Shown here: positions 1 to 64,000 of the stretch, piece by piece | How the letters are laid out: each line of letters opens with the position of its first letter | Position numbering within the stretch: the stretch's first letter is position 1 | The notes under the pieces: generated by a model | The model's input: only the letters and a program-made list of their open reading frames with translations | The model's database searches: none | What the model was told of the DNA's origin: nothing | Made by a program: the position numbers and the translations under genes | Origin: Neisseria subflava | Lineage (GTDB): Bacteria > Pseudomonadota > Gammaproteobacteria > Burkholderiales > Neisseriaceae | Length of the DNA stretch: 64,000 bases | Reading direction: 5' to 3' | Assembly (NCBI RefSeq): GCF_024205745.1 | Contig: NZ_CP073117.1 | Coordinates: 1,736,001 to 1,800,000 of the forward strand

Positions 1-2764
1 CCTTCAGGCGGCTGTGTGTTGAAACATTAGCAAACAGTATCCAATATAATGTTTGGAAAGCCCAGCCGCCTTCAGGCGGCTGTGTGTTGAAACTAGTTCT
101 TCTAAGTTTTTCTTATCTTTACCTTTGGCCCAGCCGCCTTCAGGCGGCTGTGTGTTGAAACAAGACAATGTTTCTGCAACAATTGTTGATGTTGACCAGC
201 CGCCTTCAGGCGGCTGTGTGTTGAAACTTTTGTTTTGTTTAACCGTGTTGAATCACATGGTTCCAGCCGCCTTCAGGCGGCTGTGTGTTGAAACGACTGG
301 GAGGAGGGTGTATATGAGGAAACTGTAACCAGCCGCCTTCAGGCGGCTGTGTGTTGAAACGGCAATCCTGAAGCCATGCACTTCGCGCCTGATGACTCCA
401 GCCGCCTTCAGGCGGCTGTGTGTTGAAACTAAATATAGGTCAATCTAAGTATGCTTTATTGTCCCAGCCGCCTTCAGGCGGCTGTGTGTTGAAACTCGCG
501 CTGAAGCTGATTGGTTATTTGGTATCAACGGCCAGCCGCCTTCAGGCGGCTGTGTGTTGAAACTCTTATCCCGAAGAAGTCGCGCGTAATCGAGACCCCA
601 GCCGCCTTCAGGCGGCTGTGTGTTGAAACGCTCTGCTTTGCCCGCAGATTGGCAAAAGGTTTACGCCAGCCGCCTTCAGGCGGCTGTGTGTTGAAACAGT
701 CATCACTTGTTTGATTTGGTATTTGACCCAGACCAGCCGCCTTCAGGCGGCTGTGTGTTGAAACGATTTCCTCTTGCTCTTCGGCGCGCTCGCCTGCTCC
801 AGCCGCCTTCAGGCGGCTGTGTGTTGAAACCAACCATACAGCCATCAATGCCCAACTTCTCGACCCAGCCGCCTTCAGGCGGCTGTGTGTTGAAACAATG
901 CACTCATACGGCTGCTGGCGGTAATGTGCCGCCAGCCGCCTTCAGGCGGCTGTGTGTTGAAACCTACCTTATCCAAAGTGGTCATATTGACCTGTCCAGC
1001 CGCCTTCAGGCGGCTGTGTGTTGAAACAGACGATCGTCGGGGTGGTTATTGCCGTGGTCGGCCAGCCGCCTTCAGGCGGCTGTGTGTTGAAACGACCGAT
1101 AGAGAGGTGAACAAGACTTATTTTGCCAGCCAGCCGCCTTCAGGCGGCTGTGTGTTGAAACGAATCGCAGTAATCACGCCATTTGTAACCGTACACCCAG
1201 CCGCCTTCAGGCGGCTGTGTGTTGAAACCGTATTGACGAGCAGGAGACCCCATATCAAGGTCCCAGCCGCCTTCAGGCGGCTGTGTGTTGAAACATCGTA
1301 AACGTCTTTCAACGGCGGCTGTTTCGTCCCAGCCGCCTTCAGGCGGCTGTGTGTTGAAACTCGAATAGCGAAGCCAGCCTACCATCATTACACCCCAGCC
1401 GCCTTCAGGCGGCTGTGTGTTGAAACGGCACGAGTGCGGACGTGATGGAATGCAGTGTGTCCCAGCCGCCTTCAGGCGGCTGTGTGTTGAAACCCCTTAA
1501 TTGCCTCTGATGGCGCGGCGGTCGCCCCAGCCGCCTTCAGGCGGCTGTGTGTTGAAACCGTAATATCCGCGACGGCCTGCTGCGTCAGCCCACCAGCCGC
1601 CTTCAGGCGGCTGTGTGTTGAAACAAGACAAAATCAAAGCCAAAGCCGCCATGATTCCCCAGCCGCCTTCAGGCGGCTGTGTGTTGAAACTTGATCATAT
1701 AAGCTCCCGAGTCGGCGTGATAAGCCCAGCCGCCTTCAGGCGGCTGTGTGTTGAAACACTAAACTTTAAAAAAAGGACAAAAAATGAAGACCCAGCCGCC
1801 TTCAGGCGGCTGTGTGTTGAAACACAACCCCCCGTGCAACAGTGGTTAATCTGTCCGCCAGCCGCCTTCAGGCGGCTGTGTGTTGAAACAAAAAGCTGCG
1901 AAGCGCAGGCGATGTATTGGGGCACCAGCCGCCTTCAGGCGGCTGTGTGTTGAAACTGCAAGGCATCTTCGGAGACGATGCCGAGACGCTCCAGCCGCCT
2001 TCAGGCGGCTGTGTGTTGAAACACTCGCGCCCTGAATGCCTACCACATTCTCGCCCCAGCCGCCTTCAGGCGGCTGTGTGTTGAAACAATGCGAGGTACT
2101 CACTTAAGAAACCATATTACAACCAGCCGCCTTCAGGCGGCTGTGTGTTGAAACCATCATCTTCAGCCTTCTCAAGTCTTGGGGCAATCCAGCCGCCTTC
2201 AGGCGGCTGTGTGTTGAAACGATTTCCGCCTGTGCTTTGGCAAGTGCGTCATTCGCCAGCCGCCTTCAGGCGGCTGTGTGTTGAAACTCAATAGTTCGGC
2301 GGTCAGGTCATCGGCCTGCCAGTCAACCCAGCCGCCTTCAGGCGGCTGTGTGTTGAAACTCAATTACGTCTGAATCTTGCAAAAGGCGGCGATCCAGCCG
2401 CCTTCAGGCGGCTGTGTGTTGAAACTGCGTATAACTTCGCCATTCGTTGCTCCAAAAAACCAGCCGCCTTCAGGCGGCTGTGTGTTGAAACTCGATGACC
2501 AAACGCAGCACATCGTAGTTATCGGCCCAGCCGCCTTCAGGCGGCTGTGTGTTGAAACTGATGAAAGTGCTTTTGCATTGGGTACTTTGGCAAATCCAGC
2601 CGCCTTCAGGCGGCTGTGTGTTGAAACCGTTTCCGCGTATTTGGTCGTCACCCCACCCTTGCAACCAGCCGCCTTCAGGCGGCTGTGTGTTGAAACCGGC
2701 ACAGGAACGATGGGCCTCCACAAATCGCGCTCCCAGCCGCCTTCAGGCGGCTGTGTGTTGAAAC

Positions 2765-2898
2765 AAGAAGATGGTACGGCGTTATGGCCTGAAAAGCACC
2801 CAGCCGCCTTCAGGCGGCTGTGTGTTGAAACAAGAAGATGGTACGGCGTTATGGCCTGAAAAGCACCCAGCCGCCTTCAGGCGGCTGTGTGTTGAAAC
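2765..2898 (+). repeat. Tandemly duplicated spacer-repeat unit (copy pair 1)
   Basis: The 35-base spacer at 2765-2799 is repeated exactly at 2832-2866, each followed by a full repeat. This is a direct duplication of one spacer-repeat unit, as produced by recombination or slippage between repeats rather than by two independent acquisitions. Confidence 0.95.
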
Positions 2899-3701
2899 TG
2901 ATAGTCAAGTCGATGTGTATGATATTAAAGAACCCAGCCGCCTTCAGGCGGCTGTGTGTTGAAACCTCAATCACTACGCCGGTGCCGTAGTACAAGCATT
3001 TCCAGCCGCCTTCAGGCGGCTGTGTGTTGAAACGTTACAAGAGGGAGAGCCGTTTACTGTAACGATTCCAGCCGCCTTCAGGCGGCTGTGTGTTGAAACA
3101 ACTGCAGCTGCTGTTTCTGTTGGTGATGTTGATACCCAGCCGCCTTCAGGCGGCTGTGTGTTGAAACATCATTAAAATGTTTGATAAATCGTTTCAAAAT
3201 GCCCAGCCGCCTTCAGGCGGCTGTGTGTTGAAACAACTGAAGCATCACGAGTTGTTGCAATTGGTTCACCAGCCGCCTTCAGGCGGCTGTGTGTTGAAAC
3301 CAACACCAAAGACGCGCCCAGCAAGGCCACCGCAGCCAGCCGCCTTCAGGCGGCTGTGTGTTGAAACCGCCAATCGCCGAACAAATGGTTTTGCTCCGAA
3401 TGCCAGCCGCCTTCAGGCGGCTGTGTGTTGAAACTTGTCAGGCTGTTATGGTTTGGAGAGGTGTGAAACCAGCCGCCTTCAGGCGGCTGTGTGTTGAAAC
3501 AGCAGCTGAACAGCGAGCTTGAGCAGACAGACGGCCAGCCGCCTTCAGGCGGCTGTGTGTTGAAACAATCACGAAATGCAACGGAAAGGATTTGCAGCAG
3601 GCCAGCCGCCTTCAGGCGGCTGTGTGTTGAAACAGGTAGCCCCAAGCAGATGGAGATACAAGACAGATTCCAGCCGCCTTCAGGCGGCTGTGTGTTGAAA
3701 C

Positions 3702-3837
3702 AAGATTATGTGGTTGATTTGTCAAACGAAACCAAAGCCAGCCGCCTTCAGGCGGCTGTGTGTTGAAACAAGATTATGTGGTTGATTTGTCAAACGAAAC
3801 CAAAGCCAGCCGCCTTCAGGCGGCTGTGTGTTGAAAC
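3702..3837 (+). repeat. Tandemly duplicated spacer-repeat unit (copy pair 2)
   Basis: The 36-base spacer at 3702-3737 recurs exactly at 3770-3805, each copy followed by a complete repeat. This is a second local duplication in the same array. Confidence 0.95.
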
Positions 3838-4975
3838 TTCAAGTCCTCGATACCGTTCTTCGCTTGGTATCCCAGCCGCCTTCAGGCGGCTGTGTGTTGA
3901 AACCGCCTACTTATTTAAATCAAGTTGTTGCGTACAACCAGCCGCCTTCAGGCGGCTGTGTGTTGAAACGCGCTGAATATGTTTTATGCACGTCGCGGCT
4001 ATCCCAGCCGCCTTCAGGCGGCTGTGTGTTGAAACCCAAACGGTCAGCATGACGACCAAATCGACTGCTTCCAGCCGCCTTCAGGCGGCTGTGTGTTGAA
4101 ACGCAGCACAGGTCAACATCGGTAACGTGATGTTATTCCAGCCGCCTTCAGGCGGCTGTGTGTTGAAACACACAATTACGCGCCCTTGCCGATAACTACG
4201 ATGCCAGCCGCCTTCAGGCGGCTGTGTGTTGAAACTTCTCGGCTCTGTCTTTTGCTGGGTTAATCCCCTCCAGCCGCCTTCAGGCGGCTGTGTGTTGAAA
4301 CAGGTTATCTGTTGCTGGTGTCGGCGTTCATTTGGCCAGCCGCCTTCAGGCGGCTGTGTGTTGAAACCTTTGGGTAAAGTGAGTGTGTTTGCCGCCTCTT
4401 CGCCAGCCGCCTTCAGGCGGCTGTGTGTTGAAACCGCATTCTCTTTCGTGCCGATAATGCGATAAAGGCCAGCCGCCTTCAGGCGGCTGTGTGTTGAAAC
4501 AAATAACGGCGTGCGTTGGCGCAGGATTCATTCACCAGCCGCCTTCAGGCGGCTGTGTGTTGAAACAGGCTGTCTGACGAAACGCCGAAAATCGAAGTAG
4601 CCAGTCGCCTTCAGGCGGCTGTGTGTTGAAACCAACGTTGCCATCGGTCGTAACGCAGGGCAAGGCCAGCCGCCTTCAGGCGGCTGTGTGTTGAAACTTT
4701 TAAAGAAACGCTTAAACCAAGAAGCCCGACACCCAGCCGCCTTCAGGCGGCTGTGTGTTGAAACAATTGCTCATTCTTTATACCTTTTCTACATAAGTTA
4801 CCAGCCGCCTTCAGGCGGCTGTGTGTTGAAACAAAGGCGAGAAAGGCGAAGATGGCGCGGCTGGTCCCCAGCCGCCTTCAGGCGGCTGTGTGTTGAAACT
4901 CGCTCATCTGCTTGATATGTTCTTCAAGCATTTCCAGCCGCCTTCAGGCGGCTGTGTGTTGAAACTAAACAAGCT

Positions 4976-6193
4976 GAGACCTTTGCAAAATTCCTTTTCC
5001 CCCAAACAGCCGAAATCCAAACACAGGTTTTCGGCTGTTTTCATCCAAAATCGCTTCTGATTCTACTCAAATACCCCCTTAATCCCTCTTGGATACCTGA
5101 TAATCAGGCATCCGGCCGCCTTTTAGGCAGCTACAGGCACACTTAGCCTGTTGGCGGCTTTCAACAGGTTCAAACACATCGCCTTCAGATGGCTTTGCGC
5201 ACTCACTTTGAGCAGCCCGAAATAGGCTGCCCGGGCATAGCGGAATTTACGGTGCAGCGTACCGAAGCTTTGTTCGACCACATAACGGGTCTTCGACAAA
5301 TATCGGTTGCGTTTGGTTTGCGCTTCCGACAGCGGATGTTTGCGGTGGGCTTTGCGCATAATGCCGTCCAGTAACCGATGCTCTTCCAGATGTTGCCGGT
5401 TTTCCTCACTGTCATAGTCTTTATCGGCATAGACGGTCGTACCTTTGGGTAACCCTTCCAACAAAGGCGACAGGTGTTTGCACTCATGGGCATTGGCGGG
5501 GGTAATGTGCAGTTTCTCGATATAGCCTTCCGCATCGGTGCGGGTATGTTGTTTGTAACCGAGTCTGTAGAGGCCGTTTTTCTTTATCCAACGGGCATCT
5601 TTGTCTTTACTCGGTGTAGTTTGGCCTCTGACTTGTCCTTCCTCATCAACTTCTATGGCCTGGCGCTGTTTGCTGCCGGCGGTCTGAATAATGGTGGCGT
5701 CAACGGCGGCGGCGGATGCTTTCTCTACTTTTAGGCCTTTTTCGGTCAGTTGGCGGTTGATCAGTTCCAATAATTCGGACAGGGTGTCGTCTTGCGCCAG
5801 CCAGTTGCGGTAGCGGCATAAGGTGCTGTAATCGGGGATGCTCAGTTCGTCAAAACGGCAAAACAGGTTGAAGTCGATGCGGGTGATGAGGCTGTGTTCG
5901 AGTTCGGGATCGGAGAGGCTGTGCCATTGGCCGAGCAGGATAGCTTTGAACATGGACAACAGGGGATAGGCGGGACGGCCGCGGTGGTCTCTAAGGTAAC
6001 GGGTTCTTTGACGATTCAGGTACTGTTCGATCGGTTGCCAATCAATCACCTGATCCAACTTCAATAGTGGGAAACGGTCGATGTGTTTGGCAATCATGGC
6101 TTGTGCGGTTTGCTGGAAGAAGGTGCTCATGGAAAATCCCCTAAATGTCTTGGTGGGAATTTAGGGGATTTTGGGGAATTTTGCAAAGGTCTC
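4976..6193 (-). mobile_element. IS1106-like insertion sequence (IS5 family) inside a CRISPR spacer
   Basis: The element is 1218 bp and bounded by inverted repeats GAGACCTTTGCAAAATTCC at 4976 and its complement ending at 6193. It encodes one transposase on the minus strand. The pentamer AAGCT lies directly outside both ends (4971-4975 and 6194-6198) and reads as a target duplication. Removing the element and one AAGCT rejoins a 34-base spacer (4966-4975 plus 6199-6222), the normal length for this array. The assignment to the IS1106 type rests on the recalled transposase sequence and the ends. Confidence 0.93.
5123..6130 (-). CDS. IS1106-type (IS5 family) transposase
   Basis: 335 residues, the usual length for this group. 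An N-terminal DUF772-type region (about residues 20-130) precedes a DDE transposase domain. Visible catalytic surroundings are AVDATIIQT (first Asp), VYADKDYDSEENR (second Asp) and the C-terminal YVVEQSFGTLHRKF (Glu). It catalyses cut-and-paste movement of the surrounding element by acting at the terminal inverted repeats. It occupies nearly the whole element, has no internal stop and so may be active. The start is the ATG at 6130, about 60 bp inside the right inverted repeat. The hairpin-forming sequence near 5015-5050 inside the left end may stop its transcript. Confidence 0.95.
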   Translation of the reverse strand: MSTFFQQTAQAMIAKHIDRFPLLKLDQVIDWQPIEQYLNRQRTRYLRDHRGRPAYPLLSMFKAILLGQWHSLSDPELEHSLITRIDFNLFCRFDELSIPDYSTLCRYRNWLAQDDTLSELLELINRQLTEKGLKVEKASAAAVDATIIQTAGSKQRQAIEVDEEGQVRGQTTPSKDKDARWIKKNGLYRLGYKQHTRTDAEGYIEKLHITPANAHECKHLSPLLEGLPKGTTVYADKDYDSEENRQHLEEHRLLDGIMRKAHRKHPLSEAQTKRNRYLSKTRYVVEQSFGTLHRKFRYARAAYFGLLKVSAQSHLKAMCLNLLKAANRLSVPVAA

Positions 6194-6823
6194 AAGCTGT
6201 TGTAACAGGTGTTGATGGTATTCCAGCCGCCTTCAGGCGGCTGTGTGTTGAAACAATACATCTTGAGTTCAAGGCAGGATGAACTTTTGCCAGCCGCCTT
6301 CAGGCGGCTGTGTGTTGAAACATCTCTAACAATTTGCAAGTATTCAGCAGTTTTTCCAGCCGCCTTCAGGCGGCTGTGTGTTGAAACGACCCGACCACCA
6401 AGAAAACCGAAACCGCCGCAACCAGCCGCCTTCAGGCGGCTGTGTGTTGAAACAAGGACGGCGTTCCGGTATTTGACGAAAACGGCAAACCAGCCGCCTT
6501 CAGGCGGCTGTGTGTTGAAACACGTTCACCCTCGGGTTTAAGCTGTTCCTGCTCCTCCAGCCGCCTTCAGGCGGCTGTGTGTTGAAACCTTCTAAAATGC
6601 AGTTAATCCCATGAATGAGGCTCCAGCCGCCTTCAGGCGGCTGTGTGTTGAAACATCGTTATCACGCACAATTGCAACCGAAACCGTACCCCAGCCGCCT
6701 TCAGGCGGCTGTGTGTTGAAACAAAAGGTAAAGCCGGTCAGCCGACATTTAAACGGCCAGCCGCCTTCGGGCGGCTGTGTGTTGAAACTCTAGCAACTAC
6801 GAATTCTATGACGACCTATTCCG

Positions 6824-6855
6824 TCAGCCGCCTTTGGGTGGCTGTATGTTCAAAT
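6824..6855 (+). repeat. Degenerate terminal CRISPR repeat
   Basis: It aligns over 32 bases with the array repeat but differs at about seven positions, including both arms of the stem, the loop and the last base (GAAAC has become CAAAT). Decay of the leader-distal repeat is typical and fixes the direction of the array. A normal 35-base spacer (6789-6823) precedes it. Confidence 0.85.
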
Positions 6856-6857
6856 AT

Positions 6858-7016
6858 CGTCCAAGCAGGCTACTCTTCTTCGGTGCGCAGGAAATTGCCA
6901 GCCAGACGGGACAGCTTCATGACTTAGGGAAATATTCGGAAGCCTTTAACCGCTGATTGTATGGTGGCTCTTCAGGCGATCATGCTACCGCCGGTGCAAA
7001 ATTGCAAAAATGCTTG
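6858..7016 (+). pseudogene. Remnant of a cas3 HD-nuclease domain
   Basis: Read in one frame from 6858, the sequence gives GAQEIASQTGQLHDLGKYSE, then AFNR, a TGA stop at 6954-6956, then LYGGSSGDHATAGAKLQKC. HDLGKYS (His-Asp at 6918-6923) followed about 20 residues later by DHATAGAK (Asp-His at 6978-6983) is the signature of the HD nuclease domain at the N-terminus of type I Cas3, closest in memory to type I-C. Only about 50 codons survive and an in-frame stop breaks them, with neither a start nor the helicase part. It lies in the same orientation immediately after the terminal CRISPR repeat. It cannot be functional. It looks like debris of a second or rearranged cas operon. Confidence 0.8.
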
Positions 7017-7100
7017 CTTTATAGTGAATTCCAAAGTATAAGCTGTTGTTCTCTTTCTTAGGCTAGATAACTTTGCTAATGAATTAAAAGGAAAAAAATA

Positions 7101-8237
7101 ATGGGAAATAAACAAACCAATTCAACCATCAAATCTCGTGCAGCGGTGGCATTTGCACCAAATCAACCCTTACAAATTGTGGAAATCGATGTAGAAATGC
7201 CGCGTAAAGGTGAGGTGTTAATTCGTAACACGCACACTGGCGTGTGCCATACTGATGCATTTACGTTATCAGGAAGCGATCCTGAAGGTGTATTCCCTGT
7301 GGTGCTTGGGCATGAAGGTGCGGGTGTGGTTGTTACTGTGGGCGAAGGTGTGTCAAGCGTAAAACCGGGTGATCACGTCATTCCTCTTTACACTGCTGAA
7401 TGTGGCGAATGTGAGTTTTGTCGTTCAGGTAAAACCAACTTATGCGTCTCAGTGCGTGATACGCAAGGTAAAGGTTTAATGCCGGACGGCACGACGCGTT
7501 TTTCTTATCAAGGTCAGCCGATCTATCACTATATGGGTTGTTCGACTTTCAGTGAATATTCTGTTGTTGCCGAAGTTTCACTGGCGAAAATCAACCCAGA
7601 AGCGAATCACGAACAAGTATGTTTACTCGGCTGTGGCGTTACCACAGGAATTGGTGCGGTGCATAACACAGCAAAAGTACAAGAAGGCGACTCTGTTGCC
7701 GTGTTTGGCTTGGGGGCAATTGGTTTGGCGGTGGTGCAAGGTGCGCGTCAAGCCAAAGCTGGTCGCATTATCGCTATTGATACTAATCCTGCAAAATTCG
7801 AGTTGGCAAAACAGTTTGGTGCAACGGATTGTTTAAACCCGAACGATTACGATAAACCGATCAAAGATGTGTTGTTAGACATCAATAAATGGGGCATTGA
7901 TCACACCTTTGAATGTATCGGCAACGTAAACGTAATGCGTCAGGCATTAGAAAGTGCACACCGTGGTTGGGGACAATCCATTATCATCGGCGTAGCGGGT
8001 GCAGGACAAGAAATTTCAACTCGTCCGTTCCAGTTGGTCACAGGTCGTGTTTGGAAAGGCACGGCATTTGGCGGCGTGAAAGGCCGCTCTGAACTTCCGA
8101 AAATGGTGGAAGACTCAATGAAAGGCGACATCGAGTTAGAACCATTTGTGACCCACACAATGACACTAGATCAAATCAATGAAGCCTTTGAGTTAATGCA
8201 CGAAGGTAAATCGATCCGCGCTGTTATTCATTACTAA
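7101..8237 (+). CDS. adhC: S-(hydroxymethyl)glutathione dehydrogenase (class III alcohol dehydrogenase)
   Basis: 378 residues, the full length of zinc-dependent class III alcohol dehydrogenases. It oxidises S-hydroxymethylglutathione, formed from formaldehyde and glutathione, to S-formylglutathione in the cytoplasm; the family also reduces S-nitrosoglutathione. Visible motifs are GVCHTD with the catalytic-zinc Cys and GHEGAG with the zinc His, the structural-zinc cluster [15 protein letters not shown] near residues 100-114, and the NAD fold [13 protein letters not shown] near 210. Start: ATG after AAAAGGAAAAAAATA. Eight bases separate it from fghA, so the two form an operon. In pathogenic Neisseria this pair is controlled by the MerR-type NmlR; no nmlR gene is adjacent here. 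There is no uptake sequence inside, and codon use is more AT-rich than in neighbours, consistent with acquisition, possibly from Pasteurellaceae. Confidence 0.95.
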
Positions 8238-8245
8238 GGCTCGCG

Positions 8246-9073
8246 ATGAAACTGATTGAACAACATCAAATTTTTGACGGTTCGCAACAAGTTTGGGCAC
8301 ACTATGCCCAAACGCTGCAATGCGAAATTAAATTTGCCGTCTATTTGCCGGATAATCAGGAGAATCGACCGCTTGGTGTGATTTATTGGCTTTCCGGCTT
8401 AACGTGCACTGAACAAAATTTCATTACCAAATCAGGCTTTCAGCGTTACGCGGCAGAACATCAAGTGATTGTGGTTGCTCCTGATACCAGCCCTCGCGGA
8501 GAGCAAGTGCCGAACGATGCTGCTTACGATTTGGGGCAGGGTGCGGGCTTTTATTTGAATGCGACCGAGCAACCTTGGGCGATGAATTATCAAATGTATG
8601 ATTATATTTTGAATGAGTTGCCTGGTCTGATTGAGGAGCATTTTCCTACCAATGGCAAACGTTCCATTATGGGGCATTCAATGGGCGGACACGGCGCATT
8701 GGTATTGGCATTGCGAAACCGGGAACGTTATCAAAGTGTTTCTGCCTTTTCGCCTATTTTGTCACCAAGCCTTGTGCCTTGGGGAGAAAAAGCTTTTTCT
8801 GCCTATTTAGGGAAAGATCGTGAAAAATGGCAGCAATATGATGCTAGTTCGCTCATTCAACAAGGCTATAAAGTGCAAGGTATGCGCATTGATCAGGGCT
8901 TGGAAGATGAGTTTTTGCCGACACAATTGCGTACCGAAGATTTTATCGAAACCTGCCGTGCGGCAAACCAACCGGTCGATGTGCGCTTCCATAAAGGCTA
9001 CGATCATAGCTATTACTTCATCGCCAGTTTTATTGGTGAGCATATTGCCTATCATGCGGCATTTTTGAAGTAG
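8246..9073 (+). CDS. fghA: S-formylglutathione hydrolase
   Basis: 275 residues, an esterase-D family alpha/beta hydrolase. It hydrolyses S-formylglutathione to formate and glutathione, the step after AdhC. The nucleophile elbow GHSMGGHGA lies near residues 144-152, and the remaining triad candidates are the Asp in DQGLEDEFL and the His in GYDHSYYF. Also visible is the family-typical YWLSGLTCTEQNF near residue 50. It begins 8 bases after adhC stops and is probably translated from the same mRNA. The gene is called estD in some Neisseria literature. A hairpin terminator follows at 9104. Confidence 0.95.
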   Translation: MKLIEQHQIFDGSQQVWAHYAQTLQCEIKFAVYLPDNQENRPLGVIYWLSGLTCTEQNFITKSGFQRYAAEHQVIVVAPDTSPRGEQVPNDAAYDLGQGAGFYLNATEQPWAMNYQMYDYILNELPGLIEEHFPTNGKRSIMGHSMGGHGALVLALRNRERYQSVSAFSPILSPSLVPWGEKAFSAYLGKDREKWQQYDASSLIQQGYKVQGMRIDQGLEDEFLPTQLRTEDFIETCRAANQPVDVRFHKGYDHSYYFIASFIGEHIAYHAAFLK

Positions 9074-9103
9074 TCCAAAGAATTGATTTGTTTTAATAAA
9101 TTA

Positions 9104-9136
9104 AAAAGGCATCGGATTGATGCCTTTTATTTTTTA
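9104..9136. terminator. Bidirectional rho-independent terminator between fghA and rtcR
   Basis: Perfect 10-bp stem AAAAGGCATC (9104-9113) and GATGCCTTTT (9119-9128) around GGATT, followed by a T-rich run. It lies between two convergent genes and has A/T tails on both sides. Unlike most hairpins in this window it is not built from uptake sequences. Confidence 0.85.
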
Positions 9137-9183
9137 TAAATGATGAAAAATAATGCGATTAAAATGAGCTAGCTTGTCCACTC

Positions 9184-10815
9184 TCATTTAAATATCCCCC
9201 ATTCCAATCCAAATCGCTGTAAATATTTCCTCAATCGGTCGCTGTCATTGACTTTTGCCCTTTCTGTTCGGGAGACGTTGAACAATGCACGACCGGCAGC
9301 GGCCATGTTGGGGTGTTTGCGGCATTCGTCGATGACGTGTTGCAGTTGTAGTTTGTCAAACAAATCCAATGTGTCCCAATCGACTTTATCGGGGTAGTCT
9401 TGTGATTTTTCAGACGGCCTGTTATGTAGGAGGCCGTCTGAAAAGGGTTCTTCCGACCATAACCATTTGAGGCGTTCGATTTCGGCTTGGACTTGTTCTA
9501 CCTGTATCCTGCCTTGCGGCGCAAGCGTGGCCAGGCGCATGATGCTGGCGGCTAGGTCGCGGAAGTTACCGCGCCATGGGGCTTGGTTGGAGTGGGCGAA
9601 GTCGAGGTAGACGGATAGGGCTTCTTTGTTGAAGCGGGTGGTTCGGCCGAGTTCTTGTGAGGCTAGGGCGAGCTGGTGTTCGACGTTGGGTTCGATGTCT
9701 TCGCGGCGGTTGGCGAGTGCGGGCAGTGGGTAATTCCAGATGTTGATGCGGGCGAACAGGTCTTCGCGGAAGCGTCCGGCGCGGATTTCGTGGCGTAAGT
9801 CGCGATTGGTGCCGGCGATGAGTTGGAAGTCGCTTTTGACTTCGCTGTCGCTTCCGACGGGATAAAAGTGTTTTTCTTCAATGGCTTTGAGCAACATGGC
9901 TTGCTCGTCTAAACCCAATTCTCCGATTTCGTCTAAAAATAATACGCCGCCGTCGGCAGTTTTCAGATAGCCTTCACGTTTTTCTGCGGCGCCTGTAAAG
10001 GCGCCTTTTTTGTGGCCGAACAGGGCAGATGCTGCGCCGTCGCCGCGAAGGGTGGCGCAGTTTACATCGATAAATGTGCCTTTAATCAGATGGCGTGCTT
10101 TTTTCAATTCAAAAATTCTGCGTGCCAGCATGGATTTGCCTGCACCTGTGGGGCCGGAAAGTAGAATGGGGGAAGGGGAATTGAGTGCGACCTGTTCGAT
10201 TTCGGCAATCATGCGGTTGAAGGTGGCGTTTTGGGTGGAAATGTCGCTTTTCAGGTAGCGCACTGCGTCATCGCGTACAGCGGCAAGGCGTTCTGCCAGT
10301 ACGTCGTAACGAGCCAAGTCTAAATCGATGATTTCATAATTTCCAACATCGCCTGAAATCATGCTGCGTCTTTGATTTTTCGGTGGCGCAGTCTGGAGCA
10401 ACACCCCCGGAATTTGACGCGATTCCACCAATAAGAACAGGCAGATTTGGGCAACGTGTGTACCTGTGGTAATGTGGGTGAGATAGGTTTCTTCTTCAAT
10501 ATTAAATGTATAGCCTGCTGCCCAGTCGTGCAGTTTGGTATAAACCTCGGAAAAATCCCACGGGTTTGCCAGCTCCATAGGTACGAGATTGACGACTGTG
10601 TGCGGCGATGCCTGCTGAATATCGGCTTTTACATGATCTGCCAGTTCGCGGTATTTCTCCGCATAAAACAGCTCCATACGGTCAAGATGAAAATCTTGAC
10701 GCTGATTCATGGCGACATTCGGCCGCCATTTCAACCAACGCTCTTGATTGAAACCTTTATCCAGCACTGTACCGAGAAAGCTGATGGCGACTTGTTTTTT
10801 AGGGTTGGTATTCAT
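9184..10815 (-). CDS. rtcR: RtcR, sigma-54-dependent activator of an RNA-repair operon
   Basis: 543 residues in three parts. The N-terminal region (about 1-185; start AISFLGTVLDKG, then LTHITTGTHVAQICLFLL) matches the RtcR-type CARF-like sensor domain. The central AAA+ domain has Walker A GPTGAGKS (220-227), the sigma-54-contacting loop GAFTGA (271-276) and Walker B GGVLFLDEIGEL. A Fis-type helix-turn-helix occupies about the last 60 residues. It activates sigma-54 polymerase in response to an RNA-derived signal; in enterobacteria the target is rtcBA or rsr-yrlBA-rtcBA. Here it is divergent from a sigma-54 promoter at 11048 that drives a Y-RNA array and rsr. An inverted pair of uptake sequences lies inside the coding region before the HTH (9407-9444). 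The start is the ATG at 10815, 10 bases after a GAAGG. Confidence 0.95.
   Translation of the reverse strand: MNTNPKKQVAISFLGTVLDKGFNQERWLKWRPNVAMNQRQDFHLDRMELFYAEKYRELADHVKADIQQASPHTVVNLVPMELANPWDFSEVYTKLHDWAAGYTFNIEEETYLTHITTGTHVAQICLFLLVESRQIPGVLLQTAPPKNQRRSMISGDVGNYEIIDLDLARYDVLAERLAAVRDDAVRYLKSDISTQNATFNRMIAEIEQVALNSPSPILLSGPTGAGKSMLARRIFELKKARHLIKGTFIDVNCATLRGDGAASALFGHKKGAFTGAAEKREGYLKTADGGVLFLDEIGELGLDEQAMLLKAIEEKHFYPVGSDSEVKSDFQLIAGTNRDLRHEIRAGRFREDLFARINIWNYPLPALANRREDIEPNVEHQLALASQELGRTTRFNKEALSVYLDFAHSNQAPWRGNFRDLAASIMRLATLAPQGRIQVEQVQAEIERLKWLWSEEPFSDGLLHNRPSEKSQDYPDKVDWDTLDLFDKLQLQHVIDECRKHPNMAAAGRALFNVSRTERAKVNDSDRLRKYLQRFGLEWGIFK
9407..9444. repeat. Inverted uptake-sequence pair inside rtcR
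   Basis: TTTTCAGACGGCCT (9407-9420) and AGGCCGTCTGAAAA (9431-9444) form a perfect 14-bp stem with a 10-base loop. It is translated as part of the linker between the AAA+ domain and the C-terminal HTH (around residues 457-470, FSDGLL...RPSEK). Confidence 0.9.
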
Positions 10816-11047
10816 GTTCAGACGGCCTTCAAATTATTTTTTCCAATACAAATTTGCCGTTTACTTAACTGCAAGTGTTTGTCCAAATCATCGAATCTCA
10901 TCATATATCCTTGTGTATTTTATTTTCTATAAAGCTATCTATAAATATATTTTCAGCATTTTACGCTTCTTGCTGATAAAAGCTACTTTAAAATATATTT
11001 TCTTTATATTCAATTAATTAAAAATTATTTTTATAAAAATTTTATTC
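10816..11047. promoter_or_regulatory. AT-rich divergent control region between rtcR and the sigma-54 promoter
   Basis: This 232-base stretch has no supported gene and becomes strongly AT-rich from about 10900 to 11047. Position and composition fit an upstream activating region where RtcR binds and DNA bends to reach sigma-54 polymerase at 11048, and it should also hold the rtcR promoter. A single uptake sequence abuts the rtcR start. I could not fix an RtcR operator by eye. Confidence 0.5.
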
Positions 11048-11064
11048 TTGGCACGCTGTTGGCT
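11048..11064 (+). promoter_or_regulatory. Sigma-54 (RpoN) promoter of the Y-RNA/rsr operon
   Basis: TTGGCACGCTGTTGGCT matches the RpoN consensus TTGGCACG-N4-TTGCW with the invariant GG (-24) and GC (-12) at correct spacing and one mismatch in the -12 box. The predicted start, 12-13 bases after the GC, falls at about 11076, exactly where the first RNA module begins. A neighbouring RtcR activator is the expected partner. Confidence 0.88.
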
Positions 11065-11075
11065 AAGTTGTGAAT

Positions 11076-11153
11076 GTAACGATACAGCAGATGCTTCGGG
11101 AAATACAGTTACCGGAGAAAAATTTTCCGTAAATTTAGTTGTTGTGTGGTTAC
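11076..11153 (+). ncRNA. Y-RNA-like module 1 (no tRNA-mimic part)
   Basis: The ends pair over about 14 positions, 5' GTAACGATACAGCAG with 3' TTGTTGTGTGGTTAC (one mismatch, several G-U). After the 5' strand comes ATGC, a purine-rich step and TACA (ATGCTTCGGGAAATACA), the motif shared by all seven modules and the candidate Ro/Rsr-binding helix. It starts at the predicted sigma-54 transcription start. Structure was judged by eye. Confidence 0.65.
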
Positions 11154-11154
11154 A

Positions 11155-11245
11155 GGGCGAATGCCAACAAGACTACATTTGGATTAACAGGTTCGAATCC
11201 TGTCTCGTCTGATAGACGTTGAACGTCTTGTTTATTTAGTCGCCC
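11155..11245 (+). ncRNA. Y-RNA-like module 2 with tRNA T-arm mimic
   Basis: 91 bases closed by GGGCGA (11155-11160) and TCGCCC (11240-11245). The shared motif ATGCC...ACTACA follows the 5' strand. It contains a perfect T-arm mimic, CAGG-TTCGAAT-CCTG, at 11188-11202, then two small hairpins (GTCT/AGAC and GACGT/ACGTC), but no D-arm. It is closely related at both ends to module 6 (11703-11772). Confidence 0.75.
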
Positions 11246-11256
11246 ACCCTTTTCCA

Positions 11257-11404
11257 ATATGGCAGGCAAATGCCTAGGGAAACTACAACATGGATACCCT
11301 TATGTCGCAGGTTCGAGTCCTGTCTCTGTTGTTCAAAATAGCAGAGTAGCTCAGTTGGTAGAGCCAAGGCATGTTTCCCTGAAAAACTTGTTGCGTGCCA
11401 TATT
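11257..11404 (+). ncRNA. Y-RNA-like module 3 (YrlA type) with permuted tRNA mimic
   Basis: 148 bases. The outer stem AATATGGCAGGCAA pairs with TTGCGTGCCATATT, 13 of 14 positions. Inside the stem, in order, are the shared ATGCC...ACTACA motif, a T-arm (CAGGTTCGAGTCCTG), an acceptor-like hairpin (CTCTGT with GCAGAG) and a D-arm (GCTC-AGTTGGTA-GAGC). T-arm before D-arm is a circularly permuted tRNA whose anticodon arm is replaced by the Y stem, as described for bacterial YrlA RNAs. It has no anticodon arm and so is not a tRNA. Confidence 0.85.
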
Positions 11405-11412
11405 ATTTTTAC

Positions 11413-11494
11413 GGCAGTAGGTGGATGCTCGGAGAGGGTACATTAACTTATCACGTTAAAACCGTTTCTCTTCATGTTTATCCGCTACGCTGCC
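11413..11494 (+). ncRNA. Y-RNA-like module 4 (no tRNA-mimic part)
   Basis: 82 bases. GGCAGTAGGTGGAT pairs with ATCCGCTACGCTGCC, with a small bulge. The shared motif reads ATGCTCGGAGAGGGTACA. The internal part pairs as GAGAG...CTCTTC with an A-rich loop. It is clearly homologous to module 7 (11776-11856). A single uptake sequence follows at 11503. Confidence 0.72.
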
Positions 11495-11547
11495 CACATT
11501 CGAGGCCGTCTGAAATATTCAGGCGGACCGATATAAAAACCGTTTTC

Positions 11548-11693
11548 GGTACATTCGGCAAATGCCGGAGGAATTACAGCCTGTAACGCTCGAGGTCGCG
11601 GGTTCGAATCCCGTCTCTGCCGCCAACTATGGCAGAGTAGCTCAGAGGATAGAGCGCGTAAAAATTTCTCCACTCTTTGTTGCCCAATGTGCC
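11548..11693 (+). ncRNA. Y-RNA-like module 5 (YrlA type) with permuted tRNA mimic
   Basis: 146 bases. The outer stem GGTACATTCGGCAA pairs with TTGCCCAATGTGCC. The shared motif is ATGCCGGAGGAATTACA. A T-arm (CGGG-TTCGAAT-CCCG), a 7-bp acceptor-like hairpin (CTCTGCC/GGCAGAG) and a D-arm (GCTC-AGAGGATA-GAGC) follow in permuted order. It is the second copy of the module 3 type, diverged enough that compensatory changes can be seen in the outer stem. Confidence 0.85.
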
Positions 11694-11702
11694 ACCCCTT
11701 AT

Positions 11703-11772
11703 GGGCGAATGCCATTAGGATTACATTCCTTTTCTGCTAAAACCTGAATGATCCTAGTAAATCTAGTCGCCC
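11703..11772 (+). ncRNA. Y-RNA-like module 6 (no tRNA-mimic part)
   Basis: 70 bases closed by GGGCGA and TCGCCC. ATTAGGAT also pairs with ATCCTAGT. The shared motif is ATGCCATTAGGATTACA. It resembles module 2 at both ends but has lost the T-arm insert. Confidence 0.72.
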
Positions 11773-11775
11773 TAC

Positions 11776-11856
11776 GGCAGTAGGCGGATGCCCGGAAGAG
11801 AATACATTAGCTTTCAGTTAAAAACGCTTCTCTTCATCTTTAGCCGCCATACTGCC
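11776..11856 (+). ncRNA. Y-RNA-like module 7 (no tRNA-mimic part)
   Basis: 81 bases. GGCAGTAGGCGG pairs with CCGCCATACTGCC. The shared motif is ATGCCCGGAAGAGAATACA. It is the homologue of module 4, with covarying stem differences (GGTGGAT there, GGCGGAT here). It is the last module before the rsr leader. Confidence 0.72.
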
Positions 11857-11865
11857 ACCCATTCA

Positions 11866-11907
11866 AGGCCGTCTGAAAAACAAAGCTAAAACAAGTTCAG
11901 ACGGCCT
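11866..11907 (+). terminator. Uptake-sequence hairpin between the Y-RNA array and rsr
   Basis: AGGCCGTCTGAA (11866-11877) and TTCAGACGGCCT (11896-11907) form a perfect 12-bp stem with an 18-base loop and no strong T run. It may partly terminate transcription, setting RNA modules above rsr mRNA, or mark the 3' end for processing. That role is inferred. Confidence 0.5.
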
Positions 11908-11935
11908 CAAACCAACAATATGAAAGAAAATGAAA

Positions 11936-13504
11936 ATGGCTAATACTACCTTGTTTCAATCGATTAAAAACCGTTTTACTAAAACCGATACCTATAATGA
12001 AGCCGGCGGCATCGCCTACACGCTGACGCCCAAACAACAGCTCGCCCAGCTTGCGGCTACCGGTTGTCTGAACAATACCTTCTATGCCGATGCCCAAAGT
12101 CAGCTTGACCAAGTGTTGAAATTGGCAGAAAGCCTGGATGCCGAGTTTATCGCCAAAACTGCCGTATATGCTCGTCAAAAAGGTTTTATGAAAGATATGC
12201 CTGCGCTGTTGCTTGCCGTGTTGGCGCAAAAAGACGTGAACATGCTCGCCCGCGTATTCGACCAAGTAGTGGACAACGGTAAAATGTTGCGTAACTTCGC
12301 ACAAATTATCCGCAGCGGCGCAGTCGGTAGAAAATCTTTCGGCAACCGTCCGAAAAAACTGATGCAAACTTGGCTTTTGACCGCCACCGAAAAACAACTG
12401 TTGAACGCCGCCGTCGGCAATTCGCCGTCGCTGGCAGACGTGGTCAAAATGGTGCACCCCAAACCGCGTGAAGCATGGCGTGCCGCATGGTTTGCATGGC
12501 TGATCGGCAAACCGTACGACCGCGAAGCATTGCCGCCCATTACCCGCGCTTTTGAAGACTACAAACAAAGCCGAGAAGGCGCATTGCCCAACGTTCCCTT
12601 CCAAATGCTTACAGCTTTAGACTTGAACAGCGGCGACTGGGCGCAAATCGCCCGCAACGGCTCATGGCAGCAGGTTCGTCAAAACCTGAACACTTTCCTG
12701 CGCCACGAAGTGTTTGAGAAAAGTAAAAACATCAAAATGGTGGCGGAAAAATTGCGTGACGAAACAGCCATTGCTCGCGCCCGCGTGCTGCCTTACCAGT
12801 TGCTGACCGCGTATCAGGCGACATCTGACCAAATGCCGTTTGAAATCCGCGAAGCCCTGCAAGATGCGATGGAAACCGCCGTACAAAACGTACCGGCAAT
12901 CCAAGGCAAAGTCGTGGTTTGCCCGGACGTCTCCGGTTCCATGCACAGCCCGGCTACCGGCTATCGCGGCAGTGTGTCCACCAAAACCCGCTGCATCGAC
13001 ATTGCCGCGCTCGTGTCCGCCGCTATGTTGCGTACCAATCCGCAAGCCCGCGTGATACCGTTTGAACAAATCACGGTAAACGTAAAGCTCAACCCGCGCG
13101 ACAGCATCATGACCAACGCCGAAAAACTCGCTAATGTCGGCGGCGGCGGAACGGCTTGCAGCGCACCGCTCGCCCTGTTGAACCGTGAAAAAGCCGACGT
13201 GGATTTGGTCGTCATCGTATCAGACAACGAAAGTTGGGCAGATGATAGCCAACGATGGGGCGCAACAACCAGCCTGATGAAAGAGTGGAATATTCTGAAA
13301 CGACGTTGCCCTGAAGCCAAACTCGTTTGCCTGGATATCCAGCCTTACACTACGGCTCAAGCACGAAACCGTCAGGATATCTTGAACATCGGCGGCTTCT
13401 CCGACCAAGTATTCTCCCTGATTGGTTCCTTTGCCGAACGAGGTATGGGTACAGATTTCTGGGTAGAAGAGATTGAGAAAACCGAGCTGGCGGCGGTAAA
13501 TTAG
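11936..13504 (+). CDS. rsr: Rsr, bacterial Ro60 orthologue (TROVE plus vWA domains)
   Basis: 522 residues from ATG 11936 (MANTTLFQ); an ATG two codons upstream is possible. The N-terminal TROVE/HEAT ring (about 20-330) includes GGIAYTLTPKQQLAQLAATG near the start and the AVYARQKGFMKDMPALLLA helix. The C-terminal von Willebrand A domain has a complete MIDAS start DVSGSMHSP near residue 328 and DNESW near 430. Ro60-type rings bind Y RNAs and the ends of misfolded RNAs, and in Deinococcus and Salmonella link Y RNA to PNPase. Its position just after seven Y-RNA-like modules and in a sigma-54/RtcR-controlled unit supports that role. It is followed by an inverted pair of variant uptake sequences at 13511. 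Confidence 0.95.
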   Translation: MANTTLFQSIKNRFTKTDTYNEAGGIAYTLTPKQQLAQLAATGCLNNTFYADAQSQLDQVLKLAESLDAEFIAKTAVYARQKGFMKDMPALLLAVLAQKDVNMLARVFDQVVDNGKMLRNFAQIIRSGAVGRKSFGNRPKKLMQTWLLTATEKQLLNAAVGNSPSLADVVKMVHPKPREAWRAAWFAWLIGKPYDREALPPITRAFEDYKQSREGALPNVPFQMLTALDLNSGDWAQIARNGSWQQVRQNLNTFLRHEVFEKSKNIKMVAEKLRDETAIARARVLPYQLLTAYQATSDQMPFEIREALQDAMETAVQNVPAIQGKVVVCPDVSGSMHSPATGYRGSVSTKTRCIDIAALVSAAMLRTNPQARVIPFEQITVNVKLNPRDSIMTNAEKLANVGGGGTACSAPLALLNREKADVDLVVIVSDNESWADDSQRWGATTSLMKEWNILKRRCPEAKLVCLDIQPYTTAQARNRQDILNIGGFSDQVFSLIGSFAERGMGTDFWVEEIEKTELAAVN

Positions 13505-13510
13505 CCAAGG

Positions 13511-13550
13511 GGTCGTCTGAAAATAGGGTTGCAACGTTTTCAGACGACCT
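13511..13550. terminator. Variant uptake-sequence hairpin after rsr
   Basis: GGTCGTCTGAAAA (13511-13523) and TTTTCAGACGACC (13537-13549) pair perfectly. The core is GTCGTCTGAA, the form reported for the N. mucosa group, not the GCCGTCTGAA used elsewhere here. Confidence 0.75.
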
Positions 13551-13576
13551 TACCGATAAAAGATTGAGTGGCAAAC

Positions 13577-14155
13577 ATGAATGCTGACGAACTTGTCCTG
13601 ATTGAAACCTTTCCCGCAGCCTTGCGGCACGAAGCAGAAACGCTGATTTCGCGGCAGCCCTACCGCAGCCGCTTGCCCGTCCGCCAAGGGGAAACCGTTG
13701 TTTCAGACGGACAGAAAATCCGTCTCATCAGCCGTCAATATATTGTTTTTCATCCAACAGGGAACGAGGTTCGGCAACTGATGGCACACTGTCTGAATAC
13801 CCGCCATCATGACGGTCATGTTCGCGAACGGTATTTCAAACCGCTGCTCGCTGCCGGACAGCCTGAGTTCGTCCTGCCTTTTGCCGCACAGTTGCTCGGC
13901 GAATACGTTTTGCCGATACAATTTGACGTTGCCGTATTTTTCGAGAACAACGCCGCTGCTATAGCACGCTTTTTCGCTGGCAACCCGCTTTATTGGCAAA
14001 AGCAGAAAAACCGCATCCGCAGCTATTGGCATTGTTATCACAGCAGCCGTTATCCCGATTGGCAAAGTTATCCCGTCCGTTTGCTGGCGGAAGAAATCGA
14101 TAAGGAAATCGCCAGTATTGCTTTCAGACGGCCTCCCGCACCAAACGCCGTCTGA
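13577..14155 (+). CDS. Unknown protein between rsr and the RNA ligase
   Basis: 192 residues from the ATG at 13577; a GTG at 13568 would add three residues. I do not recognise a family. It is soluble, with no signal peptide or membrane segment. His/Tyr/Arg-rich stretches occur near residues 70-85 (CLNTRHHDGHVRERYFKPLL) and 145-165 (RIRSYWHCYHSSRYPDW). The repeated aromatic/basic content could suit RNA contact, but that is a guess. The last codons run through an uptake sequence (FRRPP). It sits in the same direction between rsr and the kinase-ligase, with gaps of 72 and 26 bases, so it is probably part of the RtcR-controlled RNA-repair unit. Confidence 0.8.
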   Translation: MNADELVLIETFPAALRHEAETLISRQPYRSRLPVRQGETVVSDGQKIRLISRQYIVFHPTGNEVRQLMAHCLNTRHHDGHVRERYFKPLLAAGQPEFVLPFAAQLLGEYVLPIQFDVAVFFENNAAAIARFFAGNPLYWQKQKNRIRSYWHCYHSSRYPDWQSYPVRLLAEEIDKEIASIAFRRPPAPNAV

Positions 14156-14157
14156 AA
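14122..14157 (+). repeat. Inverted uptake-sequence pair overlapping a stop codon
   Basis: TTTCAGACGGC (14122-14132) pairs with GCCGTCTGAAA (14147-14157). The right arm supplies the TGA stop of the upstream gene. The ligase gene starts 24 bases later, so this hairpin could attenuate its expression. Confidence 0.7.
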
Positions 14158-14181
14158 ACCCAAATAAGGAAACCAAACACT

Positions 14182-15660
14182 ATGCAAAAATTCATCTTAA
14201 TCCGCGGTCATCAAGGTTCTGGAAAATCGACATTTGCCGAACAAAAAGCCGCCGAATTTAAAGCGCAGTATCCGGATGCGGAAGTTGTCCGTATTGAAAA
14301 CGATTTGTTCATTACCGATGAATACGGTGAGTATTGCTGGTCGGGCGAAGCGGTGGATAAGGCGCAAAAACGCGGTAATGCTTTGATGACTGAAACCTTG
14401 AGACTTGGACGCCAAAATCCGAATCGAAATATTTTGATCATTCATTCCAATACCAACCAAAAAGCTTCGCGTTGCCGTCATTTGTTGGATCAGGCGGAGA
14501 AAAGCGGTTTCGAAACAGAGGTCTATCGACTGCACAATTTCTATCCCAACCTACACGGCGTAAAAGAGCATGACGTGTTGGCGGCGTATATCAAGTTGAA
14601 CCAAAATCGAGTGGCAAACGAAATCCACATTGAGACCGTGCAACCGGCAAATGCGGAGCAGTTAGAAAAAATCGAACAGATGCAGGCCATTGAGCATAAG
14701 CCGCTGGTGTTTGATGAGGCGCAGCAAACCTTTGTGACCGATCATTATCTGCAACACGGCAGCCACAACTTTACCGCCAAAGCATCCAAGCGTTATCCCG
14801 AATTACGCGTGTTGAAATACGCACGCAGCGTGTTCTATAACAACCGCTTTGATGATGCGCTACTGGAAATGCGCGGTTTGATTATCGACGCGCATAATCG
14901 AATCATCGTGCGCCCGTTTAAAAAAGTGTTCAATTATTCGGAGCGTATTGCCAAAGGCAGCCGTTACCCGATCCGAATCGGCGATGAGAGATTGGTGGAC
15001 GCGGTGGTGAAAGTAAATGGCTTCCTTGGTTGCTGTACTTTCGTCTCGCTTTCAGACGACCATCCGTCTAAAGGCGCGGCGTTTGACGGCAAAGTGCTGT
15101 ATTCGACTACCGGCTCGCTTGATAGCGCGTTCGCGGACATGACCACCGCACACTGCGCGCAATACGAAACCCTGTTCCGCGCTTATCCGAATCACACTTT
15201 TTTGTTTGAAATCACAGACGCGAAAGACGTGCACATCATCCGCGAAGAATTGGGCGAGACCTTAATCGGCTGCATTGAGGTGGCAACAGGCCGTCAGTTT
15301 ACTGAAGCCGAATTGGACGAAATCGGCAAACAATACGGCGTTCGCCGTCCAGAAATGCTGAAAAACATCACATTCGGCGAGCTGAAAGGCCGTCTGAAAA
15401 ACGTGGAACACGAAGGCTTTATGGTGTTTGATGCTCAAACCGGCGAAATGCTGTTCAAACTCAAATCGCCGTATTACCTGATTTCCAAGTTTTTAGGACG
15501 AAGCAACGAGGGCAATATCGGCCGCAAACTCGACAAACGCCATGTTGATGAAGAGTTTTATCCTTTAATCGACTACATCCACGAGCATCAGGAAACATTC
15601 AATGCTATGTCGGAATTGGATAAGATTGCGTTTATTCAAGCGTTTTTGAAGCAGTTGTAA
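14182..15660 (+). CDS. Fused polynucleotide kinase and T4 Rnl1-like RNA ligase
   Basis: 492 residues. The N-terminal P-loop kinase has GHQGSGKST at 9-17 and a likely LID/Arg region (IIHSNTNQKASRCRHLL near 86-102). The C-terminal half is a nucleotidyltransferase: RGLII near 231, VRPFKKVFNY at 243-252, motif I KVNG with the lysine to be adenylylated at K277, a motif IIIa-like FLFEITD, motif IV EGFMVF, and motif V FKLKSPYYL. Together this suggests 5'-phosphorylation and ATP-dependent ligation of broken RNA. No 3'-phosphatase or cyclic-phosphate-opening domain is evident, and neither RtcA nor RtcB is nearby. The gene closes the rsr locus. A variant uptake sequence (TTCAGACGACC) lies inside near 15050. 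Confidence 0.9.
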   Translation: MQKFILIRGHQGSGKSTFAEQKAAEFKAQYPDAEVVRIENDLFITDEYGEYCWSGEAVDKAQKRGNALMTETLRLGRQNPNRNILIIHSNTNQKASRCRHLLDQAEKSGFETEVYRLHNFYPNLHGVKEHDVLAAYIKLNQNRVANEIHIETVQPANAEQLEKIEQMQAIEHKPLVFDEAQQTFVTDHYLQHGSHNFTAKASKRYPELRVLKYARSVFYNNRFDDALLEMRGLIIDAHNRIIVRPFKKVFNYSERIAKGSRYPIRIGDERLVDAVVKVNGFLGCCTFVSLSDDHPSKGAAFDGKVLYSTTGSLDSAFADMTTAHCAQYETLFRAYPNHTFLFEITDAKDVHIIREELGETLIGCIEVATGRQFTEAELDEIGKQYGVRRPEMLKNITFGELKGRLKNVEHEGFMVFDAQTGEMLFKLKSPYYLISKFLGRSNEGNIGRKLDKRHVDEEFYPLIDYIHEHQETFNAMSELDKIAFIQAFLKQL

Positions 15661-15753
15661 GGCCGTCTGAAAAAATGCTATATGCTTGTGTTAGTATAGC
15701 GCTGGCGGATGGAGTGTTTCATCTGCCATACTTTTAGTGAATAAGGAAAAACA

Positions 15754-16314
15754 ATGAAAAAAACAAGTATCGTTAGGAAACTGATGCTCGCCATCGCTAT
15801 GCTTCCGTTAGCTGTTCAAACTGCGCAGGCTGAGGAGTTTGGGTCTTTCGGCGCTCCGCCTAAAGGCTTCAAAGTCGGCTATCAAACCGCGCAAAATGGT
15901 GTGACATTGATAGAACTTGTGCCGCAGAAACAGACTGTGGAAGACTGGACGCAAATGGTCACGCTGCAATCCATGGCAGGTATGAAACCGGGTGTTGAGC
16001 AGTTTTTCGGCAATCTTTCAGCCTCATGGCAGAATGCCTGTCCGCAAAGTAGTGTCACCCCAATAACGGCAGGTGAAGAAAACGGCTATCCATTCGCTTT
16101 GGTGATGTTGTTTTGTGCCAACAATCCGCAAACCAGCAAACCTGAATTTACTTGGATAAAAGCCGTACAAGGTAACGAAGCTTTGTACGTGAAGCAATAT
16201 GCTTTCCGTTACGAGCCGACGAAAGCCGAGTTGACCAATGCCGTCATGCATTTGCGCAATTTACGCGTCTGCGACAACAGCGCAGGACATCCTTGCAATA
16301 AAAAAGGAAAATAA
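15754..16314 (+). CDS. Secreted protein of unknown function
   Basis: 186 residues with a clear signal peptide: basic start MKKTSIVRK, hydrophobic core LMLAIAMLPLAV, and cleavage probably after AQA near residue 26. The mature part is small, has four cysteines (CPQSS, FCANN, CDNS, CNKK) that could form two disulfides in the periplasm, and ends in a basic tail. I do not recognise the family. The start follows AAGGAAAAACA. A single uptake sequence upstream (15661) ends the RNA-ligase unit. Confidence 0.8.
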   Translation: MKKTSIVRKLMLAIAMLPLAVQTAQAEEFGSFGAPPKGFKVGYQTAQNGVTLIELVPQKQTVEDWTQMVTLQSMAGMKPGVEQFFGNLSASWQNACPQSSVTPITAGEENGYPFALVMLFCANNPQTSKPEFTWIKAVQGNEALYVKQYAFRYEPTKAELTNAVMHLRNLRVCDNSAGHPCNKKGK

Positions 16315-16321
16315 GCGTTTA

Positions 16322-16385
16322 AATATTTTCAGACTGCCTTACCGGTTTTGCTAAAGCGAAACGTAACAAGGCCGTCTGAAAATAT
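16322..16385. terminator. Imperfect uptake-sequence hairpin between convergent genes
   Basis: AATATTTTCAGACTGCCTT (16322-16340) pairs with AAGGCCGTCTGAAAATAT (16368-16385) with one mismatch. It separates the secreted-protein gene from the convergent isomerase gene and can serve both. Confidence 0.7.
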
Positions 16386-16401
16386 ATGGAGCAACGTGTA
16401 T

Positions 16402-16845
16402 TTATTTTCCGTGCTCATACGCTTCAATTTCGCCGATTTTAGGTGCATAACCGCTGCTTGTGTCGTGGCGCAAATCCAACCAAATATCGACCAATGCCCA
16501 AGCAGCCGGAGCGGCAATCACGTTTTGCCCCATACATAAAACCTGCGCATCATAGTTTTCCACCGAGCCGCGGAGCGTGAGCAAATCGTGCGCCGTTGCC
16601 GCCCGTATGCCGCGCACTTTATTGGCGGCGATTGCCGTGCCCACGCCGGTTCCGCAAATCAACAGCGCACGGTCGGCGCGTCCTGCCGCGACTTCTTCGG
16701 CCGCGGCAAACGAGAGTTGCGGATAGGTTCCTTCAGGCGAGGATAAATCGACCAAACTGCTGACGCGCGTGTCGTTTTGCAGATGCGCTTTGAGCGCGTC
16801 TTTCAATATTGCGCCGTTAGCCGGCGCGGCAATAACCAAACGCAT
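16402..16845 (-). CDS. RpiB/LacA/LacB-family sugar-phosphate isomerase
   Basis: 147 residues from the ATG at 16845, chosen because AAGGAG sits 6-11 bases upstream; a longer reading to 16908 lacks support. The RpiB fold is indicated by LVIAAPANG at the start, LICGTGVGTAIAANKVRGIRAATAHD in the middle (the catalytic-cysteine/anion-hole loop CGTGVG) and a C-terminal LDLRHDTSSGY. Family members interconvert ribose 5-phosphate and ribulose 5-phosphate or related sugars. The N-terminal motif differs from canonical RpiB (usually GxDHxG), so the substrate is uncertain. Confidence 0.8.
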   Translation of the reverse strand: MRLVIAAPANGAILKDALKAHLQNDTRVSSLVDLSSPEGTYPQLSFAAAEEVAAGRADRALLICGTGVGTAIAANKVRGIRAATAHDLLTLRGSVENYDAQVLCMGQNVIAAPAAWALVDIWLDLRHDTSSGYAPKIGEIEAYEHGK

Positions 16846-16931
16846 AAAAACTCCTTGAAGCACACAATAAACATTATTCAGCATACGCCCGCGCGTGATA
16901 CGATTCAAGCCTGCAACGCAGAAAGCACGGT

Positions 16932-17585
16932 ATGAGCAAAATCTACTTCACATCAGACCTACATTTTTCACATAAAAACATCGCCAAATTTTGCCCGCAA
17001 TTTCGACCGTTCGATAACGTGGCGCAGATGGATGAATTTTTAATTCAGACATGGAATGAAACCGTTACGCCTGAAGATACGGTGTACAACTTGGGCGATT
17101 TTTCCTTTGCCCACGACCATAAGCAGATAGAGCGCGTTTTGTCGCGTTTAAACGGGCAACATCACTTGATTTATGGCAATCATGATCATGTGATTCGGCA
17201 GCATGCCGATTTTTTCCGCAGCCAAACCAAGCATGACGGCCATCCGCTGCTGTCATCCATACGGCCGTATTTGAAACTTAAATTGCCGGAAATTAAGAAT
17301 ACGCTGGTTCTCTTTCACTATCCGATTCAGGAATGGGACGGCTGTTATCAGGGCTGGTATCACTTGTACGGTCATTTGCATGATAGGGTGGCGGCAATCA
17401 AAGGGCGTGCTTTAAATGTTGGATTTGATTTGCACGGCCGCTTTTTGACGGCAGAAGATATCGATAAGTTTTTGTGTGATTTGCCTAAAATTTCGTATTT
17501 TGGCGAAGCAGGGTTGAAGGCCAACTCGCCGGAAGAAGCGGCAGAGCTGGTGTCTTGGAAACTGGCGCAGTTAAATCAGGTATAA
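16932..17585 (+). CDS. Metallophosphoesterase (calcineurin-like)
   Basis: 217 residues. The metal-binding motifs of the family are present in order: FTSDLHFSHKNI (D-x-H), NLGDFSF (G-D), YGNHDHV (GNHD), LFHYPIQEWDG (H-x-P) and LYGHLHDR (GHxH). It is probably a cytoplasmic phosphodiesterase or phosphatase acting on a small phosphoester; similar small proteins are annotated as phosphoesterases without a defined substrate. It is divergent from the RpiB-like gene, with a shared 86-base gap, and is followed by an uptake-sequence hairpin. Confidence 0.88.
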   Translation: MSKIYFTSDLHFSHKNIAKFCPQFRPFDNVAQMDEFLIQTWNETVTPEDTVYNLGDFSFAHDHKQIERVLSRLNGQHHLIYGNHDHVIRQHADFFRSQTKHDGHPLLSSIRPYLKLKLPEIKNTLVLFHYPIQEWDGCYQGWYHLYGHLHDRVAAIKGRALNVGFDLHGRFLTAEDIDKFLCDLPKISYFGEAGLKANSPEEAAELVSWKLAQLNQV

Positions 17586-17586
17586 T

Positions 17587-17627
17587 TTCAGACGGCCTTT
17601 GCGGATTTCCGGCAAAGGCCGTCTGAA
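17587..17627 (+). terminator. Uptake-sequence terminator after the metallophosphoesterase gene
   Basis: TTCAGACGGCCTTT (17587-17600) pairs with AAAGGCCGTCTGAA (17614-17627), a perfect 14-bp stem right after the stop codon. Confidence 0.8.
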
Positions 17628-17653
17628 TATCAATTCCCATTTTTGAGTGAGAC

Positions 17654-17725
17654 ATGGACAACCTTTTGGCTTACTTACTACAAAAAATCAGCCTCCCCAA
17701 CCAAACCGGCAAGGACAAGTCATGA
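17654..17725 (+). CDS. Possible 23-residue peptide overlapping the nudB start
   Basis: ATG at 17654 opens 23 codons (MDNLLAYLLQKISLP...KDKS) ending in a TGA that overlaps the nudB ATG (ATGA at 17722-17725). The overlap is the classic arrangement for translational coupling. It may be a leader peptide or a remnant. Nothing else supports it as a functional protein. Confidence 0.35.
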   Translation: MDNLLAYLLQKISLPNQTGKDKS

Positions 17726-18186
17726 GCGGTAAGCCTTTGAAGTATCCCGTTTCCGCTTTGGTCGTTTTGCATGATAAAGACGGCAATATCCTGCTGATTG
17801 AACGCACGGCGCCGCAAGGTTTTTGGCAGTCGGTTACCGGTAGCTTGGAAGAGGGCGAGCGTATCGAAGAAACCGCATGGCGCGAAGTATTGGAAGAAAC
17901 CGGTATCCGCCTTGCAGACGGACAGCTGGAAAACTGGCACGACAGCACCGTTTATGAAATCTATCATCACTGGCGCCATCGCTATCCCAAAGGCGTTTTT
18001 GAAAACCGAGAACACATCTTCTCCGCCCAAATTCCGCGCGATACCCCCATCGTCCTGCAACCGGACGAACACGTTGCCTACGGTTGGTTTGGTGCGGAAG
18101 AAGCGGCGGAAAAAGTGTTTTCCCCTTCCAATAAACGTGCAATTTTAGAACTGCTCAAAAGGCTGAATGCCAAAAAGGCCGTCTGA
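17722..18186 (+). CDS. nudB: Dihydroneopterin triphosphate pyrophosphohydrolase (Nudix)
   Basis: 154 residues from the ATG at 17722, with AAGGA 7 bases upstream. The Nudix box is complete: GSLEEGERIEETAWREVLEETG near residues 41-63 (pattern G-x5-E-x7-REUxEExGU). Length and the C-terminal AYGWFGAEEA match NudB, which removes pyrophosphate from dihydroneopterin triphosphate in folate synthesis. The last codons (KKAV-stop) are formed by an uptake sequence, so the stop codon belongs to the terminator hairpin. The start overlaps the stop of a short upstream reading frame. Confidence 0.88.
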   Translation: MSGKPLKYPVSALVVLHDKDGNILLIERTAPQGFWQSVTGSLEEGERIEETAWREVLEETGIRLADGQLENWHDSTVYEIYHHWRHRYPKGVFENREHIFSAQIPRDTPIVLQPDEHVAYGWFGAEEAAEKVFSPSNKRAILELLKRLNAKKAV

Positions 18187-18217
18187 ATACGACAGTTTCA
18201 CATTTTCAGACGGCCTT
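18175..18217 (+). terminator. Uptake-sequence terminator overlapping the nudB stop
   Basis: AAGGCCGTCTGAA (18175-18187) pairs with TTCAGACGGCCTT (18205-18217). Confidence 0.75.
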
Positions 18218-18225
18218 GGGTTTGC

Positions 18226-18231
18226 TATACT
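18226..18231 (+). promoter_or_regulatory. Extended -10 promoter of ppa
   Basis: TATACT preceded by TG at the extended -10 position (TGCTATACT), about 40 bases before the ppa start. The -35 side falls in the uptake-sequence arm and is poor. Confidence 0.55.
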
Positions 18232-18270
18232 TTCGCCGTTTGACTCTCTTTAAAATCAAAGGAAACCATC

Positions 18271-18804
18271 ATGGCAGACTTCAACAAAATCCTGACCCCG
18301 GGCGACGTGGACGGCGGCATCATCAACGTTGTCAACGAAATCCCAGCGGGCAGCAACCACAAAATCGAGTGGAACCGCAAACTGGCCGCGTTCCAACTCG
18401 ACCGCGTTGAACCGGCAATTTTTGCCAAACCGACCAACTACGGCTTCATTCCGCAAACTTTGGACGAAGACGGCGACGAATTGGACGTATTGCTGGTTAC
18501 CGAGCAGCCTTTGGCAACCGGTATTTTCCTGGAAGCACGCGTTATCGGCGTGATGAAATTCGTTGACGACGGCGAAGTGGACGACAAAATCGTCTGCGTT
18601 CCAGCCGACGACCGCAACAACGGCAACGCCTACAAAACTTTGGCCGATTTACCGCAACAACTGATCAAACAAATCGAGTTCCACTTCAACCACTACAAAG
18701 ACCTGAAAAAAGCAGGTACCACTAAAGTTGAATCTTGGGGCGATGTAGAAGAAGCGAAACAAGTCATCAAAGAATCCATCGAACGTTGGAACAAACAAGC
18801 CTAA
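18271..18804 (+). CDS. ppa: Inorganic pyrophosphatase (family I)
   Basis: 177 residues, the usual size of bacterial family I enzymes. It hydrolyses pyrophosphate to two phosphates, pulling biosynthetic reactions forward in the cytoplasm. Visible markers are the substrate region KIEWNRKLAAFQLDR, the YGFIPQTLDEDGDELDVLL signature (pattern D-(SGDN)-D-(PE)-(LIVMF)-D) and VCVPADDRN. It starts with ATG after AAAGGAAACC and ends in an uptake-sequence terminator. Confidence 0.96.
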   Translation: MADFNKILTPGDVDGGIINVVNEIPAGSNHKIEWNRKLAAFQLDRVEPAIFAKPTNYGFIPQTLDEDGDELDVLLVTEQPLATGIFLEARVIGVMKFVDDGEVDDKIVCVPADDRNNGNAYKTLADLPQQLIKQIEFHFNHYKDLKKAGTTKVESWGDVEEAKQVIKESIERWNKQA

Positions 18805-18826
18805 TCGGTTTGTCCCGTCCAATATC

Positions 18827-18862
18827 AAGGCCGTCTGAAAGCAAAGTTCAGACGGCCTTTTT
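18827..18862 (+). terminator. Uptake-sequence terminator after ppa
   Basis: AAGGCCGTCTGAA and TTCAGACGGCCTT pair, followed by a T run (18858-18862), a canonical rho-independent end. Confidence 0.85.
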
Positions 18863-18874
18863 ATGTTTCAAACC

Positions 18875-18943
18875 GATATAACAAAATCGTCTTTAAAACA
18901 AACAAACCATTCTTTCTCATTTTCAGACGGCCTCATTAAAGTA
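18875..18943 (+). promoter_or_regulatory. cysI upstream element shared with cysN
   Basis: This about 69-base stretch, starting GATATAACAAAAT and passing through CATTCTTT, CATTTTCAGACGGCCT and TTAAAGTA, aligns end to end with 36952-37024 upstream of cysN. TATAAC near its start could be part of a CysB-type operator or a -10 element. Regulatory meaning is inferred from the duplication upstream of two sulfate-assimilation genes. Confidence 0.6.
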
Positions 18944-18973
18944 ACGCCTATACCAAAAATAAGGAGTGCTTCA

Positions 18974-20731
18974 ATGACTGCTACTACAACCGACCCACGA
19001 GCCAAGCTGCCTGAGACGCCTTTGTCCGGCAACGAAGCCTTGAAAGAGCGCAGCGATTATCTGCATGGTACGATTAAGGAAGAGTTGAAAGACGATTTTA
19101 CCGGCGGCTTTACCGCCGACAATTTTCAGCTTATTCGCTTCCACGGTATGTACGAACAGGACAACCGCGATATCCGTGCCGAGCGTACCGAACAAAAGCT
19201 TGAACCCTTAAAAAACATGATGTTGCGTTGCCGTTTGCCCGGCGGCATCATTACGCCGAAGCAGTGGCTGGGTATCGACAAATTTGCCGGTGAAAATACG
19301 ATTTATGGCTCTATCCGCCTGACCAACCGTCAAACCTTTCAATACCACGGCATTCTGAAAACCGATTTAAAACAGGCACATCAGGCATTGCACAAACTAG
19401 GTCTCGATTCCATTGCCACAGCCAGCGATGTCAACCGTAATGTGTTGTGCACCAGCAATCCTGTACAAAGTACTTTGCACCAAGAAGCCTATGAATGGGC
19501 GGCGCGCATCAGTATGCACCTTTTGCCGCGCACGATGGCATATGCTGATGTGTGGCTGGACGGTGAAAAAGTGTTCACGACCGAGCCGACCGAGCCGCGC
19601 AATAAAGAAATTGCCGATGAGGTCGAGCCGATTTTGGGTAAAACCTATTTGCCGCGCAAGTTCAAAACTGCCGTGGTGATTCCGCCTGATAACGATGTGG
19701 ACATTCATTCCAATGACTTGGGTTTTGTAGCGATTGCAGAAAATGGCAGGTTGGTAGGCTTCAATGTATTGGTCGGCGGCGGCTTATCCAGTGAACACGG
19801 TAATACCAAAACCTATCCAAACACTTCTTACGAATTTGGTTTCGTACCGCTCGAATACACCCTCAATGCCGCCGAAGCCGTCGTCAGCACCCAGCGCGAC
19901 TGGGGCAACCGCAGCGACCGCAAAGCAGCGCGTACACGCTATACGCTGCAACGCGTCGGCGTGGATGTGTTCAAAGAAGAAGTTGAAAGACGCATGGGCA
20001 TTAAGTTTGAACCCATCCGCCCTTATGAATTTACTCATCGCGGCGACCACATCGGCTGGGTACAAGGGCATGAAGGCAACTGGCATTTGACTTTGTTTAT
20101 TGAAAACGGCCGTCTGCTCGATTATCCCGGCAGGCCGTTGAAAACAGGTATCCGCGAAATTGCCAAAATCCATCTCGGCGACTTCCGCCTGACAGCCAAT
20201 CAAAATCTGGTGGTTGCCAATGTGCCTCCGGAATTGAAAGACACGATTGATAAAATCGCTAAAGAGCATGGATTAATCAGCAAATCGATTACCATCCAGC
20301 GTGAGAACTCGATGGCCTGCGTTGCCTTGCCGACTTGCCCGCTGGCGATGGCGGAGGCCGAACGTTTCCTGCCGACATTCTCCGATAAAATCGACGAAAT
20401 GTTCGCCAAATATGGCTTGGAAGACGAATACATAGTTTTGCGCGTAACCGGTTGCCCGAATGGTTGCGGCCGCGCCATGCTGGCGGAAATCGGTTTGGTC
20501 GGCAAAGCCGTCGGCCGCTACAACCTTTACGCAGGGGGCAACCGCGAAGGCACCCGCATTCCGCGCCTGTTTAAAGAAAACATTACCGAACCCGAAATCC
20601 TTGAAATTGTCGAAGGCTGGGTGGCAGATTGGTCTCGAAACCGTTTGGATGATGAAGGTTTTGGCGATTTTGCCATCCGTACCGGCATCGTCAAACCCGT
20701 ATTGGATGCTCCGCGAGATTTTTGGTCATAA
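18974..20731 (+). CDS. cysI: Sulfite reductase hemoprotein (beta) subunit
   Basis: 585 residues from the ATG at 18974 (AAGGAGTGCTTCA upstream). It reduces sulfite to sulfide with six electrons delivered by CysJ. The nitrite/sulfite reductase repeat is present twice. The 4Fe-4S/siroheme cysteines are seen as [17 protein letters not shown] and [18 protein letters not shown] (pattern C-x5-C ... C-x3-C). Siroheme-binding basic residues lie in [12 protein letters not shown]. It has no cys gene beside it: cysJ and cysN lie 11-16 kb away in the window, and cysD and cysH are not seen. Confidence 0.96.
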
Positions 20732-20780
20732 CGCATACAAACAGACCTGACAAGTCTGCAATAAGAAAATAGAGAAAACC

Positions 20781-20818
20781 AAAGGCCGTCTGAAAATCTG
20801 ATTTTCAGACGGCCTTTT
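20781..20818 (+). terminator. Uptake-sequence terminator after cysI
   Basis: AAAGGCCGTCTGAAAAT pairs with ATTTTCAGACGGCCTTT, a perfect 17-bp stem with T run. It lies only 5 bases before the toxin cassette and isolates it from cysI transcription. Confidence 0.85.
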
Positions 20819-20822
20819 ATAT

Positions 20823-21395
20823 TTGGAGCGTTTATATCCAGGAGTTAATCCTAGATTCATTCCAATACCAAGAGGGTTTGTAAAACAAAATACACCTATT
20901 ACTAATGTTAAATACCCGGAAGGCATTAGTTTCGATACAAACCTAAAAAGACATCTGGCAAATGCTGATGGTTTTAGTCAAAAACAGGGCATTAAAGGAG
21001 CCCATAACCGCACCAATTTTATGGCAGAACTAAATTCACGAGGAGGACGCGTAAAATCTGAAACCCAAACTGATATTGAAGGCATTACCCGAATTAAATA
21101 TGAGATTTCTACACTAGACAGGACAGGTAAACCTGATGGTGGATTTAAGGAAATTTCAAGTATAAAAACTGTTTATGATCCTAAAAAATTTTCTGATGAT
21201 AAAATACTTCAAATGGCTCAAAAAGCTGCTTCACAAGGATATTCAAAAGCCTCTAAAATTGCTCAAAATGAAAGAACTAAATCAATATCGGAAAGAAAAA
21301 ATGTCATTCAATTCTCAGAAACCTTTGACGGAATCAAATTTAGATCATATTTTGATGTAAATACAGGAAGAATTACAAACATTCACCCAGAATAA
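20823..21395 (+). pseudogene. Orphan CdiA/MafB-type toxin C-terminus, EndoU/tRNase-like nuclease
   Basis: 191 codons readable from a TTG at 20823, without a good start or ribosome site. It therefore looks like the 3' cassette of a larger polymorphic toxin gene whose secretion part is missing. The nuclease region (from about residue 38) has KRHLANADGF (H44), GIKGAHNRTNF (H61), IKTVYDP (K115) and a terminal GIKFRSYFDVNTGRITNIHP (T181). This His-His-Lys-Thr pattern resembles the EndoU-like RNases found as CdiA and MafB toxins. Codon use is much more AT-rich than cysI. A probable immunity gene follows 15 bases later. Expression may be absent, or may start at an internal ATG (MAELNS near residue 67), which would omit both histidines. 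The domain family is my reading of motifs. Confidence 0.7.
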
Positions 21396-21410
21396 TTTAA
21401 AGGAAAAATT

Positions 21411-21842
21411 ATGAAAAATAATATTTTTCTAAACTTAAAGAAAAAATCTATAAATAACAACCATTTTGTTATTTCGATTTTTTTTGAAACAATTTACCAA
21501 TTTGAAACTAAAGATACGCTTTTAGAGTGTTTTAAAAATATTACAACTACCGGACATTTTGGAGTAATAGGTGCTCAATATGAAAAAATAGATGCTACCA
21601 GATGGATTGGAGATTATGAAGAGGTAAATGGATTTGAGTATATTGATAAAGCTCCTTCTATTTATTTTTCAGTTGGAGATGATTTCAATCCTGAAGAATT
21701 AATTATACCTATTAATTTAGCATATCATTACTTTAATATTGCAATATCTGATTTCTTAATAGCTCACCCTGAATATCAAAAAAAGTGTAAAGAAATACAA
21801 AAAACATATTCTCAAACAAACTGTAGCCTGCATGAAACCTAA
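21411..21842 (+). CDS. Probable immunity protein for the EndoU-like toxin
   Basis: 143 residues, acidic, AT-rich and without signal peptide. It starts with ATG after AAAGGAAAAATT, a strong ribosome site. No family was recognised. Position directly after a polymorphic-toxin C-terminus, small size and matching base composition make immunity the natural role: a cytoplasmic protein binding and blocking the toxin. Unlike the toxin piece, it has its own good start, so it may still protect against related toxins made by neighbouring cells. Confidence 0.7.
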   Translation: MKNNIFLNLKKKSINNNHFVISIFFETIYQFETKDTLLECFKNITTTGHFGVIGAQYEKIDATRWIGDYEEVNGFEYIDKAPSIYFSVGDDFNPEELIIPINLAYHYFNIAISDFLIAHPEYQKKCKEIQKTYSQTNCSLHET

Positions 21843-21894
21843 AATCCATGCGTAAGGTGTGTGCTTCAGCACGAAAGATGGAATATAAACCGAA

Positions 21895-22467
21895 TCAGCG
21901 ACGGCGGCCAAAGCCCCGACCCATGCTTGGGCGGCGGTAGTTGGAAGGCTGACGCGCGGTTTCGCGGTAACGCTGTTGCTGTTGAGCGTTTTGTTGTTGG
22001 GCACGCAGGGTGCGCGTATTCAGCTGTTGGCTGGTGCGTCCGTTTGGACGTGCGGTTTGATAATAGTTGGCACGGGCTTGACGGGCAATCGGGCTGTTTT
22101 GATTGCTTGCCTGTGTGAATTTGTTGGCCAATGCGTTGCCGATAAATGCACCGGCTGCAGTACCCACCAAACTTTGCAACAGCCAGCTGCCGGTGGATTG
22201 GTCGTAGATGTATTGTTGGCCGTCTGTACCGGTTACCGGTTGGCCGTTGTTGCCGTTGGCTTGTGCTTCGGCAGGAATGGTGTCTTTCACGGCTTCAGGC
22301 GTGAGCTGGTAAACCGTATTGTCTTCTTGTTGGCCGTTTTGTTGTGCCAACTGTTGTTGCAATGCTTCGATTTGTTTCTGTTGCTGCTCAAGCTGCGCTT
22401 GGGTATTGTCTTTGCAGGCAGCGAGGGCAAAAGTGGAAAGGGCGGCTAAGGCAATCAGTTTTTTCAT
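21895..22467 (-). CDS. Lipoprotein with glycine-zipper segment
   Basis: 190 residues. The signal MKKLIALAALSTFALAAC has a lipobox ending at C18, so it is probably anchored in a membrane by lipidation. Next come a Gln-rich coiled-coil stretch (LEQQQKQIEALQQQLAQQ, about 30-48), a small glycine/alanine-rich segment SLVGTAAGAFIGNALANKF (about 98-116) and a basic, Arg/Gln-rich tail ending RRPSMGRGFGRRR. The function is unknown; related lipoproteins occur across Neisseria. Confidence 0.85.
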   Translation of the reverse strand: MKKLIALAALSTFALAACKDNTQAQLEQQQKQIEALQQQLAQQNGQQEDNTVYQLTPEAVKDTIPAEAQANGNNGQPVTGTDGQQYIYDQSTGSWLLQSLVGTAAGAFIGNALANKFTQASNQNSPIARQARANYYQTARPNGRTSQQLNTRTLRAQQQNAQQQQRYRETARQPSNYRRPSMGRGFGRRR

Positions 22468-22557
22468 TGTTTTTCCTGAGAGAGGTTTGTCTTTGCCGAG
22501 ATTTCGGCGGAGTGTGTTTGCCTAATATTAAACCATTTCCCTGTTTTTCAAGTGGTT

Positions 22558-23064
22558 TTACAAAATAATATTGGAAAGTTGCGCTGCAAATGCACGGCTG
22601 TTGGCAGCCAGGTTGCCCAGTGCAGGCATTTCGTGTTCGGTTTCGATAATCAGCAGGTTGGCAGGGCGGCGGGCGTGCAGGGACATTTGCATTTCAGCGG
22701 GAGAGAAGGGCATGTGATGACGTTTGGCGAAAGCTTCGGCGCGTTTGTTGGCGGTTTTAAGCATAGGCAGCAGGGTAATATCCAAATGGAAACGGCGTAC
22801 GCCCAGAACCAAAATACGCGCTGCGAAGAAATCTGCTTCATCAGTAAAAACGTTGGGGCTGCTTTGATTGAAGTCGTGGCGCTCTGCGGCAATCAAAGTC
22901 GCGATGGTGCGCACTTGCGGAATCAGGGCTTCGCTGATGAGGCTGTCAGGCGAATCTGGCAAAGTGTGCATGTTGAGCATGCTGTGGTGGCTGTTGCTGT
23001 CAACGACCATGCGGCAGGTGTGTAACATTTGGGTTTGGCTGTGGATTTTAGTTGAAGCGGTCAT
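22558..23064 (-). CDS. Conserved-looking protein of unknown function
   Basis: 168 residues with a good ribosome site (AAGGAATACAGCC before the ATG). It is soluble, His- and Met-rich near the start (MLHTCRMVVDSNSHHSMLNMHTL), and has a conserved-looking centre FAARILVLGVRRFHLDITLLPML. No motif I can name. Codon use is like the surrounding core genes, so it is a real gene rather than noise. Confidence 0.75.
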   Translation of the reverse strand: MTASTKIHSQTQMLHTCRMVVDSNSHHSMLNMHTLPDSPDSLISEALIPQVRTIATLIAAERHDFNQSSPNVFTDEADFFAARILVLGVRRFHLDITLLPMLKTANKRAEAFAKRHHMPFSPAEMQMSLHARRPANLLIIETEHEMPALGNLAANSRAFAAQLSNIIL

Positions 23065-23737
23065 GGCTGTATTCCTTATTTCTTAAAAATGGGTGGATTT
23101 AAGCGGCCATGGTGGGTATAAAAAAAGCCGCTCAAGTGAGGCGGCTCTAATTTGCGTATTTTCAATTTGGTCTGTTTCAGACAAGCGCAAAAAAGTACCG
23201 CACGTTTGTGTGGTACCAATAGAAGAAAGTAGCAGAGCGTTGCGCGGTTTGCATGATGAAAATACGTCTTTAATGTATAAAAGAATGAAACGTAGTTTAA
23301 AACAAGAATGCCAGTAATTTCAATACCCAATCGACAAAACCCACCAATAAATCTACAAGTTGTTGTAATTCTTCCAATTTATTTTCTTTCGAGTGAGTCA
23401 AATTTGCACAATTATAATGCAAAACCGGGTGAATTGATAACAATCCGAGCTGGCTCTTTAAAAAGGCCGTCTGAAATTCAGCTTTCAGACGGCCTTGGGC
23501 CATCGCATTTGCTCAATGAAACAGCAAATTAAAAAAAGGGATATAACTGCATCATTAAAACAGAAAGTGTAAATTTAATGTAAATTAAATAATTACTATA
23601 TCGAATAATAAGGTAGAATTGCCAAAGTTTATTAATGAATTATAAAAATACGCAAAGCAAAAAAAAGAGCGACAGTACCTGTCGTGACTGCAACATAAAA
23701 TTCCGCCATTACATACGAAAACGAAAATTTATCTACT
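23065..23737. other. 673-base intergenic region upstream of the dynamin island
   Basis: No gene is supported. It contains a hairpin AGCCGC...GCGGCT near 23126-23146, a short decayed-looking reading frame on the plus strand (about 23170-23317), an uptake-sequence hairpin at 23462-23496 and then an AT-rich stretch (23520-23720) that should hold the promoter of the WYL regulator. Confidence 0.6.
23462..23496. terminator. Uptake-sequence hairpin upstream of the WYL regulator
   Basis: AAAGGCCGTCTGAAA pairs with TTTCAGACGGCCTT. It isolates the following island from upstream transcription. Confidence 0.7.
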
Positions 23738-24637
23738 ATGAGCCGGCGTACTAAAGCACAGGAAGCACTAGGCATCCGTTTGGCAGATATTCTGACACGT
23801 CTAAATCAAGGGGAAACGATTGATATTCAAAGTTTGCCCGAACGCTATGGCATTTCATTGCGTACAGCCCAACGTGATCTCAATCGTCTTGCCCCTTTAT
23901 TGCAAACTACAGGTACACGTTATTACCGTCTGGATCAAAACCAGTATGGCCGTCTGAATAAAGACGAAATCCGCCGTATTTGTCATTTTGCAGGCTTACA
24001 AGACCTTTTCCCTGAAGCGGACCGCCGCTTTTTTCAAGAAAGTCTGCGTCAAAGCATTATCATCAAAGGCCATCAATACGAAAATATTCGTCATCGCCAA
24101 TCAGATTTTGATTTGGTAACACATTCTATAGAAGCAAAGCAAACCATTAGCTTTAATTACACCAAAGCCGATGGCAGCAAAAGCCATCGTACTTTAGATC
24201 CTTACCGGCTCATTAATAAAAGCGGTATTTGGTATCTTATCGGACTCGAAAATGGTCGAGAAAAGACCTATTGCTTTACTCAAACATCCCAGTTGCAAAC
24301 GACATCAAAGACATATGTTGCAGATGTAGGATTTGTAGAAAAAATTCAAAATACCGACAGCATCTCATACGGTAATCAAGTCAGTGAAATCATTATTCAA
24401 ATCAGCCCACAGGCTGCGCATTATTTTTTGCGGCGCAAGCTGTTACCCAATCAGGAGATTATTCGCCGCCTCGATAACGGCGGCCTGTTGATTGCCTGCA
24501 AAAATGTTAACGAAATTGAAGTTATTCCCATCGTCCAATATTGGATACCGCATTCAAGAATTGTCAGTCCGCAAGAGTTGCAGGAAAAGATAATTGGCAA
24601 ATTAAAAAACTATATCAATAACCATGCGGAGGGCTAA
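23738..24637 (+). CDS. WYL-domain transcriptional regulator
   Basis: 299 residues. The N-terminal winged HTH (about 10-65) includes LPERYGISLRTAQRDLNRL, a DeoR/YafY-type recognition helix. The WYL domain (about 125-205) contains DPYRLINKSGIWYLIGLENGREKTY with the W-Y-L signature, and a WCX-type C-terminus follows (FLRRKLLPNQEIIRRLDNGGLLI). Such proteins bind nucleic-acid or nucleotide ligands and often repress phage-defence operons (BrxR, CapW types). It heads a same-strand run of dynamin-like genes, so it is the likely regulator of that island. The start follows a weak ribosome site. Confidence 0.9.
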   Translation: MSRRTKAQEALGIRLADILTRLNQGETIDIQSLPERYGISLRTAQRDLNRLAPLLQTTGTRYYRLDQNQYGRLNKDEIRRICHFAGLQDLFPEADRRFFQESLRQSIIIKGHQYENIRHRQSDFDLVTHSIEAKQTISFNYTKADGSKSHRTLDPYRLINKSGIWYLIGLENGREKTYCFTQTSQLQTTSKTYVADVGFVEKIQNTDSISYGNQVSEIIIQISPQAAHYFLRRKLLPNQEIIRRLDNGGLLIACKNVNEIEVIPIVQYWIPHSRIVSPQELQEKIIGKLKNYINNHAEG

Positions 24638-24641
24638 TAAC

Positions 24642-24851
24642 ATGTGGCAAATCATACTTGGATTCATCATGTTGCCTGGTGCGTTTATGCAAAGAGGCGG
24701 AATTAGGGCAATTATAAGGCTAATCTATATGCATAGTACATCTTGGCTTGATTGGAACGTAACGTACAGGGGGAACTTGGAACTTATTTCTTGTTTTATT
24801 TTTAGTCTAATGGGTTTTTGTCTGCTAATGAGTTCGTTCAGTAAGGCCTAA
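24642..24851 (+). CDS. Small two-helix membrane protein
   Basis: 69 residues from the ATG at 24642, 4 bases after the WYL gene stop and preceded by GGAGGG, so translationally linked. Hydrophobic segments are at about 1-20 (MWQIILGFIMLPGAFM) and 50-66 (LISCFIFSLMGFCLLM). No family was recognised. Its place between the WYL regulator and the first dynamin suggests a membrane partner of the GTPases, but this is inferred. Confidence 0.65.
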   Translation: MWQIILGFIMLPGAFMQRGGIRAIIRLIYMHSTSWLDWNVTYRGNLELISCFIFSLMGFCLLMSSFSKA

Positions 24852-24913
24852 TCGGCACAAATAGCAGAAAGTAGTCATTTCCATTTAATTTTGATTCAGG
24901 AGAAATTTATTTT

Positions 24914-26593
24914 ATGAACAGCAAAAAGCAATTTTTAGATTATATCGGCGAAGTTAAGAACATCATTTCCCCTTTGGAAATTTCAGATAACAAATTATCG
25001 GAAATTCAAGGAAATATTATGGGTGCAGAGCTGATTGTGCCAGTGGTTGGTGGATTTAGTGCAGGAAAAAGTACATTGCTCAATTCTTTTTTAGGCAATG
25101 AGATTTTGCCGACAGCTGTAACTCCGGAAACTGCATTAGCAACAGAATTGCGTTATAGCGATAGCAACTATATTGAAGCAGTAACGGCTTCGGGTGCGGT
25201 TGAGCGTCATCAATTGGCTGATTTTGCACGTTTAAAAGACAATGCACAAAACTTCAAAAATCTGCGTGTTTATTTAAATAATGAAAATTTAAAAGCCATT
25301 CAACCTTTGGTATTGGTTGATATGCCAGGATTTGATGCGCCGATTGAAAACCATAACCAAGCTATTTTGAATTACTTGGAGCGTGGCGTTTTCTTTGTAT
25401 TCCTAACCAGCATCGAAGACGGAAACATTACATTGAGCATGAAGCGTGAAATTGACAATCTCCAACAAATTGGAAAAGGCTTTGCATTCTGTATCAGCAA
25501 AACCAATTTGCGCGCACCTGATGATGTTAAAGCAGTACAACAAAAAATTGCCGAGCAACTGGAAGATGATTTTGACTATACGGGACAAATTGCCCTTTTA
25601 GATATGGATGGTGGCAATAACCTTAAAAATATTTTGACTGCAGTCAATCCTGATGAATTGTTCAAACTTTTGTTTATTGATGAATTGCGTGAAAACTATA
25701 CAGGATTAATACAAAGCATCAACGTCAAAATTTCTACATTTAAATCAGATAGAAAAGAAATCGAAGAAACTTTATCTGCCCTGCAAAACAGCCTGCAAGG
25801 TATTGAGGCCAAAAAACAATCTGCAATCAATGATGTCGAACAACGTTATTCACGAGATAGCGTATCTGTCATCAATCAGGCTGTCACATCTGCAATTTTG
25901 CAGCAAAAAATGCGACTGGTTGATTTGGCAATCAATAACCAAGGTGCATTTGAGCGCGAGCTGAACGACATTACAAAAAATGCACTGCTTTCCGCCGTTC
26001 AGACCCGCTTCCGAGCCATTAGCCAAGATTTGATAGAAGAAATGGGCAATGGTATCAATGCACAATTAGCTACTTTGCCGGATGGCGGTTTGGCTGGCAT
26101 TGCAATGGATGTATTGGCCAATAGCGGGGCAGACGCTTTCGGAAAAGTAGCTAATACAGCATTAAAATCAATATCTAAAGCAATTATGGTTAATGTGACT
26201 TCGACAACATTGAAAGCATTGCTTGGTAGTGTATTTGGTATTGTAGGTGCCGTATTGCTCTTCCTGCCTGAAATTATTTCTTTATTTACAAAAGGAGAGA
26301 AGGAGCGCAGACAGCGTGAACAAGTAGAACAGGCAATTATCAATAATGTCATTCCACAAATTCAACAGCAGCTTAATAGCGTACTGCCTGATTTAATGAA
26401 TCAGAATATTACAGCCCTGATTAATCAAGTCAGCGAACAGTTTGAGGAGCAGCTGCAACAAAAACGCAATGAGATTGAAGCAGCAGAGGCAGAAAAAGCA
26501 GCAAAAGCCGCCGAGTTGGAAAGCACGATTAATGAGTTGGAAAGCGGCAAGCAACAGCTGACTACAGCGGCAAACCGTTATTTGTTTGCCTAA
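24914..26593 (+). CDS. Dynamin-like GTPase 1 of the island
   Basis: 559 residues. GTPase motifs: G1 GGFSAGKST (46-54), a G2 Thr in TAVTPETA (about 67-74), G3 VDMPGFD (135-141) and a degenerate G4 SKTNLR (195-200). A helical middle follows, then a hydrophobic stretch LLGSVFGIVGAVLLFLPEIISLF (about 436-458) that would insert in a membrane as a paddle, and a C-terminal coiled coil (EEQLQQKRNEIEAAEAEKAAKAAELE). Bacterial dynamin-like proteins remodel or protect the inner membrane, and some limit phage. The start follows AGGAGAAATTTATTTT. It is separated from dynamin 2 by an uptake-sequence hairpin. Confidence 0.9.
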   Translation: MNSKKQFLDYIGEVKNIISPLEISDNKLSEIQGNIMGAELIVPVVGGFSAGKSTLLNSFLGNEILPTAVTPETALATELRYSDSNYIEAVTASGAVERHQLADFARLKDNAQNFKNLRVYLNNENLKAIQPLVLVDMPGFDAPIENHNQAILNYLERGVFFVFLTSIEDGNITLSMKREIDNLQQIGKGFAFCISKTNLRAPDDVKAVQQKIAEQLEDDFDYTGQIALLDMDGGNNLKNILTAVNPDELFKLLFIDELRENYTGLIQSINVKISTFKSDRKEIEETLSALQNSLQGIEAKKQSAINDVEQRYSRDSVSVINQAVTSAILQQKMRLVDLAINNQGAFERELNDITKNALLSAVQTRFRAISQDLIEEMGNGINAQLATLPDGGLAGIAMDVLANSGADAFGKVANTALKSISKAIMVNVTSTTLKALLGSVFGIVGAVLLFLPEIISLFTKGEKERRQREQVEQAIINNVIPQIQQQLNSVLPDLMNQNITALINQVSEQFEEQLQQKRNEIEAAEAEKAAKAAELESTINELESGKQQLTTAANRYLFA

Positions 26594-26596
26594 TCA

Positions 26597-26636
26597 TTTT
26601 CAGACGGCCTCAATGATATCGAAGGCCGTCTGAAAA
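26597..26636 (+). terminator. Uptake-sequence hairpin between dynamins 1 and 2
   Basis: TTTTCAGACGGCCT pairs with AGGCCGTCTGAAAAA across 11 bases. It may reduce but need not abolish read-through to dynamin 2. Confidence 0.7.
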
Positions 26637-26670
26637 AATAGATATTCACAAAAATATTAAGGATCTATTC

Positions 26671-28932
26671 ATGGATATCATCCAGTTAAACAACCAAATT
26701 GAAGAATTCGTAAATAAAAATAATTTCAGTCATGATGCCTTGGCATTGAAGCAGGAGCATGCAATTCAGAAAAGTGAAGAGTGGCAGAGAGTTTTAGATA
26801 GCTTTGCAGAACAAGGCCGTGTGTTGCGTATCGGCATTATCGGGCGTGTGAAGGCAGGGAAAAGCTCCATGCTCAATGCCTTACTGTTCAATGGTAACGA
26901 CATTTTGCCCAAAGCAGCCACACCGATGACTGCCGCGCTGACCATTATGGAATACAGTGAAAATGTCAGCGCAGAAGTGGACTTTTTTACCCAACAAGAC
27001 ATTGATGAAATTAAAGTCAAATATGATTTATTCCAAAAAGCGTTAGATAGCAAAGTTAAAGAAAAAGAGCTGGAAAATGCTGAGAGAATTAAGAGAAAAA
27101 AGGGTGTTAATTCTTTATCGGCTGAAGAGCAGCAAGAATGCCGCAATAAAGCCAAATCTCAAGCCGAGCGGGAGATGAAGGACGATCCGTCTTTTGCTTC
27201 ATATGATCAATATTGCCGTATTAAAGAATCAGGCAAATCATTAAGTGATTTGGAGCAATACCGTACGATTTCAGCGGGTAGTGTGGAAGAGCTGATGAAT
27301 GGCGCATTGAACCAATTTGTTGGGTCAAGCGGTGCATTCATGCCGTTTACCAAGTCCGTTACATTGCATATTCCGGAAAAAGGTTTGCAGGGCCTGCAAA
27401 TCATTGATACCCCGGGAATTAATGACCCTGTGACATCTCGTGGCGAACGCACCAACCAATTGTTGCAACACTGCGATGTCGTATTGATTGTTTCTCCTTC
27501 TGGACAATTCCTCAGCAGTGAGGATACCGATTTGATGCATCAGGTAACGACCAAAGAGGGGACGCAGCAAGCTTATCTTATCGCCAGCCAGGTGGATAAC
27601 CAATTGTTTGGCAGTGAAAGTCAAGGCTTGAGCGATCCTATTCATGTTTTGGAACGTATTTCTGACAATTTGACCAAGCATGCGCGTAATGTTTTGGCCA
27701 AACAAGTCCAAGAATATCCGTCAATGAAAGTGGCTGCGGACAAGTTGAGCAAAAACAACGTAATTTGCTCTTCAAGCGTGGCGTTTTCAATGCAGCAGCG
27801 TTTTGATGAGCAACATACTTGGGATGCCAATTTGCAACATGTATGGCGCAATTTGAATCAAAAATTCCCTGATGTTTTCAGTCATGAAGAATTGGCTAAA
27901 AATGCATTAAACCAATTGGCCAATATTCATCAGATACATCAAATAGTGAGTGAAGTAACTGCCAATAAAGAACAAATTTTAGCGCAACGGCGCATTGATT
28001 TTGAAAATGGTAAACGTACCGCATTACAATGCTATTTAAAAGCATGGGCCGACCGTATCAATGAGCAGATTTATCAGATTCAGCATGCCGATGTGGACGA
28101 ATTGCGCAAGCAAGAAGCCGAACTCAAAAATCAGCAAGCCACAATCGATGCAAATGTGGGCGGCGTGTATGATGATTTGATTTCGGATATCAAACTGAAT
28201 TTGAGCAAACAATTAAAAGACAAATTGAAAAGTGAAATGCGCCGTTTTGACAGTGTTTCTGATGATGCTCAGGGTTCGGAAACCGAATATGAAGAGTATC
28301 AAGTTAAAGAAAAGCGTGGTGGGCTGTTCGGTACTCCTCTTGATTGGTTTGATGGTGGAAAAACTGTCACTAAAACACGTTCTCATTCCTACACTACTGT
28401 AAAAGCCAAACCGATTCGTCGTGCAATTGAAGAAATCCGTTCTAATTTGGAAGATGAATTGGGCCATTTGTCCGAAAGCTATTTACAGGCTTGGAAAAAG
28501 AAAATCTACAGCCAAGTTGTCAGCGCGTTGAGGGAGGCAATGGGTGACGGAGAGTTGGATGTCAATATTATTGCCCGTGCGGTCAAAAATGTTTTGGTGC
28601 GTATTCCTGAGGCTTCATTTAAATTAGAAGACGATATACCTAAAAGCCTGAAAAAGACAGGTAAGTTAACAGGTTATGAGGCAGAATCATTTATTGATGA
28701 TGCAGAAGATTATATTTCCAATCTTAAAGACGTGGTTAATAAAGATATTTCTGCCTATATGACAACTTTGGTAAGCAACCTTAAAAAAATTGACTTGGCG
28801 AAAGAGTTGACCGCAGATCTGGAAAATAATCTGAAACAACTGCTGAGTGAAATTGAAAATAAAGAAGCGAGCTTATTTAATTATCGAGGTATTCAGAAAG
28901 AATTGGCAGGCTTAATGCAGTCTGCCGCTTAA
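26671..28932 (+). CDS. Dynamin-like GTPase 2 of the island
   Basis: 753 residues. G1 GRVKAGKSS (58-66), G2 region KAATPMTAALT (about 81-91), G3 IIDTPGIND (about 244-252) and a weak G4 SQVDNQ near 304. Unusually, a charged helical insert (about 120-200, KVKEKELENAERIKRKKG onward) sits inside the GTPase domain. A long helical stalk (about 430-520) leads to a glycine/aromatic loop KRGGLFGTPLDWFDGG near 550, which may touch the membrane in place of a true transmembrane paddle. The family resembles the LeoA/DLP type. The start follows AAGGATCTATTC. It forms part of the same-strand island. Confidence 0.88.
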   Translation: MDIIQLNNQIEEFVNKNNFSHDALALKQEHAIQKSEEWQRVLDSFAEQGRVLRIGIIGRVKAGKSSMLNALLFNGNDILPKAATPMTAALTIMEYSENVSAEVDFFTQQDIDEIKVKYDLFQKALDSKVKEKELENAERIKRKKGVNSLSAEEQQECRNKAKSQAEREMKDDPSFASYDQYCRIKESGKSLSDLEQYRTISAGSVEELMNGALNQFVGSSGAFMPFTKSVTLHIPEKGLQGLQIIDTPGINDPVTSRGERTNQLLQHCDVVLIVSPSGQFLSSEDTDLMHQVTTKEGTQQAYLIASQVDNQLFGSESQGLSDPIHVLERISDNLTKHARNVLAKQVQEYPSMKVAADKLSKNNVICSSSVAFSMQQRFDEQHTWDANLQHVWRNLNQKFPDVFSHEELAKNALNQLANIHQIHQIVSEVTANKEQILAQRRIDFENGKRTALQCYLKAWADRINEQIYQIQHADVDELRKQEAELKNQQATIDANVGGVYDDLISDIKLNLSKQLKDKLKSEMRRFDSVSDDAQGSETEYEEYQVKEKRGGLFGTPLDWFDGGKTVTKTRSHSYTTVKAKPIRRAIEEIRSNLEDELGHLSESYLQAWKKKIYSQVVSALREAMGDGELDVNIIARAVKNVLVRIPEASFKLEDDIPKSLKKTGKLTGYEAESFIDDAEDYISNLKDVVNKDISAYMTTLVSNLKKIDLAKELTADLENNLKQLLSEIENKEASLFNYRGIQKELAGLMQSAA

Positions 28933-28943
28933 TCAAAATCAAT

Positions 28944-28972
28944 CAGGCCGTCTGAAAAATTCAGACGGCCTG
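28944..28972 (+). terminator. Uptake-sequence hairpin between dynamins 2 and 3
   Basis: CAGGCCGTCTGAA pairs with TTCAGACGGCCTG with a 3-base loop. The ribosome site of dynamin 3 (AAGGAATA) follows directly. Confidence 0.7.
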
Positions 28973-28984
28973 CAAGGAATAATT

Positions 28985-31120
28985 ATGTCTCATCATTCAG
29001 TAGATAAATTGAAAGAATGGATCAGTCCGAGCATTCCTTTGGGCTTGATGTTTGGTAAGAAACAACAAGCCTTGGAAATTCTTGAACAAATCAAACAGCA
29101 ACTTAAGAGCATAGACGTCATGCGAGAACAATTGAATCAGGCAGAGCAAGAGCTGCCTGAATTGAAAAAACAGCTTGAGCAAGCGCAAAAAAAATTAGAG
29201 CAATTACAAAGGAACTTGTCAGAAAGCGAATTGCGTCAGACTTTGATTGCAGACCTTCTATCGGCCAATAATCTGAATCCCGGTGTACGACAGTATTTTC
29301 AGCTTTTGGGAGGAGAGTTTTTAGAATTTGCCAATCAGGAAGATTCCTTGAAAGATGAAGCGGCGGCATTTTTAGAATTGCAGGCAATTGGTGATGAATT
29401 AAAAGTCATTGGCGCTTACCCGGAATTTTACAAAAAACGCTCGATTGCCATTGCCGGAGGTTTCAGCGCCGGTAAATCCGAATTTATCAGCAGTTTGTTT
29501 GAGGATCACAATATCCGACTGCCTATCGGCATCGAACCGACTACTGCCATTCCGACTTATGCTTTAAACGGTCAGGAAAACGGCGTGATCGGTTGCAGTC
29601 AGAACGGTGGTGTGATTGATTTGCTGAAGATTGATCCTGATTTTCAACAAAAATTGTCGCATAATTTTATCCGGTCATTTGGTTTCAACCTTAAAACCAT
29701 CATGCCTTTTGTGTTTATGACTACACCGATGAAGTTTGAGCATTTGTGCTTTATCGATACGCCGGGATACAACCCGTCTGATGTGGCAGACGGACATACC
29801 GCGGAAGATGTAAAAACGGCGCAAGAGTTTGTCCAAAATTCCGAGGCTTTGTTGTGGCTGATTGGTTTGGATTCCAACGGTACGATTTCAAAAAGCGATT
29901 TGGATTTTTTAGATCATGCAGGACAATATAGCCAAAAACCGCTCTATATCGTTCTAAATAAAGCAGATTTGCGCCCATATGACCAGCTTGAAGAAATTAT
30001 GGCAGAAATTGCCGATACTTTGGACGATTACGATATCGAAATTGCCGGTATTTCTGCATATAGTTCTATTACTAAAGAAGAGTATTCGTATCACAAACAG
30101 TCGCTGCATACCTTTCTTGCCAGCCTGGATCAGCCGTCTGAAAAGCAAACCTTGCTTATGCAAAGATTGTTTGCCGTAGATGAAAAATATCAACGTGCTA
30201 TTTTGCGTACCATCAAAGAAAACAAGCAAATCAATGCGACTTTAAGCGGCTTCAAGTTGGATTTGTTAGAAAACGGCTTTGATGACCTGAGTTCGGATTT
30301 GTATGAAAAACTCAGCAAAATGAATTCTATCTTTACCATCAAGCAAAAAGAAGAACATCTGAAACAATTGGAAACAGTCACAATGAAGATTGTGGCGGCA
30401 ATTGAGCAGGTATTTGGTCAGCCAAGTAAGGTTAAACGTAAGAATTGGACGCAGGACGAAATCGAGCTGGATGAAAAATTCGTTCGGTTAACCCAAGAAG
30501 AGCAAATGCCCGATGAATTGATGGATGAGCAGCCTTCAAATGACCAGCCTTCAAATGAGAAGGAAACATATTCAACAGAATTAAGTGCTAGATTTTGGGG
30601 GTATTGGGGAAATAGGCTAATAGGTAGTAATTCTAAAATAGAATTAACTGTAAATATGCTTTTGTTTGATAATAAAGAAACCTTTACATTTGATGAATGG
30701 AAGGATGTTTATAATAATTACTTTACAGATTTTCATCAAAATTACAGCTGTGATGATGCTTTGAATGCACTTTGTGAAGCAGGAATAATCCGTTGTATTG
30801 ATGATGGAAGCAAGAAAAATGAATCTGGTTTTAGAGGTATATTTGATATGTTATCAATAGTAAGTAATCCAATTAAAACATACCGATTTGTTTTACCGGA
30901 TAAAGAAATTTTTAATCAGTTTTTGCAACGGCACAATAATATTAATCTGTCGGATGAACAACTTGAGGCAATAAAGGTTTTGATAGAATCACAGCACTAT
31001 TTTGATTTTGAGGATTGGACAAAAAATTACAATGGTGATTTTCCTGTTTTGACATTGGAGAGATTAATTAATGAAGGAGTTATCCGGAAAGAAAATGAAG
31101 ATTATTATTCATTTGTTTAG
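28985..31120 (+). CDS. Dynamin-like GTPase 3 with coiled-coil N-terminus and distinct C-terminus
   Basis: 711 residues. A coiled coil (about 25-85, LEILEQIKQQLKSIDVMREQ onward) precedes the GTPase: G1 GGFSAGKSE (156-164), G3 FIDTPGYNP (about 256-264) and canonical G4 NKAD (about 324-327). After residue 515 come two 5-residue repeats (QPSN, encoded by a 15-base repeat at 30529-30557) and a separate region of about 190 residues with two repeated helical halves ending LEALCEAGIIR-like and LERLINEGVIR. These look like winged-helix modules, so the protein may pair a GTPase with a binding or effector domain. This C-terminal part is markedly more AT-rich than the rest. Confidence 0.85.
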   Translation: MSHHSVDKLKEWISPSIPLGLMFGKKQQALEILEQIKQQLKSIDVMREQLNQAEQELPELKKQLEQAQKKLEQLQRNLSESELRQTLIADLLSANNLNPGVRQYFQLLGGEFLEFANQEDSLKDEAAAFLELQAIGDELKVIGAYPEFYKKRSIAIAGGFSAGKSEFISSLFEDHNIRLPIGIEPTTAIPTYALNGQENGVIGCSQNGGVIDLLKIDPDFQQKLSHNFIRSFGFNLKTIMPFVFMTTPMKFEHLCFIDTPGYNPSDVADGHTAEDVKTAQEFVQNSEALLWLIGLDSNGTISKSDLDFLDHAGQYSQKPLYIVLNKADLRPYDQLEEIMAEIADTLDDYDIEIAGISAYSSITKEEYSYHKQSLHTFLASLDQPSEKQTLLMQRLFAVDEKYQRAILRTIKENKQINATLSGFKLDLLENGFDDLSSDLYEKLSKMNSIFTIKQKEEHLKQLETVTMKIVAAIEQVFGQPSKVKRKNWTQDEIELDEKFVRLTQEEQMPDELMDEQPSNDQPSNEKETYSTELSARFWGYWGNRLIGSNSKIELTVNMLLFDNKETFTFDEWKDVYNNYFTDFHQNYSCDDALNALCEAGIIRCIDDGSKKNESGFRGIFDMLSIVSNPIKTYRFVLPDKEIFNQFLQRHNNINLSDEQLEAIKVLIESQHYFDFEDWTKNYNGDFPVLTLERLINEGVIRKENEDYYSFV

Positions 31121-31131
31121 TTGATGGCTTG

Positions 31132-31155
31132 GGCCGTCTGAACATTCAGACGGCC
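31132..31155 (+). terminator. Uptake-sequence terminator after dynamin 3
   Basis: GGCCGTCTGAA pairs with TTCAGACGGCC around a two-base loop, 12 bases after the stop. Confidence 0.75.
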
Positions 31156-31281
31156 TCAGTAAGTGCAATATATCATTTTTAAGAAAATATTATGAAGGGT
31201 GTATTATGATTTGCTTCATTCCATTGCAGGATATTCCGTGCATATGAAGTGAATTTATCGATACGTTAAAAAGGAATGGCA

Positions 31282-31944
31282 ATGAATTTATCTGGAATCA
31301 AGACATATTATCAAGACCATAAAAATACTTACTCGGAACACTTCCGCTTGCGTATCCACCGCTCTTTGAGCTGGCTGGAAAAGGCGGAGGAAAGATGGTC
31401 GGTACAGGATTGGGATTTTGCCTTCCAGTCTATGTGGATTGCGTTTAATGCGGCTTATGCTTATGAGCTGGACGGACGAACCATGCCTGCGGATCGAAAC
31501 AAATTTCAGACTTTTTTAAATAAGGTCTGTGCTCTGGATAAGGATAAGCAGATTTATGCTTTGGTGTGGAAGGAGTTTTCGGGTGCGATTCGATCTTTAT
31601 TGGGCAATCGCTATGTGTTTCAGGAATTTTGGGATTTCCATAACGGCTATATTTCTGAAGCCGCTTATTTGGAATGCTTTGAAAAAGAGCGGCGTAAAGT
31701 AAATGCGGCTTTGGCCGCGCAGGATACGGCAACGGTCTTGTTTGTGTTGTTTGACAGGCTTTACACTTTGCGTAATCAGATGGTGCATGGCGGTGCGACT
31801 TATAATAGTAGCGCCAATCGCGAACAATTAAAGGATGCCTGTAAGATTTTGGGCAGTGTCCTGCCGGTAATGCTGTCGATTATTCAAAAAAATGCCGATA
31901 AAGATTGGGGCAAGCCGTTTTATCCGTTTGTAAAGGAAGATTGA
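31282..31944 (+). CDS. HEPN-domain protein, probable RNase
   Basis: 220 residues from the ATG at 31282, which has AAGGA at a proper distance; an ATG two codons earlier sits too close to it. All-helical. The C-terminal RNQMVHGG (R164, H169 from this start) is the HEPN catalytic motif R-x4-H, with the common N after R. N-terminal helices contain SLSWLEKAE and DFAFQSMWIAFNAAYA. HEPN RNases in defence and toxin-antitoxin systems cut RNA after activation. It follows the three dynamins in the same direction, and a zinc-ribbon gene starts one base after its stop. Confidence 0.82.
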   Translation: MNLSGIKTYYQDHKNTYSEHFRLRIHRSLSWLEKAEERWSVQDWDFAFQSMWIAFNAAYAYELDGRTMPADRNKFQTFLNKVCALDKDKQIYALVWKEFSGAIRSLLGNRYVFQEFWDFHNGYISEAAYLECFEKERRKVNAALAAQDTATVLFVLFDRLYTLRNQMVHGGATYNSSANREQLKDACKILGSVLPVMLSIIQKNADKDWGKPFYPFVKED

Positions 31945-31945
31945 T

Positions 31946-32134
31946 ATGACAGTTAAACCCGGCCAAGATGTTTATTGGACTTGTCTGTCTTGCGGTTGGC
32001 AGCGTGAGGCATCTAAGGGATCGGATATGTTGTTGCCCAAGCCTGGACAATGTGGCAAATGCGGAAGTCAAGATTTGGAGCTAAAACAAGGTAATATGTT
32101 GTCAGGTTTATTTAAGATGTTTTCGGGAAAATGA
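31946..32134 (+). CDS. Small zinc-ribbon protein
   Basis: 62 residues. Two cysteine pairs, CLSCGWQ (near 13-16) and CGKCGSQ (near 36-39), form a zinc ribbon. A short tail ends in hydrophobic LSGLFKMFSGK. ATG follows the HEPN stop by one base, so the two are co-translated. Such a pair could be an RNase and its cofactor or inhibitor, but no antitoxin family was recognised. It is the last gene of the island before the uptake-sequence terminator. Confidence 0.75.
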   Translation: MTVKPGQDVYWTCLSCGWQREASKGSDMLLPKPGQCGKCGSQDLELKQGNMLSGLFKMFSGK

Positions 32135-32144
32135 TAAGGATCAA

Positions 32145-32176
32145 AAGGCCGTCTGAAATTCAGCTTTCAGACGGCC
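32145..32176. terminator. Uptake-sequence terminator between the island and cysJ
   Basis: AAAGGCCGTCTGAAA pairs with TTTCAGACGGCCTCTT. It serves both convergent units. Confidence 0.8.
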
Positions 32177-32197
32177 TCTTTATTTTTGTTTATCCAA

Positions 32198-33988
32198 TCA
32201 ATAAATGTCACGTTGGTAGCGTTTGTCTTCACGCAGTTCGTTGAGATAGTCTTCGGCTTCGTCGCGGCTGAGTTTGCCTTGGGTTTCGATGACTTCGATC
32301 AGGGCGTTTTCGACATCGCGCGCCATGCGTGCGGCGTCGCCGCAGACGTAGATGTGTGCGCCTTGTTGCAGCCAGTTCCAAACTTCGGCGGCGCATTCGG
32401 CGATTTTGTGTTGGACATAGACTTTATGTTCGCCTTGGCGGCTCCATGCGAGGTCGGCGCGGGTGAGGAGGCCGTCTTTACGCCATTCACTCCATTCGAG
32501 TTGGTAGAGGAAGTCGTCGGCCAGGCGTTGGTTGCCGAAGAAGAGCCAGTTTTTGCCGCTGTCGCCATTGGCGGCACGTTGCTGCATAAAGGAGCGGAAG
32601 GGGGCGACGCCTGTGCCTGCGCCGATCATGATGATGGGGGTATCGCCGTTTTGGGGCAGGCGGAAGTTGGGGTTGGGCTCGACAAAGACGCGGACTTCGC
32701 TGCCTTCTTCGAGGCGTTCGCCCAAGTAGCCGGATGCTGCGCCGGTGTAGGTGTGGTCGTGGTGGTCGAAACGGACGACGCCGATGGTGAGGTGGACTTC
32801 TTCGCCGACTTCGTCTTGTGCGGAGGCGATGGAATAGAGACGTGGGGTTTGTGGGCGGAAGAGGTTGTATAGGGTTTGTGCGTCCAGTGGGTGCGGATAG
32901 GCCGCGAATACGCCTACGGGCGGTGTGGCGGCAAGGTAGGCGTCCAGTTGGGCTTTATCTGCAGCTATGGCTTTGAGTTCTTCGTTGTTTGTTAATTCGG
33001 CGTATTGTTGGATGAAGGCGGGTGTGTTTTGGGTAATGTCTGCGGATTCGGTCAGGGCGGTGCGGATATCGGTTTCGTGGCCGTCTGAAAGTTGGACGGT
33101 TTCGCTGCCGGTCAGTTGGTTGAGGTCGAGGATTTCTTGAACGAGGTCGGCGGCATTAAGCGGCCATACGCCGAGCGCATCGCCTGCCTGATAATGCAAA
33201 CCTGAGCCGCTGAGGTCGATTTCGATGTGTTCGACGTCTTTTTCCGCATCGCGCGAGGTAATTTTTTTGCGCACGGATAGGGTAGCTGTGTAGGGTTTTT
33301 CTTTGGTGTATAGAGTGTTGCTGCTTGGTGCTGCTGAGTCGTTTGGTGCAGCGGTTGTACTTGGATTGGTTGCTTGGGCGGTTAATTCGGCTACTTTGGG
33401 TACGACGGCGGCAATCCATGCGTCGGCATCGGCTTGAAATTCTAAGTCGCAAATGCCCAAGTCGTTCAGACGGCCTGCACCCAGTTCGGCAAATTTGGCA
33501 TCAAAGTCTTTGCCTGCTTGGCAGAAGTTGGGATAGGAGGAGTCGCCAAGGCCCAAGACGGCAAAGGTCAGTTTGCTGAGATCGGGTTTCTTTTTGCCGT
33601 AGATGAATTTGTACAGGGGCAGGGCTTCTTCGGGCGGTTCGCCTTCGCCTTGGGTGGAGGTAACTAAAAGCACGATGTCTTCGTCGGGCAGGGTCTTGCT
33701 TTTGAAATCGCCTGCGCTGCTGAGGCGGGCTTCGACGCCGGCGGCTTGAAGTTTGGCGTGTAAGGATTCGGCAACGCTGCGGGCATTGCCGGTTTGGGAA
33801 GCAGAGAGAACTAATACGCGGCGGCTGACTGTCGGAGCGGCTGTTTGCAGGGCAGACGGTTCGGCTGCTGCACCGGATATGCCTTGGCTTTGCGCCCAGC
33901 AATAGCCGGAGAGCCAGGCAAGTTGGGTGGGGGATAGGGTGGAGAGTTGGGCGGAGAGTTCGGGTGGAAGCGGATTGGCTTGGCTCAT
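32198..33988 (-). CDS. cysJ: Sulfite reductase (NADPH) flavoprotein alpha subunit
   Basis: 596 residues. An N-terminal flavodoxin domain (about 50-200; VLSASQTGNARSVAESL binds FMN phosphate) precedes an FAD domain (RLYSIASAQDEVGEE for FAD) and an NADPH domain (IMIGAGTGVAPFRSFMQQR, and VYVCGDAARMARDV near the end), closing with EDKRYQRDIY, the usual C-terminal Tyr. It passes electrons from NADPH to CysI. In many genomes cysJ and cysI are adjacent; here they are 11 kb apart on opposite strands with the toxin cassette and dynamin island between. Two uptake sequences lie inside the gene. The linker after the flavodoxin domain (TTAAPNDSAAPSS) is low-complexity. Confidence 0.96.
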   Translation of the reverse strand: MSQANPLPPELSAQLSTLSPTQLAWLSGYCWAQSQGISGAAAEPSALQTAAPTVSRRVLVLSASQTGNARSVAESLHAKLQAAGVEARLSSAGDFKSKTLPDEDIVLLVTSTQGEGEPPEEALPLYKFIYGKKKPDLSKLTFAVLGLGDSSYPNFCQAGKDFDAKFAELGAGRLNDLGICDLEFQADADAWIAAVVPKVAELTAQATNPSTTAAPNDSAAPSSNTLYTKEKPYTATLSVRKKITSRDAEKDVEHIEIDLSGSGLHYQAGDALGVWPLNAADLVQEILDLNQLTGSETVQLSDGHETDIRTALTESADITQNTPAFIQQYAELTNNEELKAIAADKAQLDAYLAATPPVGVFAAYPHPLDAQTLYNLFRPQTPRLYSIASAQDEVGEEVHLTIGVVRFDHHDHTYTGAASGYLGERLEEGSEVRVFVEPNPNFRLPQNGDTPIIMIGAGTGVAPFRSFMQQRAANGDSGKNWLFFGNQRLADDFLYQLEWSEWRKDGLLTRADLAWSRQGEHKVYVQHKIAECAAEVWNWLQQGAHIYVCGDAARMARDVENALIEVIETQGKLSRDEAEDYLNELREDKRYQRDIY

Positions 33989-34123
33989 TTGGATTCCTTT
34001 GTTGGACGGCTATAACCGATTGTTTGAATAATGGACAGTCGCCACTTTAAACAGGCCGTCTGAAAAAAGGAAAGAATGCTTGGTTTTAATTTAAGATGAT
34101 TTCGTTATATTCGGGAAAGTATT

Positions 34124-34156
34124 AGGCTGTCTGAGCATGCTTGTTCAGACGGCCTT
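34124..34156. terminator. Uptake-sequence hairpin downstream of gdx
   Basis: AGGCTGTCTGA (one base off the uptake core) pairs with TTCAGACGGCCTT. It is placed to stop the minus-strand marR-transporter-gdx transcript. Confidence 0.65.
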
Positions 34157-34177
34157 GGATTGGATGAAACGAGATTT

Positions 34178-34501
34178 TCAGTTTCCGCTGGAGAGTTTCA
34201 TCACTACGACGCCGGAGATGATGAGAAATGCGCCGAGCCAGCGGCCGAAGTTGGCGGCATCGTTGAAAAATACAACGCCCACTAAAAACGCTCCTGCCGC
34301 GCCTATGCCTGTCCAGACGGCGTAGGCCGTACCCATTGGAATACTTTTTTGGGCAAGGTAAAGGAAGTATCCGCTACCGGCAATGCAGGCAAGCGCGGCG
34401 GCAAAGCCATGCCAGCGGTAGCCTTCCTGTTGTGCCAGCTTTAAGCCCAATGGCCAGCCGATTTCCAACATACCGGCTAAGATTAAATAAAACCAACTCA
34501 T
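34178..34501 (-). CDS. Small multidrug-resistance family exporter, Gdx/SugE-like
   Basis: 107 residues with four membrane helices, the fixed size of SMR proteins. The membrane Glu is in LILAGMLEIGWPLGLK (E13), and the conserved GTAYAVWTGIGAAGAF helix is present. The W after E-I-G and the overall pattern point to the SugE/Gdx guanidinium-proton antiporter subtype rather than EmrE. It is last in a minus-strand operon after marR and a six-helix ABC-type membrane gene. No guanidine riboswitch was seen in the 27-base gap before it. Confidence 0.85.
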   Translation of the reverse strand: MSWFYLILAGMLEIGWPLGLKLAQQEGYRWHGFAAALACIAGSGYFLYLAQKSIPMGTAYAVWTGIGAAGAFLVGVVFFNDAANFGRWLGAFLIISGVVVMKLSSGN

Positions 34502-34528
34502 AATATGTCCTGATAGTGTGTTAAGGTT

Positions 34529-35398
34529 TCAGACGGCCTTGGAAAGATTGTTTTCTTCTGAGAGTTCAACGCGTTGTCCGATATCTTTTAGATTGGAGTA
34601 TTGTTCGACCAAGCGCGGTACATCGTCCAAGCTCATTGCAAACATCCATAAATAAGTGCTGACGGAATAGATATGGCCGGCGCTGCCATAGCCTTTAAGC
34701 GTCATGTGTATAAAGGCGAAGCCGAACAATACGCTCATCGCTATGCCGATACTGAGATAGCCTAAGGCTTCGCGGTTGGAAATCAGCACGCGTAGTTTGG
34801 CAACCCAGCCATAGTGGCGGTAGAGCTGACGCTCGTTGCCGTCGCGGATAAGGTGGTTGTCGCGTTCAAGCCGGTTGTTTAAACGGAAATATAGGTTTTC
34901 GCTGATGGCGGCAAAACGCGGCAGCAACCATAAAAACAGGGCAAGTATCGCGACAGCCAATACGCCCACCCAAAATTCCAATATCAGCAACATCATACAT
35001 GCACCGAAGATGGAGACCAGCGAAGTAGCAGCGATGGGCAGGTGTTCTTCAAAAAAACTGACAAACTCACGCGATAGGGCAACGCGTGCGGTAATGGCGG
35101 AATGCGGTACTTCTCGTTTGCGCTGTTCCAAAACGACCGGGACGGCGATTTCGGTATAGATTTGGGTAAACGTACGCGTATCGGCTGCTCGGCGGGCGGC
35201 TCCGATTATCCACATTAATAAAACCACCACACCATACAACATTGCCTGCCAGACGTTGCCATCCATAACGGCATTAATCGCCCAGCCGCCAAACACGGGA
35301 TATACCAGCAAGAGCAGATTATCCAAGCCGACGAGAGAGAAGGTTGTGATGAGTTTGCGGCGGTGTATTTGACTGATGTATTTCAACATTTTCCACAT
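34529..35398 (-). CDS. Six-helix ABC-transporter-type membrane protein without ATPase domain
   Basis: 289 residues. It resembles the transmembrane half of a type I exporter (helices near 18-40, 48-70, 125-145, 145-165, 225-245 and 250-270), ending after VELSEENNLSKAV without any Walker or signature motif, so no ATPase is fused. Proteins of this type are annotated as ABC transporter six-transmembrane-domain proteins. It sits between marR and gdx (11 and 27 bases apart), so it probably belongs to a MarR-controlled resistance operon. Whether it works alone or with an ATPase from elsewhere cannot be told. Confidence 0.8.
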   Translation of the reverse strand: MWKMLKYISQIHRRKLITTFSLVGLDNLLLLVYPVFGGWAINAVMDGNVWQAMLYGVVVLLMWIIGAARRAADTRTFTQIYTEIAVPVVLEQRKREVPHSAITARVALSREFVSFFEEHLPIAATSLVSIFGACMMLLILEFWVGVLAVAILALFLWLLPRFAAISENLYFRLNNRLERDNHLIRDGNERQLYRHYGWVAKLRVLISNREALGYLSIGIAMSVLFGFAFIHMTLKGYGSAGHIYSVSTYLWMFAMSLDDVPRLVEQYSNLKDIGQRVELSEENNLSKAV

Positions 35399-35409
35399 GG
35401 TTGCCCTCC

Positions 35410-35835
35410 TTATTTAGTATTGAGGGTTTGCGCCATTAATTCGGCCAACGCGTCCAAATCGGCAAACAGTCGGGCTGCACGTTTTTCACCGAAGGCGGTA
35501 AAAATTTGTTTGCTGAATTCCTGCATGTTTTGCACCAATGGTGCGGCGTATTCCTTGCCTTGCTCGGTCAGCGACAATAAGCGTTCGCGTTTGTCTTGTT
35601 CGCTTTCGTGAAATGTCAGCAAGCCTTGTTCCGCCAGCGTTTTGCATGTGCCGGAAACGGTTTGCTTGGGCAGGCTCCATTCTTCGCCTATGTATTTTTG
35701 AGTGCGGCTGCCTTCGGTAGCCAAAGTGTAGAGAACGGCTAAAGTGTTGTAGTTGGTGTTTTGCTGTTTAATCCATTGGTCGAATGCGCTGTCTATGCGG
35801 CTGATGCGCATACCGAGTTGGTCAAGTTGATTCAT
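35410..35835 (-). CDS. MarR-family transcriptional regulator
   Basis: 141 residues, winged HTH. The recognition region is YIGEEWSLPKQTVSGTCKTLAEQGLL (about 62-87), and the wing carries SEQDKRERLLSLTEQGKEY. It probably represses its own operon with the transporter genes downstream and responds to a small ligand. The upstream region (35836-35890) contains TAGTC/GACTA repeats around the predicted promoter (GACTAATTGG and TAGTCATG...GGACTAATTGC) that could be its operator. Confidence 0.88.
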   Translation of the reverse strand: MNQLDQLGMRISRIDSAFDQWIKQQNTNYNTLAVLYTLATEGSRTQKYIGEEWSLPKQTVSGTCKTLAEQGLLTFHESEQDKRERLLSLTEQGKEYAAPLVQNMQEFSKQIFTAFGEKRAARLFADLDALAELMAQTLNTK

Positions 35836-35901
35836 AAATTGGTCTCGATATTGACTAATTGGATGCGGATTATAGTCATGTTTAGGACTAATTGCAAATA
35901 G

Positions 35902-35936
35902 AAGGCCGTCTGAAACAATCGTTTCCAGACGGCCTT
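35902..35936 (+). terminator. Uptake-sequence hairpin between marR and yddG
   Basis: AAGGCCGTCTGAAAC pairs with GTTTCCAGACGGCCTT with one bulge. It lies upstream of two divergent genes, so it acts as an insulator or uptake site more than as an end of a gene. Confidence 0.6.
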
Positions 35937-36017
35937 GAAACCGTTAAAATAATTAATGTAGAACCGATATATTCAAACTACGATAAACCTAATAAAACCA
36001 TCTTCAACACATACGCC

Positions 36018-36932
36018 ATGATTCATTTCTTATCTCAAAATATTTCATCCAAACAAGCCACTGCCATCGGGTTGCTTGCCGTTACCTTGTGGAGCTTCGT
36101 CATTTCCCTGATACGCTCTTTGAGCCTGCATATGGGGGCAGTGGGTGGCGCGGCAATGATGTATACCCTGTCCACCGTATTGATTTGGCTGATTTTCGGC
36201 CGGCCGCATTTGCGCAATTACAACCGAAGTTATTTGTTTTGGGCAAGCGTGTTTTTTGTCGGCTGCGAATTGTGTTTGTCGCTGTCGGTCGGCTTTGCAC
36301 AAAACGCAAGACAGGCGGTGGAAATCGGCATGGTGAATTATTTGTGGCCGACGTTTACCATCGTCGGAGCGGTATATTTCAATAAACAGCCGTCAAAATG
36401 GTGGATAGTCATCGGCTTTGTGCTGTCGTTTTTTGGGATTGCCACTGTACTGGGCGGCGATGTCGGCTTGTCGGTTTCTGGTATTTACCACAATGTCCGC
36501 ACCAATCCCGGCGGCTATATCATGGCATTTGTAGATGCCGTGTTTTGGGCGGCATATTGCACGCTGACGGCACGTGTAAAAGCGGAGGGCAGCAGCGTCG
36601 GCTTTTTCTTTGCGCTGGTGTCGATACTGTTGTGGATTGAGTATTTTCTCAGCGGCGCGGATACGTTGAATTTTGATTCCGTATCGCTCGGCTATGCCGT
36701 TGCCGCCGCAGCTTGCATGGGTTTGGGCTATGCAGTATGGAATATCGGTATTTCGCGTGGCAACCTGACTGTATTGGCAGGCGCATCTTATTTCATTCCA
36801 GTGTTGTCTGCGGTGGTGTCATCATTTGTGATTAGCGCGCCGTTGTCCATGACGTTTTGGCAGGGGGCGGGAATGGTGTGCTTAGGATCGATTGTGTGTT
36901 GGTTGGCGACCCGGGGAAAACAGATGGCGTGA
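36018..36932 (+). CDS. yddG: YddG-type aromatic amino acid exporter (DMT family)
   Basis: 304 residues from the ATG at 36018. Ten predicted helices in two EamA repeats. The helix-1 text ATAIGLLAVTLWSFVISLIR and the later GMVNYLWPTFTIVGAVYF and AGASYFIPVLSAVVSSF match YddG, which exports aromatic amino acids and toxic analogues across the inner membrane. A longer open reading to 35892 lacks a ribosome site. It ends just before the cysN control element. Confidence 0.85.
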   Translation: MIHFLSQNISSKQATAIGLLAVTLWSFVISLIRSLSLHMGAVGGAAMMYTLSTVLIWLIFGRPHLRNYNRSYLFWASVFFVGCELCLSLSVGFAQNARQAVEIGMVNYLWPTFTIVGAVYFNKQPSKWWIVIGFVLSFFGIATVLGGDVGLSVSGIYHNVRTNPGGYIMAFVDAVFWAAYCTLTARVKAEGSSVGFFFALVSILLWIEYFLSGADTLNFDSVSLGYAVAAAACMGLGYAVWNIGISRGNLTVLAGASYFIPVLSAVVSSFVISAPLSMTFWQGAGMVCLGSIVCWLATRGKQMA

Positions 36933-36951
36933 GGCAACATCCCATAGATTT

Positions 36952-37024
36952 GCGATATAACGAAAACAGCTTTTTTAACAACCAAACATTCTTTCCCATT
37001 TTCAGACGGCCTGTTTAAAGTAGC
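36952..37024 (+). promoter_or_regulatory. cysN upstream element shared with cysI
   Basis: Begins GATATAACGAAAA and continues through CATTCTTT, CATTTTCAGACGGCCT and TTTAAAGTAGC. It aligns without large gaps to 18875-18943 upstream of cysI at roughly 80 percent identity by eye. It is probably a common sulfur-regulated promoter (CysB type), though the binding sites are not defined. Confidence 0.6.
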
Positions 37025-37061
37025 AGTCAGTTTGAGAAATCACGAGAAATGGGAAAGAATC

Positions 37062-38372
37062 ATGACCGCAGCTTCCGCTCCGCTTTTACGCTTCATCACC
37101 GCCGGCAGTGTCGATGACGGCAAATCCACGCTCATCGGCCGCCTACTCTACGACAGCAAAACCTTGCTGACCGATCAAATTGACAAGCTCAACCGCGCTG
37201 CCGAAAACGGTGAAACGCCCGACTTTGCCAGCCTGACGGACGGCCTTGCCGCCGAGCGCGAACAAGGCATTACCATTGACGTCGCCTACCGTTATTTCGC
37301 CACACCCAAACGGAAATTCATCATTGCCGATACGCCGGGACATGAGCAATACACGCGTAATATGGTTACCGGCGCATCGACTGCCGATGCCGCCATTATT
37401 TTGGTTGATGCCACTCGCGTTGATTTTTCAGGCAGCGAACCTGTCCTACTGCCCCAAACCAAACGCCACAGCGCGATTCTGAAACTTTTGGGCTGCCCCA
37501 ACATCATCGTCGCCGTCAACAAACTCGACCTGCTCGACTTTGACGAAGCCAAATATCAAACCATTACCGAGGCCTACCGCAAACTGGCGGAGCAAATCGG
37601 CCTCAAGGCACAAATCCACTTCCTGCCCATCAGCGCATTAAAAGGCGACAATATCGTCAATGCCAGCAGCCAAACCCCGTGGTATCAAGGTTTGCCGCTT
37701 TTGCCTTTGCTTGAAAGCCTGCCTGTCAACCGTCAAAATGCCGCTGACCAAGCCGCGCATTTTCCCGTACAACGCGTGGCGCGCCAAGACGGCAGTAGCA
37801 GCGACGACTTCCGCGGTTATCAAGGCAGATTGGAAGCAGGCCGTCTGAAAGTGGGCGATGAAGTTAAAGTTTTGCCCAGCGGCCATGTTGCCAAAGTTGC
37901 CGAAATCTATAATGCAAACGGCAAAACCGAATCTGCCGAAGCAGGGGAGGTGTTGACTGTCGTTTTGGATGCAGACATCGATATTTCACGCGGCAACAGC
38001 ATTGTTTCAGCCGACAGCGTTATTGTTCCCGAGCAACAATTTCAAGCCGCGCTTTGCTGGTTTGACGATATTCCGCTCAATCTGCGCCGTAAATATTTGC
38101 TGAAGCACACTACCCAAACCACGCCCGTAAAAATTAGCGAAATTGCCTATGTTTGGGACGTGAACACCCTCAGCCGGGTCGAATCCGCCGAAACGCTCAA
38201 GCTCAACGACATCGGCAGCGTCAGCTTCAAAACCCAGCAGCCGCTCGCCGCTGCCGCATACGAAGACAACCATGCACAAGGCGCGTTTATTTTGATTGAC
38301 GAAGCCACCAACCATACTGTCGCGGCAGGCATGATACGTAAAGTCAGCGAAACAAACAGTTTTGAAATTTAA
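37062..38372 (+). CDS. cysN: Sulfate adenylyltransferase large (GTPase) subunit
   Basis: 436 residues from the ATG at 37062 (GGGAAAGAATC upstream). Translation-factor-like GTPase: G1 GSVDDGKST, G3 DTPGHEQ, G4 NKLD, then two beta-barrel domains. With CysD it makes adenylylsulfate from ATP and sulfate, with GTP hydrolysis driving the reaction. There is no C-terminal APS-kinase fusion. CysD, its obligatory partner, usually precedes cysN but is absent here; the exporter yddG lies there instead, so cysD must be outside the window or the operon has been split. Confidence 0.95.
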   Translation: MTAASAPLLRFITAGSVDDGKSTLIGRLLYDSKTLLTDQIDKLNRAAENGETPDFASLTDGLAAEREQGITIDVAYRYFATPKRKFIIADTPGHEQYTRNMVTGASTADAAIILVDATRVDFSGSEPVLLPQTKRHSAILKLLGCPNIIVAVNKLDLLDFDEAKYQTITEAYRKLAEQIGLKAQIHFLPISALKGDNIVNASSQTPWYQGLPLLPLLESLPVNRQNAADQAAHFPVQRVARQDGSSSDDFRGYQGRLEAGRLKVGDEVKVLPSGHVAKVAEIYNANGKTESAEAGEVLTVVLDADIDISRGNSIVSADSVIVPEQQFQAALCWFDDIPLNLRRKYLLKHTTQTTPVKISEIAYVWDVNTLSRVESAETLKLNDIGSVSFKTQQPLAAAAYEDNHAQGAFILIDEATNHTVAAGMIRKVSETNSFEI

Positions 38373-38393
38373 AAGAAAAGTTGAAATAAAAAA

Positions 38394-38418
38394 AGGCCGT
38401 CTGTTGTTCAGACGGCCT
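38394..38418. terminator. Uptake-sequence terminator between cysN and glyA
   Basis: AGGCCGTCTG pairs with CAGACGGCCT with a 5-base loop. It serves the convergent genes. Confidence 0.8.
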
Positions 38419-38443
38419 AATATTTTATCCAAGTCGGAAATGC

Positions 38444-39694
38444 TTATGCGCCGTAAACCGGATATTTATTGCACAAAGCAGTCACTTGTTCGCGGACTTT
38501 GGCGAGGTTGGCTTCGTCTTCAGGATTAGCCAATACGTCGGCAACCAAGTTTGCCAATACGCGCGCGTCGGCTTCGTTAAAGCCGCGTGTGGTCATGGCG
38601 GCAGAGCCGATGCGGATGCCGGAGGTAACGAATGGTTTTTCCGGATCATTTGGAATAGCGTTTTTGTTGACGGTAATGTGTGCTTTGCCCAAAGCGGCTT
38701 CGGCGGCTTTACCGGTGATTTTCATCGGTTGCAGGTCAACGAGGAAAACGTGGCTTTCGGTACGGCCGGATACAATGCGCAAACCGCGTTTAACCAACTC
38801 CTCCGCCATGGCGGCAGCATTGATTTTCACTTGTTTTGCGTATTGTTTGAACTCAGGCTGCAACGCTTCTTTAAACGCTACGGCTTTGGCAGCGATAACG
38901 TGCATCAATGGGCCGCCTTGCAGGCTTGGGAAAATGGCAGAGTTCAGCGCTTTTTCATGGGTATTGTCACGGCACAAAATCACACCGCCGCGAGGGCCGC
39001 GCAGGGTTTTGTGGGTGGTGGTGGTTACAAAGTCGCAGAATGGCACGGGGTTAGGATATTCGCCGCCGGCAATCAGACCGGCATAGTGCGCCATGTCGAC
39101 AAAGAGGTATGCGCCGACTTTATCGGCGATTTCGCGGAATTTTGCCCAGTCGATTTGCAACGCGTAGGCAGATGCGCCGGCCACAATCATTTTGGGTTTG
39201 TGTTCAAGAGCCAAGCGTTCTACTTCGGCATAATCGAGAACTTCGTTTTCATCCAAACCATAAGTAATGGCGTTGTAGAGTTTGCCGGAGATATTAACGC
39301 TTGCACCGTGGGTCAAGTGGCCGCCGTGTGCCAGAGACATACCCAAAATAGTGTCGCCCGGTTTCAAAACAGAAGCATACACGGCTTGGTTGGCTTGGGA
39401 GCCGGAGTGCGGTTGAACGTTGGCATAAGCGGCGCCAAACAGTTCTTTTACGCGGTCAATCGCTAATTGTTCAACAATATCAACGTATTCACAGCCGCCG
39501 TAGTAGCGTTTGCCAGGATAGCCTTCAGCGTATTTGTTGGTCAATTGCGAACCTTGGGCTTCCATAACGGCACAGCTGACGTAGTTTTCAGAGGCGATCA
39601 GCTCGACGTGGTCTTGCTGGCGCTTGTCTTCTTGGGCGATGGCTGCTGCCAAATCGGGGTCATATTGTGCGAGGGTAACGCTTTTTGAAAACAT
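38444..39694 (-). CDS. glyA: Serine hydroxymethyltransferase
   Basis: 416 residues from the ATG at 39694 (AAGGAATCGAGAAC upstream); a longer reading to 39754 has no ribosome site. It converts serine and tetrahydrofolate to glycine and methylene-THF. The PLP lysine lies in [14 protein letters not shown] (near 230). Also visible are [32 protein letters not shown] in pieces near 35-60 and [11 protein letters not shown] near 95-105. Standard length and no anomalies. Confidence 0.97.
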
Positions 39695-39827
39695 GTTCTC
39701 GATTCCTTTGTGATGGGCTGAAAATATGAGATGGAGTGCTGCGGATTGGTTCAAGATGAACTATTTTTCTTGCATTGTCAACAATTGTGTCTGGTGTTTG
39801 GTTTCAGACGGCCTGAGATTGAAGGGG

Positions 39828-40202
39828 TTATTTGAAAATATCATCTTGTTTTAAATGAAAATCCATTTTTTCCAGAAGCGCGGCTAAATCGGCTTCTGCT
39901 TGGGCGGCTTTAAGATTTTTTGCCAGTTCTACCAAGGCTACCGCATTTAATCGTTCTTTCTCCAGCCGTAGGGCTTCTTCGCTGAAGATTTTGATATTGT
40001 CTGCCGATTCGGCAGCATCTATTTTTTCAAATGGATAAAACGATTCTTCGTGTACAGCCAAACCGTCGGGCAGGGGCGCGGCATGGTTGAAATCGGCATC
40101 ATTGACCGGCATCCATGAAGGATGGTTTTCAAGCAGGATAAATTGTCCGTCCATGCCGTTGATATGACGGAATAGGGTGGTTCGGCCATTGTGTAAACGC
40201 AT
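39828..40202 (-). CDS. Small protein of unknown function
   Basis: 124 residues, acidic, without membrane segments. The N-terminal half is beta-like (TTLFRHINGMDGQFILLENHPSW in pieces), and the C-terminal half is a long charged helix (EEALRLEKERLNAVALVELA onward). No family was recognised. It is a lone gene between glyA and a divergent ydcH-like gene, with a weak ribosome site. Confidence 0.65.
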   Translation of the reverse strand: MRLHNGRTTLFRHINGMDGQFILLENHPSWMPVNDADFNHAAPLPDGLAVHEESFYPFEKIDAAESADNIKIFSEEALRLEKERLNAVALVELAKNLKAAQAEADLAALLEKMDFHLKQDDIFK

Positions 40203-40343
40203 AAGCCCGATTGTATGCCCAAGTCGGCAAGCCGTCTATAAAGCCGTTTTTTTCTATTTTGGCGCTAACTTATGTTGATATTATTAATTTTGATGTAAAA
40301 CAGTTTCGACTTAAAAAAGACTGGATAAAACGCCCGTGTTTGT

Positions 40344-40349
40344 TATAAT
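40344..40349 (+). promoter_or_regulatory. -10 element of the ydcH-like gene
   Basis: TATAAT preceded by TG one base earlier (TGTTATAAT), an extended -10 box about 75 bases before the start at 40424. No clear -35. Confidence 0.6.
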
Positions 40350-40423
40350 GAAGCTAAAGATTGATTCGTCCTAGTTTTTGACCGCAGTACTTTTTTATTT
40401 AATTAACAAGAGAGGAAAACAAA

Positions 40424-40642
40424 ATGTTTCCAGAATATCGCGATTTGATTTCTAAACTGAAACAAGAGGATGCACACTTTGCCCGTTTGTTTGACGAGCA
40501 CAATGAGCTGGACGATAAAATCACCGGTTTGGTTAACAACCCTGTTACCAGCGGTGCCGAAGAGATTGAAGAGCTGAAAAAAGCCAAACTCAAACTCAAA
40601 GACGAATTGTATGCTATTCTGCAAAAAGCAGCAGGCAAATAA
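40424..40642 (+). CDS. YdcH-family (DUF465) small protein
   Basis: 72 residues, nearly all helix. FPEYRDLISKLKQEDAHFARLFDEHNELDDKI in pieces matches the DUF465/YdcH pattern (xFxxLxxxHxxLDxxI), followed by a basic helix ELKKAKLKLKDEL. The function is not established. Ribosome site AGAGAGGAAAACAAA. Ends in an uptake-sequence terminator. Confidence 0.88.
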   Translation: MFPEYRDLISKLKQEDAHFARLFDEHNELDDKITGLVNNPVTSGAEEIEELKKAKLKLKDELYAILQKAAGK

Positions 40643-40655
40643 TTAAGAATTGAAT

Positions 40656-40721
40656 AAGGCCGTCTGAACGGTATGATAGGAATCTCGGATTTCGTTTCAT
40701 GCCGGTTCAGACGGCCTTTTT
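40656..40721 (+). terminator. Uptake-sequence terminator after the ydcH-like gene
   Basis: AAGGCCGTCTGAAC pairs with GTTCAGACGGCCTT with a long loop, then TTTT. Confidence 0.75.
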
Positions 40722-40822
40722 AGTTGTTTGGTATTTTGTTATTTTTTATTAGCGTAATTTAACTATTAATTGTAAATCACTCTTAATTGCATTGAAAATT
40801 CTGTTAAGTTTATTTAAAATCC

Positions 40823-40846
40823 AAAATAATTTTCATTTTAATTTTA
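40823..40846 (+). promoter_or_regulatory. Fur-box-like site upstream of the siderophore receptor gene
   Basis: AAAATAATTTTCATTTTAAT resembles the Fur consensus built from GATAAT hexamers, in a very AT-rich leader 30-50 bases before the start. Iron-repressed control is expected for this receptor class. The match is partial and judged by eye. Confidence 0.5.
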
Positions 40847-40874
40847 AACAAACAAAACCAAGAGAAACAATGCA

Positions 40875-43076
40875 ATGAAAACATTCACACTCGCCATTTT
40901 GCCTTTGGCGTTAATTAGTGCATTCTCACACGCAGCTGAAGAGAAAGCCGTTGAGCAGGCTGAAGTCGATACCGTTTACGTTACTGCCGAGAAGCAGTTG
41001 CAACAGTCGCTCGGCGTATCGCGTATTTCTAAAGACGACATCGACAAACGCCCTGCAGCCAATGATATTTCCGAATTTGTCCGTACTATGCCGGGTGTCA
41101 ACCTGACCGGTAATACGGCAACAGGTCAGCGTGGCAACAAACGCCAAATTGACTTGCGCGGTATGGGTCCTGAAAACACTTTGATTTTGATTGACGGCAA
41201 GCCGGTTAATTCGCGCCAGTCCGAGCGTATCAGTATGCGCGGTGAACGCAATACGCGTGGTGACAGCAACTGGGTGCCGGTTGAAGAGATTGAATCCATT
41301 ACCGTCTTGCGCGGTCCGGCGGCAACACGTTACGGCTCCGGCGCGATGGGCGGCGTGGTCAATATTGTCACCAAAAAAGTGTCTAAAGAATTTAAAGGCC
41401 AAGTCAATCTTTACGCCAATCAGCCGCAAGACAGCAAAGAGGGCGCAACCCGCCGTATCGGCTTTAATTTGAGCGGTCCGATCATTCAAGATACTTTGGG
41501 CTTCCGCATTTACGGCAACCTGAATAAAACGGATGCAGATGCTGCCGATATTAATGCCGGACACGGCAATGACAGCGCGGCCGGTGTCGAAGGCGTACGC
41601 AATAAAGACATCGCAGGCCGTCTGCAATGGAAAATCAGCCCAGCGCAAACGCTGATTTTAGACAGCAGTTACAGCCGTCAGGGCAATATCTACAACGGCG
41701 ATACGCAAAACAGCAATCCGCGTTCTGCTTTGGTTAATTCTTTGGCCGACAGCAAAGCCGAAACTGCCCGTTTATACCGTTCTGCTTATTCCTTAACGCA
41801 TGATGGCGCATGGGAATGGGGCGATACCAAAAACGTGATCAGTTATGAGCGCACGGTCAACAGCCACTTGCCTGAAGGTTTGGCCGGTGGTCCGGAAGGC
41901 AGCTATACAGGCTTGGATTTTGTTCAAAGCCGTCTGAAAAACCTGCGTTTCAGCAGCGAAGCGAATATTCCTTTTAAACTTGGTGTTGATAACGTATTGA
42001 CTGTCGGTGCGGAATTTACCGACAGCAAATTGGATGATCCTGCTTCCAATACTCAGGGATTTAAAGACCAAGGTAAAACCGATGCGTTTAACGGTATCTC
42101 CGCAACGCGCGGCGGCAAGGCTTCGCAACGCAACTGGGCGGCCTACGTTGAAGACAATATTTCGTTGACCGACAAAACCCATCTGATTCCGGCCATCCGC
42201 TTCGACCACAACAGCGACAGCGGCAGCAACTGGAGTCCGGCTTTGAACTTCTCGCATCAAATCGGCGAAAACTGGTTGGTCAAAGGCGGTGTTGCCCGCG
42301 CGTACAAAGCGCCAAACCTGTATCAAACCAATCCTGACTTTATCCTGTACACACGCGGTCAAGGCTGTCCGCTCAATGCGCCGAACAGCGTGCGTTGCTA
42401 TTACATGGGCAACAACAATTTGAAACCTGAAACCAGTATCAATAAAGAGATTGGTCTTGAGTTCAACAAAAACGGCTGGCAGGCTTCCGCGACTTATTTC
42501 CATAATGCGTACCGCAATAAAATCGTAATTGGCGACCAGCTTATTGCCACCAGCAATATCGGCAACTGGCTCCTGCAATGGGAAAATACGCCGAAAGCGA
42601 CTATTTCGGGTATCGAAGGCAACTTGGTGATTCCGTTGCATGACACACTCAAGTGGAGCAACAATTTCACTTACATGCACAAATCCGAAGATTATCAAGG
42701 CAATCCATTGTCTTTGGTGCCAAAACACACCATCAACAGCACATTGTCTTGGACGCCGAACGAACGCTTCGATGCCAACCTGACCTTTACCCACTATGGT
42801 CGCACCAAACCGCGCGGCGTAGCGATTAATAGACTGGAACGAGACGGCAATCCTCGTGCAGGCGTGGCAGCGTTGTCTTCCGAACACAGCCAAACCCAAG
42901 TCGGCTCTTACGGCATTTGGGGCATCAACGCAGGCTACAACTGGAACAAACGCGTGGCCGTCCGTGGCGGTATCAGCAATCTGTTTGACAAAAAACTGTA
43001 CCGCACAACTGCCGGCGCACAAACGTACAACGAGCATGGCCGTGCCTTCTACGGCAGTTTGAAAGTATCGTTTTAA
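40875..43076 (+). CDS. fepA: FepA-type TonB-dependent ferric-siderophore receptor
   Basis: 733 residues with a signal peptide (cleavage after SHA, near 20). The TonB box region VDTVYVTAEK is followed by the plug (RTMPGVNLTGNTATGQRGN, then RGMGPENTLILIDGKPVNSR, both very close to E. coli FepA) and a 22-strand barrel ending in the outer-membrane aromatic signature GSLKVSF. It would import catecholate siderophores such as enterobactin, taken from other bacteria, using TonB energy. No ABC uptake genes are adjacent. Preceded by a Fur-box-like site and followed by an uptake-sequence terminator. Confidence 0.9.
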   Translation: MKTFTLAILPLALISAFSHAAEEKAVEQAEVDTVYVTAEKQLQQSLGVSRISKDDIDKRPAANDISEFVRTMPGVNLTGNTATGQRGNKRQIDLRGMGPENTLILIDGKPVNSRQSERISMRGERNTRGDSNWVPVEEIESITVLRGPAATRYGSGAMGGVVNIVTKKVSKEFKGQVNLYANQPQDSKEGATRRIGFNLSGPIIQDTLGFRIYGNLNKTDADAADINAGHGNDSAAGVEGVRNKDIAGRLQWKISPAQTLILDSSYSRQGNIYNGDTQNSNPRSALVNSLADSKAETARLYRSAYSLTHDGAWEWGDTKNVISYERTVNSHLPEGLAGGPEGSYTGLDFVQSRLKNLRFSSEANIPFKLGVDNVLTVGAEFTDSKLDDPASNTQGFKDQGKTDAFNGISATRGGKASQRNWAAYVEDNISLTDKTHLIPAIRFDHNSDSGSNWSPALNFSHQIGENWLVKGGVARAYKAPNLYQTNPDFILYTRGQGCPLNAPNSVRCYYMGNNNLKPETSINKEIGLEFNKNGWQASATYFHNAYRNKIVIGDQLIATSNIGNWLLQWENTPKATISGIEGNLVIPLHDTLKWSNNFTYMHKSEDYQGNPLSLVPKHTINSTLSWTPNERFDANLTFTHYGRTKPRGVAINRLERDGNPRAGVAALSSEHSQTQVGSYGIWGINAGYNWNKRVAVRGGISNLFDKKLYRTTAGAQTYNEHGRAFYGSLKVSF

Positions 43077-43095
43077 GTAAAAACGTATTAAATCA

Positions 43096-43160
43096 GGCCG
43101 TCTGAAACGGTGTGAAATGAAATCTAAGATTTCGGACACATGGTTTCAGACGGCCTTTTT
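43096..43160 (+). terminator. Uptake-sequence terminator after fepA
   Basis: AGGCCGTCTGAAAC pairs with GGTTTCAGACGGCCT, with T run to 43160. Loop about 33 bases. Confidence 0.75.
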
Positions 43161-43256
43161 GATATTAAATTTAGAAGCATTTGTTGTTACGGAATTTGCT
43201 TCACTTTTTTAGAAAAGTAAAAGGGCGGTATTTGCCGCCCTGAGAATACAAACTGC

Positions 43257-43919
43257 TTATTCGACCCAAGTTACCATTTCTTCAATCGGTTTGCGTGATT
43301 TTTTAGTGATTTCTTTGGCGCGATAGCCGAATGTTGCCGCTACGGATACGCCCCATTCGTTGGCATCAAACAGGCCTTCTGCTGCCAATACTTCGTTCAT
43401 TTTGTCGTAGTTGAAGCCTTCGATTGGGCAGGAATTGATGCCGATGGCCGCTGCACCTGTGAGCATATTGGCCAAAGCAATATAGGTCTGCTTGCCGCTC
43501 CAGTCAAAGAGTGCGCGTTGGTCGTCGGCAATTTTAATGTCGGTTTCTTGGAAGCTTTTGTATCTTGCCAACGCTTTTTCCAGCTGCTCTCCTTGCAGGC
43601 CCCTGCGTTCGGCAACACTGCGGAAGAACGGGGTATCGTAACGGGCATTTTTCTTGGCAAGGATAATCACCAGATGGCTGCAGTCGTCCAGTTGGGATTG
43701 CATCCCCCAACTGAAAGGCTTGATTTTCTCACGCAGGGCTTTGTTTTGAATCACCAAGAATTTCCATGGCTCGGAGCCGACAGAGCTTGGGGAGAGGCGG
43801 GCAAATTCTAAAATCGCTGCAAAATCTTCTTGGCTGATTTTTTTATTGGGATCGTAATAACGGGTAGAGCAGCGATTTTCGAATACTTGCAGCATTTGTT
43901 CGCGTGTAATTTGATTCAT
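43257..43919 (-). CDS. NfsB-like oxygen-insensitive nitroreductase
   Basis: 220 residues. FMN-binding residues are seen in RCSTRYYDPNKKIS, RLSPSSVGSEPWKFLV and GINSCPIEGFNYDKM, with the C-terminal KSRKPIEEMV. It probably reduces nitroaromatics or quinones with NAD(P)H. Close relatives are widespread in Neisseria. Single gene with its own promoter region (43920-44100) that includes TATCATTACCGGCATAA. Confidence 0.88.
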   Translation of the reverse strand: MNQITREQMLQVFENRCSTRYYDPNKKISQEDFAAILEFARLSPSSVGSEPWKFLVIQNKALREKIKPFSWGMQSQLDDCSHLVIILAKKNARYDTPFFRSVAERRGLQGEQLEKALARYKSFQETDIKIADDQRALFDWSGKQTYIALANMLTGAAAIGINSCPIEGFNYDKMNEVLAAEGLFDANEWGVSVAATFGYRAKEITKKSRKPIEEMVTWVE

Positions 43920-44103
43920 CTGGTTTTCCTAATAAATGAAGATGTTATTCCAATATCCGGTTCCTTTTGAGGTATCATTACCGGCATAACCTTAATGAGG
44001 AAACAGGCTGGGGCAACACCATGTTAAATCAAACCTGACGCTCAGGCTATCTTTTAATTCTGAATTTCGCAAAAAAATTCGATAAAAATCAATATAAATA
44101 CGA

Positions 44104-44149
44104 AAAGGCCGTCTGAAACTTTAAACGTTTAAAGTTTCAGACGGCCTTT
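44104..44149. terminator. Long perfect uptake-sequence palindrome downstream of aspA
   Basis: The whole 46-base stretch is a palindrome: AAAGGCCGTCTGAAACTTTAAA, CG, then its complement. A 22-bp perfect stem, the longest in the window, ends the minus-strand aspA transcript. Confidence 0.9.
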
Positions 44150-44164
44150 GATTTCAAATCCTGA

Positions 44165-45562
44165 TTACAGATGAGGATTCATCAGGTTTTCAGGAGAGAG
44201 GATGCGGTTGAGTTCTTCTTCGCTCAACAGACCGCGCTCCAATACGACTTCGCGCACGCCTTTGCCGGTTTGGGCGCAGATTTTGCCGACCAAGTCGCCA
44301 TTGCGGTGGCCGATGTATGGGTTCAGATAAGTGACCAAACCGATGGAATTGAAGACGTAGTGTTCGCAGATTTCGCGGTTGACCGTAATGCCTTTGACGC
44401 ATTTGTCGGACAGGTTGACCGCGGCATTGCCCAAGAGGGAAATGGTTTCAAACATACATTGGGCGATTACCGGCTCCATAACGTTCAGCTGCAACTGACC
44501 TGCTTCGGCTGCGAAAGTGATGGTGGTGTCGTTGCCGATGACTTTGAAGCAGACTTGGTTGACGACCTCAGGAATCACAGGATTGACTTTGGCAGGCATG
44601 ATGGAAGAACCGGCCTGCAATTCAGGCAGGTTGATTTCTTTCAAACCGGCGCGCGGACCGGAAGAGAGCAGGCGCAGGTCGTTACAGATTTTGGATAGTT
44701 TAACGGCTGTGCGTTTCAATGCGCCGTGTACCATCACATATGCGCCGCAGTCGGAGGTCGCTTCGATCAGGTTTTCAGTCAGTTTGCAAGGCAGGCCGCT
44801 GACTTCGGAAAGTTTCTCAACGACCAAAGCCGCATAGCCTTTAGGCGTATTCACGCCCGTACCGATGGCAGTGGCGCCGAGGTTGACTTCAAGCAGCAGG
44901 GAGCGGGTGCGGTCGAGGTTGAGGATTTCTTCTTCCAACAACACTTGGAAAGATCGGAATTCTTGACCGGCAGTCATTGGTACGGCATCTTGAAGCTGGG
45001 TGCGGCCCATTTTCAAAACGTCTTTAAATTCTTCGGCTTTGGCGGCAAAGGCGTTTTTCAGGATAGCCAGTTTGTCGAGCAATTCGCCGATGCTGTAATA
45101 CACGGCGAGGCGGAAGCCGGTAGGGTAGGCGTCGTTGGTGGATTGGCTGGCGTTGACATGGTCCATCGGATTGACGATGTCGTAGTGGCCTTTTTCGTGT
45201 CCCAAGACTTCCAATGCGAGGTTGGCAATGACTTCGTTGGTATTCATGTTGACCGAAGTGCCGGCACCGCCTTGATAAACGTCGGACGGGAATTGGTCGA
45301 GACAGCGGCCTTTGACCAATACTTCATCGCAGGCTTTTTCGATGGCGGCCGCGATTTCCGGCTTGATGGCACCCAATGCGCCGTTGGCTTGCGCAGTGGC
45401 TTTTTTAACCATGACCATGCTGCGGACAAATTGCGGTACGTCGGAAATTTTTTGTGTGGAAATTTTAAAGTTTTCAATGGCGCGCAAAGTATGGATGCCC
45501 CAATATACTTCAGCAGGGATCTCGCGGTCGCCCAATAAATCGTGTTCGATTCGTACAGTCAT
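44165..45562 (-). CDS. aspA: Aspartate ammonia-lyase
   Basis: 465 residues, the normal length. It converts aspartate to fumarate and ammonia. The fumarase/aspartase signature [11 protein letters not shown] lies near 315-325, and the substrate motifs [11 protein letters not shown] (near 100) and [15 protein letters not shown] (near 138) are intact. Single gene, start with ATG after AAGGTAAGAGAA. Confidence 0.96.
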
Positions 45563-45651
45563 TTCTCTTACCTTCTTGTATAGTTGTGTTGGTGTGCATT
45601 ATGCGTTTGGAACATTAGCCCAGTTCGGCAAGATTGTCCAGTTAATAAGGC

Positions 45652-45852
45652 TTAATCGTCAGGATGAAAGCGTGCCGCTTCGCGTTCCTTGGCAACCGTA
45701 TCTTTGTCTTTCAGCTTCGCGCCCAGGCCCAACATTTTTTCGTATTCGGATTGCGGCGTGCCGTCTTCCTGCATACCGAACGCGCTGGCATTGACCCAGA
45801 GGGCGAGTAGGGAAACGATAATGGCGAAAAAGCCGACGATATACCAAAACAT
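45652..45852 (-). CDS. Small single-helix membrane protein
   Basis: 66 residues. An N-terminal membrane helix (MFWYIVGFFAIIVSLLALWV) is followed by a charged soluble tail (SEYEKMLGLGAKLKDKDTVA onward). Ribosome site AAGGAAGAAAAA. No family was recognised; it could be a small subunit or an assembly factor of a membrane complex. Confidence 0.7.
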   Translation of the reverse strand: MFWYIVGFFAIIVSLLALWVNASAFGMQEDGTPQSEYEKMLGLGAKLKDKDTVAKEREAARFHPDD

Positions 45853-45986
45853 TTTTTTCTTCCTTGTGTGTCTGCGGGTGCAGATTGTTGTGGTTTGTAA
45901 AGATGTGAATGTAGCACAAACGCGGTTGGGTTTAAATTCTTCTCCCGCATCCTTTCATTGATTTACCTGTAAGTGTTTAGAAAGGA

Positions 45987-46022
45987 AAAGGCCGTCTGAA
46001 AAGTAAGACTTTTCAGACGGCC
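45987..46022. terminator. Uptake-sequence terminator downstream of the Cys/Gly peptide gene
   Basis: AAAAGGCCGTCTGAAAAGT pairs with ACTTTTCAGACGGCCT, 16 bp with a 3-base loop, directly downstream of the minus-strand peptide gene. Confidence 0.85.
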
Positions 46023-46043
46023 TCGGAGGCTTTGTCGGGAAGA

Positions 46044-46190
46044 TTAGCCGCCGCATGCACCGCAGCAACCGCCTTCGCTGTGACCGCCGCGTTTTTCTTC
46101 GTTGTTGATAACGGGCAGCTCGGTTTCTTCGGTTTGCTCTTTTTTATCTTCAGGCAAATCGTTCACTTTGATTTTGTTTTCTTCAGCCAT
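46044..46190 (-). CDS. 48-residue acidic peptide with Cys/Gly-rich tail
   Basis: ATG at 46190 with AGGATG 7-12 bases upstream; stop at 46044. An acidic, charged body (MAEENKIKVNDLPEDKKEQT, then EETELPVINNEEKRGGH) ends in SEGGCCGACGG. The leader-like part plus a glycine/cysteine tail recalls either a RiPP precursor or a metal-binding peptide. No modification enzyme is beside it; the next gene is a VIT1/CCC1-type metal transporter transcribed away. It is shorter than most gene finders accept, but the ribosome site, terminator and codon use support it. Confidence 0.7.
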   Translation of the reverse strand: MAEENKIKVNDLPEDKKEQTEETELPVINNEEKRGGHSEGGCCGACGG

Positions 46191-46490
46191 GATACATCCT
46201 TTCAATGAATTGAGGGGTGGAAAGATTCATAAAGATAGCATCTTTAAACGGATAAACCAAGCAGTACAAAACTGCCTTGTGATAATGCCATGACTTGGAA
46301 CAATAAATTTGCTTGTAAAAGAGTTAAGGCCGTCTGAAAAAATCCAAAGAGGAGTGTTGGTTTTTATGGTTTGAAATGGCAGCAGAAAGATTTAAGAATG
46401 CTTGATTTGAAGGGATACACTGACATTGATTTCAAAAAAAACAATACAATGTTACCATCATCTGGAAACAGCCAATTTATCGGAGCATAT

Positions 46491-47183
46491 ATGTATTCAT
46501 ACCACAGCGAACGCCATTTCAGCGACCGCAACAGCTGGCTTCGGGCAAGCGTATTGGGTGCTAATGACGGCCTGATTTCCACTGCCTCGCTGTTGACGGG
46601 CGTAGCCGCAGCCGCGCCAGATTTCCAAACCCTGCTGTTGACGGGCGTTTCTGCGCTTATCGGGGGCGCGGTGTCAATGGCGGCGGGGGAGTATGTTTCT
46701 GTGTCCAGCCAATCGGATACGGAAAAAGCCGATTTGCACAAAGAACGCTACGAATTGGCAAATAATCCTGATGCGGAGTTGGAAGAGCTGACTGAAATTT
46801 ACCGCCGTCGCGGTTTGTCCGACCCGCTCGCCGCAGAGGTGGCCAAAGCCTTGATGGAACACGATGCACTCGCCGCCCACGCGCGCGACGAAATCGGCAT
46901 TACCGAAACCTCTGCCGCCCAACCCATGCAGGCCGCTCTTGCTTCTGCCGCTTCATTTTGTGCAGGCGCGATTTTGCCTTTACTGGTCGCATTGACGGCT
47001 TCTAGTGCCATTGTTCCGGCCTTGGCAGTTTCCACTTTATGCGGACTGGCCGGACTGGGCTATGTCTCCGCCAAACTCGGCGGCGCGCCTGTCGTTCCTG
47101 CCGTTTTGCGCGTGTGTTTATGGGGCGTTGCGGCATTGGTGATAACCGGGTTTATTGGAAAACTGGCAGGCGTGGCTGTCTGA
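46491..47183 (+). CDS. VIT1/CCC1-family metal transporter
   Basis: 230 residues from the ATG at 46491 (GGAGCATAT upstream); a reading to 46371 adds 40 residues without support. The family motif ASVLGANDGLISTASLLTGV forms helix 1, GAVSMAAGEYVSVSSQSDTE helix 2, and a cytosolic metal-binding loop (EELTEIYRRRGLSDPLAAEV in pieces, with repeated Glu) precedes the last three helices. It probably exports Fe or Mn from the cytoplasm. Divergent from the Cys/Gly peptide gene. Confidence 0.88.
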   Translation: MYSYHSERHFSDRNSWLRASVLGANDGLISTASLLTGVAAAAPDFQTLLLTGVSALIGGAVSMAAGEYVSVSSQSDTEKADLHKERYELANNPDAELEELTEIYRRRGLSDPLAAEVAKALMEHDALAAHARDEIGITETSAAQPMQAALASAASFCAGAILPLLVALTASSAIVPALAVSTLCGLAGLGYVSAKLGGAPVVPAVLRVCLWGVAALVITGFIGKLAGVAV

Positions 47184-47247
47184 ATGTAAGGCCTTATATT
47201 CTTTTAAACCTGTATCCAGTAAAATTGAAAATCTATTTGATCGCTAA

Positions 47248-47276
47248 AGGCCGTCTGAAAATTTTTCAGACGGCCT
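47248..47276 (+). terminator. Uptake-sequence terminator after the VIT1-like gene
   Basis: AGGCCGTCTGAAAA pairs with TTTTCAGACGGCCT around a very short loop, 65 bases after the stop. Confidence 0.8.
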
Positions 47277-47313
47277 ATGGTGCTTGTATTTACTTATTAC
47301 AAACTGTTTTGTC

Positions 47314-50300
47314 ATGACTTATCCGATTCCCAAACCTCGTGAAAAATCCCGTTGGCTCAATCTGTCTCAAGGCTCGCTGCCCTTGGCTTTGGCGCGTTAT
47401 CTGCCGCATAAGCAGCTCAAGGTTGTCTTGACCCAAGATGCGGAACAGGCGCTACGCCTTCAGACGGCCTGGCTGTTTTTCCGTCCGCGCGATACGGCTG
47501 TGTTCCTGCCGGACTGGGAAACGCTGCCTTACGAGCGTTTTTCGCCGCATCAGGATTTGGTGTCGGAGCGGCTCTCGGCGTTGTGGCAGATTAAGAGCGG
47601 CGCGGCGGACGTGTTGTTCGTACCGGTTGCCACGGCGATGCAGAAGCTGTCGCCTGTGCTGTTTCTGGCAGGGCGCACGTTTTGGCTGAAAACAGGACAG
47701 ACTTTGGATATAGGCCGTCTGAAAAGCGATTTGGTGGATGCAGGTTATAACCATGTTTCCCACGTTGTCGCGGCGGGCGAGTTTGCTGTGCGCGGCGGCA
47801 TTGTTGATTTGTTCCCGATGGGCAGCGAGATGCCGTACCGCATAGATTTGTTCGACGATGAAATCGACAGCATCAAAACTTTCGATACCGAAACGCAACG
47901 CACCATTTCTCCCGTTTCCGAAATCCGCCTGTTGCCAGCACATGAGTTCCCCACCGACAGCGAGGCGCAAAAGATTTTCCGCAGCCGCTTTCGTGAGGAA
48001 GTCGATGGCAATCCGAACGATGCCGCTGTGTACAAAGCCGTCAGCAACGGCCACTTCGGCGCGGGCGTGGAATATTATCTGCCGCTGTTTTTTGAAAACG
48101 AGCTGGAAACGCTGTTTGACTATATCGGCGAAGATGCGCTGTTTGTCTCTTTGGGCGATGTTCACGCCGAGGCGAACCGCTTTTGGAGCGACGTCAAATC
48201 GCGTTACGCCATGGCTCAGGGCGACGAAACCTATCCGCCTTTGCTTCCACAGCATTTGTATCTCTCTGCTGATGTTTTTGCAGGCCTTCTGAAAAACTAC
48301 GGACAGGTGCTGCCCGATGTTTCCGGCAAGGAACATACTCTGCCCGACCTTGCCGTCAACCGTCAAGCAGATGAACCGTTGCAGGCATTGAAAGATTTTC
48401 AGACGGCCTTTGACGGACGAATTTTGCTGTGCGCCGAAAGTTTGGGACGGCGCGAAACCATGCTCGGTTTCTTGCAGCAAAACGGCTTAAAAGCCAAAAG
48501 CGTGTCCGACTGGCAGGGCTTTTTGTCGGCGCATGAGCCGCTGATGATTACAGTGGCGCCGTTGACTTACGGGTTTAAATTAGAAGATCAAAACATCGCG
48601 GTCATTACCGAATCCGATCTTTATCAATATGTCGCCCGCTCGCGCAAACATCATCGTAAGAAACACGCCGCCGTTTCAGACGGCCTGTTGCGCGACCTTG
48701 CCGAAATCAATATCGGCGATCCTGTTGTACACGAAGAACACGGCATCGGCCGATATATGGGCTTGGTCACAATGGACTTGGGCGATGAAACCAACGAAAT
48801 GATGTTGCTTGAATACGCAGGCGAAGCGCAGCTTTATGTGCCTGTTTCGCAACTGCATTTAATCAGCCGCTACTCCGGTCAGGCGCATGAAAACGTTACT
48901 TTGCACAAGCTCGGCAGCGGCGCGTGGAACAAGGCGAAGCGCAAAGCTGCAGAAAAAGCGCGCGACACCGCCGCCGAATTGCTCAATCTCTACGCCCAAC
49001 GCGCCGCCCAATCGGGACACAAGTTTGAAATCAACGAGTTGGACTATCAGGCGTTTGCCGACGGCTTCGGCTACGAAGAAACCGAAGACCAGGCCGCCGC
49101 CATCGCCGCCGTGATTAAAGACCTGACGCAGGCGAAGCCGATGGACCGCCTCGTGTGCGGCGATGTCGGTTTCGGCAAAACCGAAGTCGCCCTGCGCGCC
49201 GCGTTTGTGGCGGTGATGGGCGGCAAACAGGTCGCCGTACTCGCCCCGACCACACTTTTGGTCGAGCAGCACGCGCAAAATTTCGCCGACCGCTTCGCCG
49301 ATTTCCCTGTAAAAGTCGCCAGCCTTTCGCGTTTCAACAACAGTAAAGCCACCAAAGCCGCGCTGGAAGGCATGGCGGACGGCACGGTCGATATCGTTAT
49401 CGGCACGCACAAATTGGTGCAGGATGACATCAAATTCAAAAACTTAGGACTGGTGATTATTGATGAAGAACACCGCTTCGGCGTGCGCCAGAAAGAGCAG
49501 CTCAAACGCCTGCGCGCCAATGTCGACATCCTCACCATGACCGCCACGCCGATTCCGCGCACCCTCAGCATGGCGCTCGAAGGCCTGCGCGACTTCTCGC
49601 TCATTACCACCGCGCCCAGCCGCCGCCTCGCGGTAAAAACCTTTGTCAAACCCTTCAGCGAAGGCAGCGTGCGCGAAGCCGTATTGCGCGAACTCAAACG
49701 CGGTGGGCAGGTATTTTTCCTGCACAATGAAGTGGATACCATCGAAAACATGCGCGAGCGGCTCGAAACCCTGCTGCCCGAAGCCCGCATCGGCGTGGCG
49801 CACGGACAACTGCGCGAGCGCGAACTGGAACAAGTCATGCGCGACTTTTTGCAGCAAAGATTCAACGTATTGCTCTGTTCCACCATCATCGAAACCGGTA
49901 TCGACATCCCCAACGCCAACACCATCATCATCAACCGCGCCGACAAATTCGGACTGGCGCAACTTCACCAGCTTCGCGGGCGCGTCGGCCGCAGCCACCA
50001 CCAAGCCTACGCCTACCTGCTTACGCCCGAATACATCACCAAAGACGCAGAAAAACGCCTCGACGCCATCGCGGCGGCAGATGAACTCGGTGCGGGTTTC
50101 ACCCTAGCCATGCAGGATTTGGAAATCCGCGGCGCAGGCGAAATCCTCGGCGAAGGACAATCCGGCGAAATGATACAGGTCGGCTTCACGCTTTACACCG
50201 AAATGCTCAAACAAGCCGTCCGCGACCTCAAAAAAGGCCGCCAGCCCGACCTCGACGCACCATTGGGCATTACCACAGAAATCAAACTGCACAGCCCGGC

Positions 50301-50718
50301 ATTATTGCCAGAAGACTACTGCCCCGACATTCACGAGCGCCTCGTCCTCTACAAACGCCTCGCCGTCTGCGAAACCGTGCAGCAAATCAACGCCATACAC
50401 GAAGAACTCGTCGACCGCTTCGGCCTGCCCGAACAACCTGTCAAAACCCTCATCGAAAGCCACCACTTACGGCTTGCGGCAAAAGAACTGGGCATCGATG
50501 CCATTGATGCGACCAGCGAAGCGGTAACGGTAACCTTTGGCAAAAACAACAATGTCGATCCAACCGAAATCATTCTACTGATTCAGAGCGACAAAAGATA
50601 TCGCCTTGCCGGCGCGGATAAGCTGCGATTTACCGCGGAGATGGAAAATATCGAAGTGCGGATTAATACAGTGAAGAACGTATTGAAGACTTTGAAAGAA
50701 AGGGTGATGGTTAAGTAG
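47314..50718 (+). CDS. mfd: Transcription-repair coupling factor
   Basis: 1134 residues from the ATG at 47314. The UvrB-homology N-terminus (about 1-330) includes YERFSPHQDLVSERL. The RNA-polymerase-interacting domain starts near GDPVVHEEHGIGRYMGL (about 468-484). RecG-like translocase motifs follow: GDVGFGKTE (Walker A, about 615-623), DEEHRFG (Walker B, about 717-723), TATPIPRTL, and GRVGRSHHQAYAYLL. The C-terminal autoinhibitory domain follows. It removes stalled RNA polymerase and recruits UvrA. At least four uptake sequences lie inside the coding region (near 47459, 47712, 48403, 48675). Confidence 0.97.
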   Translation: MTYPIPKPREKSRWLNLSQGSLPLALARYLPHKQLKVVLTQDAEQALRLQTAWLFFRPRDTAVFLPDWETLPYERFSPHQDLVSERLSALWQIKSGAADVLFVPVATAMQKLSPVLFLAGRTFWLKTGQTLDIGRLKSDLVDAGYNHVSHVVAAGEFAVRGGIVDLFPMGSEMPYRIDLFDDEIDSIKTFDTETQRTISPVSEIRLLPAHEFPTDSEAQKIFRSRFREEVDGNPNDAAVYKAVSNGHFGAGVEYYLPLFFENELETLFDYIGEDALFVSLGDVHAEANRFWSDVKSRYAMAQGDETYPPLLPQHLYLSADVFAGLLKNYGQVLPDVSGKEHTLPDLAVNRQADEPLQALKDFQTAFDGRILLCAESLGRRETMLGFLQQNGLKAKSVSDWQGFLSAHEPLMITVAPLTYGFKLEDQNIAVITESDLYQYVARSRKHHRKKHAAVSDGLLRDLAEINIGDPVVHEEHGIGRYMGLVTMDLGDETNEMMLLEYAGEAQLYVPVSQLHLISRYSGQAHENVTLHKLGSGAWNKAKRKAAEKARDTAAELLNLYAQRAAQSGHKFEINELDYQAFADGFGYEETEDQAAAIAAVIKDLTQAKPMDRLVCGDVGFGKTEVALRAAFVAVMGGKQVAVLAPTTLLVEQHAQNFADRFADFPVKVASLSRFNNSKATKAALEGMADGTVDIVIGTHKLVQDDIKFKNLGLVIIDEEHRFGVRQKEQLKRLRANVDILTMTATPIPRTLSMALEGLRDFSLITTAPSRRLAVKTFVKPFSEGSVREAVLRELKRGGQVFFLHNEVDTIENMRERLETLLPEARIGVAHGQLRERELEQVMRDFLQQRFNVLLCSTIIETGIDIPNANTIIINRADKFGLAQLHQLRGRVGRSHHQAYAYLLTPEYITKDAEKRLDAIAAADELGAGFTLAMQDLEIRGAGEILGEGQSGEMIQVGFTLYTEMLKQAVRDLKKGRQPDLDAPLGITTEIKLHSPALLPEDYCPDIHERLVLYKRLAVCETVQQINAIHEELVDRFGLPEQPVKTLIESHHLRLAAKELGIDAIDATSEAVTVTFGKNNNVDPTEIILLIQSDKRYRLAGADKLRFTAEMENIEVRINTVKNVLKTLKERVMVK

Positions 50719-50807
50719 AGAGGTTAAGAAAAGGCCGTCTGAAAATACTGAAACTGTCGGCGATTGAAAATTGAGTCTAAGGCTGCTAAATCGATCAGGG
50801 AGTTATT

Positions 50808-51146
50808 ATGAAAATGAGGGTAATGATGCTGGGAGTAACAGGCTTGATATTATCCGGCTGCTTTTTCACTGATGAAATTAAGTTGGAAGATATTCAGAAT
50901 TTTAAAATTACAGTCAATGAAGCTAAGGGTTATAGACAGGTTCATTTGACAGGCTTATTAGGCAATAGCGCAATTGGTATTTCAGATATCAAAACAACTA
51001 GCCACAACGATGAGCTGAATATTACTTTATTTCAAAAATTAGCAGGTTCGGAATACTCAGGAACATTAGATAAAGAAATTGTTCTTGAAAGCAATATCAA
51101 GAAGATTACTTATGGTTCTAAACACGAGATGATATGGCAAGACTAA
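50808..51146 (+). CDS. Small lipoprotein of unknown function
   Basis: 112 residues. The signal MKMRVMMLGVTGLILSGC ends in a lipobox (LSGC, C18). The mature part is beta-rich and AT-rich in codon use relative to mfd. No family was recognised. It starts with ATG after AGGGAGTTATT and ends before an uptake-sequence hairpin at 51159. Confidence 0.78.
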   Translation: MKMRVMMLGVTGLILSGCFFTDEIKLEDIQNFKITVNEAKGYRQVHLTGLLGNSAIGISDIKTTSHNDELNITLFQKLAGSEYSGTLDKEIVLESNIKKITYGSKHEMIWQD

Positions 51147-51158
51147 AAATTATAGTAG

Positions 51159-51187
51159 AGGCCGTCTGAAAAAGATTCAGACGGCCT
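51159..51187. terminator. Uptake-sequence terminator after the small lipoprotein gene
   Basis: AGGCCGTCTGAA pairs with TTCAGACGGCCT with a 5-base loop, followed by TTTA. Also in position to end the convergent ArsR operon. Confidence 0.8.
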
Positions 51188-51240
51188 TTAAAAAAATTAT
51201 AAATGGATAGATTTTTTGGCTATCCTATTTCGGCAATATT

Positions 51241-51543
51241 TCAAGATTTTTCTGCGCAGAAAAAGGAATACAGCAACTGTATCATCTCGGTTACCCTCGG
51301 GTCGGCAATGTAATATTGCCGTTCCCGATGGTTCACTTCAAACGCTACCAAACCGGCTTCACGCAGTAGCGCTAATTGGCTGGACATTGCCGCTTGCGGC
51401 AGTCCGGATGATTCAGCCAACTCGGTTACATTGTGCGGCCTTTCATGTAGTTTGCACAATACGGCGAGACGGTTGGGATTGGCCAGAAGTTTGAGAAAAG
51501 CGGTGGCTTCTTCGTAGGGCGGTTGATTGTCGGCAATGGTCAT
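51241..51543 (-). CDS. ArsR-family regulator, probably sulfur-sensing
   Basis: 100 residues, winged HTH: LAESSGLPQAAMSSQLALLREAGLV (about 42-66) then the wing VNHRERQYYIADPRV. There is one Cys near residue 36 (AVLCKLHERP) and one near 96 (FFCAEKS). A pair placed like this is used by BigR/SqrR-type regulators that sense persulfide by disulfide formation. Its operon partners, a rhodanese and a DUF2892 protein, support a role in reactive-sulfur response. The exact sensor type is inferred. Confidence 0.8.
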   Translation of the reverse strand: MTIADNQPPYEEATAFLKLLANPNRLAVLCKLHERPHNVTELAESSGLPQAAMSSQLALLREAGLVAFEVNHRERQYYIADPRVTEMIQLLYSFFCAEKS

Positions 51544-51622
51544 TTTTCACGCTTTTCGGCAAATGAGGAGGTCGAATTATCAGTCATAATGGCCTCAGCA
51601 GCAACTTTCAGACGGCCTTTGC

Positions 51623-52144
51623 TTAATGGTTCCATGGCATTTTGGCCAGCAGGCGTGCCATGCCGCAGAATCCGGTTAGTCCGGCAGTTAACAGGCCTGC
51701 GCCGACCATCACGTCTATCAGATAAAACCAAGGCGATACCAGCCAACCTGCCAGCATGCCCAACAGAATCAAACTGCCCGCAATGGTTTGCACCTGCCGC
51801 ATGATATCCGGTGCGGCATGGTCGGTAACAATAGGAAGCCCTGCAGCCTTCCATGCCTGTAAGCCGCCTTCCAGAATATAGCATTCTCGACCTTGGCCAA
51901 GCACTGACAATATTGTTTCTGCCCGTGTTGTACGTTTACCGCTCAGACAATAAAAAATCAGGCATGGGGCTGTATCATCGGGCAGTTTGTCTCGCTGCTG
52001 TTCAGGCGGAAGGGATAATGCACCGACAATATGCCCGCCCCGATATTCGGCTTGGCTTCGGATGTCGACTGCCAGCGCGCCCTCACGGATTTTTGCCATT
52101 GCTTCGGAAGGCGTAATTCGCAGGAATTGTCCGACCGTACTCAT
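51623..52144 (-). CDS. Rhodanese domain fused to a DUF2892-type membrane segment
   Basis: 173 residues. The rhodanese domain (about 8-105) has the active-site loop CLSGKRTTRAE with the persulfide-carrying Cys near residue 70. Two hydrophobic helices follow (AGSLILLGMLAGWLVSPWFY and VGAGLLTAGLTGFCGMARLL). It carries sulfane sulfur at the inner membrane. It lies between a DUF2892 gene (12 bases upstream) and the ArsR regulator. Confidence 0.88.
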   Translation of the reverse strand: MSTVGQFLRITPSEAMAKIREGALAVDIRSQAEYRGGHIVGALSLPPEQQRDKLPDDTAPCLIFYCLSGKRTTRAETILSVLGQGRECYILEGGLQAWKAAGLPIVTDHAAPDIMRQVQTIAGSLILLGMLAGWLVSPWFYLIDVMVGAGLLTAGLTGFCGMARLLAKMPWNH

Positions 52145-52156
52145 GTTTTGCCTTCG

Positions 52157-52351
52157 TTATTTTTTGTTGATGCGGCAGGTGTTGATACCCAATAAGCTGT
52201 ACAGTGCGCAGTTGCCAATCAGTGCTGTACCCAAGGGGATGATGCCCAGCCAACCCCACCAGCCAATGTGTCCGGTAGCGGCTGCAGCAATCAGCGCTAC
52301 GCCAATCACAATACGGATTACGCGATCCAAAGTACCCAAGTTTCGTTTCAT
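52157..52351 (-). CDS. DUF2892 inner-membrane protein
   Basis: 64 residues, two membrane helices. NLGTLDRVIRIVIGVALIAA at the start and CALYSLLGINTC at the end (two Cys, YSLLGI pattern) are the DUF2892 signature. First gene of the minus-strand sulfur operon. Such proteins often accompany rhodaneses and sulfide enzymes. Ribosome site AAGGAGCAATAA. Confidence 0.88.
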   Translation of the reverse strand: MKRNLGTLDRVIRIVIGVALIAAAATGHIGWWGWLGIIPLGTALIGNCALYSLLGINTCRINKK

Positions 52352-52651
52352 TTTATTGCTCCTTGTTTAAGAATAAATTATCTATAAATAAATATATATA
52401 ACAAAAATCACATATAAGAAATATTATATCCCTAAAAATGACTTTGCCAAATTATTTATAACTATGCAGTTTGAAATAGGGATAGGTATTGGTTTGTTTG
52501 GTTGGTATAAATGATGGTTTAAGTATTTGATTTAAAATAAAGGAACGATTAAAGTTTCATATATAAAAAAGGCCGTCTGAAAACTGAATTTCGGCCTTTG
52601 CGTTTTAACAAGCTCGGTTATACAGTTTGTGAGTATGTAAACGAGGGGGCT
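52352..52651. other. AT-rich intergenic region upstream of the sulfur operon
   Basis: No gene is supported. The first 100 bases are strongly AT-rich (runs of ATATATA, AATATTATATCC) and should hold the promoter and ArsR operator of the minus-strand operon. One uptake sequence at 52570 begins an imperfect hairpin (AAAGGCC...GGCCTTT). Confidence 0.6.
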
Positions 52652-52659
52652 TTTTTATT

Positions 52660-53372
52660 GGGGCTGACGTAGATTAGCAGTTATGCTAGGCTGCGAAAAT
52701 GCAGATAACCAATTGTAAATTAAGCAAGAGAGTTCAAAAGAAACTACTTGAATTTTTTGTACTCCAAGTTACCGCCCGTTCCGCTGCCGATATTTTGGGC
52801 ATTCAGCCCAACTCCGCTATTCTGTTCTATCGCAAAATTCGTATGGTTATCAGCCATTATCTGGCCTTGGTTGCCGATGAGGTTTTTGAGGGCCCTGTCG
52901 AGTTGGACGAAAGCTATTTCGGCGGACGGAGTAAAGGCAGACGTGGTCGCGGTGCGGCAGGAAAAGTGGTTGTCTTCGGCATTCTGAAACGCAATGGACG
53001 GGTCTATACCGTTGTGGTGGATAATGCCAAGTCTGAAACGTTACTCCCTGTCATTAAAAAGAAAATTATGCCGGATAGCATTGTTTACACGGATAGCCTG
53101 AGCAGCTACGACAAGTTGGACGTAAGCGGTTTTATTCATTACCGCATCAACCATTCCAAGGAATTTGCAGACCGCCAGAACCACATCAACGGCATTGAGA
53201 ACTTTTGGAATCAGGCAAAACGCGTCTTACGCAAATACAACGGAATCGATCGCAAATCGTTCCCGCTGTTCTTGAAAGAATGCGAATTTCGATTTAACTT
53301 CGGCACACCGTCTCAACAGCTTAAAATCCTGCGGGATTGGTGTGGAATTTAGAGCTAATCTACGTCAGCCCC
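52660..53372 (+). mobile_element. IS1016-type insertion sequence (IS1595 family)
   Basis: 713 bp with perfect 19-bp inverted repeats GGGGCTGACGTAGATTAGC at both ends. Flanked by the 8-bp direct repeat TTTTTATT (52652-52659 and 53373-53380), the duplication size typical of IS1595 elements. It encodes one intact transposase and appears complete and recent. Confidence 0.95.
52699..53352 (+). CDS. IS1016-type (ISXO2-like DDE) transposase
   Basis: 217 residues. The ISXO2-like catalytic core has VELDESYFGG (first Asp near 73), VYTDSLSSYDKL (second Asp near 135) and GIENFWNQAKRVLRKYNG (Asn/Glu region near 170-188). An HTH-like N-terminus precedes it (FVLQVTARSAADILGIQPNS). It starts 40 bases inside the left inverted repeat and ends 20 bases before the right end. 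No frameshift, so it may be active. Confidence 0.93.
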   Translation: MQITNCKLSKRVQKKLLEFFVLQVTARSAADILGIQPNSAILFYRKIRMVISHYLALVADEVFEGPVELDESYFGGRSKGRRGRGAAGKVVVFGILKRNGRVYTVVVDNAKSETLLPVIKKKIMPDSIVYTDSLSSYDKLDVSGFIHYRINHSKEFADRQNHINGIENFWNQAKRVLRKYNGIDRKSFPLFLKECEFRFNFGTPSQQLKILRDWCGI

Positions 53373-53375
53373 TTT

Positions 53376-54119
53376 TTATTTGGAAGGTGGTTGGGCATAT
53401 CCGTTATCGGCTGGAAATGCGTCGGGTTCGCTGGTTTTTTGTGTCGGGTCGTACAGTTCAAAAATTGCTGTACCAATTACACCGGTGTTTTTGATGGAGC
53501 CTTTATCCGAGTTTGCGGCGTAAGAGTCTTCTGGATTGCTGAATACAAAAGATGCTACAGCATCGTCACTTTTACGGAAACCTTCGATTACCAGCGAATC
53601 ATGTGGGTACAAAACATAGCCATCTGAGTATCTGCTGGCTGCTTGACCAGAGACGACATCCAAACCATCTACGCTGGCTACGATTTCCAAAGTTTTATTG
53701 CTATTGTTCTTATAAACCAAACGGTATGACTGACCGTCTTTCCCTTGTAAAAAGTAGTTGCTGCCGTCGCGGAAGATTGGAAACAGGTCGCCATTATCAG
53801 ATTGCACGGATAATTCTACTTTACCTGCGGCTAATGAAATCGAGTTGATTTTTTTACCGCGATAATCTTTAGCAGAGTAATTCAATACACCTTCTGCCAA
53901 AGGGTTTTTAGTAACACGGCGCAAATCTACGGAATGAACGGAAGACTGTACTTCATCTCCCCAGCTGGTTCCTAGTTTTTCTGCTGTTTCTACGCTTTGG
54001 TTGGCCGTTTCTGATTCGGCTGTGGCAGGAGCTTCGGACGAGGGGGATTGTTGAGAACAAGCAGCCAAAATTGCAGCCAACAGCATTGGCAGCCACAATT
54101 TAAATTTTATTTTGAACAT
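53376..54119 (-). CDS. Lipoprotein of unknown function, IS inserted at its stop codon
   Basis: 247 residues. Signal MFKIKFKLWLPMLLAAILAAC with a lipobox ending at C21, then a Ser/Ala/Glu-rich linker (about 22-48) and a beta-rich domain. No family was recognised. The stop codon (53376-53378) lies inside the 8-bp target duplication of the IS1016-type element, so the protein is intact but its native terminator has been pushed 713 bp away. Starts with ATG after AGGAGCAATT. Confidence 0.82.
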   Translation of the reverse strand: MFKIKFKLWLPMLLAAILAACSQQSPSSEAPATAESETANQSVETAEKLGTSWGDEVQSSVHSVDLRRVTKNPLAEGVLNYSAKDYRGKKINSISLAAGKVELSVQSDNGDLFPIFRDGSNYFLQGKDGQSYRLVYKNNSNKTLEIVASVDGLDVVSGQAASRYSDGYVLYPHDSLVIEGFRKSDDAVASFVFSNPEDSYAANSDKGSIKNTGVIGTAIFELYDPTQKTSEPDAFPADNGYAQPPSK

Positions 54120-54351
54120 AATTGCTCCTGAGATAATTTAATGGGTTAACAGTTTGAATATGTTAGATAATATGAAAATTATCCGTATTCTATCCTATTA
54201 ATCTAATTGGGTAGAAAGCCGGGCTGTAAAAACAAGATAAATTATTTATAGTAATTAAAACATAATGGGATATCTCAGACAGATTTGAAAATAAACCGGA
54301 CTTTGTTTTTATGAGTTTGCATAGCCGATTAAACTATTTCCGTATAAAAAT
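54120..54351. other. AT-rich intergenic stretch
   Basis: No gene is seen. It holds the promoter side of the lipoprotein gene (54120-54260) and ends at an uptake-sequence palindrome. Confidence 0.5.
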
Positions 54352-54380
54352 GCCGTCTGAAAAGTACTTTTCAGACGGCC
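54352..54380. terminator. Uptake-sequence terminator downstream of cls
   Basis: GCCGTCTGAAAAGT pairs with ACTTTTCAGACGGC, perfect. The left copy is in the AT form (ATGCCGTCTGAA), which is rare in this window. Confidence 0.85.
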
Positions 54381-54394
54381 TAAATATTTATGTT

Positions 54395-55886
54395 TTACAG
54401 TAAAGGACTCATCAGGCGGACGGCATTTTCCACGAGGCCGCGGAGTTTGGAGCGTTGTTGCCATGATTTGATGGCAATGTAGCTGCTGTTTTTGAGGTAG
54501 TCACGTTGGAGGTTGCAGATTTGTTTGGTGGTGTCGCGATCGTAGATGGCGAGGCTGATTTCGAGGTTGAGGAAGAAGCTGCGCATGTCCATATTGACCG
54601 TACCGAAGAGGGAGTAGTCTTCGTCTATGGTCAAGGTTTTGGCATGTAAAAGCCCACCTTCAAACATGGCGATTTTGACACCGGCTTCCAGCAACATAGG
54701 GTAGTAGGCACGTGAGGCATAGCGCACCATTAGTGAATCGACTTTGGCAGGCAGTATCAGGGTTACTTTGACGCCGCGTTTGGCGGCAACGGTTAACGCC
54801 ATGAGAAGCGGCTCGTCGGGACGAAGTAGGGGGTGGTAATCGTGATTTGTTTGGTGGCGGCATAGATGGCGCTGATGATGGTTTCGTAGATGACGAAGCT
54901 GCTTTGCTCGGGGCGGAGGGAATGATTTGGGCAACAATATTGCCTTGCTGCATTTTTTCGGGAAGGATTTGGGGCAGCAGGTTTTTTGCTTGGTTGAGGT
55001 ATGTTTGTACGTTTTGGAGGTTTTTATCGGTTTCGACGGCAAGGTCGGCGAAGAAGACGGCTGACAGTTCCAGTACCATAGGCCCTGTGCAACGCATCAT
55101 GGCATCTATCCATTCTCCGACGCCAGAGTTTTGTTTGAAATAGCGTGGGTCGACAAGGTTGAAGCTGCCGGTGTAACCGATTTTGCTGTCGATAACGAGG
55201 ATTTTGCGGTGGTTGCGCAGGTCGGTGCGCGTGAATAATGTACGCCAGATGCCGACAGGTAATGAGGTATGTACTTCAATGCCTGCTTGGCGCAGTATCT
55301 CTACCCAATCGCTTTCAAAAAAGCTCCTGCTGCCGACGGCATCGGCCAGTATGGAGCAGTCTACGCCTCTGGCTTTGGCGGCAAGAATTTCATTTAGAAT
55401 TTCTTCAATGCGGCCTTTGGGTTCGATAATGTAAAAGGCCAGCAGGCAGGAATGGGTTGCGGCGCGTATGTCTGCGAGCATGCTGTCGATGATGGTATCG
55501 GTGGTTGAGAGCAGGCTCATGGCATTGCCTTTGGTTGCACCCAGCCCCGTTCCTTTTTCGGCAACTTTACTGATGCCGTGGTAACGTGATTTGACTTGGT
55601 CGGCAATGTCGAGATAGATATCGGCTAGATGGGTGGTGGCAAAGTTGCTGTAGAAGCGGTTCATTTCGCCGGTACGTTTGGCACGGGCAGTGCCGAGACG
55701 AGGTTCTCCGATAAGGATGTAGGCGATGGTTCCGAATACGGGGAAAAGGAATAGGATAATCAGCCAGGCAAAAGTTGAACCGATGTTTTTTTGTTTGTAC
55801 AACACGCGCAGCATGCAGACGAGTGCGGCGCAGGTGTGGGCGAAGATGAAAATTTCGGTCCAGGTGATGTCTTTTAAAAAATTCAT
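54395..55886 (-). pseudogene. cls: Cardiolipin synthase broken by two frameshifts
   Basis: Read from the ATG at 55886, the start MNFLKDITWTEIFIF with two membrane helices, YILIGEPRLG and the first PLD motif HRKILVIDS are normal up to IIPSAP near 54920. The reading then leaves frame. The expected text EQSSFVIYETIISAIYAATK is in a second frame, and DEPLLMALTV onward, including the second PLD motif HAKTLTIDED, is in a third frame. Two single-base losses explain this: one near 54905-54920 (GGGG/GGG runs) and one near 54815-54825 (GGG run). Intact, the enzyme would join phosphatidylglycerols into cardiolipin. Both lesions are in G runs, so sequencing error is possible; otherwise the gene is inactive. 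Confidence 0.85.
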
Positions 55887-55963
55887 ATTCGGTAGCGGGA
55901 GTGGATGTGTTTTTAAGTTTGAAGGTGTCAGCTGATAAGCTTCAGATATTAAGTATATAGAAA

Positions 55964-56018
55964 AACCGTCTGAAAGCAAATTTACTCGATAATCGTATTT
56001 TTGCTTTCAGACGGCCTT
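55964..56018. terminator. Uptake-sequence hairpin between hemE and cls
   Basis: ACCGTCTGAAAGCAAA (one base off the uptake core) pairs with TTTGCTTTCAGACGG. It ends the hem genes and lies upstream of cls. Confidence 0.7.
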
Positions 56019-56031
56019 TGAGTTGCTTTAA

Positions 56032-57093
56032 TTAACGGTGATACTGACGGGATAATTCGTGTACGGTATCGACCAAAATTTTAGCGTGTTCCGGATCGGC
56101 GTGTTGGTTGATGCCGTGGCCGAGGTTGAATACATGGCCGCTGCCGTTGCCGTAGTCGGCAAGGATGCGTGCGACTTCGGTGCGGATAGATTCCGGTGTG
56201 CCGAAGAGGGCAAACGGGTCGAAGTTGCCTTGCAAGGCAACTTGTTCGCCGACGCGACGGCGGGCTTCGCCGATGTTGCATGTCCAGTCCAGGCCCAATG
56301 CGTCTGCGCCGATTTCTGCCATGCTTTCCAGCCATAAGCCGCCGCCCTTGGCAAATACGATAACAGGCACGCGGCGGCCTTCGCTTTCGCGTTTGAGTCC
56401 GGCAACGATTTGTCGGATGTACTTCAGGCTGAATTCTTTAAATGCTGCATCGCTCAACACGCCGCCCCAAGTGTCGAAAATTTGTACGGCTTGTGCGCCG
56501 GCATCGATTTGGGCGTTGAGATAAGCGGTAACGGCTTGGGCATTGGTGTCGAGGATTTTATGCAGCAAATCAGGGCGCGAATACATCATGGTTTTGATGG
56601 TGCGGAATTCTTTGCTGCTGCCTCCTTCAACCATGTAGCAGGCGAGTGTGAACGGGCTGCCTGAGAAGCCGATCAGCGGAACTCGGCCGTCCAGTGCTTT
56701 ACGGATGGAAGTTACGGCATCAAAGACGTATTGCAGTTTTTCCATGTCGGGAACTTGCAGTTTTGCAATGTCGGCTTCGTGTTGCAAGGCGCGTTCAAAT
56801 TTCGGGCCTTCGCCTTCGGCAAAATACAGGCCCAAACCCATGGCATCGGGAACGGTCAGAATATCGGAAAACAGAATTGCCGCGTCCAGATCAAAACGTT
56901 CTAAAGGCTGGATGGTGACTTCGGTTGCCAGCTCGGTGTTTTTGCACAAATCGAGAAAGCTGCCTGCACGCGCGCGCGTAGCTTTGTATTCAGGCAGATA
57001 GCGTCCGGCTTGGCGCATCATCCAGATGGGAGTGTATTCGACAGGCTGTTTGAGCAGGGCGCGGAGGAAAGTGTCGTTTTTCAGAGCAGTCAT
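56032..57093 (-). CDS. hemE: Uroporphyrinogen decarboxylase
   Basis: 353 residues. The signature [16 protein letters not shown] lies near 22-37, [18 protein letters not shown] (catalytic Asp) near 62-80, [17 protein letters not shown] near 142-158, and the C-terminal [15 protein letters not shown]. It converts uroporphyrinogen III to coproporphyrinogen III in heme synthesis. It follows hemY and the hemD fusion, with an uptake-sequence hairpin (57131-57167) between. Confidence 0.97.
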
Positions 57094-57130
57094 GATAAAT
57101 AGGCTTTCTGATTTGGTGTGTTGGACAAAG

Positions 57131-57167
57131 TTCAGACGGCCTTAGATATGTGTTGAGGCCGTCTGAA
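57131..57167 (-). terminator. Uptake-sequence hairpin between hemY and hemE
   Basis: TTCAGACGGCCT pairs with AGGCCGTCTGAA across 13 bases. It may separate hemE from the hemDX-hemY transcript. Confidence 0.7.
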
Positions 57168-57228
57168 ATGATTAAATAGTTGGTTCTGTTGTGGATTTCA
57201 TATTGTCGCTTAATGCGAAATCAGCACA

Positions 57229-58452
57229 TTAATTGGATTGAGGAAGGGCTGACGGATGTTCTTCTTCGGCCACGCTTTCCAAAACCAGATTGCGTTGTTC
57301 TTGCGCTTTTTGTGGTTGGTCTGTTTCATCAAACACGCGGGCCAAGACTAAATGTGCGGATACGCTGGGTTGCAGGGCAATGCTGGCTTCGAGGTAGCCT
57401 TGGGCTTTGCCCCAAAGTTTACGGCCGTAAGCCAGTTGGCCAAGATACATCAACAGCGGTGCATTGTCGGGTTGTTCTTGCAGCCAAGAGTCTGCCAAGT
57501 CGATGGCTTTTTGTTGCTCTCGCTCGCTTAGGAAACGTACGGATTCGACAAATGCTTCCAAAAGCTCAGGCTGACGGGTTTGCGGATAATGGGTTTTAAC
57601 CCATTTGACTGCATCGGCATACAAACCCAAACGCTCGTATTTTTCGGCAATCGCGACACATAATTCGCCTGATTTCAAGCTTTCTGGAATGTGTTTCAAA
57701 CAAGCTTTCAGACTGCGTGCATCGGTTACTTCGCTTAAGAGGCGGCGATATGCCCAATTTTGATACTGTTCGGCTTCGTAATCGTTGATGGCGCCGGCTT
57801 TGACCAGTTTTTCCGCTTTTGCCAAGACATCTGAAGCATCGCCGTGATCAAAGGCATAACGTAATTGCAGGCGGACCAGACGGCTTAAGTTGCTATTGAT
57901 TTTTGCTGCTGCTTCAAGGTTTTGTGCGGCAGTCGGATAATCACGGCGGCTCAGTGCAGATTCGGCCAGCAAAAGATGACGGGAAAGCTGTTGTTTTTGT
58001 GGCAGGTGTTCGATTTCGTGCAGGTAGCGATCGCGCAATTCGAAGTTTTCCATTTGGTCGGCCGCGTGTGCACCCAACATCAAAGCCAGGGTGCGGTTGT
58101 CGCCTGCTTCTTTATTTTGCAAGACTTTGGCGGCTTCTTGTTCGGCTTTTTCAAAACGGCCTTCAAAATATGCCAGACCTGCGCTGTTCAAAGAGGCAGA
58201 AGCCTGACGGCCTTTGCGGGCAATGCCGAAGCGTTGCATACGCGCGGGAATGTTCAAGAGGCCGAACACGAATTTAATCAGGAAATACAAGACGAATACG
58301 CTCAACAGCAGGCCTAAAACAAAGGCATGCAGATTGATACGCAGCATGGTTTGCTCAACCACGACATACACGTTGCCGGTATAAATGCCGGAAGCCAAGG
58401 CTAAACCGACGGCAGCGGCAAACAGAATGACAATCCAAACGACGGTTTTCAT
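57229..58452 (-). CDS. hemY: HemY, tetratricopeptide membrane protein of heme locus
   Basis: 407 residues. Two N-terminal membrane helices (VVWIVILFAAAVGLALASGI and FVLGLLLSVFVLYFLIKFVF) are followed by a TPR-rich periplasmic or cytoplasmic part (AGLAYFEGRFEKAEQEAAKVL onward). This is the proteobacterial HemY, not protoporphyrinogen oxidase; its role in late heme synthesis is not settled. The start overlaps the stop of the upstream hemD-hemX gene by four bases (ATGA), showing translational coupling. Confidence 0.9.
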   Translation of the reverse strand: MKTVVWIVILFAAAVGLALASGIYTGNVYVVVEQTMLRINLHAFVLGLLLSVFVLYFLIKFVFGLLNIPARMQRFGIARKGRQASASLNSAGLAYFEGRFEKAEQEAAKVLQNKEAGDNRTLALMLGAHAADQMENFELRDRYLHEIEHLPQKQQLSRHLLLAESALSRRDYPTAAQNLEAAAKINSNLSRLVRLQLRYAFDHGDASDVLAKAEKLVKAGAINDYEAEQYQNWAYRRLLSEVTDARSLKACLKHIPESLKSGELCVAIAEKYERLGLYADAVKWVKTHYPQTRQPELLEAFVESVRFLSEREQQKAIDLADSWLQEQPDNAPLLMYLGQLAYGRKLWGKAQGYLEASIALQPSVSAHLVLARVFDETDQPQKAQEQRNLVLESVAEEEHPSALPQSN

Positions 58453-60572
58453 GCTTGCTCTCCTTTAATTTTGGCAGCAGGCTTGGTTTGGTTTTGTGGT
58501 TTGGCAGCTTCAGCGGCCGGTTCTTTTTTGTTTTCAGACGGCAATGCAGGTGCTTCCAGAGATTGAGGGGCAGAAGCGGCAGCCGGTGCGGAAGTTGTGG
58601 CTTGTTCGGTAGTCGCAGCCGGAGCGGAAGCGGTTTGCTCGGCAGCTTGGGTTTGTGCAGCTTCCTCGGTTGTCATTTGTGTACGCGAACCTTCTTGATA
58701 AGCGCGAACGGCGCTCAAGCTGGCTTTCAGGCTGTCGTCTGAAATCATACGGACATCAAGGGCTTTGAGTTCGGCCAACTCTTTCAACCATGACTTGGTA
58801 GCAGGGGATTTGCTATCGAAGTATTGTTTTACAGTTGCTTCAACGTTGTTTAAATCGCTTTGATACACTTCACCGTTGTGTTGCAACAGGGCAATGCGCG
58901 CATCCAAAAGGCGCAGGCGCAGGTTTTCACGGATGAAGTAGGTTTGATCGGGTGAAATCAACATGGCGTCGTTGCTGTCCAGATGACGGACTTCAACCAA
59001 GCCTTTGAGGGCATTGAGGGATTTTTCCCATGTGTTTTCCCACCAAGTTCCTGAATTGGCGGCTTCGACAGGCGCGGCACCTGGTTTCAATACGCCGTCC
59101 AAAACCAAAGGCAGGCCTGAAATACCGGTTTCCAAACGGTCGATACGCAAGGCAGTGGCGGAAATATCGACATAAGGACGGTTTTTCAGCGCGGCCAAAT
59201 CATTGCTGATGGCTTGCTTGATGGGGATAAGCTCAGGCTGTTCAAAACGGCTTAAGCGGCTGTCAATGTGTTCCAATACGCTGACCGCGCCTTGAAGGTT
59301 GCCTGACAGCATCAATTGTTGCGAAGCAGTGTTCAACATGGATTCGGCTTCGTCGACCAGCCAGTTGATACGGCCTTTGAGTAACTCTTGATAAGCTTTC
59401 TGCATTTGCAGGATTTGCTCGCTATTGCTTTTTTGACCGTTATTCAGGCGGTCTAACTCGGCCTGAATAGCGGTTTGGCGGTTGAGGTTGTCTTTTAAAA
59501 GGCTGGCGTTTTCAGATTCGCCCAACGCAGCTTTGTCGATTTTTTGGTTGAATTCGAGCTCTTGGTTTTTTAAAACATTTTGACCCTGTACAAACAGGAA
59601 TCCGCTTGCGCCCAAGCCAAGCAGTGCCAAGACGGTCGCACCTGCGGCCAAGGCTTTGCCGCCAGATTGTTTGATGATAACAGGGGCGTTGTTTTGTGGG
59701 AGATTGTTGGACTCGGGCATGCTCGCCTCCACTCGCTGAGGTTGGGTAGGTTTGGTTTGTTCAGACGGCCTGGTGTTTTCAGAATGTTCAGGCGCTGGAG
59801 CTGCCGTATTGGCAACTTGTTGGGTATCTTTATTGTCTTCGACTGGGTTCACTGCTTGGCTCCTTTGTGGTGTGGATGAAAGTGCAGCGGATAAAGAAGT
59901 GACGGTTTCTACATGTTTGGCACCGACGATGCGAAGCGCATCGGCAATGCGCGGATGATGGGTAAAGTATAGCAAGGATTCGAAGAATCGGGAAAATTGC
60001 GGCGGAATCTGATGGAAAAATTCGCGCGCGAGTTCGCCGGATGTGACGTAGGCGGCGGCGATGTCTTCGGTTTTAAAGTTCCGCCAATCGATGGCGTGTG
60101 GCCGTCTGAAATAGATTTCGGCGATGTCGATTTGGAAACCCAGTTCGGTCAGTTTGTCTGCCAGAAAATCACGGCCGCCATGGCCTCGAATGATTAAAAC
60201 TCGGGCGTTGGGTGGCAGGTTTTTCCAAATAGGCATTCTCAAGACGGCTTCGCTGTCGTTTCCATCTTCGGGTGAGAATACGGGATAAGGGGAGAATTGC
60301 GCCAAAGTATGTTGGCTGGTTTGGCCGACGGTAATGTGTGCTCTGGGGCCGTCTGAAAAGTTCAGATGAGGCGCTGCGGTTTCAATAGCGGTCGGGCTGA
60401 CCCAAAACACCACATCGGCTTGCTTGAATTGCTCGGGAAGTTTTTTTAGCGTCGAACGATCCGCCTCTATTTCAATCGGACTCAATACCTGAGCCTGCCA
60501 ACCGGCTGCATGGCAGGTTTGGATATCTTGTTGCGGACGGTTGGACGGTCGGATGATGAGTAGGGTAGGCAT
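58449..60572 (-). CDS. hemDX: Uroporphyrinogen-III synthase fused to HemX
   Basis: 707 residues. The N-terminal HemD domain (about 1-235; LLIIRPSNRPQQDIQ, then VFWVSPTAIE, VLIIRGHGGRDFLADKL and AAYVTSGELAREFF) closes hydroxymethylbilane to uroporphyrinogen III. A Pro/Gln/Glu-rich linker, one membrane helix (ALAAGATVLALLGLGASGFLF, about 307-328) and a coiled-coil HemX domain follow, with an Ala/Thr/Gln-rich tail. In enterobacteria HemD and HemX are separate; the fusion is reported in Betaproteobacteria. Coupled to hemY by ATGA overlap. Confidence 0.9.
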   Translation of the reverse strand: MPTLLIIRPSNRPQQDIQTCHAAGWQAQVLSPIEIEADRSTLKKLPEQFKQADVVFWVSPTAIETAAPHLNFSDGPRAHITVGQTSQHTLAQFSPYPVFSPEDGNDSEAVLRMPIWKNLPPNARVLIIRGHGGRDFLADKLTELGFQIDIAEIYFRRPHAIDWRNFKTEDIAAAYVTSGELAREFFHQIPPQFSRFFESLLYFTHHPRIADALRIVGAKHVETVTSLSAALSSTPQRSQAVNPVEDNKDTQQVANTAAPAPEHSENTRPSEQTKPTQPQRVEASMPESNNLPQNNAPVIIKQSGGKALAAGATVLALLGLGASGFLFVQGQNVLKNQELEFNQKIDKAALGESENASLLKDNLNRQTAIQAELDRLNNGQKSNSEQILQMQKAYQELLKGRINWLVDEAESMLNTASQQLMLSGNLQGAVSVLEHIDSRLSRFEQPELIPIKQAISNDLAALKNRPYVDISATALRIDRLETGISGLPLVLDGVLKPGAAPVEAANSGTWWENTWEKSLNALKGLVEVRHLDSNDAMLISPDQTYFIRENLRLRLLDARIALLQHNGEVYQSDLNNVEATVKQYFDSKSPATKSWLKELAELKALDVRMISDDSLKASLSAVRAYQEGSRTQMTTEEAAQTQAAEQTASAPAATTEQATTSAPAAASAPQSLEAPALPSENKKEPAAEAAKPQNQTKPAAKIKGEQA

Positions 60573-60598
60573 AATGTGGGATAAATTATTAAGGTTTT

Positions 60599-60630
60599 AG
60601 GCCGTCTGAAAGGAAAATTTCAGACGGCCT
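60599..60630. terminator. Uptake-sequence terminator after fpr
   Basis: AGGCCGTCTGAAA pairs with TTTCAGACGGCCT with a 6-base loop, directly after the fpr stop on the minus strand. Confidence 0.75.
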
Positions 60631-60644
60631 GTTACTAGCACAGC

Positions 60645-61421
60645 TTATTGATCGACGAATGCACGCTCAATCAGATAGTCGCCACGAACGCCGGTTTTTG
60701 GAGAAACGGTCAGGCCGAATTCGTCCAAGACGCTGCAGGTATCTTTCAACATGGCTGGGCTACCGCACAGCATAGCGCGGTCGTCTTGCGGATTGATTTT
60801 AGGCAGACCGATGTCTTCAAAGAGTTTGCCGCTGCGCATCAAATCGGTCAGACGGCCTTGATGTACATATTCTTCGCGTGAAACAATTGGGTAGTAAATC
60901 AGTTTTTCTTTAACCAAGTCGCCCAAGTATTCGTGTTCAGGCAATTCTTTGGTAAAGCGGTCGTAGTATGCCAAGTCTTTTTTGTAGCGTACGCCGTGAA
61001 CCAAGATGATTTTTTCGAATTGCTCGTAAACATCAGGGTCTTTGGTAATGCTCAAGAAAGGTGCGATACCGGTACCGGTGCTCAAGAGGTAGAGGTGTTT
61101 GCCTGGATTCAAGTCGCCGGCAACCAATGTGCCGGTCGGTTTTTTACTGATGAGGACATCGTCGCCGACTTTAAGGTGTTGCAGGCGGCTGGTCAATGGG
61201 CCGTCTTGTACTTTAATACTGAAAAATTCCAGATGCTCTTCCCAGTTGGCAGAAGCCACGCTGTATGCACGCATCAGCGGTTTGCCATCTACCATCAGGC
61301 CGACCATGACGAATTGGCCGTTTTCAAAGCGCAAAGACTCGTCACGGGTACAGGTGAAAGTGAAGTAAGCGTCGGTCCAGTGGTGTACGGACAAGACTTT
61401 CTGGGTGTTGAATGCTGCCAT
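60645..61421 (-). CDS. fpr: Ferredoxin/flavodoxin-NADP reductase
   Basis: 258 residues. FAD-binding text RAYSVASANWEEHLEFFSIKV lies near 51-71, GTGIAPFLSI (NADP phosphate loop) near 116-125, and MLCGSPAML near 217-225. The C-terminus ends in the short tail ERAFVDQ typical of subclass I bacterial FPRs. It passes electrons between NADPH and ferredoxin or flavodoxin. Single gene, ribosome site AGGAAATATCA. Confidence 0.95.
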   Translation of the reverse strand: MAAFNTQKVLSVHHWTDAYFTFTCTRDESLRFENGQFVMVGLMVDGKPLMRAYSVASANWEEHLEFFSIKVQDGPLTSRLQHLKVGDDVLISKKPTGTLVAGDLNPGKHLYLLSTGTGIAPFLSITKDPDVYEQFEKIILVHGVRYKKDLAYYDRFTKELPEHEYLGDLVKEKLIYYPIVSREEYVHQGRLTDLMRSGKLFEDIGLPKINPQDDRAMLCGSPAMLKDTCSVLDEFGLTVSPKTGVRGDYLIERAFVDQ

Positions 61422-61506
61422 TGATATTTCCTGTCGGATAAGGCCGTCTGAAAAGGATAGGTCGGGGCGGCCAAGGTTAATAAAAAGAATGGAATATGGT
61501 GTTCAG

Positions 61507-63273
61507 CTACTTGCTTGCCGGTTTGGCTGATTTTTCGCTGAGGCTGTGCAGGTCGGAATAGCGTCCGCCTGCGCTAATCAATTCATGATGAGTGCCTTGT
61601 TCGACTACATTGCCTTCATGCATCACAACGATGTTATCGGCTTTTTCGATGGTCGAAAGTCGGTGGGCAATCACCAATGTGGTACGGTTTTGCATCAGGT
61701 TTTCCAATGCGGTTTGTACCAAACGTTCGGATTCATTATCCAATGCACTGGTGGCTTCGTCCAAAATCAAAATCGGCGCATTTTTCAAAAGCGCACGCGC
61801 AATGGCGAGGCGTTGACGTTGGCCGCCGGACAGTTTTAAACCGTTTTCGCCAACTTCAGTGTACAAGCCTTGCGGCATTTTTTGGATAAATTCCCAAGCA
61901 TTCGCGGCTTTTGCAGCATTGATAATTTCTTCTTCACTGAATTTGTCAGCTTGAGCATAGGCAATGTTTTCAGCAATCGTACCATTAAACAGGACAACGT
62001 TTTGGCTGACGAATGCCATGCGGCTGCGCAGGCTTTCTAGTGTATATTCATTGATGTTGACGCCGCTAATCAAGACCTTGCCTGCATCCGGATTAAGGAA
62101 GCGCGGCAACATATTGGCCAGGGTGGTTTTACCGCAGCCTGATGCGCCGACTAATGCAGTCACTTTGCCTTGTGGTACAAGCAGGTTGATGTGGTTCAAG
62201 CTGTTGCGTTCGGCTTCAGGATAGCGGTGTACAACATCGCAAAATTCGATATCGCCAGGGTTTGGGCTGAGGATCTGTTTGCCTTCGTTGCTTTCTTCGG
62301 GTTGATCCAAAAAGGTGAAGACACTTTCTGCCGCCGCCAAACCACGTTGTAGGGATTGCATCACGCCGGTCATGCGTTTGATTGGGTCAAACATCATGAT
62401 CATGCTGGACAAAAACGACATAAAATCTCCTGCGCTAAAGCCGGAAAGCCCTGCTTGACGAGCCGCTGCGTAAATAATCGCGGCCAAAGCAACCGAAGCC
62501 ATCAATTGCGTAATGCCAGTACCGGCAGAGCTGGCGGAAACCTGTTTGATCAGGTTGCGGCGCACATCGTCGGCAATACGGTTGAAGCGGCGGTTTTCAT
62601 AATCCTGACCGCCGTAGATTTTTACAACGCGTTCACCATTAATGCTTTCGCCCAAAACCTGCATCAGCTGGCCAAGATAAATTTGGTTGTTGGCAGACAA
62701 TTTGCGCAAGCGTTTGCTGACCGTTTGGATACATACGGCGACGACCGGCAAAATAATAAAAGTAATCAGGGTCAAACGCCAGTTTAGATAAGTCAACAAG
62801 CCTAACAGACCGACCACGCTCACGCCGTCTTTGGCGATCACGGTAATGACGTTAAATCCTGCATCGGTAATTTGGTTGACGTCGTTTAAAATGCGCGACA
62901 TCAGACGGCCGCCGGTATTGCTGCTGAAGTACGAAGTCGGCAGGTGCATCATTTTGTTGAACATTTCACCGCGTAAACGCTGCACCAAGTGGCTGGACAG
63001 ATAAGTCGTGCAATATTCGTTAATGAAGTTGAACAGGCCGCGAACGAAAAATAGCGCCACAATTGCCAGCGGCAACCATGACATGCTTTTCATGTTTTTA
63101 TCGACAAAACCTTCATTAATCAAAGGCTTGAGCAAGTAACCGAAAGCCGGCATCGTACCGGCGACAATCAGCATGGCCACTACGGAGATGATAAACATCT
63201 TCCAATAGCTTTTTAAATATCCAAGCAAACGCTTGTACAGCTCCCAGTTGGATGTGGCTTGTGTTGTCTGCAT
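61507..63273 (-). CDS. msbA: Lipid A export ATP-binding/permease MsbA
   Basis: 588 residues. A six-helix exporter domain (about 20-310) is followed by an ATPase: Walker A GASGCGKTT near 380, Q-loop VSQNVVLFNGTI, signature LSGGQRQRLAIARAL, Walker B ILILDEATSALD, and the H-loop IAHRLSTI. A homodimer flips lipid A core (lipooligosaccharide in Neisseria) across the inner membrane. Full length, with an uptake sequence in the coding region near 62900. It starts with ATG, although the ribosome site is weak. Confidence 0.93.
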   Translation of the reverse strand: MQTTQATSNWELYKRLLGYLKSYWKMFIISVVAMLIVAGTMPAFGYLLKPLINEGFVDKNMKSMSWLPLAIVALFFVRGLFNFINEYCTTYLSSHLVQRLRGEMFNKMMHLPTSYFSSNTGGRLMSRILNDVNQITDAGFNVITVIAKDGVSVVGLLGLLTYLNWRLTLITFIILPVVAVCIQTVSKRLRKLSANNQIYLGQLMQVLGESINGERVVKIYGGQDYENRRFNRIADDVRRNLIKQVSASSAGTGITQLMASVALAAIIYAAARQAGLSGFSAGDFMSFLSSMIMMFDPIKRMTGVMQSLQRGLAAAESVFTFLDQPEESNEGKQILSPNPGDIEFCDVVHRYPEAERNSLNHINLLVPQGKVTALVGASGCGKTTLANMLPRFLNPDAGKVLISGVNINEYTLESLRSRMAFVSQNVVLFNGTIAENIAYAQADKFSEEEIINAAKAANAWEFIQKMPQGLYTEVGENGLKLSGGQRQRLAIARALLKNAPILILDEATSALDNESERLVQTALENLMQNRTTLVIAHRLSTIEKADNIVVMHEGNVVEQGTHHELISAGGRYSDLHSLSEKSAKPASK

Positions 63274-63450
63274 ATCAATCCAGATTTAGAGCAAACATGC
63301 AATTCTAAACGAAAATATCTGTCATTACAATGTTTGCAATTGAAAGTCGAAAGGAGTTGGTATTGTTTTAACGCCTTGATTTTATAATGGGAACGACTGT
63401 GATGAGGTAGAATTGGCAATAACGCTGCTCACTTCTCAAACACCAGTTGC

Positions 63451-63478
63451 GGCCGTCTGAAAAAGTTTCAGACGGCCT
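63451..63478. terminator. Uptake-sequence terminator downstream of thrC
   Basis: GGCCGTCTGAAA pairs with TTTCAGACGGCC with a 4-base loop, after the thrC stop on the minus strand. Confidence 0.85.
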
Positions 63479-63501
63479 CTTCAGTCGTCAAAGACAGTCG
63501 A

Positions 63502-64000
63502 TTAAGCCAAAGCTTCCTTAATGAAGTCTTTTACTGTCGTTGCATTATTAGGGACAACACGGACACGTTGCGGCAGGTTTTCCAAGCCTTCCAATGCGGC
63601 CGGACGGGGGATGGCAACTTCGCCGACCGCTTCGTGGATGGTGGCTTCAAATTTGGCAGCCAACGCGGTTTCAAGGCAGACAATGGTTTCGCCGGCTTCG
63701 CGTACTTCACGCGCTACTTTGATGCCATCAGCAGTATGCGGATCAATCAATTCACGGTCTTGTTCGTAAACCTGTTTGATGGTGGCAAGGCGGTTGGCAT
63801 GAGTCGATTTGCCGGAAACAAAGCCATATTGTTGATGTACTTTGTTTAACATAAATTCCAAATTGAAACCTTTGCCGGAGCCTACTTCAGCCCATAAGGT
63901 TTTGATTTCGTCTGCATCGCGGTCCATCAGATCGAACACAAAACGCTCGAAGTTGGAGGCTTTGGAAATATCCATAGACGGGCTGGAAGTGACATGGGTA
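63502..64000 (-). CDS. thrC: Threonine synthase, C-terminal part (runs off the window)
   Basis: About 166 residues of the 3' end are visible; the reading frame stays open to the right edge (THVTSSPSMDISKASNFERF), so the start lies beyond 64000. The segment contains SPSMDISKASNFERFVFDL and a C-terminal region ending TTVKDFIKEALA that match the long-type bacterial ThrC, which converts O-phosphohomoserine to threonine with PLP. The PLP lysine and phosphate loop are outside the window. An internal ATG at 63975 should not be taken as the start. Confidence 0.88.
   Translation of the reverse strand, partial: THVTSSPSMDISKASNFERFVFDLMDRDADEIKTLWAEVGSGKGFNLEFMLNKVHQQYGFVSGKSTHANRLATIKQVYEQDRELIDPHTADGIKVAREVREAGETIVCLETALAAKFEATIHEAVGEVAIPRPAALEGLENLPQRVRVVPNNATTVKDFIKEALA

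Follow-up and report, generated by a model that had tools for sequence, protein, structure and literature searches.

The window, a 64,000-nt stretch of Neisseria subflava DNA from a genome of 2.21 Mb, carries seven adjacent modules at positions 11075–11856, placed between a predicted sigma-54 promoter and rsr, the gene for a bacterial relative of Ro60. Divergently from these modules, on the minus strand, lies rtcR (9184–10815), encoding a sigma-54 activator with a CARF-type sensor domain; its product matched RtcR (243 bits) and Sigma54_activat (172 bits) of Pfam, NF038308 (RtcR) of NCBIfam (789.5 bits; cut-off 650) and the PADLOC model RtcR--CARF_AAA_HTH (808 bits), and besides the RtcR models the defence-system models gave weak matches only in the window. 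The other parts of this locus lie on the plus strand. The sigma-54 -24/-12 box, TGGCACGCTGTTGGCT (11049–11064), agrees with 10 of 12 consensus positions, part of this score being preset because GG and GC were obligatory in the scan, and the predicted +1 at approximately 11075 is the first base of module 1 (M1). The sigma-54 DNA-binding domain of RpoN was found within a 461-aa open frame of the same genome, and rpoN looks full-length from its sequence.

Rsr is a ring-shaped RNA-binding protein, and genes of Y RNAs are expected next to its gene, which here starts at 11930. The product of rsr (11930–13504) exceeded the cut-offs of Pfam vWA_Ro60 and TROVE, and its best solved relative by sequence was Deinococcus radiodurans Rsr (2nvo; E 1.2e-24); the score with the NCBIfam Rsr equivalog was 85 bits, under a cut-off of 900. 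Adjoining rsr is a gene for a 195-aa protein (13568–14155) for which no Pfam family was found above cut-off, and next comes a gene for a protein composed of a kinase and a T4 Rnl1-type RNA ligase (14182–15660; RNA_lig_T4_1, 31.6 bits with cut-off 28.3; AAA_33, 28.2 bits with cut-off 27), for which no relative was found when solved structures were searched by sequence. The locus therefore has the RtcR and the predicted sigma-54 promoter of an RtcR-controlled RNA repair operon, and the kinase-ligase gene occupies the position that rtcBA has in other operons. An RtcB-family match was present elsewhere in the genome (G000:C1:1628586-1629623), and a search of the genome for RtcA found no match. Counting this one, 10 of the 46 genomes searched within the genus and 14 of the 83 within the family had a close Rsr (E 1e-20 or better), which marks the locus as accessory.

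All seven modules have a common plan. Two stems enclose a variable head. On the 5′ side, a loop starting with AUGC separates stem 1 from stem 2, whose 5′ strand is rich in purines and is followed by UACA, which precedes the head. On the 3′ side, the two stems are separated by a loop ending with UUAG, CUAG, UUG or, in M4, UUUA. The sequence-only reading had already described seven self-closed units with ATGC, a purine-rich step and TACA, and these elements correspond to the AUGC loop, stem 2 and UACA of this plan. M1 (11075–11154), which has a plain head and lies at the predicted transcript start, abuts M2 (11155–11245), whose head is a minihelix of a T-arm and an acceptor stub. M3 (11258–11402) has a YrlA-like permuted-tRNA head without CCA, and M4 (11413–11494), a sister of M7 with a plain hairpin head, is followed by an imperfect inverted DNA-uptake-sequence hairpin (11503–11529) belonging to repeat D8, which is common to the M7 flank. 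M5 (11548–11693) again has a YrlA-like permuted-tRNA head, with an open acceptor end; M6 (11703–11772) has a plain head and arms resembling those of M2; and M7 (11776–11856), with a plain hairpin head, begins after a spacing of 3 nt. Between the array and rsr there is a 12-bp inverted uptake-sequence hairpin without a T-run (repeat I3; 11866–11907), ending 22 nt 5′ of rsr. Two intrinsic terminators were found, against 1.0 expected, and were given no weight.

At the DNA level, M3 and M5 are 70% identical over 84 nt, and M4 and M7 are 83% identical over 40 nt and 92% over 24 nt, their flanks sharing a 19-nt uptake-sequence stretch with 95% identity; M2 and M6 are alike in the arms only (84% over 25 nt and 79% over 19 nt) and differ in the heads. 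The three pairs of related modules proposed earlier are thus real for M3/M5 and M4/M7 and hold for M2/M6 in the arms but not in the heads, and the duplication proposed with them is visible as these repeats.

When each module was folded alone, z was between -3.0 and -5.8 against 200 dinucleotide shuffles, M7 having the lowest value, and the stretch 11070–11915 folded as a whole gave z -8.3 against 20 shuffles. In the partition function of the leader (11075–11930), all tested stem-1 pairs had probabilities of at least 0.60, most of them above 0.9, and nearly all stem-2 pairs of M2–M7 had at least 0.75, the lowest being 0.40 for the innermost pair of M5. For stem 2 of M4, the register of the minimum-energy fold (0.76–0.80) was adopted, and an alternative register (0.07 or less) was rejected. 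Stem 2 of M1 reached only 0.22–0.25: in the window and in three close genomes, the minimum-energy fold of M1 does without this stem by a margin of 1 kcal/mol, and in three other loci (L106, L109 and L110) it includes it. The double stem expected of a bacterial Y RNA is accordingly predicted with stem 1 in seven of seven modules and with stem 2 strong in six and weak (0.25) in M1.

The sequence-only reading had made covariation in homologous regions decisive for the modules, and this was observed for the M3/M5, M4/M7 and M2 families. The M3/M5 alignment (A1) consists of 28 sequences, 26 of them distinct, namely 26 of 39 matches to an M5 query (13 weaker ones omitted) plus the two window modules. 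Double changes occurred at 20 of its 38 pairs, and the covariation score was 0.339, compared with 0.178 in shuffles (sd 0.009; 0 of 500 as high) and 0.107 at most in slid versions; its 46 further pair types were equalled by 34 of 500 shuffles. The shuffle test is inflated by relatedness of the sequences, which the slid controls preserve. In the M4/M7 alignment (A2; 14 sequences), there were 18 double-change cells, against 7.1 in shuffles (0 of 500 as many), at five pairs, a number of pairs that 64 of 500 shuffles reached. The M2 alignment, with six distinct rows only, showed double changes at 4 of 24 pairs (2 of 500 shuffles equal) and further pair types not above those of shuffles (480 of 500). 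The relatives of M1 (six distinct rows; 98.3% of cells paired, no double change) and the three near-identical relatives of M6 were too uniform for this analysis. Covariation thus supports the M3/M5 and M4/M7 families and, on few rows, the M2 family.

On the basis of their heads, we divided the modules into classes: plain hairpins (class A; M1, M4, M6 and M7), a T-arm with an acceptor stub (class B; M2), and a permuted tRNA in the order of T-arm, acceptor 3′ strand, loop, acceptor 5′ strand and D-arm, in which the Rsr stem replaces the anticodon arm (class C; M3 and M5). The mixture of tRNA mimics and plain stems noticed earlier is real, and its tRNA-like part is larger than was proposed since M2 also has a T-arm, making three of the seven heads tRNA-like. 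YrlB is a Y RNA that is not known to have a tRNA domain, and M1, M4, M6 and M7 resemble it and other Y RNAs of this kind in having a plain head on an Rsr-type stem. YrlA (RF02553), encoded in the Salmonella rsr-yrlBA-rtcBA operon, is permuted in the same manner as M3 and M5, with an Rsr-proximal stem, T-arm, acceptor hairpin and D-arm, an order that the alignments and the covariation confirm for M3 and M5. In an E-value mode search, the YrlA covariance model scored 61.0 bits for M5, 60.5 for M3 and 40.7 for M2 and did not match M1, M4, M6 or M7; the YrlA-like search proposed earlier thus finds three modules, all of them below the gathering threshold of 69 bits, and Rfam at gathering thresholds gave no match in the whole window. 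Scores at or above the YrlA cut-off, from 70.8 to 114.8 bits, were found in 5 of 11 sister loci (L108, 114.8; L110, 99.2; L107, 98.2; L109, 91.7; L111, 82.1 and 70.8), and L106 scored 98.3 bits; none of the modules in the three closest genomes (L103, L104 and L105) attained the cut-off. A covariance model built from M4/M7 types (R1) found M6 with E values of 3.3e-5 (window) and 0.001 (genome); its matches in the genome were M7, M4, M6 and one at E 6.6 (150 of 1189 candidates scored). Weak R1 matches were not accepted as evidence, since a CRISPR repeat pair at 3142–3218 (E 0.0027) outranked M2 (E 0.0035).

The T- and D-arm motifs might point to a decayed tRNA gene cluster, or another genomic repeat, with hairpins formed by chance. 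Tandem tRNA-Gly genes of the same genome reached 35.5 bits when scored with the YrlA model, because a T-arm and the D-arm of the next tRNA stand in the same order as in YrlA. We regard this explanation as hardly credible, since ARAGORN found no tRNA within the window, M3 and M5 score 60–61 bits, stems foreign to tRNAs, stem 1 included, covary, and the modules are conserved beside rsr in many genera. A recent copy of a tRNA was likewise rejected for M5, the nearest match to its tRNA part outside the array being 84% over 36 nt (E 0.02). The shared order suggests that the permuted head may have arisen from the junction of two neighbouring tRNA genes. Circularly permuted tRNA genes of algae and archaea, as described in PMC3978253, also place the 3′ half first and link the acceptor ends through an intervening sequence; they mature to real tRNAs, whereas M3 and M5 carry an Rsr-type stem in place of the anticodon arm.

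The surroundings of rsr, in all 117,584 bases from 89 unique loci, were searched with a descriptor composed of the spacing from AUGC/U to UAC, both stems and the 3′-loop motif; five duplicates (L023, L024, L025, L028 and L098) had been removed as contigs of L107, L109, L111, L115 and L110, respectively. The coding strand contained 359 modules; the reverse strand contained 3, and dinucleotide-shuffle sets averaged 1.4 (five sets). Because the window and its relatives had served to tune the descriptor, this count is not out-of-sample, and its strength rests on the two controls. Arrays lie 3′ of rsr in 71 loci, mainly Burkholderiales by record titles, with one to five modules, and 5′ of rsr in 18 loci (Neisseriaceae, Cardiobacterium and one Acidobacteria MAG) with two to eight. 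The sequence-only reading had taken one or two Y RNAs per locus as the norm, which is not supported: at least two modules were present in 69 of the 71 downstream arrays and at least three in 58. Descriptor matches 543–566 nt 5′ of rsr in a few downstream loci were excluded as lying beyond the rtcR start (approximately 200–430 nt). The gene rtcR was found at 66 of the 71 downstream loci, and in four of them examined with Pfam the first same-strand ORF of at least 280 aa was rtcB, accompanied by rtcA in two. Within the stretches covered, tblastn (E 1e-10) detected a kinase-ligase relative in 15 of the 17 Neisseriaceae/Cardiobacterium loci, the match in L026 covering residues 1–117 only, and in none of the 71 downstream loci. 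In 15 of the same 17 loci a sigma-54 box stands 35–42 nt 5′ of the AUGC of the first module, the exceptions being L027, with a weak box 70 nt before it, and L111, with no close box.

Among IMG/VR contigs, 80 of 102 relatives were analyzed, representing 70 distinct loci, which gave 90 descriptor modules and 10 on the reverse strand; 40 loci had no module, and four had 6–11. One of these contigs (L136:6641-8940) has at least 11 modules 3′ of rsr with differing heads, and ARAGORN found tRNA-Glu (8200–8274) inside this array and tRNA-Thr (8846–8923) after it. Mixed arrays are therefore widespread, and the seven-module window is a good but not an extreme case. Cardiobacterium hominis NCTC10426 has two rsr loci (L026 and L027), with upstream arrays of six and five modules.

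These positions bear on the explanation that the array is a structured 5′ leader through which Rsr feeds back on its own mRNA, with no separate RNAs being made. Such a leader would suit the 18 upstream arrays, which mostly follow directly after a sigma-54 box, and the hairpin close to the start of rsr, but it would not account for the same modules 3′ of rsr in the other 71 loci, nor would it need diverse heads; in Salmonella, moreover, the operon is described as including genes of two noncoding Y RNAs, YrlA and YrlB (PMC9879122, PMC7790460). We consider this explanation quite improbable.

A further permutation, absent from the window, was found in related arrays. In this class E, the Rsr stem is placed within the D-loop, and the order is GGUAGAGC, a short-capped hairpin at the anticodon position, T-arm, acceptor hairpin and UAGCUCAGU. 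Class E is represented in Alysiella (L115, module 3 of five) and in numerous Burkholderiales, where it mostly closes the array. For the smaller form, RNAalifold predicted this structure from 12 sequences, and 16 of its 34 pairs had a double change in one sequence or more. The larger form (15 sequences), with GGUAGACGC, an extra long variable-arm hairpin and UGGCGGA, showed 23 of 40 pairs doubly changed, and we take it to be tRNA-Leu-like. These modules were chosen by the descriptor, which requires the outer stems and not the inner tRNA-like helices, and the pair counts carry no shuffle control; the two alignments (A5 and A6) hold 27 of 32 candidates, those omitted being in L040, L042, L065, L071 (a 101-nt one) and L079. 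Rfam at E 0.1 or better gave nothing on two smaller forms (L047 and L115) and, on a larger form in L057, a sub-threshold YrlA match of 36.2 bits.

We consider it likely that the locus encodes seven Rsr-binding Y RNAs as a polycistronic array, induced together with rsr and the RNA kinase-ligase when RtcR senses damaged tRNA, and that the modules serve as Rsr adaptors with interchangeable heads. This is supported by the seven folded modules, the covariation of three families and the strand-specific modules beside rsr elsewhere; by the YrlA matches of M2, M3 and M5 and of sister loci; and by the presence of RtcR, Rsr and rpoN together with the nearly constant distance from promoter to first module. 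Counted against it are the scores of M3 and M5 below the YrlA cut-off and of Rsr far under that of the NCBIfam equivalog, the weak stem 2 of M1, the lack of an RtcA match in the genome, and the shuffles that reach the number of doubly changed M4/M7 pairs (64 of 500) or of M2 pair types (480 of 500). With respect to known systems, the Salmonella rsr-yrlBA-rtcBA operon is likewise an RtcR/sigma-54 operon with rsr, whereas the window has seven modules, places them 5′ of rsr and has the kinase-ligase in place of rtcBA. The operons of RtcR, rsr, Y array and rtcBA, mainly of Burkholderiales, share the module stem, the sigma-54 box and mixed heads with the window, and differ in having one to five modules 3′ of rsr, many with class E heads.

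The Rsr-adaptor array would work in N. subflava as follows. Damage to tRNA would activate RtcR, which is described as binding tRNA halves with a cyclic phosphate (PMC7790460); sigma-54 polymerase would start at M1; and the transcript would yield up to seven Rsr-bound RNAs in addition to Rsr and the ligase. RtcA is described as important for induction in Salmonella (PMC7790460). The double stem, that is, stem 1, the internal loop of AUGC and UUAG, and stem 2, would dock on the Rsr ring, and the differing heads would choose a partner or block access to the ring, thus giving Rsr different partners or gates; one candidate partner is PNPase, as in the Rsr-YrlA-PNPase complex (PMC4987338, PMC9879122). 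Further literature on rsr-yrlBA-rtcBA, on the binding of tRNA fragments by RtcR and on Rsr-Y-PNPase includes PMC8394870, PMC7824862 and PMC12282133. Titles and abstract starts among the literature matches listed mention no Y-RNA array of Neisseria and no D-loop-opened form, and prior publication of either is possible.

The tRNA-like heads without an anticodon loop could double as uncleavable decoys for anticodon nucleases. A stronger version of this idea is that titration of tRNA-cleaving enzymes is the main role of the tRNA-like modules, with the Rsr stem providing stability. Class C keeps the D- and T-arms without an anticodon loop, and class E has a short-capped hairpin there; PMC7790460 gives PNPase-linked tRNA decay or competitive inhibition of nucleases as possible roles, and reports that no YrlA fragments were detected. 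Four of the seven window heads, however, are plain hairpins without a visible tRNA feature, and we judge titration as the main function to be unlikely. With arrays of a constant stem and varied heads, evolution has in effect carried out a structure-function experiment, in which the stem was kept and the heads were swapped.

The head of M5 has a feature of its own. Its acceptor (11615–11637) is a perfect 7-bp helix of CTCTGCC (11615–11621) and GGCAGAG (11631–11637), between whose strands lie G73-CCA (11622–11625) and the 5-nt linker ACTAT, whereas the acceptor hairpin of YrlA is capped. GCCA is present in 20 of the 28 A1 modules, including 18 of the first 19 rows, which are of the M5 type, and in 20 of 20 GCCA modules the base directly 5′ of the acceptor 5′ strand (-1) is U, with linkers variable in sequence and 4–12 nt in length. 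The M5-type end with GCCA and U-1 was found in 16 of 17 Neisseriaceae/Cardiobacterium loci, the exception being L027, and GCCA is absent from M3 in the window and three close genomes. Among 121 class C modules, 34 had an acceptor loop of 4 nt and 24 one of 8 nt by a simple pairing rule, and within downstream arrays a CCA-starting loop was found in L082 alone, in a 9-bp stem. An automatic count of CCA loops (22 of 121) was set aside because it included chance loops (L082, L104 and L108), and it missed two modules with the T-arm one base off (L107 and L111); the count of 20 of 28 was used instead.

Bacterial RNase P reads the 12-bp stack of acceptor and T-stem, RCCA and U at -1, and judging from these acceptor features M5 should be cleaved by it. 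G73 and U-1 can pair with each other, which would weaken the site, and the conservation of the GCCA end could reflect descent, as the loci are related. A bolder reading, which we hold to be possible rather than probable, is that rsr operons contain a modular kit of tRNA mimics that share one Rsr stem and come in two permutations or more, one with the anticodon arm replaced and one opened at the D-loop, the latter also represented by a tRNA-Leu-like form whose variable arm is long, and that M5 of Neisseria and Cardiobacterium is a true RNase P substrate, cut before G+1 (11631) to give an open loop, a free GCCA 3′ end and a two-piece Y RNA with a working acceptor. If so, this acceptor might be aminoacylated, might bind CCA-reading enzymes or might be resealed by the ligase of the operon. 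To our knowledge, the open acceptor end of M5 and the D-loop-opened permutation both lie beyond the known features of Y RNAs, and they make concrete and cheap testing feasible. The division of functions among modules suggested earlier is favoured, as a hypothesis, by the contrast of the open CCA end of M5 with the other heads.

Several additional observations were made in these loci. In L113 (3446–3583), the Rfam tRNA model gave 39.5 bits over two adjacent permuted modules, matching the D-arm of one and the T-arm of the next, with Rsr stems at the place of the anticodon arm. A Thg1-like gene lies on the minus strand approximately 2.0–3.0 kb 5′ of rsr, left of the array, in L106, L109 and L110, the copy in L109 scoring 111.9 bits with Pfam Thg1. 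Its immediate neighbour in L106 is rtcR, the match of which runs to the end of the stretch, and no rtcR match was found within 6 kb in L109 and L110. The Y array is broken by two ORFs in L106, L108, L109 and L110 and by one in L107 and L111, with lengths of about 150–175 aa and 114–137 aa, and the two in L109 gave no Pfam family above cut-off. In the window itself, CRISPR repeats CAGCCGCCTTCAGGCGGCTGTGTGTTGAAAC occupy about 1600–6540, read directly at 2400–3400 and as ORF translations elsewhere, in a region that also contains a presumably transposase-like ORF (5123–6130), and one spacer starting with AAGAAGATGGTACGG is present twice in succession, near 2765 and 2832.
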